A DNA stretch of 57,364 nt from Sphingobacteriales bacterium (GTDB taxonomy: Bacteria; Bacteroidota; Bacteroidia; Sphingobacteriales; Sphingobacteriaceae): NCBI GenBank assembly GCA_013298995.1, contig JAAFJW010000002.1:1-57364 (forward strand). The letters run 5' to 3'. The position numbers and the translations under genes were made by a program. Below, in pieces: positions 1 through 57,364 of the stretch; the first letter of the stretch is position 1, and each line of letters starts with the position of its first letter. Under the pieces are notes generated by a model. The model ran no database searches. It was not told the DNA's origin and saw nothing but the letters and a program-made list of their open reading frames with translations.

Positions 1-274
1 CTTCTATCTGCTGGTCTATTTGTTGTGCCAGTTCGCGGGTGGGTGCCAGTATAAGGGTGTTTATACCTACCGTGTTTTCTTCGTTTATTTTATTAAGTAT
101 AGGCAGTAAATATGAGGCGGTTTTGCCTGTACCCGTTTGTGCACAAGCAATTAAATCTTTACCTTCTAATATTAGCGGAATAGCTTGTTTTTGTATAGGT
201 GTGGGCTCTTTATAAGCCATTGTATCCAATCCTTCTTGCAAAAGTTGGTTAAAGTTAAAATCGTTAAAAGTCAA
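1..274 (-). CDS. DEAD-box ATP-dependent RNA helicase, N-terminal part (runs off the window)
   Basis: This is the first 91 codons of a DEAD-box RNA helicase, an ATP-driven RNA-unwinding enzyme of the cytoplasm. The visible protein holds the Q motif (a conserved Phe, then PTPIQ), Walker A AQTGTGKT and motif Ia PTRELAQQ in the correct order and spacing. The DEAD, SAT and helicase-C motifs lie beyond the window edge. I start it at a TTG codon at 274-272: the reading then begins TFNDFNFNQ, which matches how this family begins in Bacteroidota, no ATG or GTG lies upstream before an in-frame stop, and a TACCTTTG promoter element sits about 30 bases upstream. Which of the several Bacteroidota paralogues (RhlE-like, DeaD-like) it is cannot be told from this fragment. 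Confidence 0.9.
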   Translation of the reverse strand, partial: MTFNDFNFNQLLQEGLDTMAYKEPTPIQKQAIPLILEGKDLIACAQTGTGKTASYLLPILNKINEENTVGINTLILAPTRELAQQIDQQIE

Positions 275-305
275 TTTTTTTAATTTATTATAATGTGATA
301 ATGTA

Positions 306-313
306 CAAAGGTA
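306..313 (-). promoter_or_regulatory. -7 promoter element of the helicase gene
   Basis: Read on the minus strand this is TACCTTTG, a perfect fit to the Bacteroidota TAnnTTTG element. It would start transcription near position 300, leaving a leader of about 25 nt before the TTG start codon. No clear TTTG is present at the -33 position. Confidence 0.45.
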
Positions 314-475
314 AGCGAATTATTATAAATCAGGCTGTTAATTATAAAATAGTGTAGCAAGTATTATGGTTTTGTGGGTGCAGTTGGGCTGGCGTATAAA
401 CTTATGTAGATAGTTGTAATTTTACGCAAATTAATGGTGCATATATATTAATAAATAGCGAGTTTTGTAAGCATT

Positions 476-1450
476 ATGCATAGCATTCCACAATTACAGC
501 AAATTATCCAAAAGGCAATGGATGATAAACAATATCCTAGCCACCCCAAAGAATTGTATGAACCTATTGCTTATTTGATGGCATTGGGCGGTAAACGCCT
601 GCGGCCAGCACTTGTATTAATGGCAACCGATTTATTTGGCGGTGATATATACAAGGCAATTAAACCTGCATTGGCTATCGAAACCTTCCATAATTTTACA
701 TTAATGCATGATGATATTATGGATAAAGCACCATTGCGGCGAGGCAAACCTACGGTGCATGAAAAATGGAGCGAATCTGTAGCCATACTATCGGGCGATG
801 TAATGTTTGTAGAGGCTTTTAAGCTGATGATACAGGTAGATGTATCTATTTTATCGCAAGTATTGGGTGTGTTTAACGATACCGCAGTGGGCGTATGCGA
901 AGGACAGCAAATTGATATGAATTTTGAAACTGCGAAGCGGGTTTCGGTAGCGGATTATGTAGAAATGATACGGCTTAAAACGGCTGTATTATTGGGCGGA
1001 GCGTTAAAAATAGGGGCATTGATAGGTGATGCTAGCTTAAGCGAGGCTGATAAATTGTATGATTTTGGTTTAAACCTTGGCATAGCTTTTCAGTTGCAAG
1101 ATGATATATTAGATGTATATGGCGACCCCGAAAAATTTGGTAAACAAGTAGGTGGTGATATTTTATCGAACAAAAAAACTTTTTTATTGATAAAAGCCCT
1201 CGAACTGGCTGATGAGCATACGCTGCAACAATTAAATGGGTATTTGGATAATGCCACAATCAGCCCCAGCGAAAAAGTACTTGCCGTAACTGCCATTTAT
1301 AATACATTAAATATTAAGGCTATTGCCCAAGCCGAAATGATGGCTTATGCCGAAATTGGCTTGAAAGCACTAAGCGAAATTGATGTAGCCGAGGAACAAA
1401 AACTGGTTTTAAAAGATTTTGCCAATATGCTGATAGAAAGGGAGCATTGA
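476..1450 (+). CDS. Polyprenyl (isoprenyl) diphosphate synthase
   Basis: A trans-prenyltransferase that condenses isopentenyl diphosphate with an allylic diphosphate, feeding menaquinone, undecaprenyl or carotenoid synthesis. The 324-residue length is usual. GGKRLRP (residues 38-44), the first aspartate-rich motif DDIMD (79-83) followed by LRRG, and the second aspartate-rich motif DDILD (209-213) are all present, so the Mg-diphosphate site is complete. The first motif has no two-residue insertion, unlike bacterial FPP synthases, and the residue five places before it is Phe74. A bulky aromatic there limits chain length in archaeal-type GGPP synthases, so a C20-range product is possible, but this is inference. 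The gene stands alone between the divergent helicase gene and the secreted protein gene. Confidence 0.9.
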   Translation: MHSIPQLQQIIQKAMDDKQYPSHPKELYEPIAYLMALGGKRLRPALVLMATDLFGGDIYKAIKPALAIETFHNFTLMHDDIMDKAPLRRGKPTVHEKWSESVAILSGDVMFVEAFKLMIQVDVSILSQVLGVFNDTAVGVCEGQQIDMNFETAKRVSVADYVEMIRLKTAVLLGGALKIGALIGDASLSEADKLYDFGLNLGIAFQLQDDILDVYGDPEKFGKQVGGDILSNKKTFLLIKALELADEHTLQQLNGYLDNATISPSEKVLAVTAIYNTLNIKAIAQAEMMAYAEIGLKALSEIDVAEEQKLVLKDFANMLIEREH

Positions 1451-1624
1451 TTTACCAAAAATTTATAAAAAACTTATTGATTGTAGTTTTACCAACAAAA
1501 AAACCCCATTAGTTAACATTATAATCACATTAAAGCACCAATTGCATTACATAAAATTTATGTTACGCTAACGTTTGTGCAATACTTTCGTAATCTTAAA
1601 CACACAAACAATTTTTTAAGAATT

Positions 1625-4600
1625 ATGAAAAAAATAATCCTCTTTTTTGCGGTACTTATTTGCACAAATTTTGTAGCAAAAGCCCAAACCCTTTTACACA
1701 GCTGGAATTTTAACAATTCTACCTCGCTAACTACTTTGTTAGCACCCAACACTGTACTTGTACCAGGTGCAAGTATTACACACAATGTGGTTACCAATAG
1801 CGAGATACCTATTACGGGTAATACTACTGGACAAGGGTTTGAAATTACCAACCCCAATGCCCGCAATGGCGATGTAGCTGGTGCACATTTACGTTTTAAC
1901 AATGCAGTAGGTGGCAACTTGGTTTTTGCATTACCTACTACAGGTTATAAAGATATTGTTGTTAAATACGCCACTAGGCGCTCTACCCAAGGTGCTTTTA
2001 ACCAAATTATTGATTATAGTATTGATGGTACAAATTATGTAAACTTTACTACCATAATGCCGTTAGAGGCTAATCCAGTTTTACAAACTTTGGATTTTGG
2101 CACAATTTTAACGGCCAACAACAATCCTAACTTTAAAATAAGAATTAGCTTTACACAAGGCGGGGCAACTGGTACGGCCGGCAATAACCGTTTCGATAAT
2201 TTTACCTTAGAGGGTAATTCATTGGCTGCCGCAGATGTAACCGCACCAAGCGTAGTTTTTACACCTTTAAACAATGTGCTTAATGCCAACATAAATACAC
2301 AACCAAAAATTAGTTTTAACGAACTTATTAGGTTAGTAGATAACAGCGCAATTACCAATGCCAATGTTGGTACTTTAGTAGAGTTACGTTTAAACGATGC
2401 TACTGGTGCATTGGTAGCATTTAACGCCACCATTACTGGTTCCGAAATTACCTTAGTGCCAAGCCTAGCTTTACTAAACAACCAAAAATATTATGTTGCC
2501 GTAAAACCTAATGTAATAGAAGATTTAAGTAATAACGCAATTACCACTACTCCATCATCGGTTTTTACAACTAGGGCTAATCAAATCGCATTTGCCAGCA
2601 ATTTTTTATCAGTTGCCGAAAACGCAGGCTCGGTAACGGTAACGTTAACCCTTACCGACCCTACCATTAGCAGCGCAAATTTAGTTTTAAAAGCTGCGCC
2701 GTTTAGTAACACCAGCGCAAGCGATATAACTTACGCCACCCAAACCTTAAATTTTACAGCTACAAGCAATGCCACCCAAACCATTACCATACCTATTACC
2801 GACGATTTATTATCGGAAATGGACGAATATTTTGTTTTAGCCTTAGAGAATTTAAACGGAGTAACATTAGCTGGTAAACAATTTTTAACCGTTTACATTA
2901 GAGATAACGACCGTGTTGCACCTGTACCTACGCAAGAACTTACCTTAAATTACACCAGTAGTTTTAAACCAAACACCGCCACTGGTAGCACCACCGAAAT
3001 TGTGGTACATGATGCAGCAACGCAGCGTTTATTTATGACAAGTGCTGTACAAGACCGTTTAGATATTGCTAATTTCTCAAATCCTGCTGCCGTAACTTTA
3101 ATAAAATCTATTAATATGGCACCTTACGGAGGCATAACCAGCGTAGCCGTTAAAAATGGTGTGGTTGCAGTTGCCTGCCCTAATGCCAATGAGCAGTTAG
3201 ATGGTTCGGTAGTGTTTTTTAATACCGATGGCGATTTTATAAAACAAGTTACCGTAGGCGCATTGCCCGATATGATTACCTTTTCGCCCGATGGCAATAA
3301 AATATTTACCGCCAACGAAGGCCAGCCAAATACCACTTACACCGTTGACCCCGAGGGTTCGGTATCTATTATCGATATTTCGGGCGGCATAGCATCGGTA
3401 AATCAGAGCAAAGTAACTACCTTACTTTTAACAGGTTTTAATGCACAAGAAGCAACTTTAATAGCTAGCGGTGTACGTAAAACCAGGTTATCTTCTACGC
3501 TTTCGCAAGATTTTGAACCAGAGTATGTAACCGTATCGGCCGATAATACAAAGGCTTGGGTGGTGATGCAAGAAAACAATGCAATAGCCGAAATTAACTT
3601 AGCCACCAATACTTACACCAGCTTATGGGCTTTAGGTAAAAAAGATTTTAATGTAAACGGAAGCGGTTTAGATGCGTCGGATAATAGCGGAAGAATTCAC
3701 ATTTCTAATTTCCCAGTAAAATCTTACTTTATGCCCGATGGTATTGCAAATTATACCGCAAATGGTAAAACTTATTTGGTTACCGCCAATGAAGGCGACG
3801 AAAAAGAATACGGTACTTTTGTAGAGCGCACCACAGTTGGTGCGGTTACTTTAGACCCTACCATTTTTCCTAATGGCGAAGTTTTAAAAGAAAACCACAA
3901 TTTAGGTAGATTACGCATAACCAGTTTTAATGGCGATACCGATAGTGATGGCGATTTTGATGAGTTGATAATGGTAGGTGCAAGGTCGTTCTCTATTTTT
4001 GATGCAAGTACAAAAGGTATAGTTTACGATAGCAAAGATGATATGGAGTTGTTTACCTCAAAATCTCCTATTACTTCCCCATTTTTTAATGCCGATAACG
4101 AAAGTAGCACTTTAAAAAACCGTAGCCGCTCTAAAGGTCCCGAGCCTGAGGGTGTAACACTTGCTACAATTGCTGGCCAAGTATATGCTTTTGTTGGTTT
4201 AGAAAGAGTAGGCGGTATAATGGTTTACAACATTACCGACCCTGCAAACGTAAAATTTGTAGATTATAAAAATAACCGTACTACAAACCAAGCCACCAGC
4301 GATTTAGGCCCTGAGGGTATTATTTATATTTCTGCAGCAAACAGCCCTACTGGCAAACCTTACGTTATGATTGCTAACGAAATAAGTGGCAATATATCGG
4401 TATTCGAGCTTGCAGGCACAGTGTTAACCAACCCTACAGTAAGTATTTCAAGCCCAACTAACAACGCTATTTTTGATGCAGGTACTCCAATTACTTTAAA
4501 AGCGGTTGCACATGATGAGAATGGTACAATTAAAAAAGTTGAGTTTTACAATTCAGGAAATTTGATTTTAACTGATAGTATTGCCCCGTACGAATTTTCT

Positions 4601-5524
4601 AGTAATGGAGTTGGAGCTGGAAGTTACTTAGTTACAGCTAAAGCTTTCGATAATAGCGGCAACAGTACAGTTTCTGATACTGTAAAAATTACGGTTACAG
4701 CTTGCACTCCTGTTGGACACATTACAGCCGAAGGATATTTTAATATTCCAGGTAAATTGGTTTCAAATCTTACAAGTAACTCTAATTATCCAAACAATCC
4801 AAGTATTAGCACTCAGCTTACCTCTTTAAACTATCAAAATATAGGTGATAACTACGGTGGAAGGTTGCGAGGATATATTTGCGCACCAGAAACAGGTAAT
4901 TATACTTTTTATATTGCCAGTAATGAGAACAGCGAACTTTACCTTAGCACAAATGGTGAAGCCAGCAATAAAAGAAAAATTGCCTATTTAAGTTCTGATG
5001 TTGCACCTAGAGCTTGGTTTACATTTTTTACTCAAAAATCTGTGCAAATTTTCTTACTAAAAGGGGCTCGTTATTACATTGAAGTACTTCATAAAGAAAG
5101 CACAGGTGCTGATCATCTTTCTGTAGGATGGAAAATTCCAGGGACAAATACTGTAAACGTAATTTCTGGAAGTTATCTTTCTCCAATTTCAAATAGCATG
5201 AGTACTTCTAGCTTAGCGTTTGCTGATATTAATAGTCTTTTAAATCAATCACAATTAAATGCTGATGCTACAAACAAGAAATCTCATACTTTAGTAGTTT
5301 ATCCTAACCCAGTAACAGCAAACATAATAAATGTAAAATCAAGTAACACTGATTTAAAGCAAGTTAATGTAAAACTATTTAGTATAAATGGAGCGTTAGT
5401 ATATCACGGTAAACCCGTTGTAACTGCTGGTAACTTCGAAATTAAATTAAACCATAAACCAGAATCGGGAGTTTATATTTTACATGTTGAAGGCCTAGGC
5501 ACACAACAATTAATAGTTAAATAA
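1625..5524 (+). CDS. Secreted multidomain choice-of-anchor-I propeller protein with T9SS sorting domain
   Basis: A 1299-residue extracellular protein. The ATG at 1625 is chosen over a GTG at 1577 because it begins a typical signal peptide, MKKIILFFAVLICTNFVAKA, with cleavage likely after Ala20. Domains in order, by eye: a discoidin/anchor-like beta region (20-200), an SbsA-type Ig domain (about 200-318), a Calx-beta domain (320-434, ending in a RDND calcium-type motif), a choice-of-anchor-I beta-propeller (438-933, with FSPDGNKIFTANEGQPN and LGPEGI repeats), a bacterial Ig domain (937-1025), a PA14 domain (1026-1190) and a type IX secretion C-terminal domain (about 1219-1299) beginning VVYPNPV and ending GLGTQQLIVK. 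It would cross the outer membrane through the Por/T9SS machinery and be surface-attached or released. Ligand and function are unknown; PA14 often binds carbohydrate. Codon use changes sharply from about base 4440 onward. Confidence 0.88.
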   Translation: MKKIILFFAVLICTNFVAKAQTLLHSWNFNNSTSLTTLLAPNTVLVPGASITHNVVTNSEIPITGNTTGQGFEITNPNARNGDVAGAHLRFNNAVGGNLVFALPTTGYKDIVVKYATRRSTQGAFNQIIDYSIDGTNYVNFTTIMPLEANPVLQTLDFGTILTANNNPNFKIRISFTQGGATGTAGNNRFDNFTLEGNSLAAADVTAPSVVFTPLNNVLNANINTQPKISFNELIRLVDNSAITNANVGTLVELRLNDATGALVAFNATITGSEITLVPSLALLNNQKYYVAVKPNVIEDLSNNAITTTPSSVFTTRANQIAFASNFLSVAENAGSVTVTLTLTDPTISSANLVLKAAPFSNTSASDITYATQTLNFTATSNATQTITIPITDDLLSEMDEYFVLALENLNGVTLAGKQFLTVYIRDNDRVAPVPTQELTLNYTSSFKPNTATGSTTEIVVHDAATQRLFMTSAVQDRLDIANFSNPAAVTLIKSINMAPYGGITSVAVKNGVVAVACPNANEQLDGSVVFFNTDGDFIKQVTVGALPDMITFSPDGNKIFTANEGQPNTTYTVDPEGSVSIIDISGGIASVNQSKVTTLLLTGFNAQEATLIASGVRKTRLSSTLSQDFEPEYVTVSADNTKAWVVMQENNAIAEINLATNTYTSLWALGKKDFNVNGSGLDASDNSGRIHISNFPVKSYFMPDGIANYTANGKTYLVTANEGDEKEYGTFVERTTVGAVTLDPTIFPNGEVLKENHNLGRLRITSFNGDTDSDGDFDELIMVGARSFSIFDASTKGIVYDSKDDMELFTSKSPITSPFFNADNESSTLKNRSRSKGPEPEGVTLATIAGQVYAFVGLERVGGIMVYNITDPANVKFVDYKNNRTTNQATSDLGPEGIIYISAANSPTGKPYVMIANEISGNISVFELAGTVLTNPTVSISSPTNNAIFDAGTPITLKAVAHDENGTIKKVEFYNSGNLILTDSIAPYEFSSNGVGAGSYLVTAKAFDNSGNSTVSDTVKITVTACTPVGHITAEGYFNIPGKLVSNLTSNSNYPNNPSISTQLTSLNYQNIGDNYGGRLRGYICAPETGNYTFYIASNENSELYLSTNGEASNKRKIAYLSSDVAPRAWFTFFTQKSVQIFLLKGARYYIEVLHKESTGADHLSVGWKIPGTNTVNVISGSYLSPISNSMSTSSLAFADINSLLNQSQLNADATNKKSHTLVVYPNPVTANIINVKSSNTDLKQVNVKLFSINGALVYHGKPVVTAGNFEIKLNHKPESGVYILHVEGLGTQQLIVK

Positions 5525-5544
5525 TTAGTTTTTAATTTTTAGAT

Positions 5545-5578
5545 AAAGAGAGCAGCGTAATAGCTGCTCTTTTTTTTT
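5545..5578 (+). terminator. Rho-independent terminator of the T9SS protein gene
   Basis: An 8-bp perfect stem (AGAGCAGC / GCTGCTCT) with a 6-nt loop, extended by A-T pairs and followed by a run of T. It begins about 20 nt after the stop codon. Confidence 0.85.
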
Positions 5579-5602
5579 GTGTAAGGATTTTTAGCGTATA
5601 AG

Positions 5603-5752
5603 TGTTAGAACGGAAATCCCTAAATTTTCTTAAATATTTAGCCTTTCTTATCACATCAAACTTTTCTCAGTAGTTATCGTTGCCCTATTTATGACAGTAA
5701 AATTTAAGAGTTTTGTGTTTTTTAAGAAAATTTAAAGGTTTCCGTTCAAACA
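5603..5752. repeat. MITE-like element with 32-bp terminal inverted repeats
   Basis: The arms 5603-5634 and 5721-5752 are inverted copies matching at 28 of 32 positions; the outermost shared words are AACGGAAA and TTTCCGTT, the innermost a perfect 14-mer TTTAAGAAAATTTA. They enclose 86 bp of AT-rich sequence without a reading frame. The size and form resemble a miniature inverted-repeat transposable element. No clear target-site duplication is visible. A long regulatory hairpin is the alternative. Confidence 0.5.
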
Positions 5753-5797
5753 TTAATTAAAGTTTAGATATATTTTTTCATGTGGCAAATTCAAGCA

Positions 5798-5824
5798 ATA
5801 AATGCCACACACCCAATTTTAGCG
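5798..5824 (+). repeat. Dispersed 27-mer, copy 1
   Basis: This 27-nt sequence (starts ATAAATGCCACACA, ends CCAATTTTAGCG) recurs at 24141-24167 in the same orientation with 25 of 27 identical bases. It lies 12 nt beyond the phoH stop codon. The upstream word TGTGGCA at 5781-5787 is complementary to TGCCACA inside it, so this copy could form a small hairpin. Its nature is unknown. Confidence 0.4.
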
Positions 5825-5836
5825 GTGTAAATTCCC

Positions 5837-6808
5837 CTACTGTATATCGCCATAGGCTTCTAAAATACGTTTCACCAGTTTATGGCGTACCACATCATCG
5901 CCGTTAAGGTAAATAATTTCTATCCCTTTAATTTCGGCCAAAATACGCAGGGCGTTGTGTAAACCCGATTGTTGCTTACGGGGTAAATCAATTTGGGTAA
6001 CATCGCCAGTAACAATAAATTTTGCGGTGGGCCCCATGCGGGTTAAAAACATTTTTAACTGTAAATCGGTACTGTTTTGGGCTTCATCTAATATTACGAA
6101 ACAATTATCTAGCGTACGGCCACGCATAAATGCCAAAGGCGCAATCTCGATGGTGCGGTTTTCGAGGTATGTTTTTAGCTTATCGGCAGGTATCATATCG
6201 TCCAAGGCATCGTATAATGGGCGTAGGTAAGGGTCTATTTTTTCTTTTAAATCTCCCGGAAGGAAACCTAAATTTTCGCCTGCTTCTACCGCTGGGCGAG
6301 TTAAAATAATACGCTTTATTTCTTTGTTTTTTAACGCCCTAACGGCAAGCGCTACAGCGGTATAAGTTTTACCTGTACCCGCTGGGCCTATGGCAAAAAG
6401 CACATCGTTTTTGGCCATACTATTTACCATACGGCGTTGGTTTACGGTACGGGCTCGCACCATAATCCCATTAGGGCCAAATACAATAACCTCCGATTGT
6501 GCCAAGCCTGCAGCCGTATCGCTACTGGGTGCATCGGCGGGGCTTTCGCTTTGGTTACGGCTACCCAATATACTTTCTACATCGTTGGTTGATAGGTTAT
6601 TAAACTGGTTAAGGTGGTTAATAATTTTGCTTATTTTTTTACTAAAAATTTGCAACTCTTCGTCATCGCCTAGGGCTTTTACTTCGGTACCACGGGCTAC
6701 AATTTTTAGTTTAGGAAACGCTCGTTTAATAATTTCGTAAAATTCGTTGTTGGGCCCCCATAATAAGGCAGGGCTTAAATTGTCGAGGGCTATTTTAATT
6801 TCGTTCAA
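5837..6808 (-). CDS. phoH: PhoH-like ATPase
   Basis: A cytoplasmic PhoH/YbeZ-type P-loop ATPase, 323 residues, usual for the family. An N-terminal RNA-binding-like region (about 1-110) precedes the ATPase: Walker A GPAGTGKT (141-148), the RPAVEAGE element (171-178), Walker B with DEAQN (241-245), and the sensor motif GDVTQIDLP (268-276). Family members work with YbeY in RNA metabolism and ribosome maturation; the exact role is unsettled. The start is a TTG codon at 6808-6806, giving a first residue followed by NEIKIALDN, the usual family beginning; no ATG fits better. It is transcribed away from the SAM hydroxide adenosyltransferase homologue and has no operon partner here. Confidence 0.92.
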   Translation of the reverse strand: MNEIKIALDNLSPALLWGPNNEFYEIIKRAFPKLKIVARGTEVKALGDDEELQIFSKKISKIINHLNQFNNLSTNDVESILGSRNQSESPADAPSSDTAAGLAQSEVIVFGPNGIMVRARTVNQRRMVNSMAKNDVLFAIGPAGTGKTYTAVALAVRALKNKEIKRIILTRPAVEAGENLGFLPGDLKEKIDPYLRPLYDALDDMIPADKLKTYLENRTIEIAPLAFMRGRTLDNCFVILDEAQNSTDLQLKMFLTRMGPTAKFIVTGDVTQIDLPRKQQSGLHNALRILAEIKGIEIIYLNGDDVVRHKLVKRILEAYGDIQ

Positions 6809-6911
6809 GGCTTAGTTTTTTTAAAGTCTGATATTTTTGTGAATTAAAAATTGAATATTTGCAAGCGTTAATGGTGTACCACAAGGTTAAGCATAAATAT
6901 TTAATTTTTTA

Positions 6912-7688
6912 ATGGCAATTATTACTTTAACTACCGATTTAGGCTATAAAGATTTTTACCAAGCTGCTTTAAAAGGAAGCATCCTAAAAATATTGCCCAG
7001 CGTAACTATTGTAGATGTTACCCACGAAATACAAGCCTTTAATATTTCGAGGGCGGCCTTTATTTTAAAAAACTGTTTTAATTACTTTCCGCAAGGTACA
7101 GTACATTTAATCGGCATTGATACCGTTTACAGTAAGCAACAAAAATATTTAGCTTTAAAATACAATGGGCATTATTTTGTAGGTGCTGATAATGGTATTT
7201 TTTCTTTAATTTTTGAGGCCGAACCCGAAGAAATTGTGGAAATAAATATTTTACAGGATTTAAAATTTTTACACTTTCCCCTAACCGATATTTTGGTAAA
7301 AGCAGCCTGTAGCCTAGCCTCAGGCGGTAAACTTAGCCAAATAGGCATCCCGGCCAACGGTATTGTAAAGCGTATTAGCCTGCACCCAGGGCTAGAGGGT
7401 AGCCAAATAAATGGTAGCGTAATTTTTATTGATACTTTTCAAAACGTAATTACCAATGTAACCAAAGATTTTTTTACCAAGGTACAACGAGGCCGAAACT
7501 TTACCCTTTATTTACGCAAACACGAAACCATTAAACAACTAAGTTGGCATTATAACGAAGTACCCGAAGGCGAAAAACTCTGCTTATTTGGCATCTCAAA
7601 CCATTTAGAAATAGCCATTAACAAAGGCAATGCAAGCGGCTTATTAGGCCTAAAAATTAACGATAGTATCAAAATAGAATTTGGGTAA
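6912..7688 (+). CDS. SAM hydroxide adenosyltransferase-family protein (DUF62)
   Basis: A 258-residue member of the family that hydrolyses S-adenosylmethionine to adenosine and methionine, and which also contains the SAM halogenases. The N-terminal motif TLTTDLGYKD (residues 5-14) supplies the conserved active-site Asp, and the central GADNG (about 92-96) and the C-terminal beta-barrel typical of the family are present. Nothing in the sequence suggests halogenase activity: free-standing genomic copies like this are generally the hydroxide-using enzymes. It is monocistronic, divergent from phoH, with about 100 nt of AT-rich spacer upstream and no strong terminator before bamD. Confidence 0.85.
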   Translation: MAIITLTTDLGYKDFYQAALKGSILKILPSVTIVDVTHEIQAFNISRAAFILKNCFNYFPQGTVHLIGIDTVYSKQQKYLALKYNGHYFVGADNGIFSLIFEAEPEEIVEINILQDLKFLHFPLTDILVKAACSLASGGKLSQIGIPANGIVKRISLHPGLEGSQINGSVIFIDTFQNVITNVTKDFFTKVQRGRNFTLYLRKHETIKQLSWHYNEVPEGEKLCLFGISNHLEIAINKGNASGLLGLKINDSIKIEFG

Positions 7689-7750
7689 GATTTTTTTATT
7701 CGCCCCTCTCCTATTTTAACATTGTTTAACCCCATCTGTTTTTATTAAAA

Positions 7751-7782
7751 ATTGACTTGTATTATTTATTAATCTATCTTTG
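7751..7782 (+). promoter_or_regulatory. Promoter of the bamD operon
   Basis: ATTG at 7751-7754, a 20-nt spacer, then TATCTTTG at 7775-7782: a good match to the Bacteroidota TTTG-N19-TAnnTTTG promoter. Transcription would begin about 5-8 nt downstream, which is at or beside the ATG at 7787. This argues against the upstream in-frame TTG at 7757 as start and suggests a leaderless or nearly leaderless mRNA. Confidence 0.6.
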
Positions 7783-7786
7783 CAGG

Positions 7787-8653
7787 ATGTTTAAAAACAA
7801 GGTAATCGTAATTCTGAGTTTTATTATTTTATGTGCAACCGTTTTCACGGGATGTAAAAGCCGTTTCGAGAAACTAAAAGCCAGTACCGATGTGCCTAAA
7901 AAATACCAAGAAGCCATCCGTTTATACAACAAAAAAGATTATGCCAAGGCCTTAATTTTGTTCGACGATTTGGTACAACGTTACCGAGGTCGCTCCGAAG
8001 CCGAAGATTTATATTATTACTACTCGTTTAGTAATTACAAATTAAAAGATTATTTATCAGCAAGGTATCATTTTAAAACCTTTGCCGAAACCTATCCCAA
8101 TAGCACCCGAGCCGAAGAGTGTAGGTTTATGGCCGCCTATTGTTTTTACCAAGATTCACCCAATTTTTCGCTCGACCAAGAGAATACCTATAAAGCTATC
8201 GAGGCCTTGCAATTGTTTATCAACTTATATCCTAAAAGTAACCGTGTAGCCGAAGCCAGCAAACTAATACAGGATTTGAGAGATAAATTAGAAAAAAAAT
8301 CGTACGCCAATGCCAACTTATTTTTGACAATAGGCGATTACCAAGCAGCCGTAATAGCGTTCCGAAATTCGATACGTGATTTCCCCGATACAAAATTTGC
8401 CGAAGAAATGGAATTTTTAACCATAAAATCTTTATATCTTTACGCAAAAAATAGCTACGAAACAAAACAAGAAGACCGCTACACCGAAACCATTGATGAG
8501 TATAACCGATTTATAGAAAAATACCCCAAAAGTAGCTACACCAAAGAAGCCGATAAATTAAAACACGAATCAGAAAAAGGTATAGAAAACGCAAAAAACA
8601 TTTTGGCACTAAGCCTCGAATATAAAAAAGCACAAAATGACACAAAACAATAA
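7787..8653 (+). CDS. bamD: Outer membrane protein assembly factor BamD (lipoprotein)
   Basis: The TPR lipoprotein of the BAM complex that inserts beta-barrel proteins into the outer membrane. From ATG 7787 the protein has 288 residues. The lipoprotein signal ends in VFTGC with the lipidated Cys23. It is followed by tetratricopeptide units with the typical YNKKDYAKALILFDDLVQRY helix pair (about residues 41-60), AEDLYYYYSFSNYKLKDY, and later copies to about residue 270. The in-frame TTG at 7757 would add ten residues ahead of the signal peptide and lies upstream of the predicted transcription start, so it is rejected. It overlaps rpoZ by 17 nt and opens the operon bamD-rpoZ-coaBC-DUF4835-recN, an arrangement familiar in Bacteroidota. 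Confidence 0.92.
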   Translation: MFKNKVIVILSFIILCATVFTGCKSRFEKLKASTDVPKKYQEAIRLYNKKDYAKALILFDDLVQRYRGRSEAEDLYYYYSFSNYKLKDYLSARYHFKTFAETYPNSTRAEECRFMAAYCFYQDSPNFSLDQENTYKAIEALQLFINLYPKSNRVAEASKLIQDLRDKLEKKSYANANLFLTIGDYQAAVIAFRNSIRDFPDTKFAEEMEFLTIKSLYLYAKNSYETKQEDRYTETIDEYNRFIEKYPKSSYTKEADKLKHESEKGIENAKNILALSLEYKKAQNDTKQ

Positions 8654-8975
8654 CGATAAACCAACCGTTGCCAGTTCAACCGTTACCCGCGATTTAAGAG
8701 AATTTGATATCGCTACCGATAATGCCTACGAATCGTTGGTAATTATTAGCAAACGAGCCAACCAAATTGCAACAAATGTAAAAGAAGAATTACATGCCAA
8801 ACTAGCCGAATTTGCTACAGCAAATGATAATTTGGAAGAAATATTTGAAAACAGAGAGCAAATAGAAATTTCTAAATTTTACGAAAAAATGCCTAAACCT
8901 ACTTTGGTGGCTATTGACGAATTTTTACACGACAAAGTGTATTTCAGAAATCCAGCTAAAGAACAACAAGCCTAA
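8637..8975 (+). CDS. rpoZ: DNA-directed RNA polymerase omega subunit (Rpb6-like)
   Basis: A 112-residue omega subunit, which helps assemble the beta-prime subunit into RNA polymerase. The conserved helix region runs from about residue 25 to 65 with NAYESLVIISKRANQI, equivalent to the RPB6/omega core, then an acidic C-terminal extension usual in Bacteroidota omega proteins. It starts inside the last codons of bamD (17-nt overlap, a different frame), which implies translational coupling. coaBC follows after 30 nt. Confidence 0.88.
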   Translation: MTQNNNDKPTVASSTVTRDLREFDIATDNAYESLVIISKRANQIATNVKEELHAKLAEFATANDNLEEIFENREQIEISKFYEKMPKPTLVAIDEFLHDKVYFRNPAKEQQA

Positions 8976-9005
8976 TTTTTTTATCTTTAAGTGCTTAAAC
9001 AGGAT

Positions 9006-10202
9006 ATGCTTAAAGATAAAAATATAATTATTGCTGTATGTGGTAGCATTGCAGCCTACAAAGCCGCCGAACTGGTAAGGCTTTGTATAAAAGCTGGTGC
9101 GCAGGTACGGGTAGTAATGACTGCCGATGCCACCGCTTTTATTAGCCCACTTACACTAGCAACGCTATCTCAAAACCCCGCTTGGGTTAATTATTACACT
9201 AGCGAAACAGGCGAATGGCACAACCATGTAGCGCTAGGCCTATGGGCGCATTGCCTTATTATAGCCCCAGCCACCGCAAATACAATAGGCAAAATGGCCA
9301 ATGGTATTTGTGATAATTTATTGCTAGCTGTATATTTATCGGCCAGATGCCCCGTTTATATAGCCCCAGCCATGGATGTAGATATGTGGCAACACCCATC
9401 TACCCAGCACAATATCCAAAAACTAATTAGCTATAATAACATTATCATCGAGCCCGATTATGGCTCACTAGCCAGCGGCTTAACAGGGCAAGGCAGGCTA
9501 GCCGAACCCGAAAATATTTTATCGTTTGTAAGCAATAATATCCAAAAAAGCCTGCTACTAAAAGGAAAAAATATTTTGATAAGTGCTGGCCCCACCCACG
9601 AAAGTATCGACCCTGTAAGGTTTATCAGCAACCAATCAACCGGTAAAATGGGTTATGCCATTGCACAATATTGCGCCAATGAAGGCGCACAAGTTACCTT
9701 AATAAGTGGCCCAACGGCTTTAAGCATCCAACATCAAAATATCAAAACAATAGATGTAATTACAGCCAATGATATGTTTACAGCCCTTCATCAATATTTC
9801 GCTGGGGCGGATGCCTGTATTATGTGTGCCGCCGTAGCCGATTATGCCGTTAAAAATATTGCCAACCAAAAAATTAAAAAAAACGAGCAAAATTTAACCC
9901 TAGAGCTAGTAAAAACAAAAGATATTTTGGCAAGCCTAGGTAAAATAAAAACCGATAAACAATTATTAATAGGCTTTGCCCTCGAAACCAACAACGAAGA
10001 AAACAACGCCATAAAAAAATTACAACAAAAAAATTTAGATTTAATTATCCTAAACTCATTAAACGATGACGGGGCAGGTTTTAAAACCGATACAAATAAA
10101 ATCACTATCATTGATAAAAACTTACATAAAACAACGTTTAGTTTAAAAAGTAAACATGAAGTGGCCAAAGATATTTGCACAAAAATTATCCAATTATTTT
10201 AA
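9006..10202 (+). CDS. coaBC: Bifunctional phosphopantothenoylcysteine decarboxylase / phosphopantothenate-cysteine ligase
   Basis: Makes 4'-phosphopantetheine for coenzyme A in two steps. The N-terminal flavoprotein CoaC domain (1-185) has the CGSIAAYKAAEL start, catalytic His74 and APATANT; the C-terminal CoaB domain (190-398) has SAGPTHESIDPVRFISNQ, STGKMG, AAVADY and the KIKK loop. I start at ATG 9006 (398 aa); a GTG at 8991 would add five residues. Two places differ from E. coli CoaBC: the PxMNxxMW motif reads PAMDVDMW (Asp124 for Asn125) and the flap cysteine (E. coli Cys158) is Ser157 in LASGLTGQGRL. From memory other Bacteroidota share these changes, so loss of function is not implied. 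DUF4835 starts one base after the stop. Confidence 0.92.
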   Translation: MLKDKNIIIAVCGSIAAYKAAELVRLCIKAGAQVRVVMTADATAFISPLTLATLSQNPAWVNYYTSETGEWHNHVALGLWAHCLIIAPATANTIGKMANGICDNLLLAVYLSARCPVYIAPAMDVDMWQHPSTQHNIQKLISYNNIIIEPDYGSLASGLTGQGRLAEPENILSFVSNNIQKSLLLKGKNILISAGPTHESIDPVRFISNQSTGKMGYAIAQYCANEGAQVTLISGPTALSIQHQNIKTIDVITANDMFTALHQYFAGADACIMCAAVADYAVKNIANQKIKKNEQNLTLELVKTKDILASLGKIKTDKQLLIGFALETNNEENNAIKKLQQKNLDLIILNSLNDDGAGFKTDTNKITIIDKNLHKTTFSLKSKHEVAKDICTKIIQLF

Positions 10203-10203
10203 T

Positions 10204-11103
10204 ATGAAAAAAAATTGCTGCCTATTATTCGCCCTTTTTTTAAGCATCAATTGCCTAGCACAAGATTTAAACGCTAGGGTACAAATACTATCGCCCAAAA
10301 TACAAAGCAATAATAAACGAGCCTTAGATGTGCTTGAACTAGCCATTCGCGATTTTTTAAATAACCGAAAATGGACTACCGACCCTATAAAATCAAACGA
10401 GCGCATTGATTGTAATTTTGTAATAAATATTACCGAATGGGATGGCTCCAATGTGTTTAAAGCCGAAGCACAAATAGTATCCAGCAGGCCTATTTTTGGT
10501 TCATCGTACAGTAGCCCATTATTAACTGTAAACGATAAAAACTTTGAATTTAACTACTCCGAAGGCGAAGCCTTAGAATATAACGACCAAGGTTTTATCT
10601 CAAACCTTACCTCGCTACTTGCATTTTATGCCAATATAATAGCAGGAATGGATTACGATAGTTTTTCGAAACTTGGCGGTTCGGCATATTTTGCCAAAGC
10701 ACAATTAATTGTAAATAATGCCCAAAATGCAAATTTTATAGGCTGGAAAGCATTTGATAACTTACGCAACCGCTACTGGATTGCCGAAAATTTTAATAGT
10801 GCAACTTATACCACCTTACGAGAACTGCAATACACCTACCACCGCTTGGGTTTAGATGTAATGGCAAGCAATGCCACCGAGGCCAGGCGAATAATAGCAA
10901 AAGCCTTACCCGATTTAGCCACCATTGATAAACAAAAACAAGGTGCAATTATTAATCAAATGTTTTTTTCGGCCAAAGCCGAGGAAATTATTGGAATATT
11001 TTTAAAATCGGACCCACCCGAAAAAATTAAACTGTATAACCTACTAGCCGAGGTTGACCCACTTAATTTAACCAAGTACGAAGAATTAAAAAAAGGTAAA
11101 TAA
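10204..11103 (+). CDS. DUF4835 family secreted protein
   Basis: A 299-residue exported protein of unknown function, recognised by its place between coaBC and recN and by its sequence type: signal peptide MKKNCCLLFALFLSINCLAQ, then a domain with WTTDPIKSNERIDCNF, GSSYSSPLL and FYANIIAGMDYDSFS, and a C-terminal helical region ending NLTKYEELKKGK. The ATG at 10204, one base after the coaBC stop, gives the signal peptide; a longer in-frame reading from 10156 lies inside coaBC and is discarded. A periplasmic or envelope role is likely because it shares the operon with bamD, but this is inference. Confidence 0.85.
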   Translation: MKKNCCLLFALFLSINCLAQDLNARVQILSPKIQSNNKRALDVLELAIRDFLNNRKWTTDPIKSNERIDCNFVINITEWDGSNVFKAEAQIVSSRPIFGSSYSSPLLTVNDKNFEFNYSEGEALEYNDQGFISNLTSLLAFYANIIAGMDYDSFSKLGGSAYFAKAQLIVNNAQNANFIGWKAFDNLRNRYWIAENFNSATYTTLRELQYTYHRLGLDVMASNATEARRIIAKALPDLATIDKQKQGAIINQMFFSAKAEEIIGIFLKSDPPEKIKLYNLLAEVDPLNLTKYEELKKGK

Positions 11104-11121
11104 TTATCCTTAACCCGCAAT

Positions 11122-12780
11122 ATGCTTAACCGCCTTTCTATAAAAAACTACGCATTAATAGATAACCTCGAAATACAGTTCGACCAAAACTTGAATATTG
11201 TAACAGGCGAAACAGGTGCGGGTAAATCAATTATTTTAGGTGCGCTTTCGCTGATACTGGGGCAACGGGCCGATAGCAAATATTTTTTTAACCAGCAAAA
11301 AAAATGCGTAATCGAAGGTTATTTTAACATTAACCAATACCAACTAAACATATTTTTTGAAGATAATGATTTGGATTATAGTGCCGAAACTATATTACGA
11401 CGAGAAATATCAACCGATGGAAAATCACGGGCATTTATTAATGATACACCTGTAAATTTAAACACGCTTAAAAACCTTGGCGAAAAATTAATTGATATAC
11501 ACTCGCAACACGCAACTTTAGAAATAAACAACGCAAGTTTCCAATTAATGGTGGTAGATGCTATGGCTAACCACCAAGACCTATTACATACCTACGCCAC
11601 CAACTTTAAAGCATACAAAGCCCTAAACAAAAAAGTACAAGATTTTTTGGCGCAAAGCGATAAAGAAAAACAGGAAATAGATTTTTTAAGCTTTCAGTTT
11701 ACCGAGTTACAAAACGCTAAAATATTACCCAACGAGCAAGCACAACTCGAAAAAGAGTTAGACGCTTTAACCCACGCCGAAGAAATTAAACGCAACCTAT
11801 TTACAGCCAATGCTTTGCTACAAGCACAAGAGCAAGCTGCATTAGCCCTACTAGCCGATGCCGCCCAGCAGCTACAAAGTATCGAAAAATACCAAGCCCC
11901 TATAGCCGAAGTTTTTGTACGCCTAAAAAGCAGTATTATAGAAATAAAAGATATAGCCGCCGAAATAGAAAATTTAGAGCAAATTACTCTTTTTGACGAG
12001 GAAAAATCAAACCAAATTAACGAACGATTAAACCTACTTTATACCCTACAAAAAAAACATAAAGTTACTAGCAATGCACAATTATTACTTTTGCAGGATG
12101 AAATAGCACAAAAACTCGATAAAATTGTATCTGCCGATGATGCTATTGCCCAGCTACAAGCATCGCTGCAAAAGCAAAAAAACGAGTTGGTTTTATTAGC
12201 CAATCAAATATCAAACAATCGCACAAAAGCAATACCTGTAATAGAAAAATATGTAGAAAAAACACTGGTAAATGTGGGTATGCTAAACGCACAACTAAAA
12301 ATAAACCAAACCATTACAAGCGATAACAATTTCGATAATAATGGGTTAGATACCATAAAATTTTTATTTACCGCCAATAAAGGGCATCAACTGAGCGAAA
12401 TGAGCAAAATAGCATCAGGTGGCGAGTTATCAAGATTAATGCTGGCTATAAAATCGTTAATAGCGCAAAAAACAGCTTTACCAACCATTATTTTTGATGA
12501 GATAGATACTGGCATATCGGGCGAGATAGCCAACCGTGTAGGCAATATGATGCAAATATTAGCCCAAAATATGCAGGTAATAGCCATTACCCATTTACCG
12601 CAAATTGCAGTAAAAGGCAAAGCCCACTATTTTGTATATAAAGAAATTAAAAATGATTTTACCTTTACACAATTAAAACGCCTAAACCACGAAGAGCGGA
12701 TTTTTGAAATAGCAAAAATGCTAAGTGGCGAAAACCCCAAAGAAGCGGCCTTGCAAAATGCGAGAGAATTGTTGAATTGA
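11122..12780 (+). CDS. recN: DNA repair protein RecN
   Basis: A 552-residue SMC-like ATPase that acts early in double-strand-break repair. The head domain is split: Walker A GETGAGKS at 29-36 in the N-terminal half, and the ABC signature SGGELSR (432-438) with Walker B IIFDE (456-460), followed by IDTGISG, in the C-terminal half. Between them are two coiled-coil stretches rich in Lys, Glu and Gln (about 155-370). The length is normal. It is the last gene of the bamD operon, 18 nt after DUF4835. The promoter of fabI lies at its very 3' end. Confidence 0.94.
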   Translation: MLNRLSIKNYALIDNLEIQFDQNLNIVTGETGAGKSIILGALSLILGQRADSKYFFNQQKKCVIEGYFNINQYQLNIFFEDNDLDYSAETILRREISTDGKSRAFINDTPVNLNTLKNLGEKLIDIHSQHATLEINNASFQLMVVDAMANHQDLLHTYATNFKAYKALNKKVQDFLAQSDKEKQEIDFLSFQFTELQNAKILPNEQAQLEKELDALTHAEEIKRNLFTANALLQAQEQAALALLADAAQQLQSIEKYQAPIAEVFVRLKSSIIEIKDIAAEIENLEQITLFDEEKSNQINERLNLLYTLQKKHKVTSNAQLLLLQDEIAQKLDKIVSADDAIAQLQASLQKQKNELVLLANQISNNRTKAIPVIEKYVEKTLVNVGMLNAQLKINQTITSDNNFDNNGLDTIKFLFTANKGHQLSEMSKIASGGELSRLMLAIKSLIAQKTALPTIIFDEIDTGISGEIANRVGNMMQILAQNMQVIAITHLPQIAVKGKAHYFVYKEIKNDFTFTQLKRLNHEERIFEIAKMLSGENPKEAALQNARELLN

Positions 12781-12802
12781 TGGAAAGAATGTGGTAAGTT
12801 TG
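12771..12802 (+). promoter_or_regulatory. Promoter of fabI
   Basis: GTTG at 12771-12774 (inside the last codons of recN), a 20-nt spacer and TAAGTTTG at 12795-12802, matching TAnnTTTG perfectly. It would give fabI a leader of about 80 nt of A-rich sequence and its own expression apart from the recN operon. Confidence 0.5.
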
Positions 12803-12887
12803 ATTTTTAATTTAAAAAAGCACTACATCAAAGCAAAATAATAGAAATAAAGGATGTAAATAATACAACAATAAAAACAACAACAAA

Positions 12888-13712
12888 ATGGCATACAACT
12901 TATTAAAAGGAAAAAGAGGAATAATAACAGGCGCATTAGATGCAAACTCAATAGCTTGGAAAATAGCGCAAAAAGCGCACCAAGAGGGTGCAACCTTTGT
13001 GTTAACCAATGCCCCAATTGCGATGCGCATGGGCGAAATTAATAAACTGGCCGAAGAAACTGGCTCAACAATTATACCAGCCGATGCTACCAGTATTGAA
13101 GATTTAACCAACCTATACACCCAAGCACAAGAGGTTTTGGGCGGTAAAATAGATTTTGTTTTACACTCGATAGGTATGAGCGTTAATATTAGAAAAAATA
13201 TTCCTTACGATGAATTGAACTACGATTATTTTGCTAAAGGTATTGATGTTTCGGCCATGTCGTTCCATAAAATGCTGGCCGTAGCCAAAAAATTAGATGC
13301 CATAAACGAAGGTGGAAGTGTAGTTGGCTTAACTTATATGGCAGCACAACGTACATACCCTTTTTATACCGATATGGCCGATATTAAAGCCATGTTAGAA
13401 AGCATAGCTCGTAGCTTTGGTTACTATTACGGTTTAGATAAAAAAGTAAGGGTAAATACGGTATCACAATCACCTACCAAAACAACTGCTGGTACTGGTG
13501 TAAAAGGCTTTGGCGATTTGTACAGCTTTGCAGAAGCTATTTCGCCATTAGGCAATGCCGATGCCGAATCGTGTGCCGATTACTGCATTACACTATTCTC
13601 GGATTTAACCCGTATGGTTACCATGCAAAATCTTTTCCATGATGGTGGCTACTCATCAACTGGCGTAAGTGTAGAGGTAATGCAAAAATTAGATGCTGCA
13701 AACAACATATAA
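12888..13712 (+). CDS. fabI: Enoyl-[acyl-carrier-protein] reductase (NADH), FabI type
   Basis: Catalyses the last reduction of each fatty-acid elongation cycle. The 274-residue protein shows the FabI form of the Rossmann dinucleotide loop (GALDANSIAWKIA, 15-27), HSIGM (93-97), catalytic Tyr150 and Tyr160 with Lys167 (the Y-x6-K pair in FYTDMADIK), and ARSFGYYYG. It is the target class of triclosan-type inhibitors. It has its own promoter and two terminators downstream. No other fab genes are near. Confidence 0.94.
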   Translation: MAYNLLKGKRGIITGALDANSIAWKIAQKAHQEGATFVLTNAPIAMRMGEINKLAEETGSTIIPADATSIEDLTNLYTQAQEVLGGKIDFVLHSIGMSVNIRKNIPYDELNYDYFAKGIDVSAMSFHKMLAVAKKLDAINEGGSVVGLTYMAAQRTYPFYTDMADIKAMLESIARSFGYYYGLDKKVRVNTVSQSPTKTTAGTGVKGFGDLYSFAEAISPLGNADAESCADYCITLFSDLTRMVTMQNLFHDGGYSSTGVSVEVMQKLDAANNI

Positions 13713-13731
13713 GCAATTTCTTTAAAAGATT

Positions 13732-13764
13732 AAAAGCCCGTTTCTGAATTAGAAATGGGCTTTT
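13732..13764 (+). terminator. Rho-independent terminator of fabI
   Basis: A 13-bp stem (AAAGCCCGTTTCT pairing with AGAAATGGGCTTT, one G-T pair) with a 5-nt loop and a T run, 20 nt after the fabI stop. Confidence 0.85.
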
Positions 13765-13819
13765 TTGTTTTTAAAAATACATTGATTGAATTAACGAGAA
13801 CGTTTATAATTGACTGCCT

Positions 13820-13861
13820 AAAAAAAAATCCTGATGCAAAAAATACATCAGGATTTTTTTT
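13820..13861. terminator. Bidirectional terminator between fabI and atpC
   Basis: A perfect 9-bp stem (ATCCTGATG / CATCAGGAT) flanked by eight or more A on the left and T on the right. It can end transcription on either strand, so it closes the convergent fabI and atpDC units. Confidence 0.8.
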
Positions 13862-13876
13862 GTAACCTTTGAAAAA

Positions 13877-14125
13877 TTATTTTGCTAAAACACCTTCGGC
13901 TAATACAATAATTTTATTGTTGATTACTTCAACTACGCCACCCAAAATATCAAAAAACTGTTCGTTTTTTATGTTTCGTACCGTTATCTTACCATCATCT
14001 AATGTAGAAATAATAGGTGCATGGTTGCTTAAAATCTCGAACGAACCTTGCTTGCCTGGTACTGTAACCGAGGTAACTTCGCCTTCAAATATTTTTTTAT
14101 CGGGGGTTAAAATTTCTAATATCAT
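13877..14125 (-). CDS. atpC: F-type ATP synthase epsilon subunit
   Basis: An 82-residue epsilon subunit, the short form lacking the long C-terminal helical hairpin, common in Bacteroidota. The beta-sandwich motif sequence MILEILTPDKKIFEGEV, TVPGKQGSFEILSNHAP and LGGVVEV are all clear. The start is the ATG at 14125-14123; a TTG one codon upstream would add a residue and is not needed. It follows atpD after 11 nt and ends the two-gene unit. Confidence 0.92.
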   Translation of the reverse strand: MILEILTPDKKIFEGEVTSVTVPGKQGSFEILSNHAPIISTLDDGKITVRNIKNEQFFDILGGVVEVINNKIIVLAEGVLAK

Positions 14126-14136
14126 CAAAAATATGA

Positions 14137-15739
<1,603 letters not shown>

Positions 15740-15792
15740 GATGAAAAGTAAAATGTTTATGAAGATGAAAATGGGAAGTGGGTTTTAAAACC

Positions 15793-16173
15793 TTAATCTT
15801 CAAAAAATTCGTGTAATTCGGCAAAGTAACTGGTATTCCAGCCATCTACAAATTCGTCGAAGTTTTCGTCGGGTATATTGGTGTGTACTAGTTCTACGGA
15901 GGTTCCTTTGGGGTGTTGGTGTAATTTTATGGTTACTATTGATGCTTCATCTTGCCCATCGAAATACCATTGCTGCATTATTTTTTTGTTTTGTTCGAAG
16001 GCTAAGTTTTTGCCTATAATATCACCATCGTATAATGAAAACTCAGATTCGGCTTCGGTACTCATTTCGGCTTCGGCACCACTCCATAGCTTGATGCTTA
16101 GAGGGTTGGTTAATGCCAAATATACTTCTTCGGGTGAGGCGGGTATGGTATAGTATTTCTTGTAGGTTTTCAT
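15793..16173 (-). CDS. START-like / SRPBCC domain protein (AHSA1 type)
   Basis: A 126-residue single-domain protein of the Bet v1-like SRPBCC fold. The N-terminal YTIPASPEEVYLALTNPLSIKLWSG and the C-terminal GWNTSYFAELHEFFED helix are typical of the Aha1-C-terminal-like (activator of Hsp90 ATPase) family; members bind hydrophobic ligands or act as small stress proteins. The specific function is unknown. It is the last gene of the four-gene ECF sigma unit, 16 nt after its neighbour. The family call is firm, the role is not. Confidence 0.75.
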   Translation of the reverse strand: MKTYKKYYTIPASPEEVYLALTNPLSIKLWSGAEAEMSTEAESEFSLYDGDIIGKNLAFEQNKKIMQQWYFDGQDEASIVTIKLHQHPKGTSVELVHTNIPDENFDEFVDGWNTSYFAELHEFFED

Positions 16174-16189
16174 GCTTTTGTATGGCTTA

Positions 16190-16594
16190 TTAAGGGCGGC
16201 GGTTTTTTAGTTGTTTTATCAATTCTTCTCTAAACTCTCGCTCGGCTTGGTAAAAATGGCTGGTTTTTTCGGGCGATAGTACTTTTAAAAATTCGTTTCT
16301 ATATTTTTTTCGTACGGCTACTATTTTAATATCGTATTCTAAATCTTCGTCTAGGGAATTATCATCGTTTTTACGGGCTTCACGGCGTAGTTCAAATAGT
16401 TCGGTTAATTCTTTATGGTATTGATTGTAAACAGGCCAAAATTTTTGTGCTTCTTCGGTTGTTAAATCTAGCTTGCTGGTAATAAAAGCAACTTTTATGG
16501 CTTCTATTTTCTCTTTTCTATGCTCTTGTGCAAGGGTAAAATCTGCCGAAAGGCAAAATAATAGGATACATATATATAGCTTTATCATTTTCAT
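16190..16594 (-). CDS. Periplasmic Spy/CpxP-like protein
   Basis: A 134-residue exported helical protein. It has a signal peptide (to about residue 22, ending TLAQ) and then charged helices including LDLTTEEAQKFWPVYNQYHKEL and KKYRNEFLKVLSPEKTSHFYQAEREFREELIKQL, the LTxxQ-type pattern of Spy/CpxP periplasmic sensors and chaperones. It sits 2 nt after the anti-sigma-like gene, a common arrangement in Bacteroidota in which sigma factor, inhibitor and a periplasmic sensor are coexpressed. A role in sensing envelope stress is inferred from context. Confidence 0.65.
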   Translation of the reverse strand: MKMIKLYICILLFCLSADFTLAQEHRKEKIEAIKVAFITSKLDLTTEEAQKFWPVYNQYHKELTELFELRREARKNDDNSLDEDLEYDIKIVAVRKKYRNEFLKVLSPEKTSHFYQAEREFREELIKQLKNRRP

Positions 16595-16596
16595 AT

Positions 16597-17079
16597 TTAT
16601 ATAGATTCGTTTAAATATTCATTTAAGTCTTGGTTGCTAATGCTTTGGTTAACTGGCAAAAAGGTGTTTTCTACGTTTTCTATAATTAATGGCATATCGG
16701 CGGTATTGGTTTCGTTTTGTAGGTATAGCTCGATTTCTTCGTTGGATATGTTGGTTAATAGGTTTTGGGTTTTTGATGGGTACGAGCTATTGAGATAGAT
16801 AGCAAAGGTTGTAATAAGCAAAATGCAGGCTGCGGCGGCGTATTTTAAAGCGTAAAGAGGTGTAATTTTTGCTTTTTTATGGCTTGTATTATTGCTTATG
16901 GCTACTTGCGATAGTTTTATGGCCAAATTATCGAAATATAAATGGGGGGTAATATAGCCTGAGTTTATATTTTCAGCTTCTAAATTAGCCATAAAAACAT
17001 TGCTATTGATGCGGCTTGCTAGCTTATCGAAATAATCGTGGGGGACGTTAAAACCTTGTGTTTTATTGTGTGTTGCCAT
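16597..17079 (-). CDS. Anti-sigma-factor-like single-pass membrane protein
   Basis: A 160-residue protein with a cytoplasmic N-terminal part, one transmembrane segment at about residues 79-97 (YAAAACILLITTFAIYL), and a short acidic tail. The cytoplasmic part contains two copies of a motif, VPHDYFDKLASRI (12-24) and ITPHLYFDNLAIKL (43-56), typical of proteins coded next to ECF sigma factors in Bacteroidota. It lies 47 nt downstream of the sigma gene. Sequestration of that sigma factor is an inference from position and topology; no zinc-binding HxxxCxxC motif is present. Confidence 0.65.
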   Translation of the reverse strand: MATHNKTQGFNVPHDYFDKLASRINSNVFMANLEAENINSGYITPHLYFDNLAIKLSQVAISNNTSHKKAKITPLYALKYAAAACILLITTFAIYLNSSYPSKTQNLLTNISNEEIELYLQNETNTADMPLIIENVENTFLPVNQSISNQDLNEYLNESI

Positions 17080-17126
17080 GTTTTTAAGTTTAATAATTGT
17101 GTTAAATAGCGCTCAAAAAAATTTAA

Positions 17127-17672
17127 TTAATCATTGGTTTTTACAAATTGTTCTATTTTTTTTGCGGCTAAATGGTACGATGCTTTTAAAGCACCTACGC
17201 TGGTACCTAAAATAGCTGATATTTCTTGAAATTTTAAATCATCGTAATAGCGCATATTAAAAACTAAGCGTTGTTTTTCGGGTAAGCCTAATAAGGCTTG
17301 CTGTAATTTTTTTTCTATTTCGTTGCCCGTAAAATAAGGGTCGGTATTTAAACTTTCGCTCATTTTTACTGATAAATCATCTAATGATATATTATTTCGA
17401 ACTTGTTTTTTCTTAATAAAGGTTAAACTTTCGTTGGTAGCAATGCGGTAAAGCCAAGTAAATAATTGCGCATCTTGCCTAAACGAAGCTAAATTTTTCC
17501 AAATTTTAATAAATACTTCTTGTATTACATCATCGGCGTCATCGTGGCTAATTACGATGCGCCTAATTTGCCAATATATTTTTTGTTGATACTTATTTAT
17601 GAGTAGGTTAAAAGCTTCTTCACGGGTTTTATCATCAGTAAATTTCGAAAGAATTAGTGCATCATCTACCAT
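17127..17672 (-). CDS. ECF-type RNA polymerase sigma factor
   Basis: A 181-residue sigma-70 family protein of the extracytoplasmic function class. Region 2 covers about residues 22-90 with DDADDVIQEVFIKIWKNL and RQDAQLFTWLYRIATNE; region 4 (about 125-175) has LPEKQRLVFNMRYYDDLKFQEI and the recognition helix GTSVGALKASYHLAAKKI. There is no region 3 or region 1.1. It heads a unit with the anti-sigma-like, Spy-like and SRPBCC genes. Target promoters cannot be told from the window. Confidence 0.88.
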   Translation of the reverse strand: MVDDALILSKFTDDKTREEAFNLLINKYQQKIYWQIRRIVISHDDADDVIQEVFIKIWKNLASFRQDAQLFTWLYRIATNESLTFIKKKQVRNNISLDDLSVKMSESLNTDPYFTGNEIEKKLQQALLGLPEKQRLVFNMRYYDDLKFQEISAILGTSVGALKASYHLAAKKIEQFVKTND

Positions 17673-17704
17673 AAATTAAACAAACCTTTTTATTTTGAAG
17701 ACTT

Positions 17705-17734
17705 GCAATTTAGCAAAAGGTTTAATGTTGCAAA
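17705..17734 (-). promoter_or_regulatory. Candidate promoter of the ECF sigma unit
   Basis: On the minus strand: TTTG (17734-17731), an 18-nt spacer and TAAATTGC (17712-17705), an imperfect -7 element. Spacing is good but the -7 box deviates from TAnnTTTG. Confidence 0.3.
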
Positions 17735-17885
17735 ACATATATTTCACAAATATTACAAAGTTTTAGTGTTAACTATTTTATTATATATCTTGTATTGAGG
17801 TAATTGTTATAAAATATTGATTCAAATGATTTTATAATAAAATTAAAACGAATATTATTTTTTATAAGAGCATTTTAATTCACTG

Positions 17886-20800
17886 TTAATCGCAATCAAT
17901 AGCCCTAAAATGATGAGTTTGAATACTGTTACCTGCATCCATCATGTTTTCTAATTTTTCTATTTGCCACCAAAATTTAGCCCTTATTTTTAAATGATTA
18001 CCCAGTTCGTTCATGTTTTCGGCATCGTATATGCGGCCATTGGCAATGGTGTATTTTATTTTTTCGCTATTGCGGATATCGTCTAATGGGTTGGCATCTA
18101 GCACAATAAAATCGGCTAATTTACCTTTTACTAGCGAGCCTACTTCTTTATCTATACCCAAATAATCGGCACCGTTTATAGTGGCACATTTTAAAGCCTC
18201 TAAGTTATTCATACCACCTTGTACCAGCATCCATAGCTCCCAATGTGCGCCTAAACCCTGCAATTGGCCATGTGCGCCTAAATTTATTTTGGTACCGCCA
18301 GCGGCTATTTGTGTAACCGCTTTCGATACATCAATATGGCCATAATCGCCGTATTCGGATGTGTTTCTTCGCCGCGAACGGGCATCTACCATTTGCCTAG
18401 GTACAAAGTTTAGCAGCTTATCATTATCCCATACATTGCTTCTATCGTACCAAAAGTTTTCGCCCCATTGGCCACCATAGCTTACAATCAAGGTAGGTGT
18501 ATAAGCCGTTTTACTAGCATTCCAAAAAGTTGTAACATCTTTATAAACAGGTGTAACAGGTATATTATGTTCGATACCCGTATGCCCATCGGCTATCATG
18601 TTCATATTGGTAAAAAAAGTGCTGCCGCCTTCGGGCATAACTTCCATTTTTAGTTGCCTAGCCGCTTCTATTATTTGCTGGCGTTGCTCACGCCGAGGCT
18701 GGTTGTACGATTTTACCGAAAAAGCACCCACCGCTTTCATTCGCCGTAAATGCGCTAGTGCATCATCGTAATTATTAATAGTGGCTTTAAAATTACCATC
18801 GGCACCGTATAAAATAGTACCTGTGGAATATAATCGAGGGCCAACTAAACGGCCAGCTTTTATCATTTCGGCTTGCGAAAACACCATTTCGGTATTGCTT
18901 GATGGATCGTGGCTGGTAGTTACACCAAAGGCCAAATTGGCAAAGTAAGGCCATTCTTGCTGTGGCGATACCCCATTGTTACTGGTAGGTAAGTGCGCAT
19001 GTACATCAATAATACCAGGCATAATGGTTTTGCCTTCCATATTGTAAAGCAAGGCATCGGCAGGTATATTTACTTCGTTGGTTTTGCCTATGGCTGCTAT
19101 ACGGTTTTCGTCAACCAGTATTGTACCGTTTTCTATTACCTCATTATTATTCATGGTAATTATACGTACATTGGTAAAAGCCAGCTTACCTGTGGGTATA
19201 TCGCTTTTAATTTTAAGGTCGATATTTATGGTTGTGGTATCTATGGCGGGTAAGTTATCGGCCAGTTCGTCTAAATTGTTAAATACGTTTTTTAGTGATT
19301 TTGTAAAATATTTAGGCCCTAAAATATAGTGTAGGTTTTTACTATCGCTGCTCCAGTGCATACAGTTTCCAGCATCGCGTGATATTTTTTTTAGCGGTAA
19401 GGTTTTGTTATTGGATGATAAATCTAAACCAGCACCCAGCGTTACCATGGGCGTTATGTAAATGTTAAAAAGTTCATTAAAAGCTATCCATTTGTTATCG
19501 GGGCTGGGCACAAAACTATTGGAATATGCCGAGTTATAATGTGTTTGCACATCCTGCCCATTTAAATCGCAACTTTTAAATTCGCTTTTATCGCCAGTAC
19601 GGCTCGTAAAAAAAACACGGCTATCGCTTACATTAAATTGCGGAAAGCTAGCATCTTTCACCAAAAACTTGGGTATGCCACCTGCGGCTGCTACGGTGTA
19701 AATTCCAGGGTTTTTACCATAATTGTAGCCCAAATTGGCATTTCCCGAACCTTTGGTATAAACCACTACATCACCTTTATTAGAAAACTTGGGCGAAAAA
19801 TAAAATCCACTTTCGTGTGATAAAATGCTGGTATCTTTACTATCGAAACTGTATTTTACAATGGCGGCTTTGGTTTGGTCGTTCCAGGTGGTGTAAACCA
19901 AGTATTTGCTATCATTTGAAAAACTTGGCTCAAATTCCCAATCTGTATTTTGGGTTAAACGCTGAGGCTTGCCGTTGGGTAAATTTTTAAGGTAAAGATA
20001 ACCAGCGGCATTAAACACTACTTTTTTACCATCGGGCGATGTTACCAATTGGCGTATCAATTTAGCTTCAAAATCGTCGGTAAACACCTTTTGGTCGAAA
20101 TGTAAAGCATCTACAATGGTTTGTTTTACATCTACCGAAAACGGGATTTCGGCACTTTCCTGCGTATCAATATTTACTTTCCGTATTTTTCCTTTTGCAT
20201 AAAAAACAATGGTTTTATTATCGGGTAGCCAGTTAAAATTGGGGTAAACCCCAAAAATTGCCCAAGTTTCCTGCTGGTCTTTCGATAAATCATCGTAAAC
20301 AGGAAATTCTTCGCCTGTATGTAAATTTTGCACACACAATACTGTTTTTAAGCGAATACGTTTTACAAAAGCCATTAGCTTGCCATTGGGCGAAATTTGT
20401 GGCCTAGCGGCACTACCTGGGCCACCAGCTACTTTTTCAAACGCTCCGTTTTCGAGTTTAAGTTTTCGGATGGCATAAATTTCGGTATTGGGGTCTTTAT
20501 TATATTGAAAATTAGGGCTAGGGCTTACATCTTCACTAAAAAAAAGGTATTTACCATCGGGCGATAGGCAGGGCTCGCCTTGGTCTTGTTGGTCGTTTTT
20601 ACGTTTGGTAAGTTGCACCCCATCTAGCCCGCCCGAAACATGGTACAGCCATAGCTCGCCTGCCCCTAGTGAGCGTGAAGCCGTAAAATGCTTACGGGCA
20701 ACAATATAATTGCTATTGGGTAGCCATGCTGCGTTATTAAGCAACCTAAAATTTTCTTTGGTAACAGCATGTTTATCGCTGCCGTTGCTATTCATCACCC

Positions 20801-21137
20801 AAATATTATCGGCACCATCTTTATCACTAGTATATGAAATAAATTTACCATTAGGCGAAAACCGGGGTTGCACATCATAAGCCATGCCACTACTTAAAAC
20901 GCTAGCTTGCCCACCATTTATAGGCATTTTATAAATATCGCCTAGCATATCAAAAACAATTTCTTTGCCATCGGGGCTTACATCTACATTCATCCAAGTA
21001 CCTTCGGTGGTGCTAAAATTAAGGGCTTTGGTATTGCCCAATGGTTTTTCGATGTCCCATTTTTTGTTTTCTTGTGCCAGTAATGGGCTTACTAAAAAAG
21101 AAAACAGATAAAATGTGTACGCAATTTTACGAAGCAT
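17886..21137 (-). CDS. Exported TolB-like propeller / amidohydrolase fusion protein
   Basis: A 1083-residue secreted metal-dependent hydrolase. The ATG at 21137 begins a signal peptide (MLRKIAYTFYLFSFLVSPLLAQ); a longer in-frame reading lacks one and overlaps the divergent helicase promoter. Residues about 40-640 form two TolB/PD40-type beta-propeller regions with repeated SPDGK and SPNGK turns. The C-terminal amidohydrolase (about 655-1060) has the metal-binding HAH (His713 and His715), GVTTSHDPSSNT, the later GHTGIEHNIPVTP with its His ligands, and the closing LVKGKLADFIVLDANP typical of imidazolonepropionase-like enzymes. Such fusions are common in Bacteroidota and are often annotated as amidohydrolase or prolidase-like; the substrate is not known. 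The gene shares its upstream region with uvrD, divergently. Confidence 0.88.
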   Translation of the reverse strand: MLRKIAYTFYLFSFLVSPLLAQENKKWDIEKPLGNTKALNFSTTEGTWMNVDVSPDGKEIVFDMLGDIYKMPINGGQASVLSSGMAYDVQPRFSPNGKFISYTSDKDGADNIWVMNSNGSDKHAVTKENFRLLNNAAWLPNSNYIVARKHFTASRSLGAGELWLYHVSGGLDGVQLTKRKNDQQDQGEPCLSPDGKYLFFSEDVSPSPNFQYNKDPNTEIYAIRKLKLENGAFEKVAGGPGSAARPQISPNGKLMAFVKRIRLKTVLCVQNLHTGEEFPVYDDLSKDQQETWAIFGVYPNFNWLPDNKTIVFYAKGKIRKVNIDTQESAEIPFSVDVKQTIVDALHFDQKVFTDDFEAKLIRQLVTSPDGKKVVFNAAGYLYLKNLPNGKPQRLTQNTDWEFEPSFSNDSKYLVYTTWNDQTKAAIVKYSFDSKDTSILSHESGFYFSPKFSNKGDVVVYTKGSGNANLGYNYGKNPGIYTVAAAGGIPKFLVKDASFPQFNVSDSRVFFTSRTGDKSEFKSCDLNGQDVQTHYNSAYSNSFVPSPDNKWIAFNELFNIYITPMVTLGAGLDLSSNNKTLPLKKISRDAGNCMHWSSDSKNLHYILGPKYFTKSLKNVFNNLDELADNLPAIDTTTINIDLKIKSDIPTGKLAFTNVRIITMNNNEVIENGTILVDENRIAAIGKTNEVNIPADALLYNMEGKTIMPGIIDVHAHLPTSNNGVSPQQEWPYFANLAFGVTTSHDPSSNTEMVFSQAEMIKAGRLVGPRLYSTGTILYGADGNFKATINNYDDALAHLRRMKAVGAFSVKSYNQPRREQRQQIIEAARQLKMEVMPEGGSTFFTNMNMIADGHTGIEHNIPVTPVYKDVTTFWNASKTAYTPTLIVSYGGQWGENFWYDRSNVWDNDKLLNFVPRQMVDARSRRRNTSEYGDYGHIDVSKAVTQIAAGGTKINLGAHGQLQGLGAHWELWMLVQGGMNNLEALKCATINGADYLGIDKEVGSLVKGKLADFIVLDANPLDDIRNSEKIKYTIANGRIYDAENMNELGNHLKIRAKFWWQIEKLENMMDAGNSIQTHHFRAIDCD

Positions 21138-21158
21138 AGCTATTTTTATTTTTGGATG

Positions 21159-21166
21159 CAAAAATA
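21159..21166 (-). promoter_or_regulatory. -7 element of the amidohydrolase gene
   Basis: TATTTTTG on the minus strand, perfect TAnnTTTG. A GTTG about 21 nt upstream (around 21188-21191) may serve as the -33 element. The leader would be about 15 nt. Confidence 0.45.
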
Positions 21167-21265
21167 GGGTTTTACTGTTAAGTTTCACAACGTTGTTAAT
21201 GAACAACCTAGCCGAATTTAAAAGCACAAATTTAAAATTAGCCAAAAACGGCATCAAATGTTTGC

Positions 21266-21273
21266 TATTTTTG
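21266..21273 (+). promoter_or_regulatory. -7 element of the UvrD/PcrA helicase gene
   Basis: TATTTTTG, perfect TAnnTTTG, 18 nt before the ATG at 21292. It decides the start: the longer in-frame reading from 21115 begins upstream of the transcription start. No clear -33 TTTG. Confidence 0.45.
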
Positions 21274-21291
21274 CAACCTATAAAGCGTAAA

Positions 21292-23610
21292 ATGTTGGAT
21301 TATTTACAAGGATTAAACCCACAACAAAGGGAAGCAGTAGAACAAATACAAGGGCCAGTAATGATTGTGGCAGGTGCGGGCTCGGGCAAAACACGGGTTA
21401 TTACCTACCGGGTGGCACATTTACTACACAAGGGCGTTGATGCTTTTAATATTTTGGTACTTACATTTACCAATAAAGCGGCCAAAGAAATGCGTGAACG
21501 TATTATAAAAGTGGTGGGTGATGAGGCCAAAAACTTGTGGATGGGTACTTTTCACTCGGTATTTGCAAAGATTTTACGCGTTGAAGCCAATAAAATTGGG
21601 TACCCCAATAATTTTACCATTTACGATACCGACGATAGCAAAAGCCTGATAAAAGCTATATTGAAAGAAATGAGCTTGGATGATAAGCTTTACAATCCTA
21701 ACTATGTGTATGGTAGGATTTCGATGTGTAAAAATAACTTAATTTCGGTTACCGAGTACCAGCAAAACGAGCAGATACAGGCCGATGATTTTAGTAGCGG
21801 ACGTGGCCAAATGGGCAAAATTTACGAAACTTATGCCAGCCGTTGCTTTAAAGCGGGTGCAATGGACTTTGACGATTTGTTATTTAAAACCAACGTTTTG
21901 CTAAAAGACCACCCCGATGTGCTGTACAAATACCAAAACAAGTTTAAATACTTAATGGTGGATGAGTACCAGGATACCAACTTTTCGCAGTATTTGATTG
22001 TAAAAAAACTGGCATCTATAAATTATAACTTATGTGTAGTGGGCGATGATGCCCAAAGTATTTACGGATTTAGGGGTGCTAATATTCAAAATATATTAAA
22101 CTTCCAAAAAGATTACCCCGAAGTAAAGGTGTATAAGCTAGAGCAAAATTACCGCTCGACCCAAAATATTGTAAATGTGGCCAATAGTATTATAGCCAAA
22201 AACACCAACCAGCTAGAAAAAAACACTTTCTCGGCCAACGAAACGGGCGATAAAATACGAGTAAGCCGAGCCTTTTCGGATAACGAAGAAGGCAAAAACG
22301 TAGCCGAAACAATATTGCAAGAAAGGGGAAATAAGGGCTTAAACTTTAAAGATTTTGCGATACTGTACCGCACCAATGCGCAATCACGCTCGATGGAGGA
22401 AGGATTGCGTAAGCTAAATGTGCCCTATAAAATTTATGGTGGCCTATCGTTTTATCAACGTAAGGAAATAAAAGATTTGATAGCTTATTTTAGGCTCACC
22501 TTTAACCCTAATGATGAAGAAGCCTTAAAACGGGTGATAAACTACCCTGTGAGGGGCATTGGTAAAACTACTATTGATAAAATTATTATTGCTGCCAATG
22601 AGCAAAACAAAACGCTATTTGAAATATTATCGAACGCACACCAATTTTTAGATAACCGAGCGGCAACATCGGTAACGGCGTTTTACACTACGATACAAAG
22701 TTTTGCGATTGTGGCGCAAAAAAACACGGCTTATGATGCCGCACTGCATATTGCACAGCACTCGGGCTTGTTAAAAGATTTGTACGACGATAAATCTATT
22801 GAGGGTATAAACCGTTACGAAAACTTGCAAGAATTACTTAATGGTATTAAAGAATTTGCCGAACGTGAGGATATTGAAGACCGCAACTTATCGGTATATA
22901 TGCAAGATATTGCGCTATTAACCAACGATGATAACGATAAAAATAAAGATGCCGATACGGTTTCGTTGATGACGATACACGCTTCAAAAGGATTGGAATT
23001 TGCCCATGTTTTTATTGTAGGATTAGAAGAAAACTTGTTTCCATCGCAAATGGCACTTAATTCAAGGGCCGATTTGGAGGAAGAACGCCGCTTATTTTAT
23101 GTAGCCATAACCAGGGCCGAAAAAAAATTGAGTATATCTTACGCCACATCACGCTTTAGGTTTGGTACTTTAATAAGCTGCGAGCCATCAAGGTTTTTGG
23201 ATGAGATAGAACCCGAGTTTTTAGAACTCGATTTTCAACGAAAACAATCTCGCCCCAGCGAAAGCTTTGATAACGAACGTAGTGCTTGGCAAAGCCGCAA
23301 AGTAGATACCAGCGATACTTACTCGAAACCTAAAGTAGCTACAATACAAAGCAAAATAAAAACCACTTCGTTACTGGCCAAAGCGCATGTACCTAGCCCA
23401 GGTTTTGCGCCTAGCGATACCTCTAATTTGGCAATAGGCCAAGCCGTAGAACACGAACGTTTTGGCTATGGGGTAGTTACGGCATTGGAAGGAAACAAAG
23501 GTGATGTAAAAGCTACTATTTTGTTTAAACAAGGGGGCGAAAAGCAATTGCTGCTAAAGTTTGCAAAATTGAGGATTGTACCCTTAGGGGAACTCCCCAA
23601 ATCCTTATAA
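21292..23610 (+). CDS. UvrD/PcrA-type ATP-dependent DNA helicase
   Basis: A 773-residue superfamily 1A 3'-5' helicase for repair and replication-conflict resolution. Motifs in order: Q-motif LNPQQREAV, Walker A AGAGSGKT (27-34), Ia TFTNKAAKEMRER, motif II DEYQDTN (224-230), III GDDAQSIYGFRGA, IV QNYRSTQNI, V MTIHASKGLEF and VI EERRLFYVAITRA. The last ~60 residues (VEHERFGYGVVTALEGNKGD to LRIVPL) form the Tudor-like C-terminal domain seen in PcrA that contacts RNA polymerase. The start at 21292 begins MLDYLQGLNP, standard for the family. PcrA-like rather than RecB-like from length and the C-terminal domain. Confidence 0.94.
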   Translation: MLDYLQGLNPQQREAVEQIQGPVMIVAGAGSGKTRVITYRVAHLLHKGVDAFNILVLTFTNKAAKEMRERIIKVVGDEAKNLWMGTFHSVFAKILRVEANKIGYPNNFTIYDTDDSKSLIKAILKEMSLDDKLYNPNYVYGRISMCKNNLISVTEYQQNEQIQADDFSSGRGQMGKIYETYASRCFKAGAMDFDDLLFKTNVLLKDHPDVLYKYQNKFKYLMVDEYQDTNFSQYLIVKKLASINYNLCVVGDDAQSIYGFRGANIQNILNFQKDYPEVKVYKLEQNYRSTQNIVNVANSIIAKNTNQLEKNTFSANETGDKIRVSRAFSDNEEGKNVAETILQERGNKGLNFKDFAILYRTNAQSRSMEEGLRKLNVPYKIYGGLSFYQRKEIKDLIAYFRLTFNPNDEEALKRVINYPVRGIGKTTIDKIIIAANEQNKTLFEILSNAHQFLDNRAATSVTAFYTTIQSFAIVAQKNTAYDAALHIAQHSGLLKDLYDDKSIEGINRYENLQELLNGIKEFAEREDIEDRNLSVYMQDIALLTNDDNDKNKDADTVSLMTIHASKGLEFAHVFIVGLEENLFPSQMALNSRADLEEERRLFYVAITRAEKKLSISYATSRFRFGTLISCEPSRFLDEIEPEFLELDFQRKQSRPSESFDNERSAWQSRKVDTSDTYSKPKVATIQSKIKTTSLLAKAHVPSPGFAPSDTSNLAIGQAVEHERFGYGVVTALEGNKGDVKATILFKQGGEKQLLLKFAKLRIVPLGELPKSL

Positions 23611-23696
23611 GTACCGAATAGAAAATTTTTTTAACGCATTTTGTATTGATAATTAAATAATTATACTTGTTTACCTAAACAAATAATTAATATATT

Positions 23697-24107
23697 TTAC
23701 CTTACTTTTCCAATATTAACCCCAGCCGATTGGTTATAGTTTTGTATTTTATAAAACATTAAATCGGCAATAGAAATAGCTTTCTTTTTTGCTTCATTGG
23801 CAATTTCGCCTTCAAATAAATCAGTTACAGTTTGTACAAATAAATCTTTCCAGGTGTTAAAATCGGCATCGGTAAGGGTAATTTTTTGGTTTAGCCTAAA
23901 GTGCGCATCCATAGGGTTACCTACATAGCCAGGCGTAGCTAGCAATACCGACGACCAAAAACTATACATAATAGGCAAGTGATGCTGCCAGTTAACTTTG
24001 GCAATATCATTAAAAATAGGGCCTAACAAGTCGTTTTCAACGGCTTTTTGGTAAAAAGTGTCAACCAATATTTTTATATCGTTGGCGTTTTCAATATCTT
24101 TTTTCAT
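23697..24107 (-). CDS. Group III truncated haemoglobin
   Basis: A 136-residue 2-over-2 globin. From ATG 24107 it begins MKKDIENANDIKILVDTFYQKAVENDLLGPIF, then WQHHLPIMYSFWSSVLL and MDAHFRLN, which most likely carries the proximal haem His (F8), and WKDLFVQTVTDLF. These are hallmarks of the group III class. Proposed functions are peroxide or NO chemistry and oxygen binding in the cytoplasm; none is proved for this class as a whole. It is monocistronic. A copy of the dispersed 27-mer lies just upstream, at its probable promoter region. Confidence 0.85.
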   Translation of the reverse strand: MKKDIENANDIKILVDTFYQKAVENDLLGPIFNDIAKVNWQHHLPIMYSFWSSVLLATPGYVGNPMDAHFRLNQKITLTDADFNTWKDLFVQTVTDLFEGEIANEAKKKAISIADLMFYKIQNYNQSAGVNIGKVR

Positions 24108-24140
24108 GTGTGGAGGTTTAATGGTTAGCGTATTTAAGTG

Positions 24141-24167
24141 ATAAATGCAACACATCCAATTTTAGCG
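24141..24167 (+). repeat. Dispersed 27-mer, copy 2
   Basis: Matches 5798-5824 at 25 of 27 positions, same orientation, ending in the same CCAATTTTAGCG. Here it lies 33 nt upstream of the truncated haemoglobin ATG (which reads the other way). Confidence 0.4.
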
Positions 24168-24679
24168 AAAAGATTTCATTTAGAGACAAGAAGTGAAATA
24201 TTTTTCAAAAGTAATTTTATTAATTTGACACTGTTTATTTTACAGCCTCCGCCATACAAAGCCAAAGGATATATTTCTACAACAACCGTTTTAAATTTTA
24301 GCATTGTGAGAATATATTTTCGAATAAATAATAATCTATTGCTAAAACCTGCCCCGAATTTGCGAGATTTATGGTGCTCTTTTTTAAATATTTGGGATTT
24401 ATACCTTAGGCAATATGCGAACTTACCAAAAACAATAATTCGTTGTTTTTTGAATTATTTTCAATATACTTTTGGCTCTAGATGATTTGAAGTGGGTGGA
24501 AAAAATTCTACCTTATTCTAATGGCATCAAATGGTAAAGAAATATTTGAGATAGTTTTAAAATTAACAAATCTTATGTTGTTGAATATATAGTATTTAGA
24601 GCCTTATTTTTTATCTGTTTTAAGTTATTTTTAATTTCTTAAAACGGTGAGCTTATTGTAGGCAGTAACAAACACTAAT
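24168..24679. other. Gene-free decayed stretch
   Basis: About 510 bp without a credible gene on either strand. A plus-strand open frame (to 24485) has no recognisable protein signature and ends inside a repeat. The stretch carries the decayed palindrome copy at 24474-24513; the rest is AT-rich, unassigned sequence, probably remains of lost genes next to the truncated GH1 gene. Confidence 0.5.
24474..24513 (+). repeat. Decayed copy of the 60-nt palindromic repeat
   Basis: Compared with 30561-30599, this segment (GCTCTAGATGATTTGAAGTG onward, through GAAAAAATTCTACC) matches about 35 of 39 bases; the right arm beyond it no longer pairs. It therefore keeps one arm of the palindrome and has lost the other. 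Confidence 0.55.
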
Positions 24680-25945
24680 TTAGCCCAAAAAATCAGCAAA
24701 CCACTTCCCCGAATTTTTAATCGTTCGTTTTTGTGTATCAAAATCTACATGTATTAAACCAAACCGAGGATGATAACCTTCGGCCCACTCAAAGTTATCG
24801 GTTAAAGTCCATACAAAATAACCGTCTATTTTTAAACCATCTTGTGTGGCTTTTAAAACTTGTGCTATATGGGTTTCTAAATATTTAATTCGTTCTATAT
24901 CATTTACTTCACCATCTTTTATTTCATCGGCAAAGGCGGCACCGTTTTCGGTAATGTATAGTTTTTTTATGTTGGTATAGGCCGAAAATTTTTCGATCAT
25001 TTTGTAAATAGCCTCGGGATAAATTTCCCACCGCATTGCCGTAGTAGCTACTTTTCGTTTTGGAGCGGTAATTAAGCTGGCGTTAATATAGGGTGTAAAC
25101 CACGAGTTTTTAACCACCTCGCGGGTGTAGTTTTGTATGCCAATAAAATCAAAATCGAAAACCATTTTACCCTCGTCGCCAGGCTGCATATATTTTTTGA
25201 TATTTTTTAATATAGGAAGTTCTTTATCGGGGTAACCCAAGCCTGATAATGGCTCGATAAAAAGGCGATTTAATAAGGCATCTACCCTATTGGCGGCTTT
25301 TTGGTCTCTGGGCAGGTTTCTATAAGGTTGAATGTAAGAGCATGAAAACGTGGTACCTACTTGGGCATCGGGCGGCAGTATTTTTTTTAATATTCTGCCT
25401 CCTTCGGCAATGGACAAAGTAGTATGGTGTATGGCGGGTAAAAAATTATCCATGCCTCGGCGGCCAGGTGCGTGTATGCCCAAAAAATAGCCAGCACCTG
25501 TAAACACAACGGGCTCGTTCATCACCATCCAATGTTTTACACGATTGCCAAATCGGGTGGCACAAAGGCTAACAAATTGGGAAAACCAGCTGATAACTTC
25601 ACGGTTAGTCCAACCACCTTTTTTTTCTAATGCGTAAGGTAAATCCCAATGGTAAAGTGTAAGCCAAGGCTCTATTTCGTTTGCTATACAATAATCAATC
25701 AGTTGGTTGTAATAAGCAATGCCCGCTTCGTTTACCTCGCCTATGCCATCGGGCAATACCCGCGACCAAGCTATCGAAAACCTAAAATTAGGAATGTTAA
25801 GCTGTTTTAATAGCTGTATATCTTGCTGGTATTGGTTATAAAAATCGCAGGCTATGTTGCCATGCTGGTTTAGGTGTATATTTCCTTTTTGGTTGGCAAA
25901 AACATCCCATATAGATTGCCCTTTGCCATCTAAACTTTTTATATT
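24680..25945 (-). pseudogene. GH1 beta-glucosidase with 5' truncation
   Basis: Reads as a glycoside hydrolase family 1 protein (beta-glucosidase type). Counting from the TTG at 25756, the acid/base is in NEP (80-82) and the nucleophile is Glu270 in LYITENGAAF; YHWDLP and the C-terminal GYFVWTLTDNFEWAEGYHPRFGL are also present. The family reading continues upstream without interruption through DGKGQSIWDVFANQKGNIHL and RFSIAWSRVLPDGIG, but hits an in-frame stop at 25948-25946, just where the expected N-terminal FLWGVATSAYQIEGA segment should be. No ATG or GTG exists in this upstream part. So about 30 residues including the substrate-binding Gln are gone and replaced by the promoter region of the divergent operon. 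A shortened product from TTG 25756 would lack the first barrel strands. Probably inactive. Confidence 0.75.
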
Positions 25946-25970
25946 TTACTTTGCATTTCAAAGTTCTTTT
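25946..25970 (+). promoter_or_regulatory. Promoter element and candidate operator of the creD operon (site 1)
   Basis: TTACTTTG (25946-25953) is one base from TAnnTTTG. It is followed at once by TTTCAAAGTTCTTTT (25956-25970), nearly identical to a second site at 26917-26931. The core AAAGTTCTTT is one base off the perfect palindrome AAAGTACTTT. Bound protein would cover the transcription start and the ATG-proximal region, suggesting repression, perhaps by the winged-helix protein of the same operon. Confidence 0.45.
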
Positions 25971-25974
25971 AAAA

Positions 25975-26595
25975 ATGAAAAAACAAGATATTTATTCGGA
26001 GCTAAACAGTATTAGAAATTTAATGGAACGATCCACCAAGTTTATTTCGTTAAGTGGGTTATCGGGTATTATGGCGGGTATTTATGCGTTAATAGGCTCG
26101 TATATAGGGTATAAAATGGTGTACCCAAGTAGCGGAGGTTTATTATACCGAGATAATTATGTAAACGATAGCAATGTGCTGCTCCGTTTATTTTTTGTGG
26201 CTTTTGGAGTTTTGTTTTTTTCGGTGGCAACTGGTATATGGCTTACCATAAGGCAAACCCGCAAAAAAGGCGAAAGTTTTTGGAATCCCGTAAGCCAGCG
26301 ATTGCTTGTAAACTTTTGTATTCCTCTTTTTACAGGCGGTTTATTTATTTTGGTTTTGATTCATAAAGGTCATTACGGTATCGTATCATCAGCAAGTTTG
26401 GTTTTTTATGGTTTGGCGTTGGTGGCTAACAGCCAATATACTTTTTCGGATGTAAAATGGCTGGGTGCTTTAGAAATTGTTTTAGGCTTGCTTGCCGCCC
26501 TATTTCCAGGCTATGGAATTATTTTTTGGAGCATAGGTTTTGGCTTGCTACATATACTTTATGGTTCAATAATGCACTTTAAATATAAACAGTGA
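25975..26595 (+). CDS. Membrane protein of the regulator-creD operon
   Basis: A 206-residue integral membrane protein, unrecognised as a named family. The ATG at 25975 is preferred to a TTG at 25951, which lies in the promoter. The short charged N-terminus (KKQDIYSELNSIRNLMERSTKFI) is followed by about six hydrophobic segments: near 31-50, 80-100, 120-140, 148-163, 170-188 and 190-200. Its stop overlaps the GTG start of the downstream winged-helix gene (GTGA), so the two are translated together. This pairing suggests it senses or is controlled with the regulator; the function is unknown. Confidence 0.7.
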   Translation: MKKQDIYSELNSIRNLMERSTKFISLSGLSGIMAGIYALIGSYIGYKMVYPSSGGLLYRDNYVNDSNVLLRLFFVAFGVLFFSVATGIWLTIRQTRKKGESFWNPVSQRLLVNFCIPLFTGGLFILVLIHKGHYGIVSSASLVFYGLALVANSQYTFSDVKWLGALEIVLGLLAALFPGYGIIFWSIGFGLLHILYGSIMHFKYKQ

Positions 26596-26891
26596 TAGCC
26601 TTCGACCAATTTAATAAAACATTTGAAAGCCGCTTACGCTTGCAAATAATGAGCGTTTTGGTAGCAAACCCGCATTACGATTTTAATGCGCTTAAAGAGC
26701 TATTAAACGTAAGCGATGGCAATTTGGCCGCACACATTAAAGCCTTAGAAAAAGAAGAATATATTTTGGTAAACAAAACTTTTGTAGGCCGTAAACCTAA
26801 TACACAATACTTTGCAAGCCCCAAGGGGCGTGAAGCCTTTAAAAAACATTTAGAGATTTTAGAAAATTTAATTTTACAACAGAAGCAATAA
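26592..26891 (+). CDS. Winged-helix transcriptional regulator
   Basis: A 99-residue one-domain DNA-binding protein. It starts at a GTG that overlaps the previous stop. The winged helix is clear: RLRLQIMSVLVANP (helix 1), FNALKELLNVSDGNLAAHIKALEKEEYI (helix-turn-helix, about 35-62) and the wing VNKTFVGRKPNTQYFASPKGREAF. It is of the small HTH_34-like type seen beside membrane proteins in Bacteroidota. Two near-identical palindromic sites, before the first gene of the operon and before creD, are natural candidates for its binding sites (inference). Confidence 0.82.
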   Translation: MIAFDQFNKTFESRLRLQIMSVLVANPHYDFNALKELLNVSDGNLAAHIKALEKEEYILVNKTFVGRKPNTQYFASPKGREAFKKHLEILENLILQQKQ

Positions 26892-26916
26892 TTTTTTTTT
26901 ACATATAAACTTTTAA

Positions 26917-26931
26917 TTTCAAAGTACTTTT
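26917..26931 (+). promoter_or_regulatory. Candidate operator before creD (site 2)
   Basis: TTTCAAAGTACTTTT contains the perfect 10-bp palindrome AAAGTACTTT and differs by one base from site 1 at 25956-25970. It lies 17 nt before the creD ATG. Confidence 0.45.
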
Positions 26932-26947
26932 AATTTAATATACAAAA

Positions 26948-28312
26948 ATGAAAAATCAAGAAACACAAATCAATGGATCAAAAAACTGGTTTAACAACTC
27001 GGTTTTAATTAAACTAAGCCTTATTGTGGCTTTAACGTTACTTTTACTAATTCCATCTACTTGGATACAGGATTTAATTTTAGAGCGACAAGGCAGGCAA
27101 AATGAAGTAATTAAAGAAATATCGGACAAATGGGCTGGTAGCCAATTATTAGAAGGACCAGTTATGGTATTGCCCTATAAAACTTTGGTTAGTCAAAAAG
27201 ATAGCGCAGGCAAAACTAGTTTTAAAGAGGTATTAACCAATATTTACATCCTACCCGAAACATTAAATATAGCAACGATGGCGAAACCCGAAATTTTGCA
27301 TCGCGGAATATTTGATGCCGTGGTTTACAACACCACAATCCGTGTAAACGGAAAATTTAGTAGTTTAGAATTACTCAAATCTGGCATTAACCCCAATATG
27401 GTTATGTGGGATAAAGCGAAAATTGCTATTGGTTTAAGTGATTTAAAGGGACTTAAAAACAACCCTAGCATTAAACTTGATGGCAAAGTATTTAATGTAG
27501 AGCCCGATTTTACATCGTTAAAGCTGTTTAGCAACACGCTAATTATATTACCAAATTTAAGCCCAAACAGCCAAACTGCTTTAAACTTTAGCTTTGATTT
27601 AGATGTACGTGGCAGTAGCGAACTTAATTTTATGCACATTGGTAAAACCACCAATGTACAAATAGACGGCAATTGGGATAACCCAAGTTTTACGGGGCGT
27701 TACCTGCCTGAAACTAGGAATATAAGTACCAAAGGCTTTACTGCAACTTGGAAAATGCCTTACTTTAATAGAGCGTTTCCGCAGCAATGGGTGGGCGAAA
27801 ACTCATCATTTAATAATGGAAACACCGAATCTGTTTTTGGTGTAAAGTTTATTTTACCGGTAGATCAATACCAAAAAACAATGCGAAGTGCTAAATATGC
27901 ACTCTTAATTATCTTACTTAGCTTTATTGCCTTATTTTTTACCGAACTTTTAAATAAACGAAAAATACATTTTTTACAATATGTTTTAATTGGCGCAGCA
28001 ATGACTATTTATTATACCTTGTTACTTTCGTTTAGCGAACAAATGGGTTTTAATTTAGCCTATCTAATTGCCTCGATAGCCACTGTTGCACTAATAAGTA
28101 TTTTTATAGCTTCGCTATTAAAAAACAAAAAACCAGCCGCAATATTTGGTAGCATTTTAAGCGTTTTTTACGGCTTTATATTCGTAATTATACAGTTGCA
28201 AGATTTAGCCTTATTATTTGGAAGCGTTGGCTTGTTTATTATTATTGCCGCTATGATGTATTTATCATCAAATATATTCCGTTCGCTTGCACCAACAGAA
28301 ACCCACAATTAA
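26948..28312 (+). CDS. creD: CreD-family inner membrane protein
   Basis: A 454-residue CreD family protein. It has a first transmembrane helix (about 19-40, LIKLSLIVALTLLLLIPSTWI), a long periplasmic beta-rich domain with the family features LEGPVMVLPY and FDLDVRGSSELNFMHIGKTT, the GRYLPETRNI and TATWKMPYFNRAFPQ segment, and then five or six helices at the C-terminus (from about 315). In enterobacteria CreD belongs to the CreBC regulon and affects envelope integrity and colicin or beta-lactam tolerance. Here no CreBC two-component genes are present; control is more likely by the winged-helix protein encoded just upstream. Confidence 0.88.
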   Translation: MKNQETQINGSKNWFNNSVLIKLSLIVALTLLLLIPSTWIQDLILERQGRQNEVIKEISDKWAGSQLLEGPVMVLPYKTLVSQKDSAGKTSFKEVLTNIYILPETLNIATMAKPEILHRGIFDAVVYNTTIRVNGKFSSLELLKSGINPNMVMWDKAKIAIGLSDLKGLKNNPSIKLDGKVFNVEPDFTSLKLFSNTLIILPNLSPNSQTALNFSFDLDVRGSSELNFMHIGKTTNVQIDGNWDNPSFTGRYLPETRNISTKGFTATWKMPYFNRAFPQQWVGENSSFNNGNTESVFGVKFILPVDQYQKTMRSAKYALLIILLSFIALFFTELLNKRKIHFLQYVLIGAAMTIYYTLLLSFSEQMGFNLAYLIASIATVALISIFIASLLKNKKPAAIFGSILSVFYGFIFVIIQLQDLALLFGSVGLFIIIAAMMYLSSNIFRSLAPTETHN

Positions 28313-28327
28313 ACCAGCAATTTAAAA

Positions 28328-28810
28328 ATGAAAGCAACTACTAAACAACCGTTTGCATTTGGCATAAGCCAAATGCAACAAATTAAAATTTGTATTTCGA
28401 TAATTATTATAGGTCTCGCATTAAGCGGATTAACAGCTTTCCCGCTCGAAACAGAACTAGAAATACTAAGTAAAAACACCACAGGCACAATGCATACTTG
28501 GGTACAAACGGTTTACAATTCAATAAAAAACACTAACCAAAACTACCCTTGGTTAAGCTACGGTACAGATTGGTTAGCCTTTGCACACCTAATGTTGGCT
28601 GTGCTATTTATTGGCCCTCTAAAAAATCCCGTAAAAAATATATGGATTATAGAGTTTGGCATTATTGCTTGTATAATGGTATTTCCATTGGCATTTATAG
28701 CTGGACCTATAAGAGGCATTCCATTTTTTTGGCAATTAATTGATTGCTCTTTTGGTGCAATTGGGCTTATTCCACTAGTTATCTGTTATCGTAAAATAAA
28801 AAAATTATAA
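28328..28810 (+). CDS. Membrane protein of unknown function downstream of creD
   Basis: A 160-residue protein with about four transmembrane segments (near 19-38, 81-97, 104-124 and 133-152). The region between the first two is extracytoplasmic and hydrophilic, with a YPWLSYGTDWLAFAHL motif. It begins 15 nt after creD and so belongs to the same operon. I do not recognise a characterised family. Confidence 0.65.
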   Translation: MKATTKQPFAFGISQMQQIKICISIIIIGLALSGLTAFPLETELEILSKNTTGTMHTWVQTVYNSIKNTNQNYPWLSYGTDWLAFAHLMLAVLFIGPLKNPVKNIWIIEFGIIACIMVFPLAFIAGPIRGIPFFWQLIDCSFGAIGLIPLVICYRKIKKL

Positions 28811-28815
28811 ATCAA

Positions 28816-28841
28816 TTCCCGTTGGCTAAAGCCAACGGGAA
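28816..28841. repeat. REP-like perfect hairpin
   Basis: An 11-bp perfect stem (TTCCCGTTGGC / GCCAACGGGAA) with the loop TAAA. No T run follows, so it is not a standard terminator. Palindromes of this GTTGGC-TAAA-GCCAAC kind recur in many Bacteroidota genomes to my recollection, as REP-type elements. Within this window it is single. Confidence 0.55.
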
Positions 28842-28859
28842 GAAATAAAACAAAAAACC

Positions 28860-29288
28860 ATGTTCACATTTAATAAAAACTACGCAATTATTGCCTTACT
28901 ACTTTTTATAACCGAAGTACTTATTGCCCTTTACGTTCACGATAAAATTATACGGCCTTTTGGGGGAGATTTTTTGGTGGTAATACTGCTTTATACACTG
29001 GTAAAAAGTTTTTTAAATTGGCCTGTAAAACTTACCGCCTGTACAGTTTTACTATTTTCCTATACAGTAGAAACCCTACAATATTTTAATATATTGGGTT
29101 TTATGGGACTGCATCATAACAAACTGGCAAATGTTATTATAGGTAACTATTTTTCATGGTCAGATATTTTGGTTTACACCCTTGGCATTGCCACTGTACT
29201 TATTATAACCCAATTAAGGAAAATAATTTGTGCCAACGAATGCGAAAAACCCATACATTATCAGGGAATACCACATTGCTTTATATAA
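28860..29288 (+). CDS. DUF2809 family membrane protein
   Basis: A 142-residue membrane protein with four to five helices. The motifs LLYTLVKSF, TVETLQYFNIL and the closing NYFSWSDILVYTLGI are the pattern of the DUF2809 family, whose function is unknown. It follows the REP-like hairpin, 49 nt after the previous gene, and probably ends the creD operon. The extra C-terminal tail after residue 125 (with Cys and His) is hydrophilic. Confidence 0.75.
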   Translation: MFTFNKNYAIIALLLFITEVLIALYVHDKIIRPFGGDFLVVILLYTLVKSFLNWPVKLTACTVLLFSYTVETLQYFNILGFMGLHHNKLANVIIGNYFSWSDILVYTLGIATVLIITQLRKIICANECEKPIHYQGIPHCFI

Positions 29289-29454
29289 GCCGAAATCAAA
29301 TACGCTCACATTTGCACTTATTACAACGCAAATAGAATGTTATTTAAAACACAAAAATTTTGAATATCCGCAATTGTTTATCTAAGTTTATAATATGCTA
29401 AAAATAAAATGATAATATTTTTAGTATTTTTAATAAAAACTTATTATACTTGCA

Positions 29455-29462
29455 GCAAAATA
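29455..29462 (+). promoter_or_regulatory. Candidate -7 element of recA
   Basis: TATACTTG, one base from TAnnTTTG, 17 nt before the recA ATG. No convincing -33 TTTG and no obvious LexA-type SOS box was seen in the 190-nt intergenic region. Confidence 0.3.
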
Positions 29463-29478
29463 CTAATAATTTTAACAC

Positions 29479-30486
29479 ATGAACGTACTCCCCGATAAGC
29501 TAAAGGCTTTACAATTAACGATAGATAAATTAGAAAAATCGTATGGCAAAGGTGCCGTAATGAAACTTGGCGATGCCCCTATTGAAATGATGGAATTTAT
29601 TTCGACAGGCTCGTTAGGCTTAGATATAGCCTTAGGCATAGGTGGTGTACCCAAAGGGCGGGTGATAGAAATATACGGCCCCGAATCATCTGGGAAAACC
29701 ACCTTGGCCACCCATATTATAGCCCAAGCGCAAAAAGCTGGTGGCATGGCTGCATTTATTGATGCCGAACATGCTTTTGACCAGTTTTACGCTAAAAAAC
29801 TAGGTGTAGATGTAGAAAACCTTTTGATATCGCAACCTGATAATGGCGAGCAAGCCTTAGAAATTGCTGATAACCTTATCCGCTCGGGCGCAATAGATGT
29901 AATCGTAATTGATTCGGTGGCAGCTTTAGTACCCAAGGCCGAAATTGAAGGCGAAATGGGCGATTCTAAAATGGGGCTACAAGCCCGTTTAATGTCACAA
30001 GCATTGCGTAAACTTACGGGAACTATCAATAAAACAGGCTGTTGCTGTATTTTTATTAACCAATTACGAGAAAAAATTGGCGTGATGTTTGGCAATCCCG
30101 AAACCACTACTGGCGGAAATGCCCTAAAATTTTATGCCTCGGTACGCTTAGATATTCGTAGAATAGCGCAAATAAAAGATTCGGACGAAGTATCGGGTAA
30201 CCGTGTGAAAGTAAAAATTGTAAAAAACAAAGTAGCACCACCTTTTCGTATTGCCGAGTTTGATATTATGTTTGGCGAGGGGATTTCTAAATCGGGCGAA
30301 ATTGTAGATTTAGGTGTGGAGTATGGTGTGATTAAAAAAGCTGGTTCGTGGTTTAGCTACGGCGAAACAAAACTAGGCCAAGGCCGAGATGGTGTAAAAC
30401 AATTAATAGCAGATAACCCCGAACTATCTGACGAATTAGAATTAAAAATTAAAGATGTAATTAACGGTATGCAAGCGGAAGCATAA
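29479..30486 (+). CDS. recA: Recombinase RecA
   Basis: The homologous-recombination and SOS recombinase, 335 residues. The N-terminal helix is followed by Walker A GPESSGKT (67-74), [14 protein letters not shown], the Walker B region [16 protein letters not shown] with loop L1, [40 protein letters not shown] covering loop L2, and the conserved C-terminal domain ending in an acidic tail. The length is slightly short, as in other Bacteroidota. It is monocistronic. The perfect 60-nt palindrome begins 74 nt after its stop. Confidence 0.97.
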
Positions 30487-30560
30487 GCTATTAATCTATT
30501 CAATAATCAATAAGTTAAAAGTATTTTTAATTATGGACGAGCTCCTTTATAAAAATGAAA

Positions 30561-30620
30561 AGCTCTAGATGATTTCAAGTGGGTAGAAAAATTTCTACCC
30601 ACTTGAAATCATCTAGAGCT
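30561..30620. repeat. Perfect 60-nt palindrome (29-bp arms, 2-nt centre)
   Basis: The left arm begins AGCTCTAGATGATTTCAAGT and ends GTAGAAA; two A bases follow; the right arm is its exact reverse complement, with no mismatch. A degraded relative lies at 24474-24513. It sits at the broken end of the MBOAT remnant and ends that reading frame. On the minus strand the hairpin is followed by a moderately T-rich stretch, so it might also end transcription there. Confidence 0.8.
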
Positions 30621-30803
30621 AAAAAAGTTGTAATATTTAAAAACTGGTAAAAAAAGAAACCGCCAATCCCAACAGGCATAAAAAAAATAGCTAGAGACTA
30701 GTAATAAAAAGTTTTGGAGTTTTAAATTTTTATTAGTTACAAACCAATATAAAATAAAAACAACGGGTAAAAAAACAGCAAAACTAAAAGAATTGAATAG
30801 CAT
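30609..30803 (-). pseudogene. MBOAT O-acyltransferase remnant (N-terminal end only)
   Basis: The first ~55 residues of a membrane-bound O-acyltransferase of the AlgI/DltB kind: MLFNSFSFAVFLPVVFILYW, KNLKLQNFLLLVSSYFFY and ACWDWRFLFLPVF match the family start closely. After that the reading turns to unrelated KYYNFFSSR and stops inside the palindrome. An intact protein would have about 450-500 residues, so almost all of it is missing. AlgI-type enzymes acylate exported polysaccharides, which fits the adjacent glycosyltransferase and Wzm/Wzt genes: this locus has lost a gene. Confidence 0.75.
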
Positions 30804-30887
30804 TTTATTGTTTTAATAGTTGAATGTTAATTTTTTTAAAATACAACATTGAGGTTAATTGTAAGTTGTATTTAGGTTAATTATGTG

Positions 30888-31766
30888 TTAATTAGCATTT
30901 ACCCAACTATCTAAAACATATTTCCCCATCGAAAAAAATCTTCTAAACCTAAAATACTTTGTAAACGAATAGTTAAGATAGTTTTTAATAATAATGGGTA
31001 ATGGGTATTTAAGCGCAAACAGCTTTTGTAAAAACACTTGTAAGCTGCGCCAATGGTAAAAATTTTCTTCTTCTTTAGTTAAATTATAAATGGAAATGGG
31101 CAATTGTTTTTTCCATTTATTACTTAATGTTATGGCACTATGTACCCATTTGCTATCGGGTGTACCCTCCGAAAAATGATGCAGCACCAAATCAAAAATC
31201 ACAAAAACCTGGTATTGCGTATTTACTTGTAAGCTAAAATCAATATCATACCCATGGAAACCTTTAAAAGTATGTTCATCGAAATTAAATGTATCAAAAA
31301 TATTTTTGCGGGTACATAAAAAAACGCCATCTAAAGCAACCACTTGTTGCTTGGTGGTGTTGGGTACATGGGTTTCTACAATGTATTGGGCGGCTTTACT
31401 TTTATCTTTAAAATGTTGAAAAATATTAATTTGGTTACTTATAATCGGTATCGACCATGAGGATGGTACACAACTTTTAGCATCGCCACCAGCCAAACCT
31501 ATTAAACCTACTTTTTCGTCAGCTAAATGATTTACAATTATTTGCCCCCAATTTTGTGTAGCAAAAGCTACATCTTCGTGTACAAAACATAAGGTTTCGT
31601 ATATAGCTTGTTTAGCACCTTGGTTATACACTTTACATATACCAAATTTATTTACCGCATTATCAATAGCTATGATTTGATAAGGTATGCCTATGGTTTG
31701 CGCTATATTTGTTTTTAAAGCCACCAAGTAAACTGGATTTACCGAACAAATAATAATAGATACCAT
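30888..31766 (-). CDS. Glycosyltransferase family 2-like protein
   Basis: A 292-residue GT-A fold protein, probably a transferase for surface polysaccharide assembly on the cytoplasmic side. It begins MVSIIICSVNP, has a nucleotide-sugar region with QIIAIDNAVNKFG and KVYNQGAKQAIYETLCFVHEDV (the HED takes the place of the usual DDD/DxD), and GFHGYDIDFSLQVN near residue 190 as the acceptor-side acidic motif (the ED/DxD equivalent). It lies 12 nt after wzt and is the last gene of the wzm-wzt unit. Donor and acceptor sugars are unknown. Confidence 0.75.
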   Translation of the reverse strand: MVSIIICSVNPVYLVALKTNIAQTIGIPYQIIAIDNAVNKFGICKVYNQGAKQAIYETLCFVHEDVAFATQNWGQIIVNHLADEKVGLIGLAGGDAKSCVPSSWSIPIISNQINIFQHFKDKSKAAQYIVETHVPNTTKQQVVALDGVFLCTRKNIFDTFNFDEHTFKGFHGYDIDFSLQVNTQYQVFVIFDLVLHHFSEGTPDSKWVHSAITLSNKWKKQLPISIYNLTKEEENFYHWRSLQVFLQKLFALKYPLPIIIKNYLNYSFTKYFRFRRFFSMGKYVLDSWVNAN

Positions 31767-31778
31767 AAATAGATAGGC

Positions 31779-33065
31779 TTAATTTGGGCTTAACCCGAAA
31801 CTATTGGCAGGTTGATAATTAAAACCTGTACGCAGGTTTAAAATACCCTCGTTTACGTGTATGCCCGATGTGTTAAAATTATCTAAAACAGTTAATTGAG
31901 TATTTGATTCCCAGGTATCTATAATAATATTTTGGCTAATTAATGCTACTTGCACACCATACTTACCAGTTTTTACAGGTAGGGTAATACTAAAATTCAT
32001 ATTGTATTCGCCCGCTTCTAAATCAAAATAATTATCACTATAATCTTTACTGTTGGCTATTAGTAAAGCTCTGTTATCATCGTAAGTTATGCGTATATAA
32101 ACGTGGCAAACTGGTAAACGAGTAGCACATTTAAAATTAAACACAAAATTAGCGGTTTCGCCCGTAATGCAGCTATGCTCATCTTGTACGTTTTGGCCTG
32201 TAATTTTCCAGCTTGTAAAATACCCTTTTTCGTTGGCGGCGGCGGTATTTCTAATGCCGTTTTCGTGGTCTTTATCGGTTTCTTGGTAAATTTCTAAGGT
32301 GGATGCTACACTGCCTATATGTTTTACCATTCCGTTTTCTAACAGCATGGCTTGGGTACACAATTGCTTTACTGCCGCCACGTTATGGCTTACAAATAAT
32401 ACGGTACGGCCTTGCTTTTGCGATACATCTTGCATTTTGGCTAAGCATTTTTTTTGAAACTCGGCATCGCCTACCGCCAATACTTCATCTAAAATTAAAA
32501 TATCAGGCTCTAAGTGTGCCGCCACGGCAAATGCCAAACGCACAAACATACCGCTGCTGTAACGCTTTACTGGGGTATCAATATACCGCTCTATACCCGA
32601 AAAATCTACAATTTCGGCCAGCTTGGCTGTAATTTCGTGTTTTTTCATTCCCAAAATTGCGCCGTTTAAATAAATATTATCTCGGCCACTTAAATCGGGG
32701 TGAAAACCTGTACCTACTTCCAATAGCGAAGCTATGCGTCCGCCTACTTTAATACTGCCATGGGTAGGTTTGGTAATTTTTGATAATAGCTTTAACAAAG
32801 TTGATTTACCAGCCCCATTTTTACCTATAATGCCAAAAACTTCGCCCTGTTTTACGTTAAAATTCACATCTTTTAAAGACCATACAAATTTCGACTCGCC
32901 TTTGGTTCCCCTGTCGTTTACCTCGGCTAGTTTTTCGTAAGCATCTGGCTTATTGGTAATTTTGCTAAACCAGCGTTGTATATCGGTACTTAAACTGCCG
33001 GTATTTATTTCACCGAGTTTGTACATTTTCGATAAGTTTTCTATCTCTAAAATATTCTCAGCCAT
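31779..33065 (-). CDS. wzt: Polysaccharide ABC exporter ATP-binding protein (Wzt type)
   Basis: The 428-residue ATPase of an O-antigen/teichoic-acid type exporter. ATPase domain (1-260): Walker A GKNGAGKST (81-89), signature YSSGM (169-173), Walker B ILILDE (189-194) and the H-loop in VSHN. A C-terminal Wzt-C beta-sandwich (about 285-410, with TGETANFVFNFKC and GEYNMNFSITLPV) is attached. In E. coli O8/O9a Wzt this extra domain recognises the modified end of the finished glycan. The stop and start of wzm and wzt overlap (TAATG). The end-modifying enzyme is not seen here. Confidence 0.9.
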   Translation of the reverse strand: MAENILEIENLSKMYKLGEINTGSLSTDIQRWFSKITNKPDAYEKLAEVNDRGTKGESKFVWSLKDVNFNVKQGEVFGIIGKNGAGKSTLLKLLSKITKPTHGSIKVGGRIASLLEVGTGFHPDLSGRDNIYLNGAILGMKKHEITAKLAEIVDFSGIERYIDTPVKRYSSGMFVRLAFAVAAHLEPDILILDEVLAVGDAEFQKKCLAKMQDVSQKQGRTVLFVSHNVAAVKQLCTQAMLLENGMVKHIGSVASTLEIYQETDKDHENGIRNTAAANEKGYFTSWKITGQNVQDEHSCITGETANFVFNFKCATRLPVCHVYIRITYDDNRALLIANSKDYSDNYFDLEAGEYNMNFSITLPVKTGKYGVQVALISQNIIIDTWESNTQLTVLDNFNTSGIHVNEGILNLRTGFNYQPANSFGLSPN

Positions 33066-33931
33066 TATATTGTATCTACAAAGTTTTTTTCAATCGAATT
33101 AAATACCACCACACCCAGCACCAAAAAAAACAATACACAAAGTGCATCGTACCCTAATAATGCCCAGCTAAATTCGCCGATGCCTAAAAAACCGTACCTA
33201 AAGGCTTCTATAATCCCCGTCATGGGGTTGGCCAAGATAAATATTTCGTATTTGCTGCCTTTAAAGCTACTTAAAGGGTATATTACTGCCGAACCATACA
33301 TTAATAACTGTACGCCAAAGGTTGTAAGGTGTATTAAATCTTTATATTTTGTAGTTAACGATGATATAATAATGCCTGTACCCAAGCCCAAGCCAGCAAT
33401 TAAAGCAATTAATACGGGCAACATTAGTGCATACATATTGGGTTGTATTGCACCATTGGTAGTAAAATAATAATAAAAATAAACTATTAAAAACAACAGT
33501 AATTGGATAGAAAACTTTACCAAATTAGTTACTACTAAAGATAAAGGTACAATTATACGTGGAAAATATACTTTGCTTAATATGCCCGAATTATCTTTTA
33601 AAAAGGTAGAAGTACGCATAATACATTCGGCAAAGTACGACCATATTACAATACCACTCATATAAAACAAAATAGGTGGCAAGCCCGAGGTGGATAATTG
33701 CGCCACCCTCGAAAAAATAATTACAAATGTAGCCGTAGTTAAAATAGGCTGAATAAAAAACCACAGCGGGCCAAATATAGTTTGCTTATAAATAGCAAAT
33801 ACATCGCGTTTCATTAATATAAAAAGCAAATCGCGGTATTCCCAAAGTTCTTTAAAGTTTAAACTAAAAATATTGTTTTGGGGTGTGATAATTTCTTTCC
33901 ATTTTTTATGAACATTGTTGTTCAACTCCAT
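33065..33931 (-). CDS. wzm: Polysaccharide ABC exporter permease (Wzm type)
   Basis: A 288-residue ABC-2 type permease with six transmembrane helices. The N-terminal amphipathic part ELWEYRDLLFILMKRDVFAIYKQTIFGPLW and the first helix IQPILTTATFVIIFSRVAQ are characteristic of Wzm/TagG, as is the reentrant GLGLGTGIIISSLTTKYKDL. It forms the channel with Wzt to move undecaprenyl-linked glycan across the inner membrane. First gene of the wzm-wzt-glycosyltransferase unit; TATATTTG lies 75 nt upstream. Confidence 0.9.
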   Translation of the reverse strand: MELNNNVHKKWKEIITPQNNIFSLNFKELWEYRDLLFILMKRDVFAIYKQTIFGPLWFFIQPILTTATFVIIFSRVAQLSTSGLPPILFYMSGIVIWSYFAECIMRTSTFLKDNSGILSKVYFPRIIVPLSLVVTNLVKFSIQLLLFLIVYFYYYFTTNGAIQPNMYALMLPVLIALIAGLGLGTGIIISSLTTKYKDLIHLTTFGVQLLMYGSAVIYPLSSFKGSKYEIFILANPMTGIIEAFRYGFLGIGEFSWALLGYDALCVLFFLVLGVVVFNSIEKNFVDTI

Positions 33932-34005
33932 AGTTTACAATTTGGGTTAATCGAATAAAAAAAACGGGCATTTAATTAAGTTAAACCACGCTCTTAATTT
34001 TTATG

Positions 34006-34013
34006 CAAATATA
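34006..34013 (-). promoter_or_regulatory. -7 element of wzm-wzt
   Basis: TATATTTG on the minus strand, a perfect TAnnTTTG, about 75 nt upstream of the wzm ATG. No clear -33 TTTG. Confidence 0.4.
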
Positions 34014-34093
34014 AAACGTAAAAAAGTTGTAATGTTAACTAATCATTATATTATTTAAAATAATATGCCAGTTACCCTATTAGTATTATTATT

Positions 34094-35074
34094 GTGATTG
34101 GTTTATGTAATACAGGTAATTTTGATGTTAAAATTTTGAAAAACATATATGCAATTGTAGTAACTTATAACGGAATTGAATGGATTGAAAAATGCTTAAC
34201 CAGTTTAGTTAACAGCAAATTACTACCTAAAATAATTGTAATTGACAATGGTTCAACAGATTTTACCCTAACTTTTATAAAAGAAAAATATAAAAATGTA
34301 CAATTAATTGCATCTAAAATAAATTTAGGTTTTGGGCAAGCCAATAACCTAGGTTTAAAAATAGCAATCGATAATAATTGTGATTACGCATTTTTATTAA
34401 ACCAAGATGCTTGGTTAGAAAACGAAAACACGCTTTTAAACTTAGTTAACGCTTTTGAAACAAACCCTAAACTGGGTATTTTAAGTCCTTTACATTTAAA
34501 CGGGGCGGGCAACGGTTTAGATATTTACTTTGCAAATTATCTGAAACAATCGCAAATTAGTAATTTAAACCTAGCCGAAATTTTAAACCAAAAACAAACA
34601 GCTACAATCATCAACAGCCCATTTGTAAATGCTGCCGCTTGGTTAATAAGTGCAGCTTGTATTAAAAAAATTGGCGGTTTCGACCCTGTTTTTTTTCATT
34701 ATGGCGAAGACCGAAATTATGCACAACGAGCTATTTATTATGGTTTCGACATTGGCATTTACACCCACGCTAAAATATTTCACGATAGGGAACAAAGAAT
34801 TACCAGCACACCATCAAGCCCAATTTTAAACCTTAAAAAAGATTGGGTAAACGAATTGAACCTTTTTTGCGATATTCATCAAAAAAATTACAAAACACTC
34901 ATTTATAAAAGGATGGCAAGAAATTTTTTAATGCTGTTTTTCTACCTGTTAAAGGGCAATAAAGGTGCCATTAACTACCATTACCACATGTTAAAAAATA
35001 TTTTTTTTAATTTAGATAAAATTGAACGAAGCCGAAAAATATCGCTTAATATACATTATATGGCGCATTTGTAA
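34094..35074 (+). CDS. Family 2 glycosyltransferase (rhamnosyltransferase-like)
   Basis: A 326-residue GT2 enzyme of the rhamnosyl/galactofuranosyl type. Motifs: AIVVTYNGIEWIEKCL, IIVIDNGSTDFT, INLGFGQANNLGL, FLLNQDAWLEN (the DxD is reduced to a QDA motif as is common in this branch), and the acceptor motif FFHYGEDRNYAQRA. The GTG at 34094 gives about 15 residues before the usual family start; a TTG at 34136 (LKNIYAIVVTYN) is an alternative start. It is read opposite to wzm, probably adding a sugar to the exported glycan. A C-terminal hydrophobic helix (LMLFFYLLKG) may anchor it to the membrane. Confidence 0.85.
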   Translation: MIGLCNTGNFDVKILKNIYAIVVTYNGIEWIEKCLTSLVNSKLLPKIIVIDNGSTDFTLTFIKEKYKNVQLIASKINLGFGQANNLGLKIAIDNNCDYAFLLNQDAWLENENTLLNLVNAFETNPKLGILSPLHLNGAGNGLDIYFANYLKQSQISNLNLAEILNQKQTATIINSPFVNAAAWLISAACIKKIGGFDPVFFHYGEDRNYAQRAIYYGFDIGIYTHAKIFHDREQRITSTPSSPILNLKKDWVNELNLFCDIHQKNYKTLIYKRMARNFLMLFFYLLKGNKGAINYHYHMLKNIFFNLDKIERSRKISLNIHYMAHL

Positions 35075-35211
35075 AATGTAATATAAAACCTAAAATTTTA
35101 ACATCAAGCCTAAAATTTTAAACCCAATCACAAATTACCTCCTTTTTATATCTTTAGTATTGTGCATTGTTCGGGGCCAGTAACCATCATTTTGGTATAT
35201 ACACAAAATAA

Positions 35212-38200
35212 TTATTTTACCACTTGTACCCATTTACCTGCTTCCATTGCTTGTATATTGTTTTTATACATTGCTTCGCAGCTTACCGTAGGCAAATAAT
35301 ATTTACCCAAATAGGCCGCATTTAACAGTACTTGGTAAATTAGGGTTTGCCTTTCGGCGATGTTAAAGTAGGTTAAAACTCTATCGTCCCGCATATCCCG
35401 ATAGGTATAAGTAGCTTGCCCACTAATAATTGAGGCATCGCTTAATCGGGTGTTTATAATTTCCCAGCCCGATGGAAATATTTGCGTAAGTGCCATTTGC
35501 TGGTAAAAGCCCCGTTTGCCGGGATTGTTGATGGTAACTTCGGCCACAAAATCAGTACCTTGTGGCAATACGCTGGGGTTTATTAGCCCACCTTTTAGGT
35601 TTTTATAAACTATACGTATCGTTAAAATATCCGTATTGTTTTTAATAGGCGGGTTAACGCCTTGCGATGATTGCCCTTGGCGTATAACCCTTACATACAA
35701 TAAATTACTTCCGCTATTGCTGATGTTGATATTGGCTTTTCCGTTTTTAAAATTAAGTGGTATTTTTTGGATAAAGGCATTTATGTTCACTGCTTTTTTA
35801 TCGCCGTTAAGGCTATACACCATATTAATTTTTGCGCCGTTTTTATGTACACCACAATATTTGGCTATGGCAATTAAGGCATAAGCGGTGGTTTGGGTGC
35901 TGTACCATTCATCTTGCGATAGCTTAGCGGCCAAGGTATTTACCACTGCCGCCGCCTTGTTTTTTAAGCCTAATTGGGTAAGGGTTTCTAAAATCATCCC
36001 TTCATCTCGCATATCAGACCCATAAGTGTAAGCCATTTGCTGGTAAGGTTTTACAACAATATCCAAACCTTTAATTAAAGATAAAGCAATAGCCCGTTGC
36101 CCTATCAGTAGGTAAGCTGCTGATAAACGCCACTTGCCTGCAACTGATAAATATTTAAACTCTCGCAGGCGGTTCATTGCACCTATTTCGGGCACTTTGG
36201 CCAATGCCAAAACATATAAACGGTAAGCCTGTGCCAAATCGCCACCATAAAAATTATCGCTTGTAGGCATATACGCATTTGCTTTATTGCGTTCGTAATT
36301 TTGCCATTGTGCCAGCATGGTGGGGGGCAAGCTGTAGCCTAAATTTTGCGCTTCCAATAAAAAATTGCCAGCATAATTACTGCCCCATTCATCGGCTTTG
36401 CTATCGCCAGGCCAGTAACCAAAGCCACCTTCATTGGTTTGGAAACTGCGTAATTTTACCAAAGCCGTTTTTATATTTCGTTCTATTTGTGCTTTTTGCG
36501 TTCCTGTAACATCGGTTAATTGGTTTAATACCAATTGTGGGTAAACCGCCGAAACCGTTTGTTCGATACAACCGTGTGGGTACTGTATCAGGTAATTTAA
36601 GCGTTTGCTTAAATTTATGGCGGGTATGCTCGAAACCTCCAGTTGTGCACTATTGCTGCCTGCAATGCCAATAGGCACAAAACTTGCCGACCAGTTTTTG
36701 CCACCCAATATTTGTGCACCATCCACTTTGGTTATGTATGGATTAGGGTTTCTGATATCCATTTCTACATCGTAAACCGCTTTATGCTTGCCACTTTGGG
36801 CTATAATTTTAATTTTTGCTATACCTGTTGCGTTGCCTACGGTAATATCGGCGAAAGCCATCATCTCGCTATTTTGGCTAAATACTATATTTTGTTTTTG
36901 GTTTGATGCTTGCAGTAAATTATTGGTTTGGATGCTAAGGCTCACATTTCTACTACTTTTATCCATTGCAAAAATGGTAATAGGCAATTTAAAACTTTCG
37001 CTTGGGCCAGCCACACGGGGCAAAGTTGCCAGTAGCATCAGCGGTTTTTTAACCTCCACCGTTTTTTCGGCTTGGCCATAAGCACCATCGGCACCAGCCA
37101 CCACCATTGCCCTTACCGAGCCTATATATTGTGGCAATTTAAACGTATGCGCAGCTTTTTGCCCAGCCGACAAAGTAAAAGGCCCCATATATTTTACCAC
37201 CGCTTTAAAGCGGTTGGCTTTGGCTGGGTTTACATTTCGGTTAATGCTGCCATCGCCACCAATGCTAAGTATGCGCATTAAATCGCCGCCCCAGGCACCT
37301 ACTACGTTATCAAACAAATCCCACGTTTTTACGCCCAAGGCTTCACGGGCATAAAAGCTGCTATGTGGGTTGGGGGTTTGGTAGCGGGTTAAATCCAGCA
37401 AGCCATCATCAACCAAGGCAATTGTATAGGTCATTGCCTTTCCATTAGCCTCGCTTACCACAATGGTATTGTTGGTTTCGGGCTGTATTACGCTGGCCAT
37501 TGTAATGATGGGTTTTAATATGGTTTGTGGGTCTTCTACCAAAATAGGGATGAGGCCATACATACGAATAGGCAAATCATTAACCGTTTGCGAGTGCGGT
37601 TGCAGTAAAGTAAGGTTTACAAATACGTTGGGAGCCATTTCTTTATCAACCTTAAAGGTGATTTTATTGGGCCCTTGTTGGGTATTTGTCCACCAGGTTT
37701 TTAGTACGTGGCTACCGGTTTCTATACTTATTAGACATCTGCCGTTTTTACTGCCGGGTACGGTTAAGGTAACCTCCTCGCCCACTTTATATTTTTCTTT
37801 ATCAGCTGTAAATGATAGCATTGCGGCATCGGTAGGGTTGTTTTGTTGTTCGCGTTGTGCCCAGCCTGCATAATCTAAATACAGGGTTTTGCCTGTAATG
37901 TGGCCGCTTGCTAGGTCTTTTATCCTAATTAAATACCTACCCCACTCCTGCCCATCAATGTATAGGTTCCAGTTGCCTTTGCCATTATTAAGTGTTACGT
38001 TTTGTTTTTGAAGCAATTGGTTGTAATTGTTTTGGGTAAAATTACTTAGACCTTCGTTGCCAGCATCCCACCACCAACGCCATTCTATTTTATATAATTC
38101 CACTTCTACGTTTTGCTTGCCAGCCAGTAATTTCCCATCGGTATTTACATTGGCAATTTCTATTTTATGGTTTTGCCCGCTTAGCAACATACCGCTTAGT

Positions 38201-40806
38201 TTATCGCCTTCGGGTGTGCGCAAGCCTATGTATGATGTGTAAATATGGTAAGGCATACTAAAATTATCGATGCTAAAATTACCACCAGCTTCAAAAACTT
38301 TGGTGCTAAAATTGGCCTGTAAAATGCCTGGTGCATTGGCCGTTGTGCTTAAAGTAGCTTTTATACTGGCTGCGCCATTTTGGTTTAAATTGCCCTCAAA
38401 TACATTTTTGCTTTCGGTAGTAAATGGGTTTGTAGGGTCGTCGAAAACATAATTATTAAAGTTTTTAAAACTGGTTTTTGTGGTGCTTAAAGTGGCATCA
38501 ATTTTGGCTTTTAAGTTTTTGGCAGGTGTACCGAAAAGCCATTTTACAGCCAATACGCCATCGTTTAATTGGCCTGCGCCCAAGCTAGTTTGCTTGCCAA
38601 AATCGAGGTTTATTTTTAACCTATTGGGCATTATGGTTTCTACCTTTACAGTTTTGCTAAATACAGCAGCACCAACTTTTACCTTGGCCAGCCAGTTGCC
38701 TGTGGCTGCGCCAGCATCGGTTTTGGTTTTAAAAACATAAAAACCATTTAGCCCTTTAAACAATATATTTCGTTTGATAAGTTGGCCTTGAGGATTGTAA
38801 AGCTCGAAAGCAACAGGTATTTCGGTAGGGAGTTTTTTGGTTTTATCTTCTAAAATAAAACTTACAAAAACCGAATCGCCGGGGCGGTAAACGCCACGTT
38901 CGGTATATATAAAGCCTTTTATGCCGCTTTGCACAGCATCACCATTGGCATTAAAACGGCTTAGAGGTAACGATGAACCATCATCTAATTTTAAGTAGCC
39001 ACGTTGCGCATCTTTTTTGGCTGTAAGCAAGTAGGGCTTGCTAGGCTTATCAAATTTTGCTTCGCCGTTGTTATCTGTTTTGGCGGTTTGCAACAGTTGG
39101 TTTTGGTAATCTAATAGCTTAATTTCTACGCCTTCCATTGGCTGGGTATCCAAAATATTGGTAGCAAAAACCAGCACCGAATTATCGTTGCCACGCTTGG
39201 CTATTAAACCAATGTTGGATGCAATAACGTTGCGAGAAACCCACCTATCGCGGTTGTAATACGATGGGTTACAAGGTTCGTCTTTTTGGTCCCAATTAAA
39301 ACCCCTTGGGTAATAATTATTGTAGCGTTGCCAAAAACCATCATCGCCATCTATTTTTTCGTAATAATTTTCGTCATCATAACCTTCATTTTCGTCCGAA
39401 CCAGCATCCGTGGCAACGCCAACACCCTTGCAATTATATAACGAATACGATTTTTGGAAACCAATGGTAATTCTATAAATAGCCCCAGGTTCAGTTTTTA
39501 TCAGCTTATCAATATCAAGCGCAAAGCGGTTTTTTTTGGTAAGATTTAAGGTTTTATCCTCATCCAACCTTATCGTTTTTTCGACCATTGGCTTGCCCAC
39601 ACGGCGCAAATCTTGCTCGCCATTCGGGTTATTCTGTTGCAAAAACTGTGGAATATTGTTTTCGTAAATTTTAATAATGGTAACATCAACCGCTTTTAGG
39701 TTTATGGCCTCAAAAGGGTAAGTGAGCTTGCCTGCACTAGGTATAATTGTTCCCTTACCGGGGATGCTAACCGCTGGGGCTCGGTTTTCGAAATTTACAT
39801 TGGCCGAAATTGCTTCAACCAATTTTTTAGCTACAATATTTTGGATGCCCGCATTTACGGTAACGGCATAGTTGCCATTTAATTTATCGGGAGCGTAAAC
39901 TTTTATTTGGCTTCCTTCGATGGTAAAGCTGGCATCGGTAATATTGCCTATACTTATTAACCCTCTTAAATCTTGGCTGGCCAATACAGGGTTGGAGCAT
40001 TGTATTAGCACATATTGCTCGGGAGCTTGTATGGCTTTTATAGCCAAAACTTTAAATATTCCTTTGGCAGGGATTTCTAGTTTTTCGCTTCCGCTGATAT
40101 CGGCACCAATAGGCCCGCCGTTCCAAACAAGGTTTAATTGTTCGGCATTATCGGCCATTTTAATACTATCTATTACAAAATCAGCTATTTTGCTGGCTGG
40201 GTTATGCAGCCATTTAACACGTAGGTTTTTATCTCCCAAGGTAGCGTTCAATAATTTTTCGATGCTTTGGCCTTCCTCGGCATCGGCTGTAAAAATAGTA
40301 CCTGTAAGTTTTAAATAATCTAACGATGCGTTGTTTATAGCCTGTAAACCATATTGCTCGATTTTAAACGATGGTTTTATGATTTCAAAATCGAAGTTGA
40401 ACGTTGATAAATCATCGGCCACAGCCAAAAATTTATCGAGTTTTAGGGTAGCTTGGTAGCTTTTACCAGCTTCCAAAGATTCGTTGGGTTTAAAGGCAAT
40501 GGTTCGTTCATCGTACCAATAGGCTTTGCCTTTTATGCTGGGGCTAAAGGTTAAAATATCGTTATCAATAGCTTGATTTGTAGCATGTAAAGTATTAATA
40601 CAACCAGCAAATTGTATTTTTATAACATCGTTTTTTGAGATTACGCCCGATGTGTAAGCCTCAATATATTGGGCAAAAGCGGGATTGGTTTCGTTGGATT
40701 TTGTGCGATGGCTACGCAAAAAAATAACTGCCACAATTGCGCTAATGGCTATTAAAGCAACGATAATAGCTTTTAAATTTTTCTTAAAAAACAGGTTATT
40801 TAGCAT
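35212..40806 (-). CDS. Bacterial alpha-2-macroglobulin (MG domain protein, YfaS-like)
   Basis: A very large (1864 residue) periplasm-facing protein, an analogue of eukaryotic protease-trap proteins. An N-terminal transmembrane anchor (about 12-31, KAIIVALIAISAIVAVIFLR) replaces the usual lipobox. MG1 and other macroglobulin domains follow, with bait-type and A2M-N regions (VYRPGDSVFVSFIL about 640; RMYGLIPILVEDP about 1080), and then the thioester domain with GCIEQ, whose Cys is residue 1413, followed by alpha/alpha-toroid helices (YPHGCIEQTVSAVYPQLVL; NEGGFGYWPGD) and the receptor-binding-like C-terminus. It may trap foreign proteases. In many bacteria it is paired with penicillin-binding protein PbpC; no such gene is in this window. 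Confidence 0.9.
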   Translation of the reverse strand: MLNNLFFKKNLKAIIVALIAISAIVAVIFLRSHRTKSNETNPAFAQYIEAYTSGVISKNDVIKIQFAGCINTLHATNQAIDNDILTFSPSIKGKAYWYDERTIAFKPNESLEAGKSYQATLKLDKFLAVADDLSTFNFDFEIIKPSFKIEQYGLQAINNASLDYLKLTGTIFTADAEEGQSIEKLLNATLGDKNLRVKWLHNPASKIADFVIDSIKMADNAEQLNLVWNGGPIGADISGSEKLEIPAKGIFKVLAIKAIQAPEQYVLIQCSNPVLASQDLRGLISIGNITDASFTIEGSQIKVYAPDKLNGNYAVTVNAGIQNIVAKKLVEAISANVNFENRAPAVSIPGKGTIIPSAGKLTYPFEAINLKAVDVTIIKIYENNIPQFLQQNNPNGEQDLRRVGKPMVEKTIRLDEDKTLNLTKKNRFALDIDKLIKTEPGAIYRITIGFQKSYSLYNCKGVGVATDAGSDENEGYDDENYYEKIDGDDGFWQRYNNYYPRGFNWDQKDEPCNPSYYNRDRWVSRNVIASNIGLIAKRGNDNSVLVFATNILDTQPMEGVEIKLLDYQNQLLQTAKTDNNGEAKFDKPSKPYLLTAKKDAQRGYLKLDDGSSLPLSRFNANGDAVQSGIKGFIYTERGVYRPGDSVFVSFILEDKTKKLPTEIPVAFELYNPQGQLIKRNILFKGLNGFYVFKTKTDAGAATGNWLAKVKVGAAVFSKTVKVETIMPNRLKINLDFGKQTSLGAGQLNDGVLAVKWLFGTPAKNLKAKIDATLSTTKTSFKNFNNYVFDDPTNPFTTESKNVFEGNLNQNGAASIKATLSTTANAPGILQANFSTKVFEAGGNFSIDNFSMPYHIYTSYIGLRTPEGDKLSGMLLSGQNHKIEIANVNTDGKLLAGKQNVEVELYKIEWRWWWDAGNEGLSNFTQNNYNQLLQKQNVTLNNGKGNWNLYIDGQEWGRYLIRIKDLASGHITGKTLYLDYAGWAQREQQNNPTDAAMLSFTADKEKYKVGEEVTLTVPGSKNGRCLISIETGSHVLKTWWTNTQQGPNKITFKVDKEMAPNVFVNLTLLQPHSQTVNDLPIRMYGLIPILVEDPQTILKPIITMASVIQPETNNTIVVSEANGKAMTYTIALVDDGLLDLTRYQTPNPHSSFYAREALGVKTWDLFDNVVGAWGGDLMRILSIGGDGSINRNVNPAKANRFKAVVKYMGPFTLSAGQKAAHTFKLPQYIGSVRAMVVAGADGAYGQAEKTVEVKKPLMLLATLPRVAGPSESFKLPITIFAMDKSSRNVSLSIQTNNLLQASNQKQNIVFSQNSEMMAFADITVGNATGIAKIKIIAQSGKHKAVYDVEMDIRNPNPYITKVDGAQILGGKNWSASFVPIGIAGSNSAQLEVSSIPAINLSKRLNYLIQYPHGCIEQTVSAVYPQLVLNQLTDVTGTQKAQIERNIKTALVKLRSFQTNEGGFGYWPGDSKADEWGSNYAGNFLLEAQNLGYSLPPTMLAQWQNYERNKANAYMPTSDNFYGGDLAQAYRLYVLALAKVPEIGAMNRLREFKYLSVAGKWRLSAAYLLIGQRAIALSLIKGLDIVVKPYQQMAYTYGSDMRDEGMILETLTQLGLKNKAAAVVNTLAAKLSQDEWYSTQTTAYALIAIAKYCGVHKNGAKINMVYSLNGDKKAVNINAFIQKIPLNFKNGKANINISNSGSNLLYVRVIRQGQSSQGVNPPIKNNTDILTIRIVYKNLKGGLINPSVLPQGTDFVAEVTINNPGKRGFYQQMALTQIFPSGWEIINTRLSDASIISGQATYTYRDMRDDRVLTYFNIAERQTLIYQVLLNAAYLGKYYLPTVSCEAMYKNNIQAMEAGKWVQVVK

Positions 40807-40905
40807 GGTAGTAAAAATATAGGTTTTATTTGGTGGGATGTTTACAAATTATTACATTTTAGTTGCTTAAAAAAAATCGATTGAATTAAAAATTTAGCAC
40901 AAATA

Positions 40906-43320
40906 TTATAAAAATTGCAGCGGCTTGTATTCTTGCATTATTTGATACACTTTTTCTATCACATCATCCACACTCGGTTTGCCAAAATAATCGCCATCGG
41001 TACCGTAAGGTGTGCGGTGTTCTTGGGCAGTAAGGGTTTGTGGTGCAGCATCTAAAAACTGGTACGCATTTTGGTTTTCGAGCAGTTGTTGTAATATATA
41101 AGCACTACCGCCACCGGGCACATCTTCATCAATAATTAAAAGTTTATTGGTTTTTTTGATAGATTGTAAGCAATCGTTATTCAAATCAAAAGGCATTAGG
41201 GTTTGCAAATCAATTACTTCGGCATCAATATCCATTTTAAGCAATTCGCTTGCAGCCTCGTTCACTATGCGTAGGGTAGAGCCGTAAGATACCAGTGTAA
41301 TATCGCTGCCTGTTTTTATAATTTCGGCAACGCCCAGCGGCACTTTAAATTCGCCTACGTTTTCGGGCAATCGTTCTTTAATGCGATAACCGTTAAGGCA
41401 TTCGATAAGCAATGCGGGTTCGTCGCCTTGTAATAGCGTGTTGTACATGCCTGCGGCTTGCACCATATTGCGTGGTACGCAAATGTGCATTCCTTTAAGC
41501 GCATTTACCAGCATTCCCATGGGCGAGCCAGCATGCCATATTCCTTCTAAACGGTGGCCACGTGTACGTACAATTAAAGGAGCTTTTTGCCCGCCTTTGG
41601 TGCGGTAACTTAGGGTAGCAATATCATCGCTTAATACGCTCATGGCGTAAGTAACGTAATCTAAATACTGTATTTCGGCAATGGGCTTAAATCCCCGTAA
41701 GGCTAAACCAAGTGCCTGGCCTACAATGGTAATTTCTCTTATACCAGTATCGCTTATGCGGTTTTCGCCATATTTTTGTTGTAAGCCAGCAAAACCTTGG
41801 TTTACATCGCCTATGGCACCCAAATCTTCACCAAAAGCAATAATTAATGGGTCTCTAGCAAAATTGGCATCAAAGCAGGCATTTAATACCTCTCGGCCAT
41901 CTACCATTTGCGAGTTTTCGGTATAAATAGGTGCAATGGCATTTGCTTTTAAAGGCGATTGTGCGCTATTGGTATATAAATAGGTATTGTATAAATCGTG
42001 ATTTTTGCCTTGCTGTTTAATATACCATTGTATCAGATTATCCCGTTCGGGCGATTTGTTTTTTCGGCTTATGCGGATGGCCTTGCGTACGGTAGAGATA
42101 ATTTCTTTTCGTAATGGATCGATTTCGGATCGTAAAATTAGCGTTATTTGTTTTACATCTTCGTGATGAATAGCCAAAGCATCGAGCAGGGTAAAAGCCT
42201 GTTCTTTATCTATTTGTATATCCTCCATAAAATCGGCCCAAGCCTCTTTTTGGATTCGTTTTACTTCTTTTTTTGCGATATTTTCGAGGGTATTTAGCTC
42301 TTCTTCGGTGGCTATGGCCGATTGTAGCATCCATTGCCTCATTTTTAAAATACAATCGTATTCTTTTTCCCAGGCCAAGCGTTCATCGGGTTTATAACGC
42401 TCGTGTGAGCCAGATGTAGAGTGCCCTTGTGGCTGCGTAAGCTCGGTAACGTGTATTAATACAGGTACATGCTGGGTTCGGCAAATATGTATAGCTTTTT
42501 GGTACGTTTCGCACAATGCCACATAATCCCAACCTTTTACCCTAAAAATTTCGAGGCCATTGGCCATATCATCACGCTGAAAACCCTTTAAAATTTCGGA
42601 TATATTTTCTTTTGTGGTTTGATATTTGGCAGGTACTGATATGCCATAACCATCGTCCCATACCGAAACCGCCATAGGTATTTGCAATACACCAGCGGCA
42701 TTAATGGCTTCAAAAAAAACGCCTTCGGAGGTAGAAGCATTGCCAATAGTGCCAAAGGCAACCTCGTTTCCCTTATCAGTAAATTGGGTAAATTGATGTA
42801 AATCGGTGTTTTGTTTGTACAGTTTTGAGGCGTAAGCCAAGCCCACCAGTTTTTGCATTTGCGATGCCGTAGGCGATATATCGGACGAGCTATTTTTACT
42901 TGTACACAAATTTTTCCATTGCCCATGTTCATCCAGCGAGCGGGTAGCAAAATGGTTATTCATTTGCCTTCCGGCGGATGCTGGTTCCATGGTAACATCG
43001 GTATTGGCGTATAGCTGGGCAAATAGTTGCCGCTTGCTGCTCATACCTGCGGCCAGCATAAAAGTTTGGTCGCGGTAATAGCCAGCCCGCCAGTCGCCGG
43101 GGTTAAATACTTTGGCCATAGCTAATTGTGCTACTTCTTTGCCATCGCCAAAAATGCCAAACTTAGCCTTACCTGTTAATACCTCGCGGCGGCCAAGCAA
43201 GCTAATTTGCCTACTTTCGTAAGCAATTTTATAATCATTAATAACAATGGTTTTAAAATCATCGAAACTTAATTCGTTGTACATGTGAGGATTTAAAGTA
43301 TCGGCGTTATTTTTTATCAT
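40906..43320 (-). CDS. 2-oxoacid dehydrogenase E1, fused alpha and beta subunits
   Basis: An 804-residue thiamine-diphosphate enzyme with the alpha part (1-~400) and beta part (~480-804, from DGREVLNACFDANFARDP and IIAFGEDLG) joined in one chain, a known form in Bacteroidota for branched-chain 2-oxoacid or pyruvate dehydrogenase. It would decarboxylate a 2-oxoacid and acylate the lipoyl E2. TPP/Mg site: GNASTSEG (193-200) replaces the usual GDGATSEG, and WDDGYGISVP (221-230) replaces the usual ENNGYAISTP, so the Asp and Asn metal ligands look exchanged. Beta-part motifs YLDYV, RTRGHRLEG and the PYG near the end are normal. E2 and E3 genes are not nearby. Confidence 0.88.
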   Translation of the reverse strand: MIKNNADTLNPHMYNELSFDDFKTIVINDYKIAYESRQISLLGRREVLTGKAKFGIFGDGKEVAQLAMAKVFNPGDWRAGYYRDQTFMLAAGMSSKRQLFAQLYANTDVTMEPASAGRQMNNHFATRSLDEHGQWKNLCTSKNSSSDISPTASQMQKLVGLAYASKLYKQNTDLHQFTQFTDKGNEVAFGTIGNASTSEGVFFEAINAAGVLQIPMAVSVWDDGYGISVPAKYQTTKENISEILKGFQRDDMANGLEIFRVKGWDYVALCETYQKAIHICRTQHVPVLIHVTELTQPQGHSTSGSHERYKPDERLAWEKEYDCILKMRQWMLQSAIATEEELNTLENIAKKEVKRIQKEAWADFMEDIQIDKEQAFTLLDALAIHHEDVKQITLILRSEIDPLRKEIISTVRKAIRISRKNKSPERDNLIQWYIKQQGKNHDLYNTYLYTNSAQSPLKANAIAPIYTENSQMVDGREVLNACFDANFARDPLIIAFGEDLGAIGDVNQGFAGLQQKYGENRISDTGIREITIVGQALGLALRGFKPIAEIQYLDYVTYAMSVLSDDIATLSYRTKGGQKAPLIVRTRGHRLEGIWHAGSPMGMLVNALKGMHICVPRNMVQAAGMYNTLLQGDEPALLIECLNGYRIKERLPENVGEFKVPLGVAEIIKTGSDITLVSYGSTLRIVNEAASELLKMDIDAEVIDLQTLMPFDLNNDCLQSIKKTNKLLIIDEDVPGGGSAYILQQLLENQNAYQFLDAAPQTLTAQEHRTPYGTDGDYFGKPSVDDVIEKVYQIMQEYKPLQFL

Positions 43321-43345
43321 TGGATATATGGGTAAACAATATTTT

Positions 43346-43353
43346 CAAATATA
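43346..43353 (-). promoter_or_regulatory. -7 element of the E1 gene
   Basis: TATATTTG on the minus strand, perfect TAnnTTTG, 26 nt before the ATG at 43320. No clear -33 TTTG. Confidence 0.4.
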
Positions 43354-43432
43354 TTCAAAAAAATATCTAGGTTAGAATTATGAAAAAATTATCTTATTAT
43401 TTGTTACATTAAATAGAATAGTTACCTTTGAT

Positions 43433-43440
43433 TTCAAACT
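43433..43440 (+). promoter_or_regulatory. -7 element of the DUF1573 gene
   Basis: TACCTTTG, perfect TAnnTTTG, 9 nt before the ATG at 43450, giving a very short or absent leader. A TTTG at 43400-43403 is too far (29 nt) for the usual spacer. Confidence 0.45.
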
Positions 43441-43449
43441 ATTAAAAAA

Positions 43450-43848
43450 ATGAAAAAAATATTTTTATTTTGCTTTATTGCAATAGCAATTATTGGTCTT
43501 TCTTCTTTTCAAGAAAAAACTGCCGAGTTTAAATTTACAGAAGAAACACATGATTTTGGTAAAATCCCACAAGGAAAACCTGTAAGCTATGTTTTTAAAT
43601 ACACCAACGTAGGCGAAGAACCTATAATTATTACCGCAGTAGAATCAACCTGTGGCTGTACCGTACCTAGTGTAGAACCCAAACAAGGAACGCCTGTATT
43701 AAAAGGACAAGGCGGTGCCATTACCATTACTTTTAATGCAGCCGTTGCTGCACCATTTACTAAATTTGTAAAAATTACCTCTAACTCTAAAACCCCTTTA
43801 AAAATGTTATACATTAAAGGAGAGGTAGTTGCCGCCGCAGCAAATTAA
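43450..43848 (+). CDS. DUF1573 family exported protein
   Basis: A 132-residue exported Ig-like protein of unknown function, very common in Bacteroidota. A signal peptide (about 1-19, MKKIFLFCFIAIAIIGLSS) is followed by the family core: ETHDFGKIPQGKPVSYVFKY, ESTCGCTVPSVEP with its CGC motif, and SNSKTPLKMLYIKGEV. The promoter element is almost at the ATG. A terminator follows at once, so it is monocistronic. Confidence 0.9.
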   Translation: MKKIFLFCFIAIAIIGLSSFQEKTAEFKFTEETHDFGKIPQGKPVSYVFKYTNVGEEPIIITAVESTCGCTVPSVEPKQGTPVLKGQGGAITITFNAAVAAPFTKFVKITSNSKTPLKMLYIKGEVVAAAAN

Positions 43849-43863
43849 ATAAACCACATTCTT

Positions 43864-43902
43864 GAAAGCCTTTCTCGAATACATGAGAAAGGCTTTTTTT
43901 TT
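43864..43902 (+). terminator. Rho-independent terminator of the DUF1573 gene
   Basis: An 11-bp perfect stem (AAGCCTTTCTC / GAGAAAGGCTT) with an 8-nt loop and a long T run, 16 nt past the stop. Confidence 0.88.
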
Positions 43903-43926
43903 ATATCTAAAATTTAAAATAGCACA

Positions 43927-45132
43927 ATGCCCACAATTTCTAATAAAGGATTAACAATGCCTGCTTCGCCTATTCGTAAGCTAAGTCCTTTTGCCGAGCA
44001 AGCCAAGCAAAATGGCAAAAAGGTTTACCACCTTAATATTGGCCAACCAGATATCGAAACACCCGAAAACATTATAGCCGCCATTAAAAATATCGATTTT
44101 AAAATATGGGCTTACACCGCATCCGAAGGTACAATAGCTTACCGCAAAAAACTGGTAAGTTATTACCAAAAGTTTAATTACAATGTATGTACCGATGATA
44201 TTATTGTTACCACAGGTGCATCCGAAGCTATAAATATTGCCTTAATGGCTTGTTTAGAAGCTGGGGATGAGATTATTATTCCCGAACCATTTTATGCCAA
44301 TTATAACGGATTTGCCCACCAAAGCAATTGCGTAATAGTGCCTGTAATGTCGGTTATCGAAAACGATTTTGGCTTACCACCCATTAGCGAGTTCGAGAAA
44401 CTAATAAGCCCCAAAACCCGAGCAATTTTTATATGTAACCCCAATAACCCAACAGGCTATTTGTACAGCATGCAAGAAATGCTAGATTTAAAACAGCTGG
44501 CATTAAAATACGATTTATTTATATTTTCGGATGAGGCATATAGAGAATTTTGCTACGATGGCAAAACATTTATTTCGCCTTTTAATATACCCGGGTTAGA
44601 AGAAAATGTAGTTGTAATTGATACCATATCAAAAAGATATAGTGCTTGTGGTGCCCGTTTAGGCTGTTTAATTACCAAAAACAAAAGCGTAATAGCCGCC
44701 GCATTAAAATTTGCACAAACCCGCCTAAGTGCTGGTATGGTTGAACAAATAGCGGGCGAAGCGGCTGTGGACACTCCCGATAGCTATTTTACAAATGTAA
44801 TTAACGAATATACCCTGCGCCGAAAAATATTGGTGGATAGCTTAAACGCCATTGAAGGCGTAATTTGCCCCAACCCTGGAGGTGCATTTTATGTAGTAGC
44901 ACAACTGCCTATTGATGATGCCGAAAAGTTTTGCCAATGGATTTTGGAAGAATTTGATTACCAAAACCAAACCGTAATGATGGCTCCCGCAGCTGGTTTT
45001 TACTCGAATAGTACTGCTGGCAAGCAACAAGTAAGGCTAGCTTATGTGCTTAATGTTAATGATTTAACCAATGCCATGCTTTGCTTAAAAGAAGCCTTAA
45101 AAGTTTACCCTGGCCAAACAATTAAGCCCTAA
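43927..45132 (+). CDS. PLP-dependent aminotransferase, class I/II (AspC-like)
   Basis: A 401-residue fold-type I aminotransferase, probably an aspartate or aromatic amino-acid aminotransferase. Motifs: HLNIGQPDIETP (N-terminal substrate loop), the cofactor-contacting GASEAINIA, PFYANY, ICNPNNPTG (Asn and Asp-side contacts), FSDEAYREF (the Asp that binds the pyridine), and SKRYSACGARLGCL with the Schiff-base Lys. All are in order. The specific amino-acid substrate cannot be told by eye. It lies between the DUF1573 gene and tmRNA, with no operon partner. Confidence 0.9.
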   Translation: MPTISNKGLTMPASPIRKLSPFAEQAKQNGKKVYHLNIGQPDIETPENIIAAIKNIDFKIWAYTASEGTIAYRKKLVSYYQKFNYNVCTDDIIVTTGASEAINIALMACLEAGDEIIIPEPFYANYNGFAHQSNCVIVPVMSVIENDFGLPPISEFEKLISPKTRAIFICNPNNPTGYLYSMQEMLDLKQLALKYDLFIFSDEAYREFCYDGKTFISPFNIPGLEENVVVIDTISKRYSACGARLGCLITKNKSVIAAALKFAQTRLSAGMVEQIAGEAAVDTPDSYFTNVINEYTLRRKILVDSLNAIEGVICPNPGGAFYVVAQLPIDDAEKFCQWILEEFDYQNQTVMMAPAAGFYSNSTAGKQQVRLAYVLNVNDLTNAMLCLKEALKVYPGQTIKP

Positions 45133-45163
45133 AATTAACATTACAATTAAACCAATAATAATG

Positions 45164-45171
45164 TATATTTG
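45164..45171 (+). promoter_or_regulatory. -7 element of ssrA
   Basis: TATATTTG, perfect TAnnTTTG, 23 nt before the mature 5' end. This would place the start a little upstream of the processed end. Confidence 0.5.
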
Positions 45172-45194
45172 CTGTTCGAAAAAGCATACCCTTG

Positions 45195-45592
45195 GGGCCC
45201 GACCGGAATTGACAGGATGGACGATAAGTGTGTAAGCATGCAGCGCACTGACGATACAGCGCTTTAATATTGATCTTCAAAAAACAACAGGCGAAAATAA
45301 CTACGCTCTTGCTGCCTAATCTCAACCATGTTGGGTTTAGCTTAATTATACTTTAGAAGTGTAAGCGAGATGTTTCCCAAAAGCCACGTTTGGCGGCAGT
45401 TGATACGGAAGCACAGAAAAGCCAAAATAAGGGTAAAATGGTTTTGCTTTTACCTCGAAAACCAAAAAAACTAAGGATTAAACAGGCTGTTTGTGGCCAA
45501 TTTAATCACTAAAATCAAACACAAAATAGGCATGTAGAAAGCGCAACTAATCACATGTTTGGACGAGAGTTCGAATCTCTCCGGGTCCACCA
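45195..45592 (+). ncRNA. ssrA: tmRNA (SsrA)
   Basis: Transfer-messenger RNA, which rescues stalled ribosomes and tags their products for proteolysis. The 5' end GGGCCCG (45195-45201) pairs with CGGGTCC before the encoded CCA at 45590-45592; the third pair is G-U, the alanine identity element. The T-arm with GAGAGTTCGAATCTCTC and the tag reading frame between the tRNA-like ends are present. Total length is about 398 nt. The adjoining terminator is bidirectional. Confidence 0.93.
45290..45319 (+). other. tmRNA tag reading frame
   Basis: GGC to TAA reads GENNYALAA and stop; with the initial charged Ala the tag is AGENNYALAA, whose ALAA end is a ClpXP-type degradation signal. Confidence 0.9.
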
Positions 45593-45597
45593 AGTAT

Positions 45598-45627
45598 AAA
45601 AAAAGCTCCAATTAGGGGCTTTTTTTA
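45598..45627. terminator. Bidirectional terminator between ssrA and terC
   Basis: A run of A, a 6-bp stem (AGCTCC / GGGGCT, one T-G pair), loop AATTA and a run of T. It works on both strands, closing tmRNA and the convergent Ter operon. Confidence 0.7.
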
Positions 45628-45649
45628 TATCCCAACCGCTACAATAGTT

Positions 45650-46501
45650 TTATTTATTTCCCTTCTCTTTATCACCCCAAACAATATCATCCTGATTATC
45701 CAACACGTTTTCGGCATCTTCGGCAACATCAGCATCGCCAATAACTTTTTTAGGAAAATTAAATAAGTATGATGTTAATACAGGCAATACAAAAATTGAT
45801 ACTGTAAAAATTGATACAAACAAATCCATTTTTTCGCTGTCTATAAACTTGGCAATTTTTGTTCCTTCGGCAAAATGGGTGTATAACGATGCGGTTAGTT
45901 TTAAACCTAAAACACCAATTACAATAAAAGCTACGGTTTCTAAAAAAGGATATTTTTCTAATAATTTAACAAAGCCTTGGGCTACAAAACGCATGGCCAA
46001 AATACCTATAAAAACGCCTATATAAATTAGGGGCATGTGGTCGGTAAAGGCTACGGCGGCAAAAACATTATCGATAGAAAATGCTAAATCCATTACTTCT
46101 ACTAGTGCTACGGTGCTCCAAAATGTGCCTAATGCGCCAACGGTGCTGCGGTATAGCCAGCTTTTTTGTTTATCAACAGTTTCGTCTTCGGTGTTTGCGC
46201 TGTGTTTGTTTTTAAAATAGCTAAAGGCTAGCCAAAGCAGGTATAAGCCACCAATAGGTTTTAAAAACCAAATTTTTACCAGCCAGCCAGCAATTAGCAA
46301 ACAAATTCCACGGAAAACATAAGCCCCTATAATGCCGTATTTTAGGGCTTTATTGCGCTGTTCTTTAGGTAAATCTAAAACCATAGTGGCTAGTACGGCG
46401 GCATTATCAACGGATAGTAGGCTTTCGATAACTATTAAATTTAAAATAATGAGTAAGCCGGCTTGTATATCGTTGCCTAGTAGGTAATGTAAAAAATCCA
46501 T
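45650..46501 (-). CDS. terC: TerC-family integral membrane protein
   Basis: A 283-residue membrane protein with about seven helices. The two TerC signatures are present: ESLLSVDNAAVLATMV (about 26-41) and EVMDLAFSIDNVFAAVAF (about 134-151), each with a membrane-buried Asp. TerC is thought to be the membrane centre of Ter stress systems and may move metal ions. It is the last gene of the eight-gene minus-strand Ter operon. An acidic C-terminal tail (GDADVAEDAENVLDNQDD) extends into the cytoplasm. Confidence 0.9.
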   Translation of the reverse strand: MDFLHYLLGNDIQAGLLIILNLIVIESLLSVDNAAVLATMVLDLPKEQRNKALKYGIIGAYVFRGICLLIAGWLVKIWFLKPIGGLYLLWLAFSYFKNKHSANTEDETVDKQKSWLYRSTVGALGTFWSTVALVEVMDLAFSIDNVFAAVAFTDHMPLIYIGVFIGILAMRFVAQGFVKLLEKYPFLETVAFIVIGVLGLKLTASLYTHFAEGTKIAKFIDSEKMDLFVSIFTVSIFVLPVLTSYLFNFPKKVIGDADVAEDAENVLDNQDDIVWGDKEKGNK

Positions 46502-46541
46502 AATGGTGTAAAATTGTTTAGTGTGTAATTGTGAAGTTTTG

Positions 46542-46832
46542 TTAGTTAATTAATTGACCTATTTCGTAAGCATACTCTGGCGATATGTCGTAATTCCAAA
46601 CTTGGGTTAAAGCTTGGTGATGCGTAGTAATTATATCTTTCCAAAATATTTCACCTACAATGCCTACTTGTGCTTTCTCAAAAATTTTTGAGTTGTTTAG
46701 TTTTTCTATTCCGTTTAAATGTTTTTGATTTTCTAAAAGCGGTTTTATGGCATTTGTTTTTATTTCTTGTGTGTTAAATTTACAAACTATTTGAAAATTT
46801 TCCGCACTTATTATTTCTGTTACTTTTATCAT
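46542..46832 (-). CDS. Small Ter-operon protein, DUF2442-like
   Basis: A 96-residue cytoplasmic protein. Its outline (VTEIISAENFQIVCKFNTQEIKTN, a central I/F-rich helix region with IFEKAQV, then WNYDISPEYAYEIGQ) resembles the DUF2442 fold of phage- and toxin-linked small proteins, but the match is by eye and the middle is longer than usual. It begins 26 nt after the 320-residue gene and lies 40 nt before terC. No function is known. It is a candidate accessory of the Ter system. Confidence 0.5.
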   Translation of the reverse strand: MIKVTEIISAENFQIVCKFNTQEIKTNAIKPLLENQKHLNGIEKLNNSKIFEKAQVGIVGEIFWKDIITTHHQALTQVWNYDISPEYAYEIGQLIN

Positions 46833-46858
46833 TATTGTAGAGGGTTCGGCTACATTTA

Positions 46859-47821
46859 TTAAGCATTTGTATTCAGCATAGTTTTTAAAACATTTGCTTC
46901 AATATCGGCATTACTAAGGTTATCTAAAAAGTTGGTGTCGGCTATTTTTTGGTAACTTTGTTCTATTAACTGTTTAATGTTTAAAGGTATAAAAGTTTTT
47001 AAACTGGCTACAGTACTTTGTAGCTTGTCGTTTTTATATTGCAATTCTTGTATAATTTTTGCTTTACGCGATAGGGTGTTTTCTTTATCAATTTCAGTAA
47101 TTTTTGCTAAATCGCAAAGCAAAAATAAGTTTCGAGATGGTGCAAACAAAAAGTATTTATCGGTGTGTAAAAACTTGTAAATTTCTACTTTTAAATTTCC
47201 AGCATTTAAACCACAAAAAAATTCGGTTTTAAAATCGTATTTACACAACATACCCATTAGTTTTTTTTGAATGGTTGCATAAGTGTTTATATAAACCTTT
47301 TGCGCTTCGAAACCTATTAAATCATTTAACTTATCGGGCTCAATATCGTAAAAATAATCTTTTGCATACCTTGCGCTAAACGATGAAATGTTTTTAGCAA
47401 ACGGAAAATCAGACGAATCGGTGGATAGCACTTGATATAAATTGCGTAACGAAGTGTTAATTTTTAAAGATTGTTTTTGCTTATCTAAATTAAAGTTTTT
47501 TTCGGTGTAAACACCATCGTTCATTTTATGTATTAAATCATCGTTTAGCTGTATTTCGTCGTAAACTAAGCTAACATTGGTTTCGTTGTTTTTTTTTATA
47601 CGTTTTAAAAGATCTAAAACGGTTGTAGTATATTGTAAATGAAATAATTCCAGTTTACCTGCATCTAATTCTACATTGTTTTCGAATAATTTATGAATAA
47701 CCTGTGTGCGTAAATAAATTTTATATACCACTTCATCATCATCAAAAAAAGCCGATAGCATTTGTAGCTTATCAATTACTTTATTTGATTGATTTAGAAT
47801 GTTTAACAGGTATTCATCCAT
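46859..47821 (-). CDS. Uncharacterised Ter-operon protein, 320 residues
   Basis: I do not recognise this family. The 320-residue protein has no signal peptide or membrane segment and is predicted mostly helical, Asn/Lys-rich, with acidic and basic helices (KIYLRTQVIHKLFENNVELD, TTTVLDLLKRIKKN, and IIQELQYKNDKLQSTVASLK, which could be coiled coil at about 255-275). The central region (about 185-235) has GLNAGNLKVEIYKFLHTDKY and YFLFAPSRNLFLLCDLA, the most hydrophobic part. It follows telA by 6 nt and is therefore tightly coupled to it; a role together with TelA is inferred from this spacing. Confidence 0.75.
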   Translation of the reverse strand: MDEYLLNILNQSNKVIDKLQMLSAFFDDDEVVYKIYLRTQVIHKLFENNVELDAGKLELFHLQYTTTVLDLLKRIKKNNETNVSLVYDEIQLNDDLIHKMNDGVYTEKNFNLDKQKQSLKINTSLRNLYQVLSTDSSDFPFAKNISSFSARYAKDYFYDIEPDKLNDLIGFEAQKVYINTYATIQKKLMGMLCKYDFKTEFFCGLNAGNLKVEIYKFLHTDKYFLFAPSRNLFLLCDLAKITEIDKENTLSRKAKIIQELQYKNDKLQSTVASLKTFIPLNIKQLIEQSYQKIADTNFLDNLSNADIEANVLKTMLNTNA

Positions 47822-47827
47822 TAGTTT

Positions 47828-48931
47828 TTATCCATTTACTCGGGTAACGTTTTTCTTAAGTTCGGTTTCGAGGCTTTGCAATTCGGTATCTAAAGTTCTG
47901 CGGCTTTGTGTGCCTTCTTCGTGTATTTTTTTAACCTCGTTTAGGGTTTCGATTAATGATTGTGTGGTGCGTTTTAAGGTTTCAACCGATACTACCGTTT
48001 TTTCGTTTTCTTTGGCTACATCAATACTGTTTTGTTTAAGCATTTCGGCATTTTTTTGTAAGATGGTATTGGTAGTATCCGATATTTTCTTTTGCATTTC
48101 TACATTGGCTTTTTGCCTTTGTAAGGCTACGGCAATGGTAAGCTGGTTTTTCCAAACGGGTATCGTTGTTGATACTATCGATTGTGCTTTTTCGGCAATG
48201 GAGGTATTGTTGTTTTGTACTACCCTAATTTGCGCAAGCGATTGCATCATTATAAAACGTACCACTTTCATATCGGCAAGGCGTTTATCAACCCGTATGG
48301 TAAAATCGCGTAAATCGGCAATTTCGTAATCGTTGTATGCGACGGGGTTGGCTTCCATTTTGGCTAAATCGGCCAGCAAATCATCGTATCTTATTTTGCC
48401 CGAAATTATTAAATCCTCCATTTGTTTAATGTAGCTTACATTGCTATCGAACATGGTTTGTAACGAACTATTGTCTTTTATAGAATTTAACCTACCAGCT
48501 TTAATTTTATTGGTAATTTTATCAATATTTCCCACTACGGTATCGTATTTTTGAAATAGTTTTTTTGCATCAACCACCAATTTGTTTAAAAAAGGGATTT
48601 TAGATAAAAACTGTTTAAAAGTTCCTTGTTCTAGTTCATCAACATCAATATAATTAAGTTCGGAAAGCAAATCGTTTATTAAAGTACCTACTTCGCCCGA
48701 GTTAAACGTACGTACCGATGATAAAAATTCGTTACTGTATTTTTCCATCGAATTTTGCACCTCTACACCGTAGTTTAATACCGAGTTTACATCGCTAGGT
48801 ACCAAATCTTTACTTAACTGACCATATTTTTGTTTTTCGAGGTCGGTGATGGTGCTTAAATCAACATTCCCTTCTTTATCTACTTTTACAGGAGTTAGGG
48901 TAGGTATATTATTTATAGGTTCGAGTTCCAT
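47828..48931 (-). CDS. telA: TelA/KlaA toxic-anion-resistance family protein
   Basis: A 367-residue member of the TelA (toxic anion resistance, YceH/KlaA) family. It has the usual layout: a short N-terminal tail, a long alpha-helical middle with LPSDVNSVLNYG-like start (LVPSDVNSVLNYGVEVQNSM), LSKIPFLNKLV, and ADLRDFTIRVDKRLADMKVVRFIMMQS, IRVVQNNNTSIAEKAQSIV, IPVWKNQLTIAVALQRQK and a coiled-coil C-terminus. In Ter systems TelA is coexpressed with TerD proteins. It lies 28 nt after the second terD gene. Confidence 0.88.
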   Translation of the reverse strand: MELEPINNIPTLTPVKVDKEGNVDLSTITDLEKQKYGQLSKDLVPSDVNSVLNYGVEVQNSMEKYSNEFLSSVRTFNSGEVGTLINDLLSELNYIDVDELEQGTFKQFLSKIPFLNKLVVDAKKLFQKYDTVVGNIDKITNKIKAGRLNSIKDNSSLQTMFDSNVSYIKQMEDLIISGKIRYDDLLADLAKMEANPVAYNDYEIADLRDFTIRVDKRLADMKVVRFIMMQSLAQIRVVQNNNTSIAEKAQSIVSTTIPVWKNQLTIAVALQRQKANVEMQKKISDTTNTILQKNAEMLKQNSIDVAKENEKTVVSVETLKRTTQSLIETLNEVKKIHEEGTQSRRTLDTELQSLETELKKNVTRVNG

Positions 48932-48959
48932 TTTATAAATTTAGGCGCTAATAGTTGGT

Positions 48960-49574
48960 TTACAAATATTGATTGGCTACTGTTTTTACAGTTTCTTCTA
49001 GTTTTTTATCTTTGGTAGGTTCGCCTATGGCATTAAATTTCCATTCGCCATTTTTCTTATAAAAAACACCCATCACCATTGATGTATGGCCAGCAAAACC
49101 AGCACCTTTTGCAATATCAAAAGTTGCAAATACTTCGTTTACACGCTTAGGTGTGCCTTCGTATATACGTATAGATGCAAAAGGGATAGTGCCAAAATCA
49201 TGGCCTCTAAAGCTGTTTAACACAAAAGCTACGTAAGTAACTTGTGGGTTTAGTTGCGAAAAATCGAGTGTTATAATTTCATTATCCAAGCCATCATCGC
49301 CACCTAAATCGCCTGTTAAATCATCTCCACTGTGTTTTATCGAACCATCTTTAGATTTTAGGCTACCAAAGTAAACTACATCAACGGTTTGCTTGGCATC
49401 GTTAAATAAAGCACAACTGGCATCTAAGTCAACCGCTTCTTTGGTAGTGCCAAAGCCAAATATTCCTTTTTTTTCTATTGCGCCCCAGTTTATACCTACA
49501 CATACGTTTTGTAGTTTGGTACCATTACTTTTTTCGAGGCTTATGCGTTGCCCTTTTTGAAGATTTATTGCCAT
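48960..49574 (-). CDS. TerD-domain protein, copy 2
   Basis: A 204-residue TerD-family protein, a calcium-binding cytoplasmic protein of Ter stress systems. Motifs: VGINWG (27-31), AVDLDASCALF (48-57) and the Ca-loop KHSGDDLTGDLGGDD (80-94), then the conserved GHDFG-like segment and FAGHTSMVMGVFYKKNGEW. It shares the exact first ten residues MAINLQKGQR with its neighbour copy, so the pair probably arose by tandem duplication. It is 6 nt from the upstream copy. A TerD pair of this kind usually acts together with TelA and TerC. Confidence 0.9.
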   Translation of the reverse strand: MAINLQKGQRISLEKSNGTKLQNVCVGINWGAIEKKGIFGFGTTKEAVDLDASCALFNDAKQTVDVVYFGSLKSKDGSIKHSGDDLTGDLGGDDGLDNEIITLDFSQLNPQVTYVAFVLNSFRGHDFGTIPFASIRIYEGTPKRVNEVFATFDIAKGAGFAGHTSMVMGVFYKKNGEWKFNAIGEPTKDKKLEETVKTVANQYL

Positions 49575-49580
49575 TTTATT

Positions 49581-50135
49581 TTAGTTATATTTAGTTAAAT
49601 AATCTTGTAAGCCACCTTTCATGCCTACGCCTACGGCTTCAAATTTCCAGTTTCCTTCGCGTTTGTATATTCGGCCAAATTCTACTGCTGTTTCTATCGA
49701 AAAATCTTCTTCCAGCTCGTATTTTAAAATCACATCGTTTGTTTCGCTATTAAAAACACGTACAAATGAGTTGCGTACTTGTCCAAAATTTTGCTTACGT
49801 GTTTCGGCATCGTGTATGGTTACTACCACACAAATTTCGGTAGCGGTGGCTGTTATTTTAGATAGGTCAACCAGTATTTGCTCATCATCGCCTGCACCAT
49901 CGCCGGTAAGGTTATCGCCAGTATGTTCTACTGCGCCATCGGGCGATTTTAGGTGGTTGTAAAAAATAAAATGTTCTTCGGAAAGTAGTTTTTTATTTTC
50001 GCCTAATATAAAAATAGAGGCATCTAAATCAAAAGCCGAACCTGTTGATGAGCTGTTGGTATCCCAGCCTAAACCTATTGTAAATTTTGGTGCGTGTATG
50101 TTTTCACGCTGTCCTTTTTGCAAGTTAATTGCCAT
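49581..50135 (-). CDS. TerD-domain protein, copy 1
   Basis: A 184-residue TerD-family protein. Motifs: GLGWDTN (21-27), AFDLDASIFIL (34-44), and HTGDNLTGDGAGDDE (71-85), the complete Ca-binding loop, followed by the FGQVRNSFVRVFN and FEAVGVGMKGGL ending. The first ten residues equal those of the downstream TerD copy. It starts one base after the phosphoribosyltransferase stop, which points to translational coupling. Confidence 0.92.
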   Translation of the reverse strand: MAINLQKGQRENIHAPKFTIGLGWDTNSSSTGSAFDLDASIFILGENKKLLSEEHFIFYNHLKSPDGAVEHTGDNLTGDGAGDDEQILVDLSKITATATEICVVVTIHDAETRKQNFGQVRNSFVRVFNSETNDVILKYELEEDFSIETAVEFGRIYKREGNWKFEAVGVGMKGGLQDYLTKYN

Positions 50136-50136
50136 A

Positions 50137-50976
50137 TTATACTAATTTATAAGTGTTTAAATTTAAATGTTTTTTTATGCTATTTAAGTTTTGTACGTAA
50201 TTATCTATATTATGATAGCTGTTTCCTAATGCCATATCGTACAATTGGTTTATAAACTCTTGGTTTTGATTGTTTAAAAAAATCAAAAAACTTTGCGCTG
50301 GTGTATTTAATATATATTTTACAATGCGGGTATTGATGCAAAAGTTACCACTATTTATAATTGCATCTAAATCAAAAATAGATTTTACTTGGTAGTAATT
50401 CAAATAATTTTCGATTTTTGGATGTATGGTATCGTTTACCAGTTCGGCAAAATATAACATGTAAATTTGGTTGTTTAGTTGATAATTGTTAACCATGTTA
50501 AAAATCATGCGTTCGTGGCTGCCCGTAATTTTAATATCATCCAAAAATATAAGGATTTTATCTTTTAAAAAATCTTTATCAATATGAAACGAATCGTTAC
50601 TTATTAAATTTATGCGTTGTTGGGCGCATAGTTCGCCATAATCTTCTTTGTAGGTTACGGTACGGTGTACTTTGGTTTCTTGCACCACAGCAAAATTGTT
50701 TTGTGCCAACCACCTATTTAATTTAAAAACAAAATGATTTTTTAATGCAAACGTTGCTGTGGGTATAAACGAATATGGGCTAGATATTACCACAATTTGT
50801 TGCTTATTGCCTTGCTTACATAAAACATCTTTAATAAAACCATCGGCCAATTGGGTACCATATTGTTTCGCAATTTTATCATCGCCAAATTTAAAACTAC
50901 TGTAATCAATAGGGTTAAAGCCAAAGTTTACCGTATTATTTATTTTGTGTAGCGAGTAGGTTATGGCTTTTTGCAT
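50137..50976 (-). CDS. Ter-associated phosphoribosyltransferase
   Basis: A 279-residue type I phosphoribosyltransferase. The PRPP loop ILIFLDDIKITGS (141-153), with the paired acidic residues followed by TG, is the family signature, and IVVISSPYSF (61-70) is the strand before the flexible loop. In Ter systems such enzymes are encoded with HAD and ATP-grasp genes and are predicted to make a nucleotide-like metabolite. The gene overlaps the HAD gene by 16 nt. No ATP-grasp protein is present here. The substrate base is unknown. Confidence 0.8.
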   Translation of the reverse strand: MQKAITYSLHKINNTVNFGFNPIDYSSFKFGDDKIAKQYGTQLADGFIKDVLCKQGNKQQIVVISSPYSFIPTATFALKNHFVFKLNRWLAQNNFAVVQETKVHRTVTYKEDYGELCAQQRINLISNDSFHIDKDFLKDKILIFLDDIKITGSHERMIFNMVNNYQLNNQIYMLYFAELVNDTIHPKIENYLNYYQVKSIFDLDAIINSGNFCINTRIVKYILNTPAQSFLIFLNNQNQEFINQLYDMALGNSYHNIDNYVQNLNSIKKHLNLNTYKLV

Positions 50977-51662
50977 AGTAAATTACTTACAGTTTGTAGG
51001 TTAGAGTTTATTAATATACTATTTATACCCACTAAATTTGCACCATTAATATCGGCTTTGGGGTTATCGCCCACGTGTACAATATCGTTTAATTGTACTT
51101 TATTGTTTAAAATATTTACCTGTTTAAGCATCAAATTAAAAAATTGTGGGTTTGGTTTTGATAGTTGTTTTTCATCGGAGTACAGTTGAAAATCAAAAAA
51201 ATTATGTAACCCAATATCTTTTAATACTAAACGTAATGTTTTCCCTTTTATAAAACCGGTATTGCTTAAAATACTCATAGTACAATTGCTATTTTGCTTT
51301 AGATGCTGTAAAACGTTAATTGTTTCATTGTTGTACAAAATGGGTAAGTGTTTAAACAGTAAAGTCTCCATTTTTTGGTAAAGCAACTCGGTATCAATAG
51401 CCTCAAAATTAGTATCAAAATCGTTCATTTTATGAATAACCATTAAATACATTTCGTCGGCATCAATATTTTTGCCTGTTTTTTCGTTAATGGTATTGCA
51501 CATTACATCAACCTGCCTAAAAATTAGGGCAACTTGGTCTAAGGTTTTATTTTTAGAATTAAAATTATCAAAAAAATATTGTGTTCGTTCTATTTTAAAT
51601 AATGGGTTCGATTTTATGAGCGTTAACCACAAATCGAAGGAGTAGTGTTTAAAATAGGGCAT
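50961..51662 (-). CDS. HAD-superfamily hydrolase of the Ter operon
   Basis: A 233-residue HAD-like protein, first gene of the operon. Motif I is FDLWLTLI with nucleophile Asp10; the usual second Asp (two residues on) is Trp12. Motif II SILSNTG, motif III KPNPQFF and motif IV HVGDNPKADINGA are all recognisable. The replacement of the second Asp argues against ordinary phosphatase chemistry, as this Asp is the general acid/base in phosphatases; haloacid-dehalogenase-type and other HAD enzymes lack it. It overlaps the phosphoribosyltransferase by 16 nt, so the two enzymes are probably made in equal amounts and act on one metabolite. Confidence 0.85.
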   Translation of the reverse strand: MPYFKHYSFDLWLTLIKSNPLFKIERTQYFFDNFNSKNKTLDQVALIFRQVDVMCNTINEKTGKNIDADEMYLMVIHKMNDFDTNFEAIDTELLYQKMETLLFKHLPILYNNETINVLQHLKQNSNCTMSILSNTGFIKGKTLRLVLKDIGLHNFFDFQLYSDEKQLSKPNPQFFNLMLKQVNILNNKVQLNDIVHVGDNPKADINGANLVGINSILINSNLQTVSNLLCKKP

Positions 51663-51775
51663 ATTTTAATAAATTTTTGAATGTAAAGCTACAATTATTT
51701 GAACATAAGTTTTAATTTGATTTGTATTTTCGATTTTCGAGTTACATACCTGTACTATTTTTACAATCAAAACCC

Positions 51776-54139
51776 CTACCCCAAATACACATACGTTATG
51801 CCATCGCCTCCCCTATCCATGTGTTCATCTTCGAGGCGTTGTACTTGCGGGTATTTTTTAAGGTAATTCCGAATTAATTTTCGCAATATGCCATCGCCTT
51901 TGCCATGTATAATTTTAAAGTTAGAAATGCCAAACATTAATGCTCTATCAAAATATTTTTCGAGTTCATAAATGGCATCATCGCCACGTTGGCCTCGTAA
52001 ATCTATTTCGCCACTAAAACTAGCTGCCGATTCGGTATGCCCCATTTTAGCAAATCGTTTTACCTCTTTGGGCACTTCTTTGTTGGCTATTTTTTCTATT
52101 CGATTAAGTTTTACTACCGACCGTAAATCGCCAAAAGCCAGCACCACATTGTTTTTGGCCACTTCAAGCACTTGGGCAATATTGCCTGTATCAATCATTT
52201 TTACCCAGTCGCCTTCTTTAAAATCGTTTTCGGCTGGGGCGGGTTTTGTAGTTTCGGGTTTTATAGCGTTGTTACGGAGTTCGGCGGTTAAATTTGCCCT
52301 TAGGGCTTGCGTAATAATTTTATCGGCTTTGCTTTCTTTTATTTCGGAAATGGTGTTTTCTACCAGTTTATTGGCGTTTTTTATAATGGTTTGCGCCTCT
52401 AATTTGGCATCTTTTATTAGGTTACGTTTGTTTTCGGCGTAGTATAATTTTAGTTTTTCGTTCTCGGCTAGTAGTTGGTTATACTGGCGTTGTTGCTTGT
52501 CGAGGCTTATTTTTTTATCAATAATTTCTTTTTTATCACGTTCTAAATCAATCAACATCGTATCCATTTTACGCTGCTGTACACCAATTTTATTTTTAGC
52601 TAGGTCGATAATATGTTGCGATAAACCTATTTTTTGTGCAATTTCAAAAGCGTATGAGCTGCCTGGTTTTCCCATCTCTAGCATGTACATAGGTTGCAGG
52701 TTTAGGTTATCAAAAACCATAGATGCGTTTTCGAGGCCTGGCGTATTATTGGCAAATAGTTTAAGGTTGCTGTAATGTGTGGTAATTACGCCGAAAGCAT
52801 TTTTTTTATTCACAGTTTCTAAAACAGCTTCGGCAATTGGGCCACCAAAAAGTGGGTCGGTGCCGGTACCAAATTCATCAATAAGTAGCAGGGTTTTATC
52901 ATTGGAAAATGTTGTAAAATGCTTCATTTTAGATAAATGCGCACTGTAGGTACTTAGGTCGCTTTCGATGGATTGGTCGTCGCCTATATCGGCAAAAAGT
53001 TGCTTGAAAATTCCCACCTCTGATTGCGATGCGGCTGGAATTAGCAAGCCCGCTTGTACCATTATTTGCAATAAGCCAATGGTTTTCATGGCTACCGATT
53101 TGCCGCCTGCATTAGGGCCCGATATAAGCACAATACGGCTACCATCGTTAATTAAAATATTTAATGGTACTACCAATTTGCCCGCTTTTTTATGTGCTAA
53201 AAATAACAATGGGTGCTGGGCATTAAACAATTTAATAATGGGTTGCTTGCTCAATATAGGCATTTCGGCATCAATAAGGATGGCAAAAAGTGCTTTTGCC
53301 CGCACAAAATCTAACTTGGTTAAAAACCCATGGTAGGCAATTAAAATAGGTACATAAGGGCGCAGTTTATCGGTAAGTTCGGTTAATATTCGGATAATCT
53401 CACGCCTTTTATCAAACTCCAAATCACGCACTAGATTATTTAAACTAAAAACTTCTTCGGGTTCTATATACACGGTTTGCCCTGATGCTGATTCATCATG
53501 TATAAATCCTTTTATTTTTCGTTTGTTTTCGGATAATAGTGGGATGCAAATACGGCCTTCGCGTACCGTTAAACTGCCATCGGCTAACCAATTATTGCTT
53601 TGTGCGTTTTTATAAATTTGGTCTATTTTTTTGCGGGCTTCGCCTTCGGCTTTGGCAATGGCATCTATTAAATCTGATAATTTTTTTGATGCGTTGGGTT
53701 TTATTTTTCCTTTTTCATCAATAACGGTTTCGATATTTTTGAGAATGGCTTTTTCGATAGCTAGGTTTTCGAACAAGGCTTCTAAGGTGGGATAAACGCC
53801 TTTGCGTTGCTCGAAATAAGCAATTACGGCAAATACGGTTAATAACGAAGTATGCACTTGGTAAAACTCATCTTCGCTTAAAAAAACGCCTTCGACACGG
53901 GTTTTATCGGCCAGTTTTTTAATATCATAAAAACTTTGAATGGGTAGGGCGTCTTGCGATGTGATTATATTTTTAAACTCGGCGGTTTGTTGTAAAAACT
54001 TTAAAATCTGGTCGTAATTGCTCATAAACCCAATTTTATCAACCATGTTGCGCCCCATTTCGCTAATGCAATGGGTTTTTATTAATTGTTTTATTTCGGT
54101 AAAGCCTAGTTTATCAAGTGCGTTTTCGGGGTAAATCAT
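51776..54139 (-). CDS. mutS2: Endonuclease MutS2
   Basis: A 787-residue MutS2 protein that acts on recombination intermediates and stalled or collided ribosomes. It lacks the MutS mismatch-recognition domain. The core and clamp (1-300) lead to the ATPase with Walker A GPNAGGKS, LLIDEFGTGTDPLFGG (Walker B) and TTHYSNLK. A coiled coil with KOW-type domain (DWVKMIDTGNIAQVLEVAKNN) follows, and the C-terminal Smr domain (about 710-787) with IDLRGQRGDDAIYELE and HGKGDGILRKLI supplies the nuclease or ribosome-splitting function. Length is usual. It lies downstream of the GC-rich element and strong terminator-like hairpin, so it may have its own promoter, which I did not find. Confidence 0.94.
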   Translation of the reverse strand: MIYPENALDKLGFTEIKQLIKTHCISEMGRNMVDKIGFMSNYDQILKFLQQTAEFKNIITSQDALPIQSFYDIKKLADKTRVEGVFLSEDEFYQVHTSLLTVFAVIAYFEQRKGVYPTLEALFENLAIEKAILKNIETVIDEKGKIKPNASKKLSDLIDAIAKAEGEARKKIDQIYKNAQSNNWLADGSLTVREGRICIPLLSENKRKIKGFIHDESASGQTVYIEPEEVFSLNNLVRDLEFDKRREIIRILTELTDKLRPYVPILIAYHGFLTKLDFVRAKALFAILIDAEMPILSKQPIIKLFNAQHPLLFLAHKKAGKLVVPLNILINDGSRIVLISGPNAGGKSVAMKTIGLLQIMVQAGLLIPAASQSEVGIFKQLFADIGDDQSIESDLSTYSAHLSKMKHFTTFSNDKTLLLIDEFGTGTDPLFGGPIAEAVLETVNKKNAFGVITTHYSNLKLFANNTPGLENASMVFDNLNLQPMYMLEMGKPGSSYAFEIAQKIGLSQHIIDLAKNKIGVQQRKMDTMLIDLERDKKEIIDKKISLDKQQRQYNQLLAENEKLKLYYAENKRNLIKDAKLEAQTIIKNANKLVENTISEIKESKADKIITQALRANLTAELRNNAIKPETTKPAPAENDFKEGDWVKMIDTGNIAQVLEVAKNNVVLAFGDLRSVVKLNRIEKIANKEVPKEVKRFAKMGHTESAASFSGEIDLRGQRGDDAIYELEKYFDRALMFGISNFKIIHGKGDGILRKLIRNYLKKYPQVQRLEDEHMDRGGDGITYVYLG

Positions 54140-54242
54140 GTTATTTTGGCTTTGCTGTGGCGGGTTTTTGGGTTGGAGTTAAGTGGGTTGTTAAATTTTT
54201 GATGTCAAATTTATTAATTTTTTGTGGGTTTATATAGCTTTG

Positions 54243-54296
54243 ATATTTTACATAAAAAAGCCTCAAATTTCTTTGAGGCTTTTTTATGTAAAATAT
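54243..54296. terminator. Long perfect hairpin, probable bidirectional terminator
   Basis: A 25-bp perfect stem whose central part is AAAAAAGCCTCAAA / TTTGAGGCTTTTTT with a 4-nt loop (TTTC). The inner 8-bp GC-containing stem and the following T tract make a good terminator on both strands, ending transcripts from the BadF-like gene or from the GC-rich element, ahead of mutS2. Confidence 0.75.
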
Positions 54297-54299
54297 TTT

Positions 54300-54400
54300 G
54301 CGGTAAATATTTACGATTTTAGGTGCGTAACGATGGTAGCGGCCTGCCTGCCCTTCCTTTGTCAGGGTAAACTCCCAGCGTGTTAAAACGCCCAAATAAT
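54300..54400 (-). other. GC-rich element of unknown nature (ncRNA candidate)
   Basis: About 80 nt with roughly half G+C in AT-rich surroundings, between the BadF-like gene and mutS2. On the minus strand it shows small hairpins: GCGT-TTTAAC-ACGC and GGG-AGTTTA-CCC, then GGAAGGGCAGGCAGGCC. It is followed by the strong terminator-like hairpin at 54243-54296. A structured RNA, a leader of mutS2 or a fragment of a repeated element could all look like this. The only open frame through it (84 residues) reads through the terminator and is not convincing. Confidence 0.35.
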
Positions 54401-54409
54401 ATAAAAAAA

Positions 54410-55267
54410 CTACTTTTTATTATACTGCTCTAGGTGGTATTTTACTAAATCGTCTATTGGCGAGCGGATAATTTTGCCCATTTTCATATCAAATTGTTGG
54501 GCAACTTCTTCGAGTACGTTTCTAAAATTATAAGCCACCGAGCCTATGCAGTTAAACGAATAATCTTTATAGTTGGGGTAATGGCTTACTAGGTTTTTAA
54601 AAAAATCGGTAAATGATGAGTGTACAATGCCTCGGGAGTATTGCATATTTACATTTACATCATACACAAACTTGCTAAAACTGGCGCAAAACCTATTGGG
54701 CAATGGTTTTAAGTAAACATTATCGTAAATATCATCGTGTGTGAGTTTAAAGGTTTCCCAAAAAATTTCACGCACATTTTGGGGCATGTAGCCTCGCAAA
54801 TAATCGCCTAATAGTTTTTTACCAATATGGCAACCACTGCCTTCATCGCCCAATATGTAGGCCAATGAATCTATGTTGAACGAAATATCGCTGCCATCAT
54901 AAATACAAGTGTTGGTACCGGTGCCTAATATGGCTGCAAAACCCTCTTGGGTACCCAATAAGGCCCGGGCGGCGGCCAATAAATCGTGGCCTACGTTTAC
55001 TTTGGCATTGGGGAAAAATCTTTTTAGGGCATCGCCCACAATGCTCGCTTTTTCGTCGTTATGTACGCCAGCACCATAATAATTTACTTCGGTTATTTTG
55101 CTCAAAGGCAAATCAACGGGTACACTTTTGTGCATCGATAAAAAAATACTATCGCTATCCATAAAAAAAGGGTTATAGCCTTCTGTATTAAATAGCACTT
55201 TTTTACCTGCATCATCTATCAGGCACCAGTTTGTTTTAGTTGAACCTCCGTCGGCAATTATAATCAT
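54410..55267 (-). CDS. BadF/BadG/BcrA/BcrD ATPase family protein (N-acetylglucosamine kinase-like)
   Basis: A 285-residue ASKHA-fold sugar kinase. Phosphate-1 motif IIIADGGSTKTNWCL (2-16) with the conserved Asp, the phosphate-2 and adenosine motifs GTGTNTCIYDG, and LGDEGSGCHIGKKLLGD, the family signature for the catalytic region, are clear. The best-known members phosphorylate N-acetylglucosamine; a role in amino-sugar or peptidoglycan recycling fits but is inferred. The gene stands alone on the minus strand with an AT-rich upstream region of 150 nt. Confidence 0.85.
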   Translation of the reverse strand: MIIIADGGSTKTNWCLIDDAGKKVLFNTEGYNPFFMDSDSIFLSMHKSVPVDLPLSKITEVNYYGAGVHNDEKASIVGDALKRFFPNAKVNVGHDLLAAARALLGTQEGFAAILGTGTNTCIYDGSDISFNIDSLAYILGDEGSGCHIGKKLLGDYLRGYMPQNVREIFWETFKLTHDDIYDNVYLKPLPNRFCASFSKFVYDVNVNMQYSRGIVHSSFTDFFKNLVSHYPNYKDYSFNCIGSVAYNFRNVLEEVAQQFDMKMGKIIRSPIDDLVKYHLEQYNKK

Positions 55268-55417
55268 AATGTTAAAAAATTAATTTAGGTGGCTAAAAGT
55301 AGTAAAATCTTGTTATTGTACAAATTACACTAAGCATTTTAAAAATATTTTTTTTTATTTAGGCTAATGATGTTAATTTTTTAAAATCTACTTACGTTTA
55401 CTTAACAATTTTTTAAT

Positions 55418-56392
55418 TTATGGTTTATAAATACATTGCATTAAACCTTTTTCTAAAATTTCTCTTTTTAAGTCTTTGCCTATAAACACAATGCGGCTTT
55501 CTCGGCTTTCGCCATCTTCCCAAGCATTGCCATCGCTAAATACGGGTGCCCCTTTAACTGATTGTATAATTAGTTTCCTATCTAAGCCTTCGATATGTAA
55601 AATACCTTTTATCCTGTAAAAGTAAGTACCTTGTATAAAAAGCATTACGGTAAAATAATGGCGTATTTTAAGCAAATCGAGGCTGGGGCTAATAATATAC
55701 CCTTGCGATACAATATTGTTGTGGCTGTATTGTTGCGTAAAAATAAGGGGTTGTTTTTGGGTAAGATTTAAGCCTAGCCTAAAAGTTGTTTTTTCTTTTT
55801 GGTATGCTTGTAGGTTTAAAAGTGGGGGTGTTTCGGTTTCGGCAAAATCGCAAAAGGCCATCCCCGCAAAGGGATTAATGTTTTTTATAGTTTCGCTAAT
55901 TTCGGTTTTTAAGATTTTGGAAATAGTTGATAATTTGTTAAATACCAAAAAATCGGAATATGCAATTTGTTGTGATGCTACCTCTTCTACACCCAAAAGG
56001 CTTAATACATTTTCGGTATCAACTAGGCATATTACGCCATCGAGGTTAAATACGGTTTGTATATTATAATCGGTTAAAAATACTGCGGCCACAGCAGCTG
56101 GGTTGGCTATGCCTGTGGTTTCGATAATGAGATGGTCGAAATCGTAATCGCCCGTAACTAATTTATTAAGCAGGGCCGATAAATCGCCGTTTAAGTTACA
56201 ACATATACAACCGTTGCTTAGTTCAAATATATTTTCGCTGGTGCTTATAACCAGTTGGCTATCAATATTTATTTCGCCAAATTCGTTTTCGATAATGGCA
56301 AATTTTTTGTTAGGATTTTGTTTTATTACTTGATTTAAAAAAGTGGTTTTACCAGCACCTAAAAAGCCTGTAATAATGGTTACCGATATCAT
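55418..56392 (-). CDS. CobW/COG0523-type GTPase (metallochaperone-like)
   Basis: A 324-residue G3E-family GTPase, probably a zinc- or cobalt-linked metallochaperone. Walker A GFLGAGKT (9-16), the metal-binding CICC (62-65) in SNGCICCNLNGDL, and LIIETTGIANPAAV (Walker B region) are present. The G4 motif is NKLS (152-155) where NK-x-D is expected, so base specificity may be altered. The C-terminal CobW-C domain (about 230-324) is present with IQGTYFYRIKGILHIEG. A tandem GATTTTTGATTTA repeat lies just upstream, in the region where its promoter should be. Confidence 0.88.
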   Translation of the reverse strand: MISVTIITGFLGAGKTTFLNQVIKQNPNKKFAIIENEFGEINIDSQLVISTSENIFELSNGCICCNLNGDLSALLNKLVTGDYDFDHLIIETTGIANPAAVAAVFLTDYNIQTVFNLDGVICLVDTENVLSLLGVEEVASQQIAYSDFLVFNKLSTISKILKTEISETIKNINPFAGMAFCDFAETETPPLLNLQAYQKEKTTFRLGLNLTQKQPLIFTQQYSHNNIVSQGYIISPSLDLLKIRHYFTVMLFIQGTYFYRIKGILHIEGLDRKLIIQSVKGAPVFSDGNAWEDGESRESRIVFIGKDLKREILEKGLMQCIYKP

Positions 56393-56397
56393 ATTAT

Positions 56398-56444
56398 GAT
56401 TTTTGATTTAGGATTTTTGATTTAAGCACACGTGGATTTTTGAT
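56398..56444. repeat. Short tandem repeat upstream of the CobW gene
   Basis: Two 14-nt units of GATTTTTGATTTA plus one base, directly adjacent (56398-56411 and 56412-56425), then a third, GATTTTTGATT, at 56434-56444. It begins 6 nt from the CobW gene start. Confidence 0.55.
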
Positions 56445-56553
56445 TGTGGATTATAGTGTGTACTAAAAAAAAAGGATTTATTTACGAATTAAAAAAGGTT
56501 TTTTGCCTTAATTTATTTTGATACCTTAAATTTAAAAATTGTGTTTTATTAGG

Positions 56554-57045
56554 CTATTTTTTTCTATCCTCGGCATCGGCAATATTTTGATCTACGGCTT
56601 TAATTAATTGTAAGGCGGCAGCTTTAAGTTTATCGTTGCTGTTGTAACTGCCATCAATTTCGATAATTTTTTTCTTATGTTGGTAATCGTATTGGAGGTA
56701 ATAACGGGGCGAGGTAAGCGAATCGGGCCCTAGCATTTTACTTGGCCAGTTCCAAAAACCTAGTTCTACGGCTTTGCGGTGTAGGTACAGTAAATCATCG
56801 TTTGTAAATTTTACTTTGGCTGTAATGGTGCTGTCTTTTGTGTTTTGATATTGATAAAAACTGGTTTTTGAATCATAAATTTTTTCGTATTTATTGCCTA
56901 TACCTGCCTTTAATACAATGCCATTAAACTCTACAAATTTATAAGGGGCGTTTTTTACCATCATGCTATAATAGTATATGCAGTATAACAAAAATGGGAG
57001 GGCGATGCTAAATCCCAAAAAAATCTTTTTAAACTTATTATTCAT
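56554..57045 (-). CDS. Membrane-anchored protein of unknown function
   Basis: A 163-residue protein with one N-terminal transmembrane helix (about 10-28, LGFSIALPFLLYCIYYYS) and a hydrophilic domain on the outside (FNGIVLKAGIGNKYEKIYDS, GFWNWPSKMLG, IIEIDGSY). No family recognised. It starts 3 nt after the stop of the upstream symporter gene, so the two are probably cotranscribed. Confidence 0.6.
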   Translation of the reverse strand: MNNKFKKIFLGFSIALPFLLYCIYYYSMMVKNAPYKFVEFNGIVLKAGIGNKYEKIYDSKTSFYQYQNTKDSTITAKVKFTNDDLLYLHRKAVELGFWNWPSKMLGPDSLTSPRYYLQYDYQHKKKIIEIDGSYNSNDKLKAAALQLIKAVDQNIADAEDRKK

Positions 57046-57048
57046 ATT

Positions 57049-57364
57049 TTAATTTTCGTATTGTGAATGATTGTGTTCTAGTGCGCCTTCCCATTTGCTA
57101 ATTACGGCAGTGGCAATGCTGTTTCCAATTACATTGGTGGCCGAGCGACCCATATCCAACAAGGGATCAATACCTATTAATAAAGCTAAACCCGCTTCGG
57201 GAATATTAAAAGTAGCAATTGTACCTGCTATAACCACTAGCGATGCCCTAGGTACACCTGCTATACCTTTGCTGGTTAGCATTAAAACCAATAACATGGT
57301 TATCTGTTGATTAAACGATAAATTTATACCGTATGATTGTGCTATAAAAAGTGAGGCAAAGGTC
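57049..57364 (-). CDS. Dicarboxylate/amino acid:cation symporter (DAACS), C-terminal part (runs off the window)
   Basis: The last ~105 residues of a DAACS/GltP-type sodium- or proton-coupled transporter. The visible part reads ASLFIAQSYGINLSF, MLTSKGIAGVPRASLVV (the HP2 substrate-binding hairpin), then IDPLLDMGRSATNVIGNSIATAVISKWEG, with the aspartate- and asparagine-containing motifs (DMGRSATNV) of the last helix that bind substrate and cation. The N-terminal two thirds lie outside the window. Substrate may be glutamate, aspartate or C4-dicarboxylate. Confidence 0.9.
   Translation of the reverse strand, partial: TFASLFIAQSYGINLSFNQQITMLLVLMLTSKGIAGVPRASLVVIAGTIATFNIPEAGLALLIGIDPLLDMGRSATNVIGNSIATAVISKWEGALEHNHSQYEN

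Follow-up and report, generated by a model that had tools for sequence, protein, structure and literature searches.

A conserved 22-bp element as the predicted operator of an HTH_34 winged-helix regulator, on the promoter and in the interior of a creD operon of Bacteroidota

Introduction

A 22-bp element with the consensus ACTTTG-N5-CAAAGT-NCTTT occurs in two copies, S1 and S2, in a creD operon of a Sphingobacteriales bacterium. With a probability of about 0.8, as judged from comparative sequence analysis, an autoregulated HTH_34 repressor uses this element as its operator and governs a small envelope regulon. Moreover, the comparison suggests a new distinction between two operator classes, one situated on promoters and the other inside operons behind an A/T tract. 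The stretch of 57,364 nucleotides that was analysed is referred to here as the window. In the open literature searched we found no report of this motif or of this regulator. A regulator family of the Bacteroidota for which that literature offers no function gains a concrete predicted operator, together with a short list of candidate targets made up of cell-envelope genes and exosortase systems.

For Stenotrophomonas and other Proteobacteria, PMC4689548 describes CreD as encoded near CreBC and as induced by it. The window CreD, like those proteins, clearly belongs to PF06123 (505.9 bits, cut-off 23) and also to NF008712 (465.6 bits, cut-off 275). Unlike in the Proteobacteria, however, its gene stands beside that of a one-component winged-helix protein.

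Results

All features of the predicted operon lie on the + strand. S1 (ACTTTGCATTTCAAAGTTCTTT, 25948-25969) is placed on a predicted promoter and represents class P. It is followed by ORF1, which encodes a 206-aa membrane protein (25975-26595), and by the gene of the 99-aa HTH_34 winged-helix regulator (26592-26891), the start of which overlaps the ORF1 stop. A T9 tract (26892-26900) stands directly 3' of the regulator stop codon, and its 3' end is 8 bp from S2 (ACTTTTAATTTCAAAGTACTTT, 26909-26930), the operon-internal copy (class T), which lies about 0.96 kb from S1 and precedes creD (26948-28312). The genes for a 160-aa membrane protein (28328-28810) and a DUF2809 protein (28860-29288) likely belong to the same operon as creD. 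As judged by eye, the 160-aa protein resembles a 169-aa protein 3' of a site in locus L072, and a small protein similar to the DUF2809 protein comes after an exosortase-like gene in L256. Between the two genes, the window contains an 11-pair hairpin (28816-28841), which is terminator-like on the - strand only.

The initial annotation, made from the window sequence, had correctly noted two 15-base sites that differ by one base, TTTCAAAGTTCTTTT at 25956-25970 and TTTCAAAGTACTTTT at 26917-26931. It placed them on either side of the regulator gene, while in fact both ORF1 and the regulator lie between them and the first site stands just 5' of ORF1. The sequence AAAGTACTTT (26921-26930) is indeed a perfect palindrome, as had been stated, and its partner AAAGTTCTTT is not. 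Real as this palindrome is, it constitutes only the right half of the 22-bp element; the third, upstream arm (ACTTTG / ACTTTT) had been missed. The left half completes a second inverted repeat with a 5-bp spacer, and in the window the left arm of S2 reads ACTTTT, so that the G of the -7 box is lost.

The consensus was obtained from an alignment of distinct sequences that deviate by no more than one mismatch, 92 for S1 and 73 for S2. Lineage variants among the 70 loci of the phylum set include AAAAGTACTTT, CAAAGCACTTT and ACTTTAT-N4-TAAAGT. The letters of S1 and S2 at one and the same locus agree above expectation at position 11 (115/126, expected 96.2) and position 16 (113/126, expected 101.7), and no more than expected at position 17 (80/126, expected 82.3), where these counts take related loci as separate. 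Within the whole 2.78-Mb assembly TTTCAAAGTWCTTT occurs only at S1 and S2, and the operator pattern has two matches in all, with none outside the window. The regulator as query finds a single place in this genome at E 0.001. By itself, the window provides weak evidence, as it holds three matches at two mismatches and at least three were obtained in 21 of 100 shuffles.

To evaluate conservation, we assembled 183 distinct regulator loci from the family, from named genomes (the 80 best of 178) and from a phylum sample, related loci among the 183 not being independent events. Mismatches were counted over the 17 fixed bases of the element, and Markov shuffles served as controls. With at most one mismatch, S1 was found in 142 of 177 regulator loci (0 of 3540 shuffles), i.e. 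the element is conserved over the regulator's own promoter, as would be the case for an autoregulated repressor, and S2 was found in 128 of 183 (0 of 3660 shuffles). At up to three mismatches the numbers rise to 159 for S1 and 142 for S2, with 1 and 11 matches in the respective shuffles. These counts rule out a chance origin of the site pair, which the window alone would not settle. Furthermore, 109 of 110 loci (109 relatives and the window, some of them being the same place twice) reach far enough upstream of ORF1, and all 109 carry, 5' of this gene, a site like CAAAGTACTTT that shows one mismatch at the most. Conservation 5' of homologous operons had been named beforehand as the test that could overturn the initial reading, and the motif survives it in many families of the phylum. 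A site with at most one mismatch is missing from 35 of the 177 S1 stretches and from 55 of the 183 S2 stretches, and some operons outrun the stretch that was searched (L253). Six of the 70 phylum-set loci (L224, L233, L236, L250, L251, L252) have no site within three mismatches in 1.1 kb on the regulator's strand.

The presence of the element tracks the regulator gene. The pattern ACTTTKNNNNNCAAAGTNCTTT is present in 66 of 101 family genomes, namely in 65 of the 73 with the regulator versus one of the 28 without it; in this exception, G049, both strands of a single place match. The reversed pattern, used as control, gave one match across the 101 genomes. Among the 147 pattern places, two are the single G049 place and 43, spread over 29 genomes that carry the regulator, are not linked to it. 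When 20 unlinked regions were read, a frame of at least 70 codons began within 400 bp downstream in 19 of them and in L151 none did. Hereby, the unlinked sites precede genes for small membrane proteins of either about 112 aa (L134, L135, L137, L138, L140, L144) or about 96 aa (L139, where it is longer, L143, L145, L146, L150), for a DoxX-like protein that scores just under the Pfam cut-off (25.0 vs 26.3; L141, L152), CreD (L133) and an 840-aa protein of the VIT cluster (L136), the other kinds being single cases. With the same operator on promoters elsewhere in relatives, these genes would make up a small envelope-gene regulon. It speaks against the operator reading that another protein, whose gene travels with the regulator, could read the element.

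The initial annotation had further proposed that this arrangement stands in place of CreBC, which finds partial support in the window and its family and a looser one beyond. A CreB tag-like repeat has no match at up to one mismatch in the window. A full-length CreD (E below 1e-100) occurs in 41 family genomes, each of which carries the regulator as well. Where creD lies away from the regulator it still has a site in G076 and G093, and where it is further than usual from the regulator a site stands just before creD (L098, L104, L109); in G089 the contig that carries creD has no match to the pattern. Of the 296 genomes of the phylum sample, 64 contain creD, and in some of these the regulator was not detected. 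Among 29 phylum creD loci, the regulator is absent from the stretch in 18, all of which lack a site within 300 bp upstream (best, five mismatches), which argues against a general creD regulon. The remaining 11 have the regulator, and a site with at most one mismatch stands directly before creD in five and is absent in six. Taken together, creD goes with the regulator at loci where it neighbours the latter, is site-free elsewhere and is not always a target; the operator reading concerns the operator of the regulator, not every creD.

The regulator is a member of HTH_34 (PF13601; 96.1 bits, cut-off 27, residues 15-94). Its AlphaFold model (mean pLDDT 88.4) shows a winged-helix fold with 1ub9 as top Foldseek match (E 1.4e-5), which is also the nearest solved structure by sequence (E 6.1e-12), followed by the PadR-type Rv3488. 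The recognition helix (approximately residues 42-54, around TDGNL) is nearly invariant, as is the core of the operator. Since this helix hardly varies, co-variation of regulator and operator is suggested by a single case, the paralogue L123 (36% identical), which has the helix TQGNM. The repeat 3' of its gene is AGTTTG-N5-CAAACT, and a T6 tract stands 8 bp upstream of this repeat. This paralogous HTH_34 system (L123, about 2011-2350) has a membrane-protein neighbour of its own and is perhaps a sister regulon with another half-site.

For ORF1 no Pfam or NCBIfam family was found at E 0.001, and its model (mean pLDDT 84.1), a helical bundle with helices at residues 3-49, 57-60, 66-98, 105-130, 134-152, 159-176 and 181-205, matches no PDB fold at E 0.001 (best, 0.32). 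The residues S12, I13, M17, E18, R19 and S20, which precede the first membrane stretch, are invariant in 29 rows. As a guess, these residues would fit a contact to a cytosolic partner and, speculatively, ORF1 may be a membrane-side signal partner.

S1 has the elements of a canonical Bacteroidota promoter, and S2 lacks them. Hereby, the TTG of the predicted -33 element of S1, TTTG (25922-25925), begins 36 bases before CAAAG. The predicted -7 box TTACTTTG (25946-25953), which is common to the left arm of the operator, is close to the promoter box TAnnTTTG / TAnnTTGY given in PMC9723704. At S1 sites the second letter of the box is mostly T, not A. We compared 304 distinct sites, i.e. 142 S1, 129 S2 and 33 unlinked ones. 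TTG is found near the -33 position in 131 S1, 2 S2 and 23 unlinked sites, T at -13 in 133, 66 and 27, and a T tract of at least six in 5, 119 and 8, respectively. Four unlinked sites (L138, L139, L141, L142) are clearly of neither class, and five of the eight unlinked T tracts stand before the second of two tandem sites (L133, L134, L135, L136, L147). In these pairs, a promoter-type site is followed by a tract-type site within about 55-110 bp, with no regulator between; standing before one gene, they may be relics of a deleted ORF1-regulator pair.

The spacing between tract and operator is strictly kept. At up to three mismatches, a T run of at least five ends exactly 8 bp upstream of the site in 122 of 142 S2 versus 3 of 159 S1, and at S2 this run is mostly 7 or 8 long (119/142). 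In eight S2 sites the T run has only 3-4 bases, and seven of these are preceded by an A run with the same 3' border. The tract begins 0-2 bases past the regulator stop codon in 85 of 133 cases. An intrinsic terminator at this position is ruled out, as there is no hairpin upstream: in the 30 nt 5' of the tract none of 131 loci reaches an MFE of -8 kcal/mol or below (mean z -0.09), and the window has none either. Likewise, a tract plus ACTTTG is ruled out as a general promoter feature, since T7-N8-ACTTTG occurs at background, with 44 matches in 21 genomes, some of them S2 sites themselves, compared to 43 for the reversed control.

A scan for tract plus operator that made no reference to the regulator yielded 53 places in 45 of 296 genomes, with none for the reversed control, and by comparison of coordinates 45 of the 53 lie within 1.4 kb of a regulator. 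Three of the other eight were read. L266 has TTG at the promoter position and a T8 ending 7 bp away, and is thus of class P; in L265 a same-strand gene ends 84 bp upstream of the site; L264 is a T-tract target outside an obvious operon. Of 123 T-tract sites, 116 have a further site 5' of them on their own strand. None was found for the remaining seven (L011, L050, L107, L133, L174, L190, L197), and the L107 stretch begins close to its T-tract site. In L253 a further tract-type site stands before a later gene of the same run. From this comparison, S2 looks like an operon-internal operator and not like an ordinary second promoter. The internal second control point of the initial annotation hence finds comparative support, except that it does not resemble a normal promoter.

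Discussion

The predicted S1 operator overlies the promoter of ORF1-regulator(-creD), with its left arm within the -7 box. Placing this box at -12 to -5, as in PMC9723704, the operator would span about -10 to +12. As it would cover both the -7 box and the start, the S1 operator points to repression of initiation: a dimer bound at S1 would block initiation and bring about negative autoregulation. It is from position only that we take the protein for a repressor and not for an activator. The core inverted repeat ACTTTG-N5-CAAAGT has a half-site spacing of approximately 11 bp, in line with what a winged-helix dimer would require, and the adjoining third ACTTT half-site may take a second dimer. 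The autoregulation assumed in the initial annotation, a prediction from sequence, gains comparative support from a motif that is kept and that accompanies the regulator gene. One might instead regard the element as a promoter type for an alternative sigma factor, for which the well-kept -33 and -7 elements of S1 with their fixed spacing would speak. We deem this highly improbable, given that the conserved palindromic part extends about 12 bases beyond the inferred start, that S2 retains the whole element without the promoter elements and that the presence of the element goes along with the regulator gene.

S2 would be the same operator in an operon-internal position. Here, the -33 element and the promoter-specific T of the -7 box are missing, and an A/T tract of mostly T7 or T8 precedes the operator, with its 3' end 8 bp upstream. 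As an internal operator, S2 would act on transcription arriving from S1. Our tentative interpretation, to which we give somewhat less than even odds, is a roadblock to elongation, in which the bound repressor would stop read-through from S1 and the tract would help the stalled complex to backtrack or let go. This agrees with the near-absence of the -33 TTG from S2 and its less frequent T at -13 compared to S1, with the same-strand sites found upstream of most T-tract sites, and with tracts that begin at the regulator stop codon and lack an upstream hairpin. There is also a precedent for yeast RNA polymerase I (Pol I), for which PMC12366685 describes a pause in a T-rich sequence 15 bp upstream of the Reb1 site. 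In that case, however, an RNA hairpin is required and brings about release, while none is seen at S2. The T-tract target outside an obvious operon (L264) may likewise be an exception, and the A-then-T variants (seven of the eight short T runs) match DNA shape better than a U-rich transcript. These variants weaken a literal U-tract reading and favour a role of the tract in DNA shape.

S2 might also be a second, weaker promoter-operator for creD, with the A/T tract in place of the -33 element, given that ACTTTG at S2 retains part of a -7 box and that the start of the following gene is close by on the 3' side. We consider this conceivable, though rather doubtful, because the -33 TTG is absent, the T at -13 is not conserved and the window copy has lost the G of the -7 box (ACTTTT); the background count of T7-N8-ACTTTG, moreover, argues that this is not a general promoter type. 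A shifted S2 promoter with TACTTTTA as -7 box was rejected by eye, since such a box would lack its final G. A DNA loop could also join two such similar operators over their distance of about 0.96 kb, which is unlikely in view of 66 distinct S1-S2 distances that fill all six helical-turn bins, so that no phase is kept, and of the single sites at some target genes.

Extending the roadblock interpretation, we can picture a repressor-dependent elongation gate. Hereby, the operator in its promoter format would block initiation and in its in-operon format, with an A/T tract at exactly 8 bp, would stop or release the polymerase; such a gate would be shared by a large part of the phylum and would also be retained by at least one paralogue of the regulator that has another half-site. 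We put this forward as a proposal with the odds leaning against it. If S2 does act on elongation, it would represent a widely conserved repressor-controlled stop within operons that obeys a simple rule of A/T tract, 8 bp and operator. Bacterial examples of roadblocks by proteins and of Mfd-dependent release are given in PMC10310618. As in roadblock termination by LacI and Mfd or by Reb1 with a T-rich element, a DNA-bound protein, here a predicted one, would stand 3' of a T-rich stretch. Those systems are a Pol I terminator or a model roadblock, whereas S2, if this interpretation is true, would be a regulated operator inside an operon.

With the HTH_34 and MarR-PadR-ArsR-like autorepressors the present regulator shares a small winged-helix fold and an inverted-repeat operator, predicted here, on its own promoter. 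It differs from them in that there are three half-sites, that the same predicted operator recurs across many families of the phylum, that an operon-internal copy with an A/T tract exists and that the membrane protein ORF1 is encoded just upstream.

The regulator shares gene runs or sites with exosortase systems of the XrtK / MSEP-CTERM and XrtN / VIT kinds (TIGR04287, TIGR04286, TIGR04477) in L253, L075 and L256. In L253 a gene run (1893-10955) comprises ORF1, a SanA-like protein, the regulator, exosortase K (TIGR04287, 119.4 bits, cut-off 55), an MSEP-CTERM protein (798.5 bits, cut-off 150), small membrane proteins, CreD and a 104-aa protein, and this run links CreD with an exosortase system. 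In L075 a site is followed by a VIT protein that belongs to the XrtN system (TIGR04477, 1014.6 bits, cut-off 250), and in L256 a similar VIT-type gene follows the regulator and is itself followed by exosortase-like and DUF2809-like genes, as judged by eye. In contrast to these systems, there is no exosortase among the genes of the window operon that were scanned. The genome of the window has one exosortase/archaeosortase-family match, on another contig (L258, G000:C1:53379-53642).

On the other side of the S1 promoter, a divergent GH1 glycosidase gene (24680-25945, - strand) has a frame open to about 25945, where it adjoins this promoter. The encoded protein seems to be without the N-terminal residues that are usual in the family, and the gene may be 5'-truncated or start at an unusual codon.
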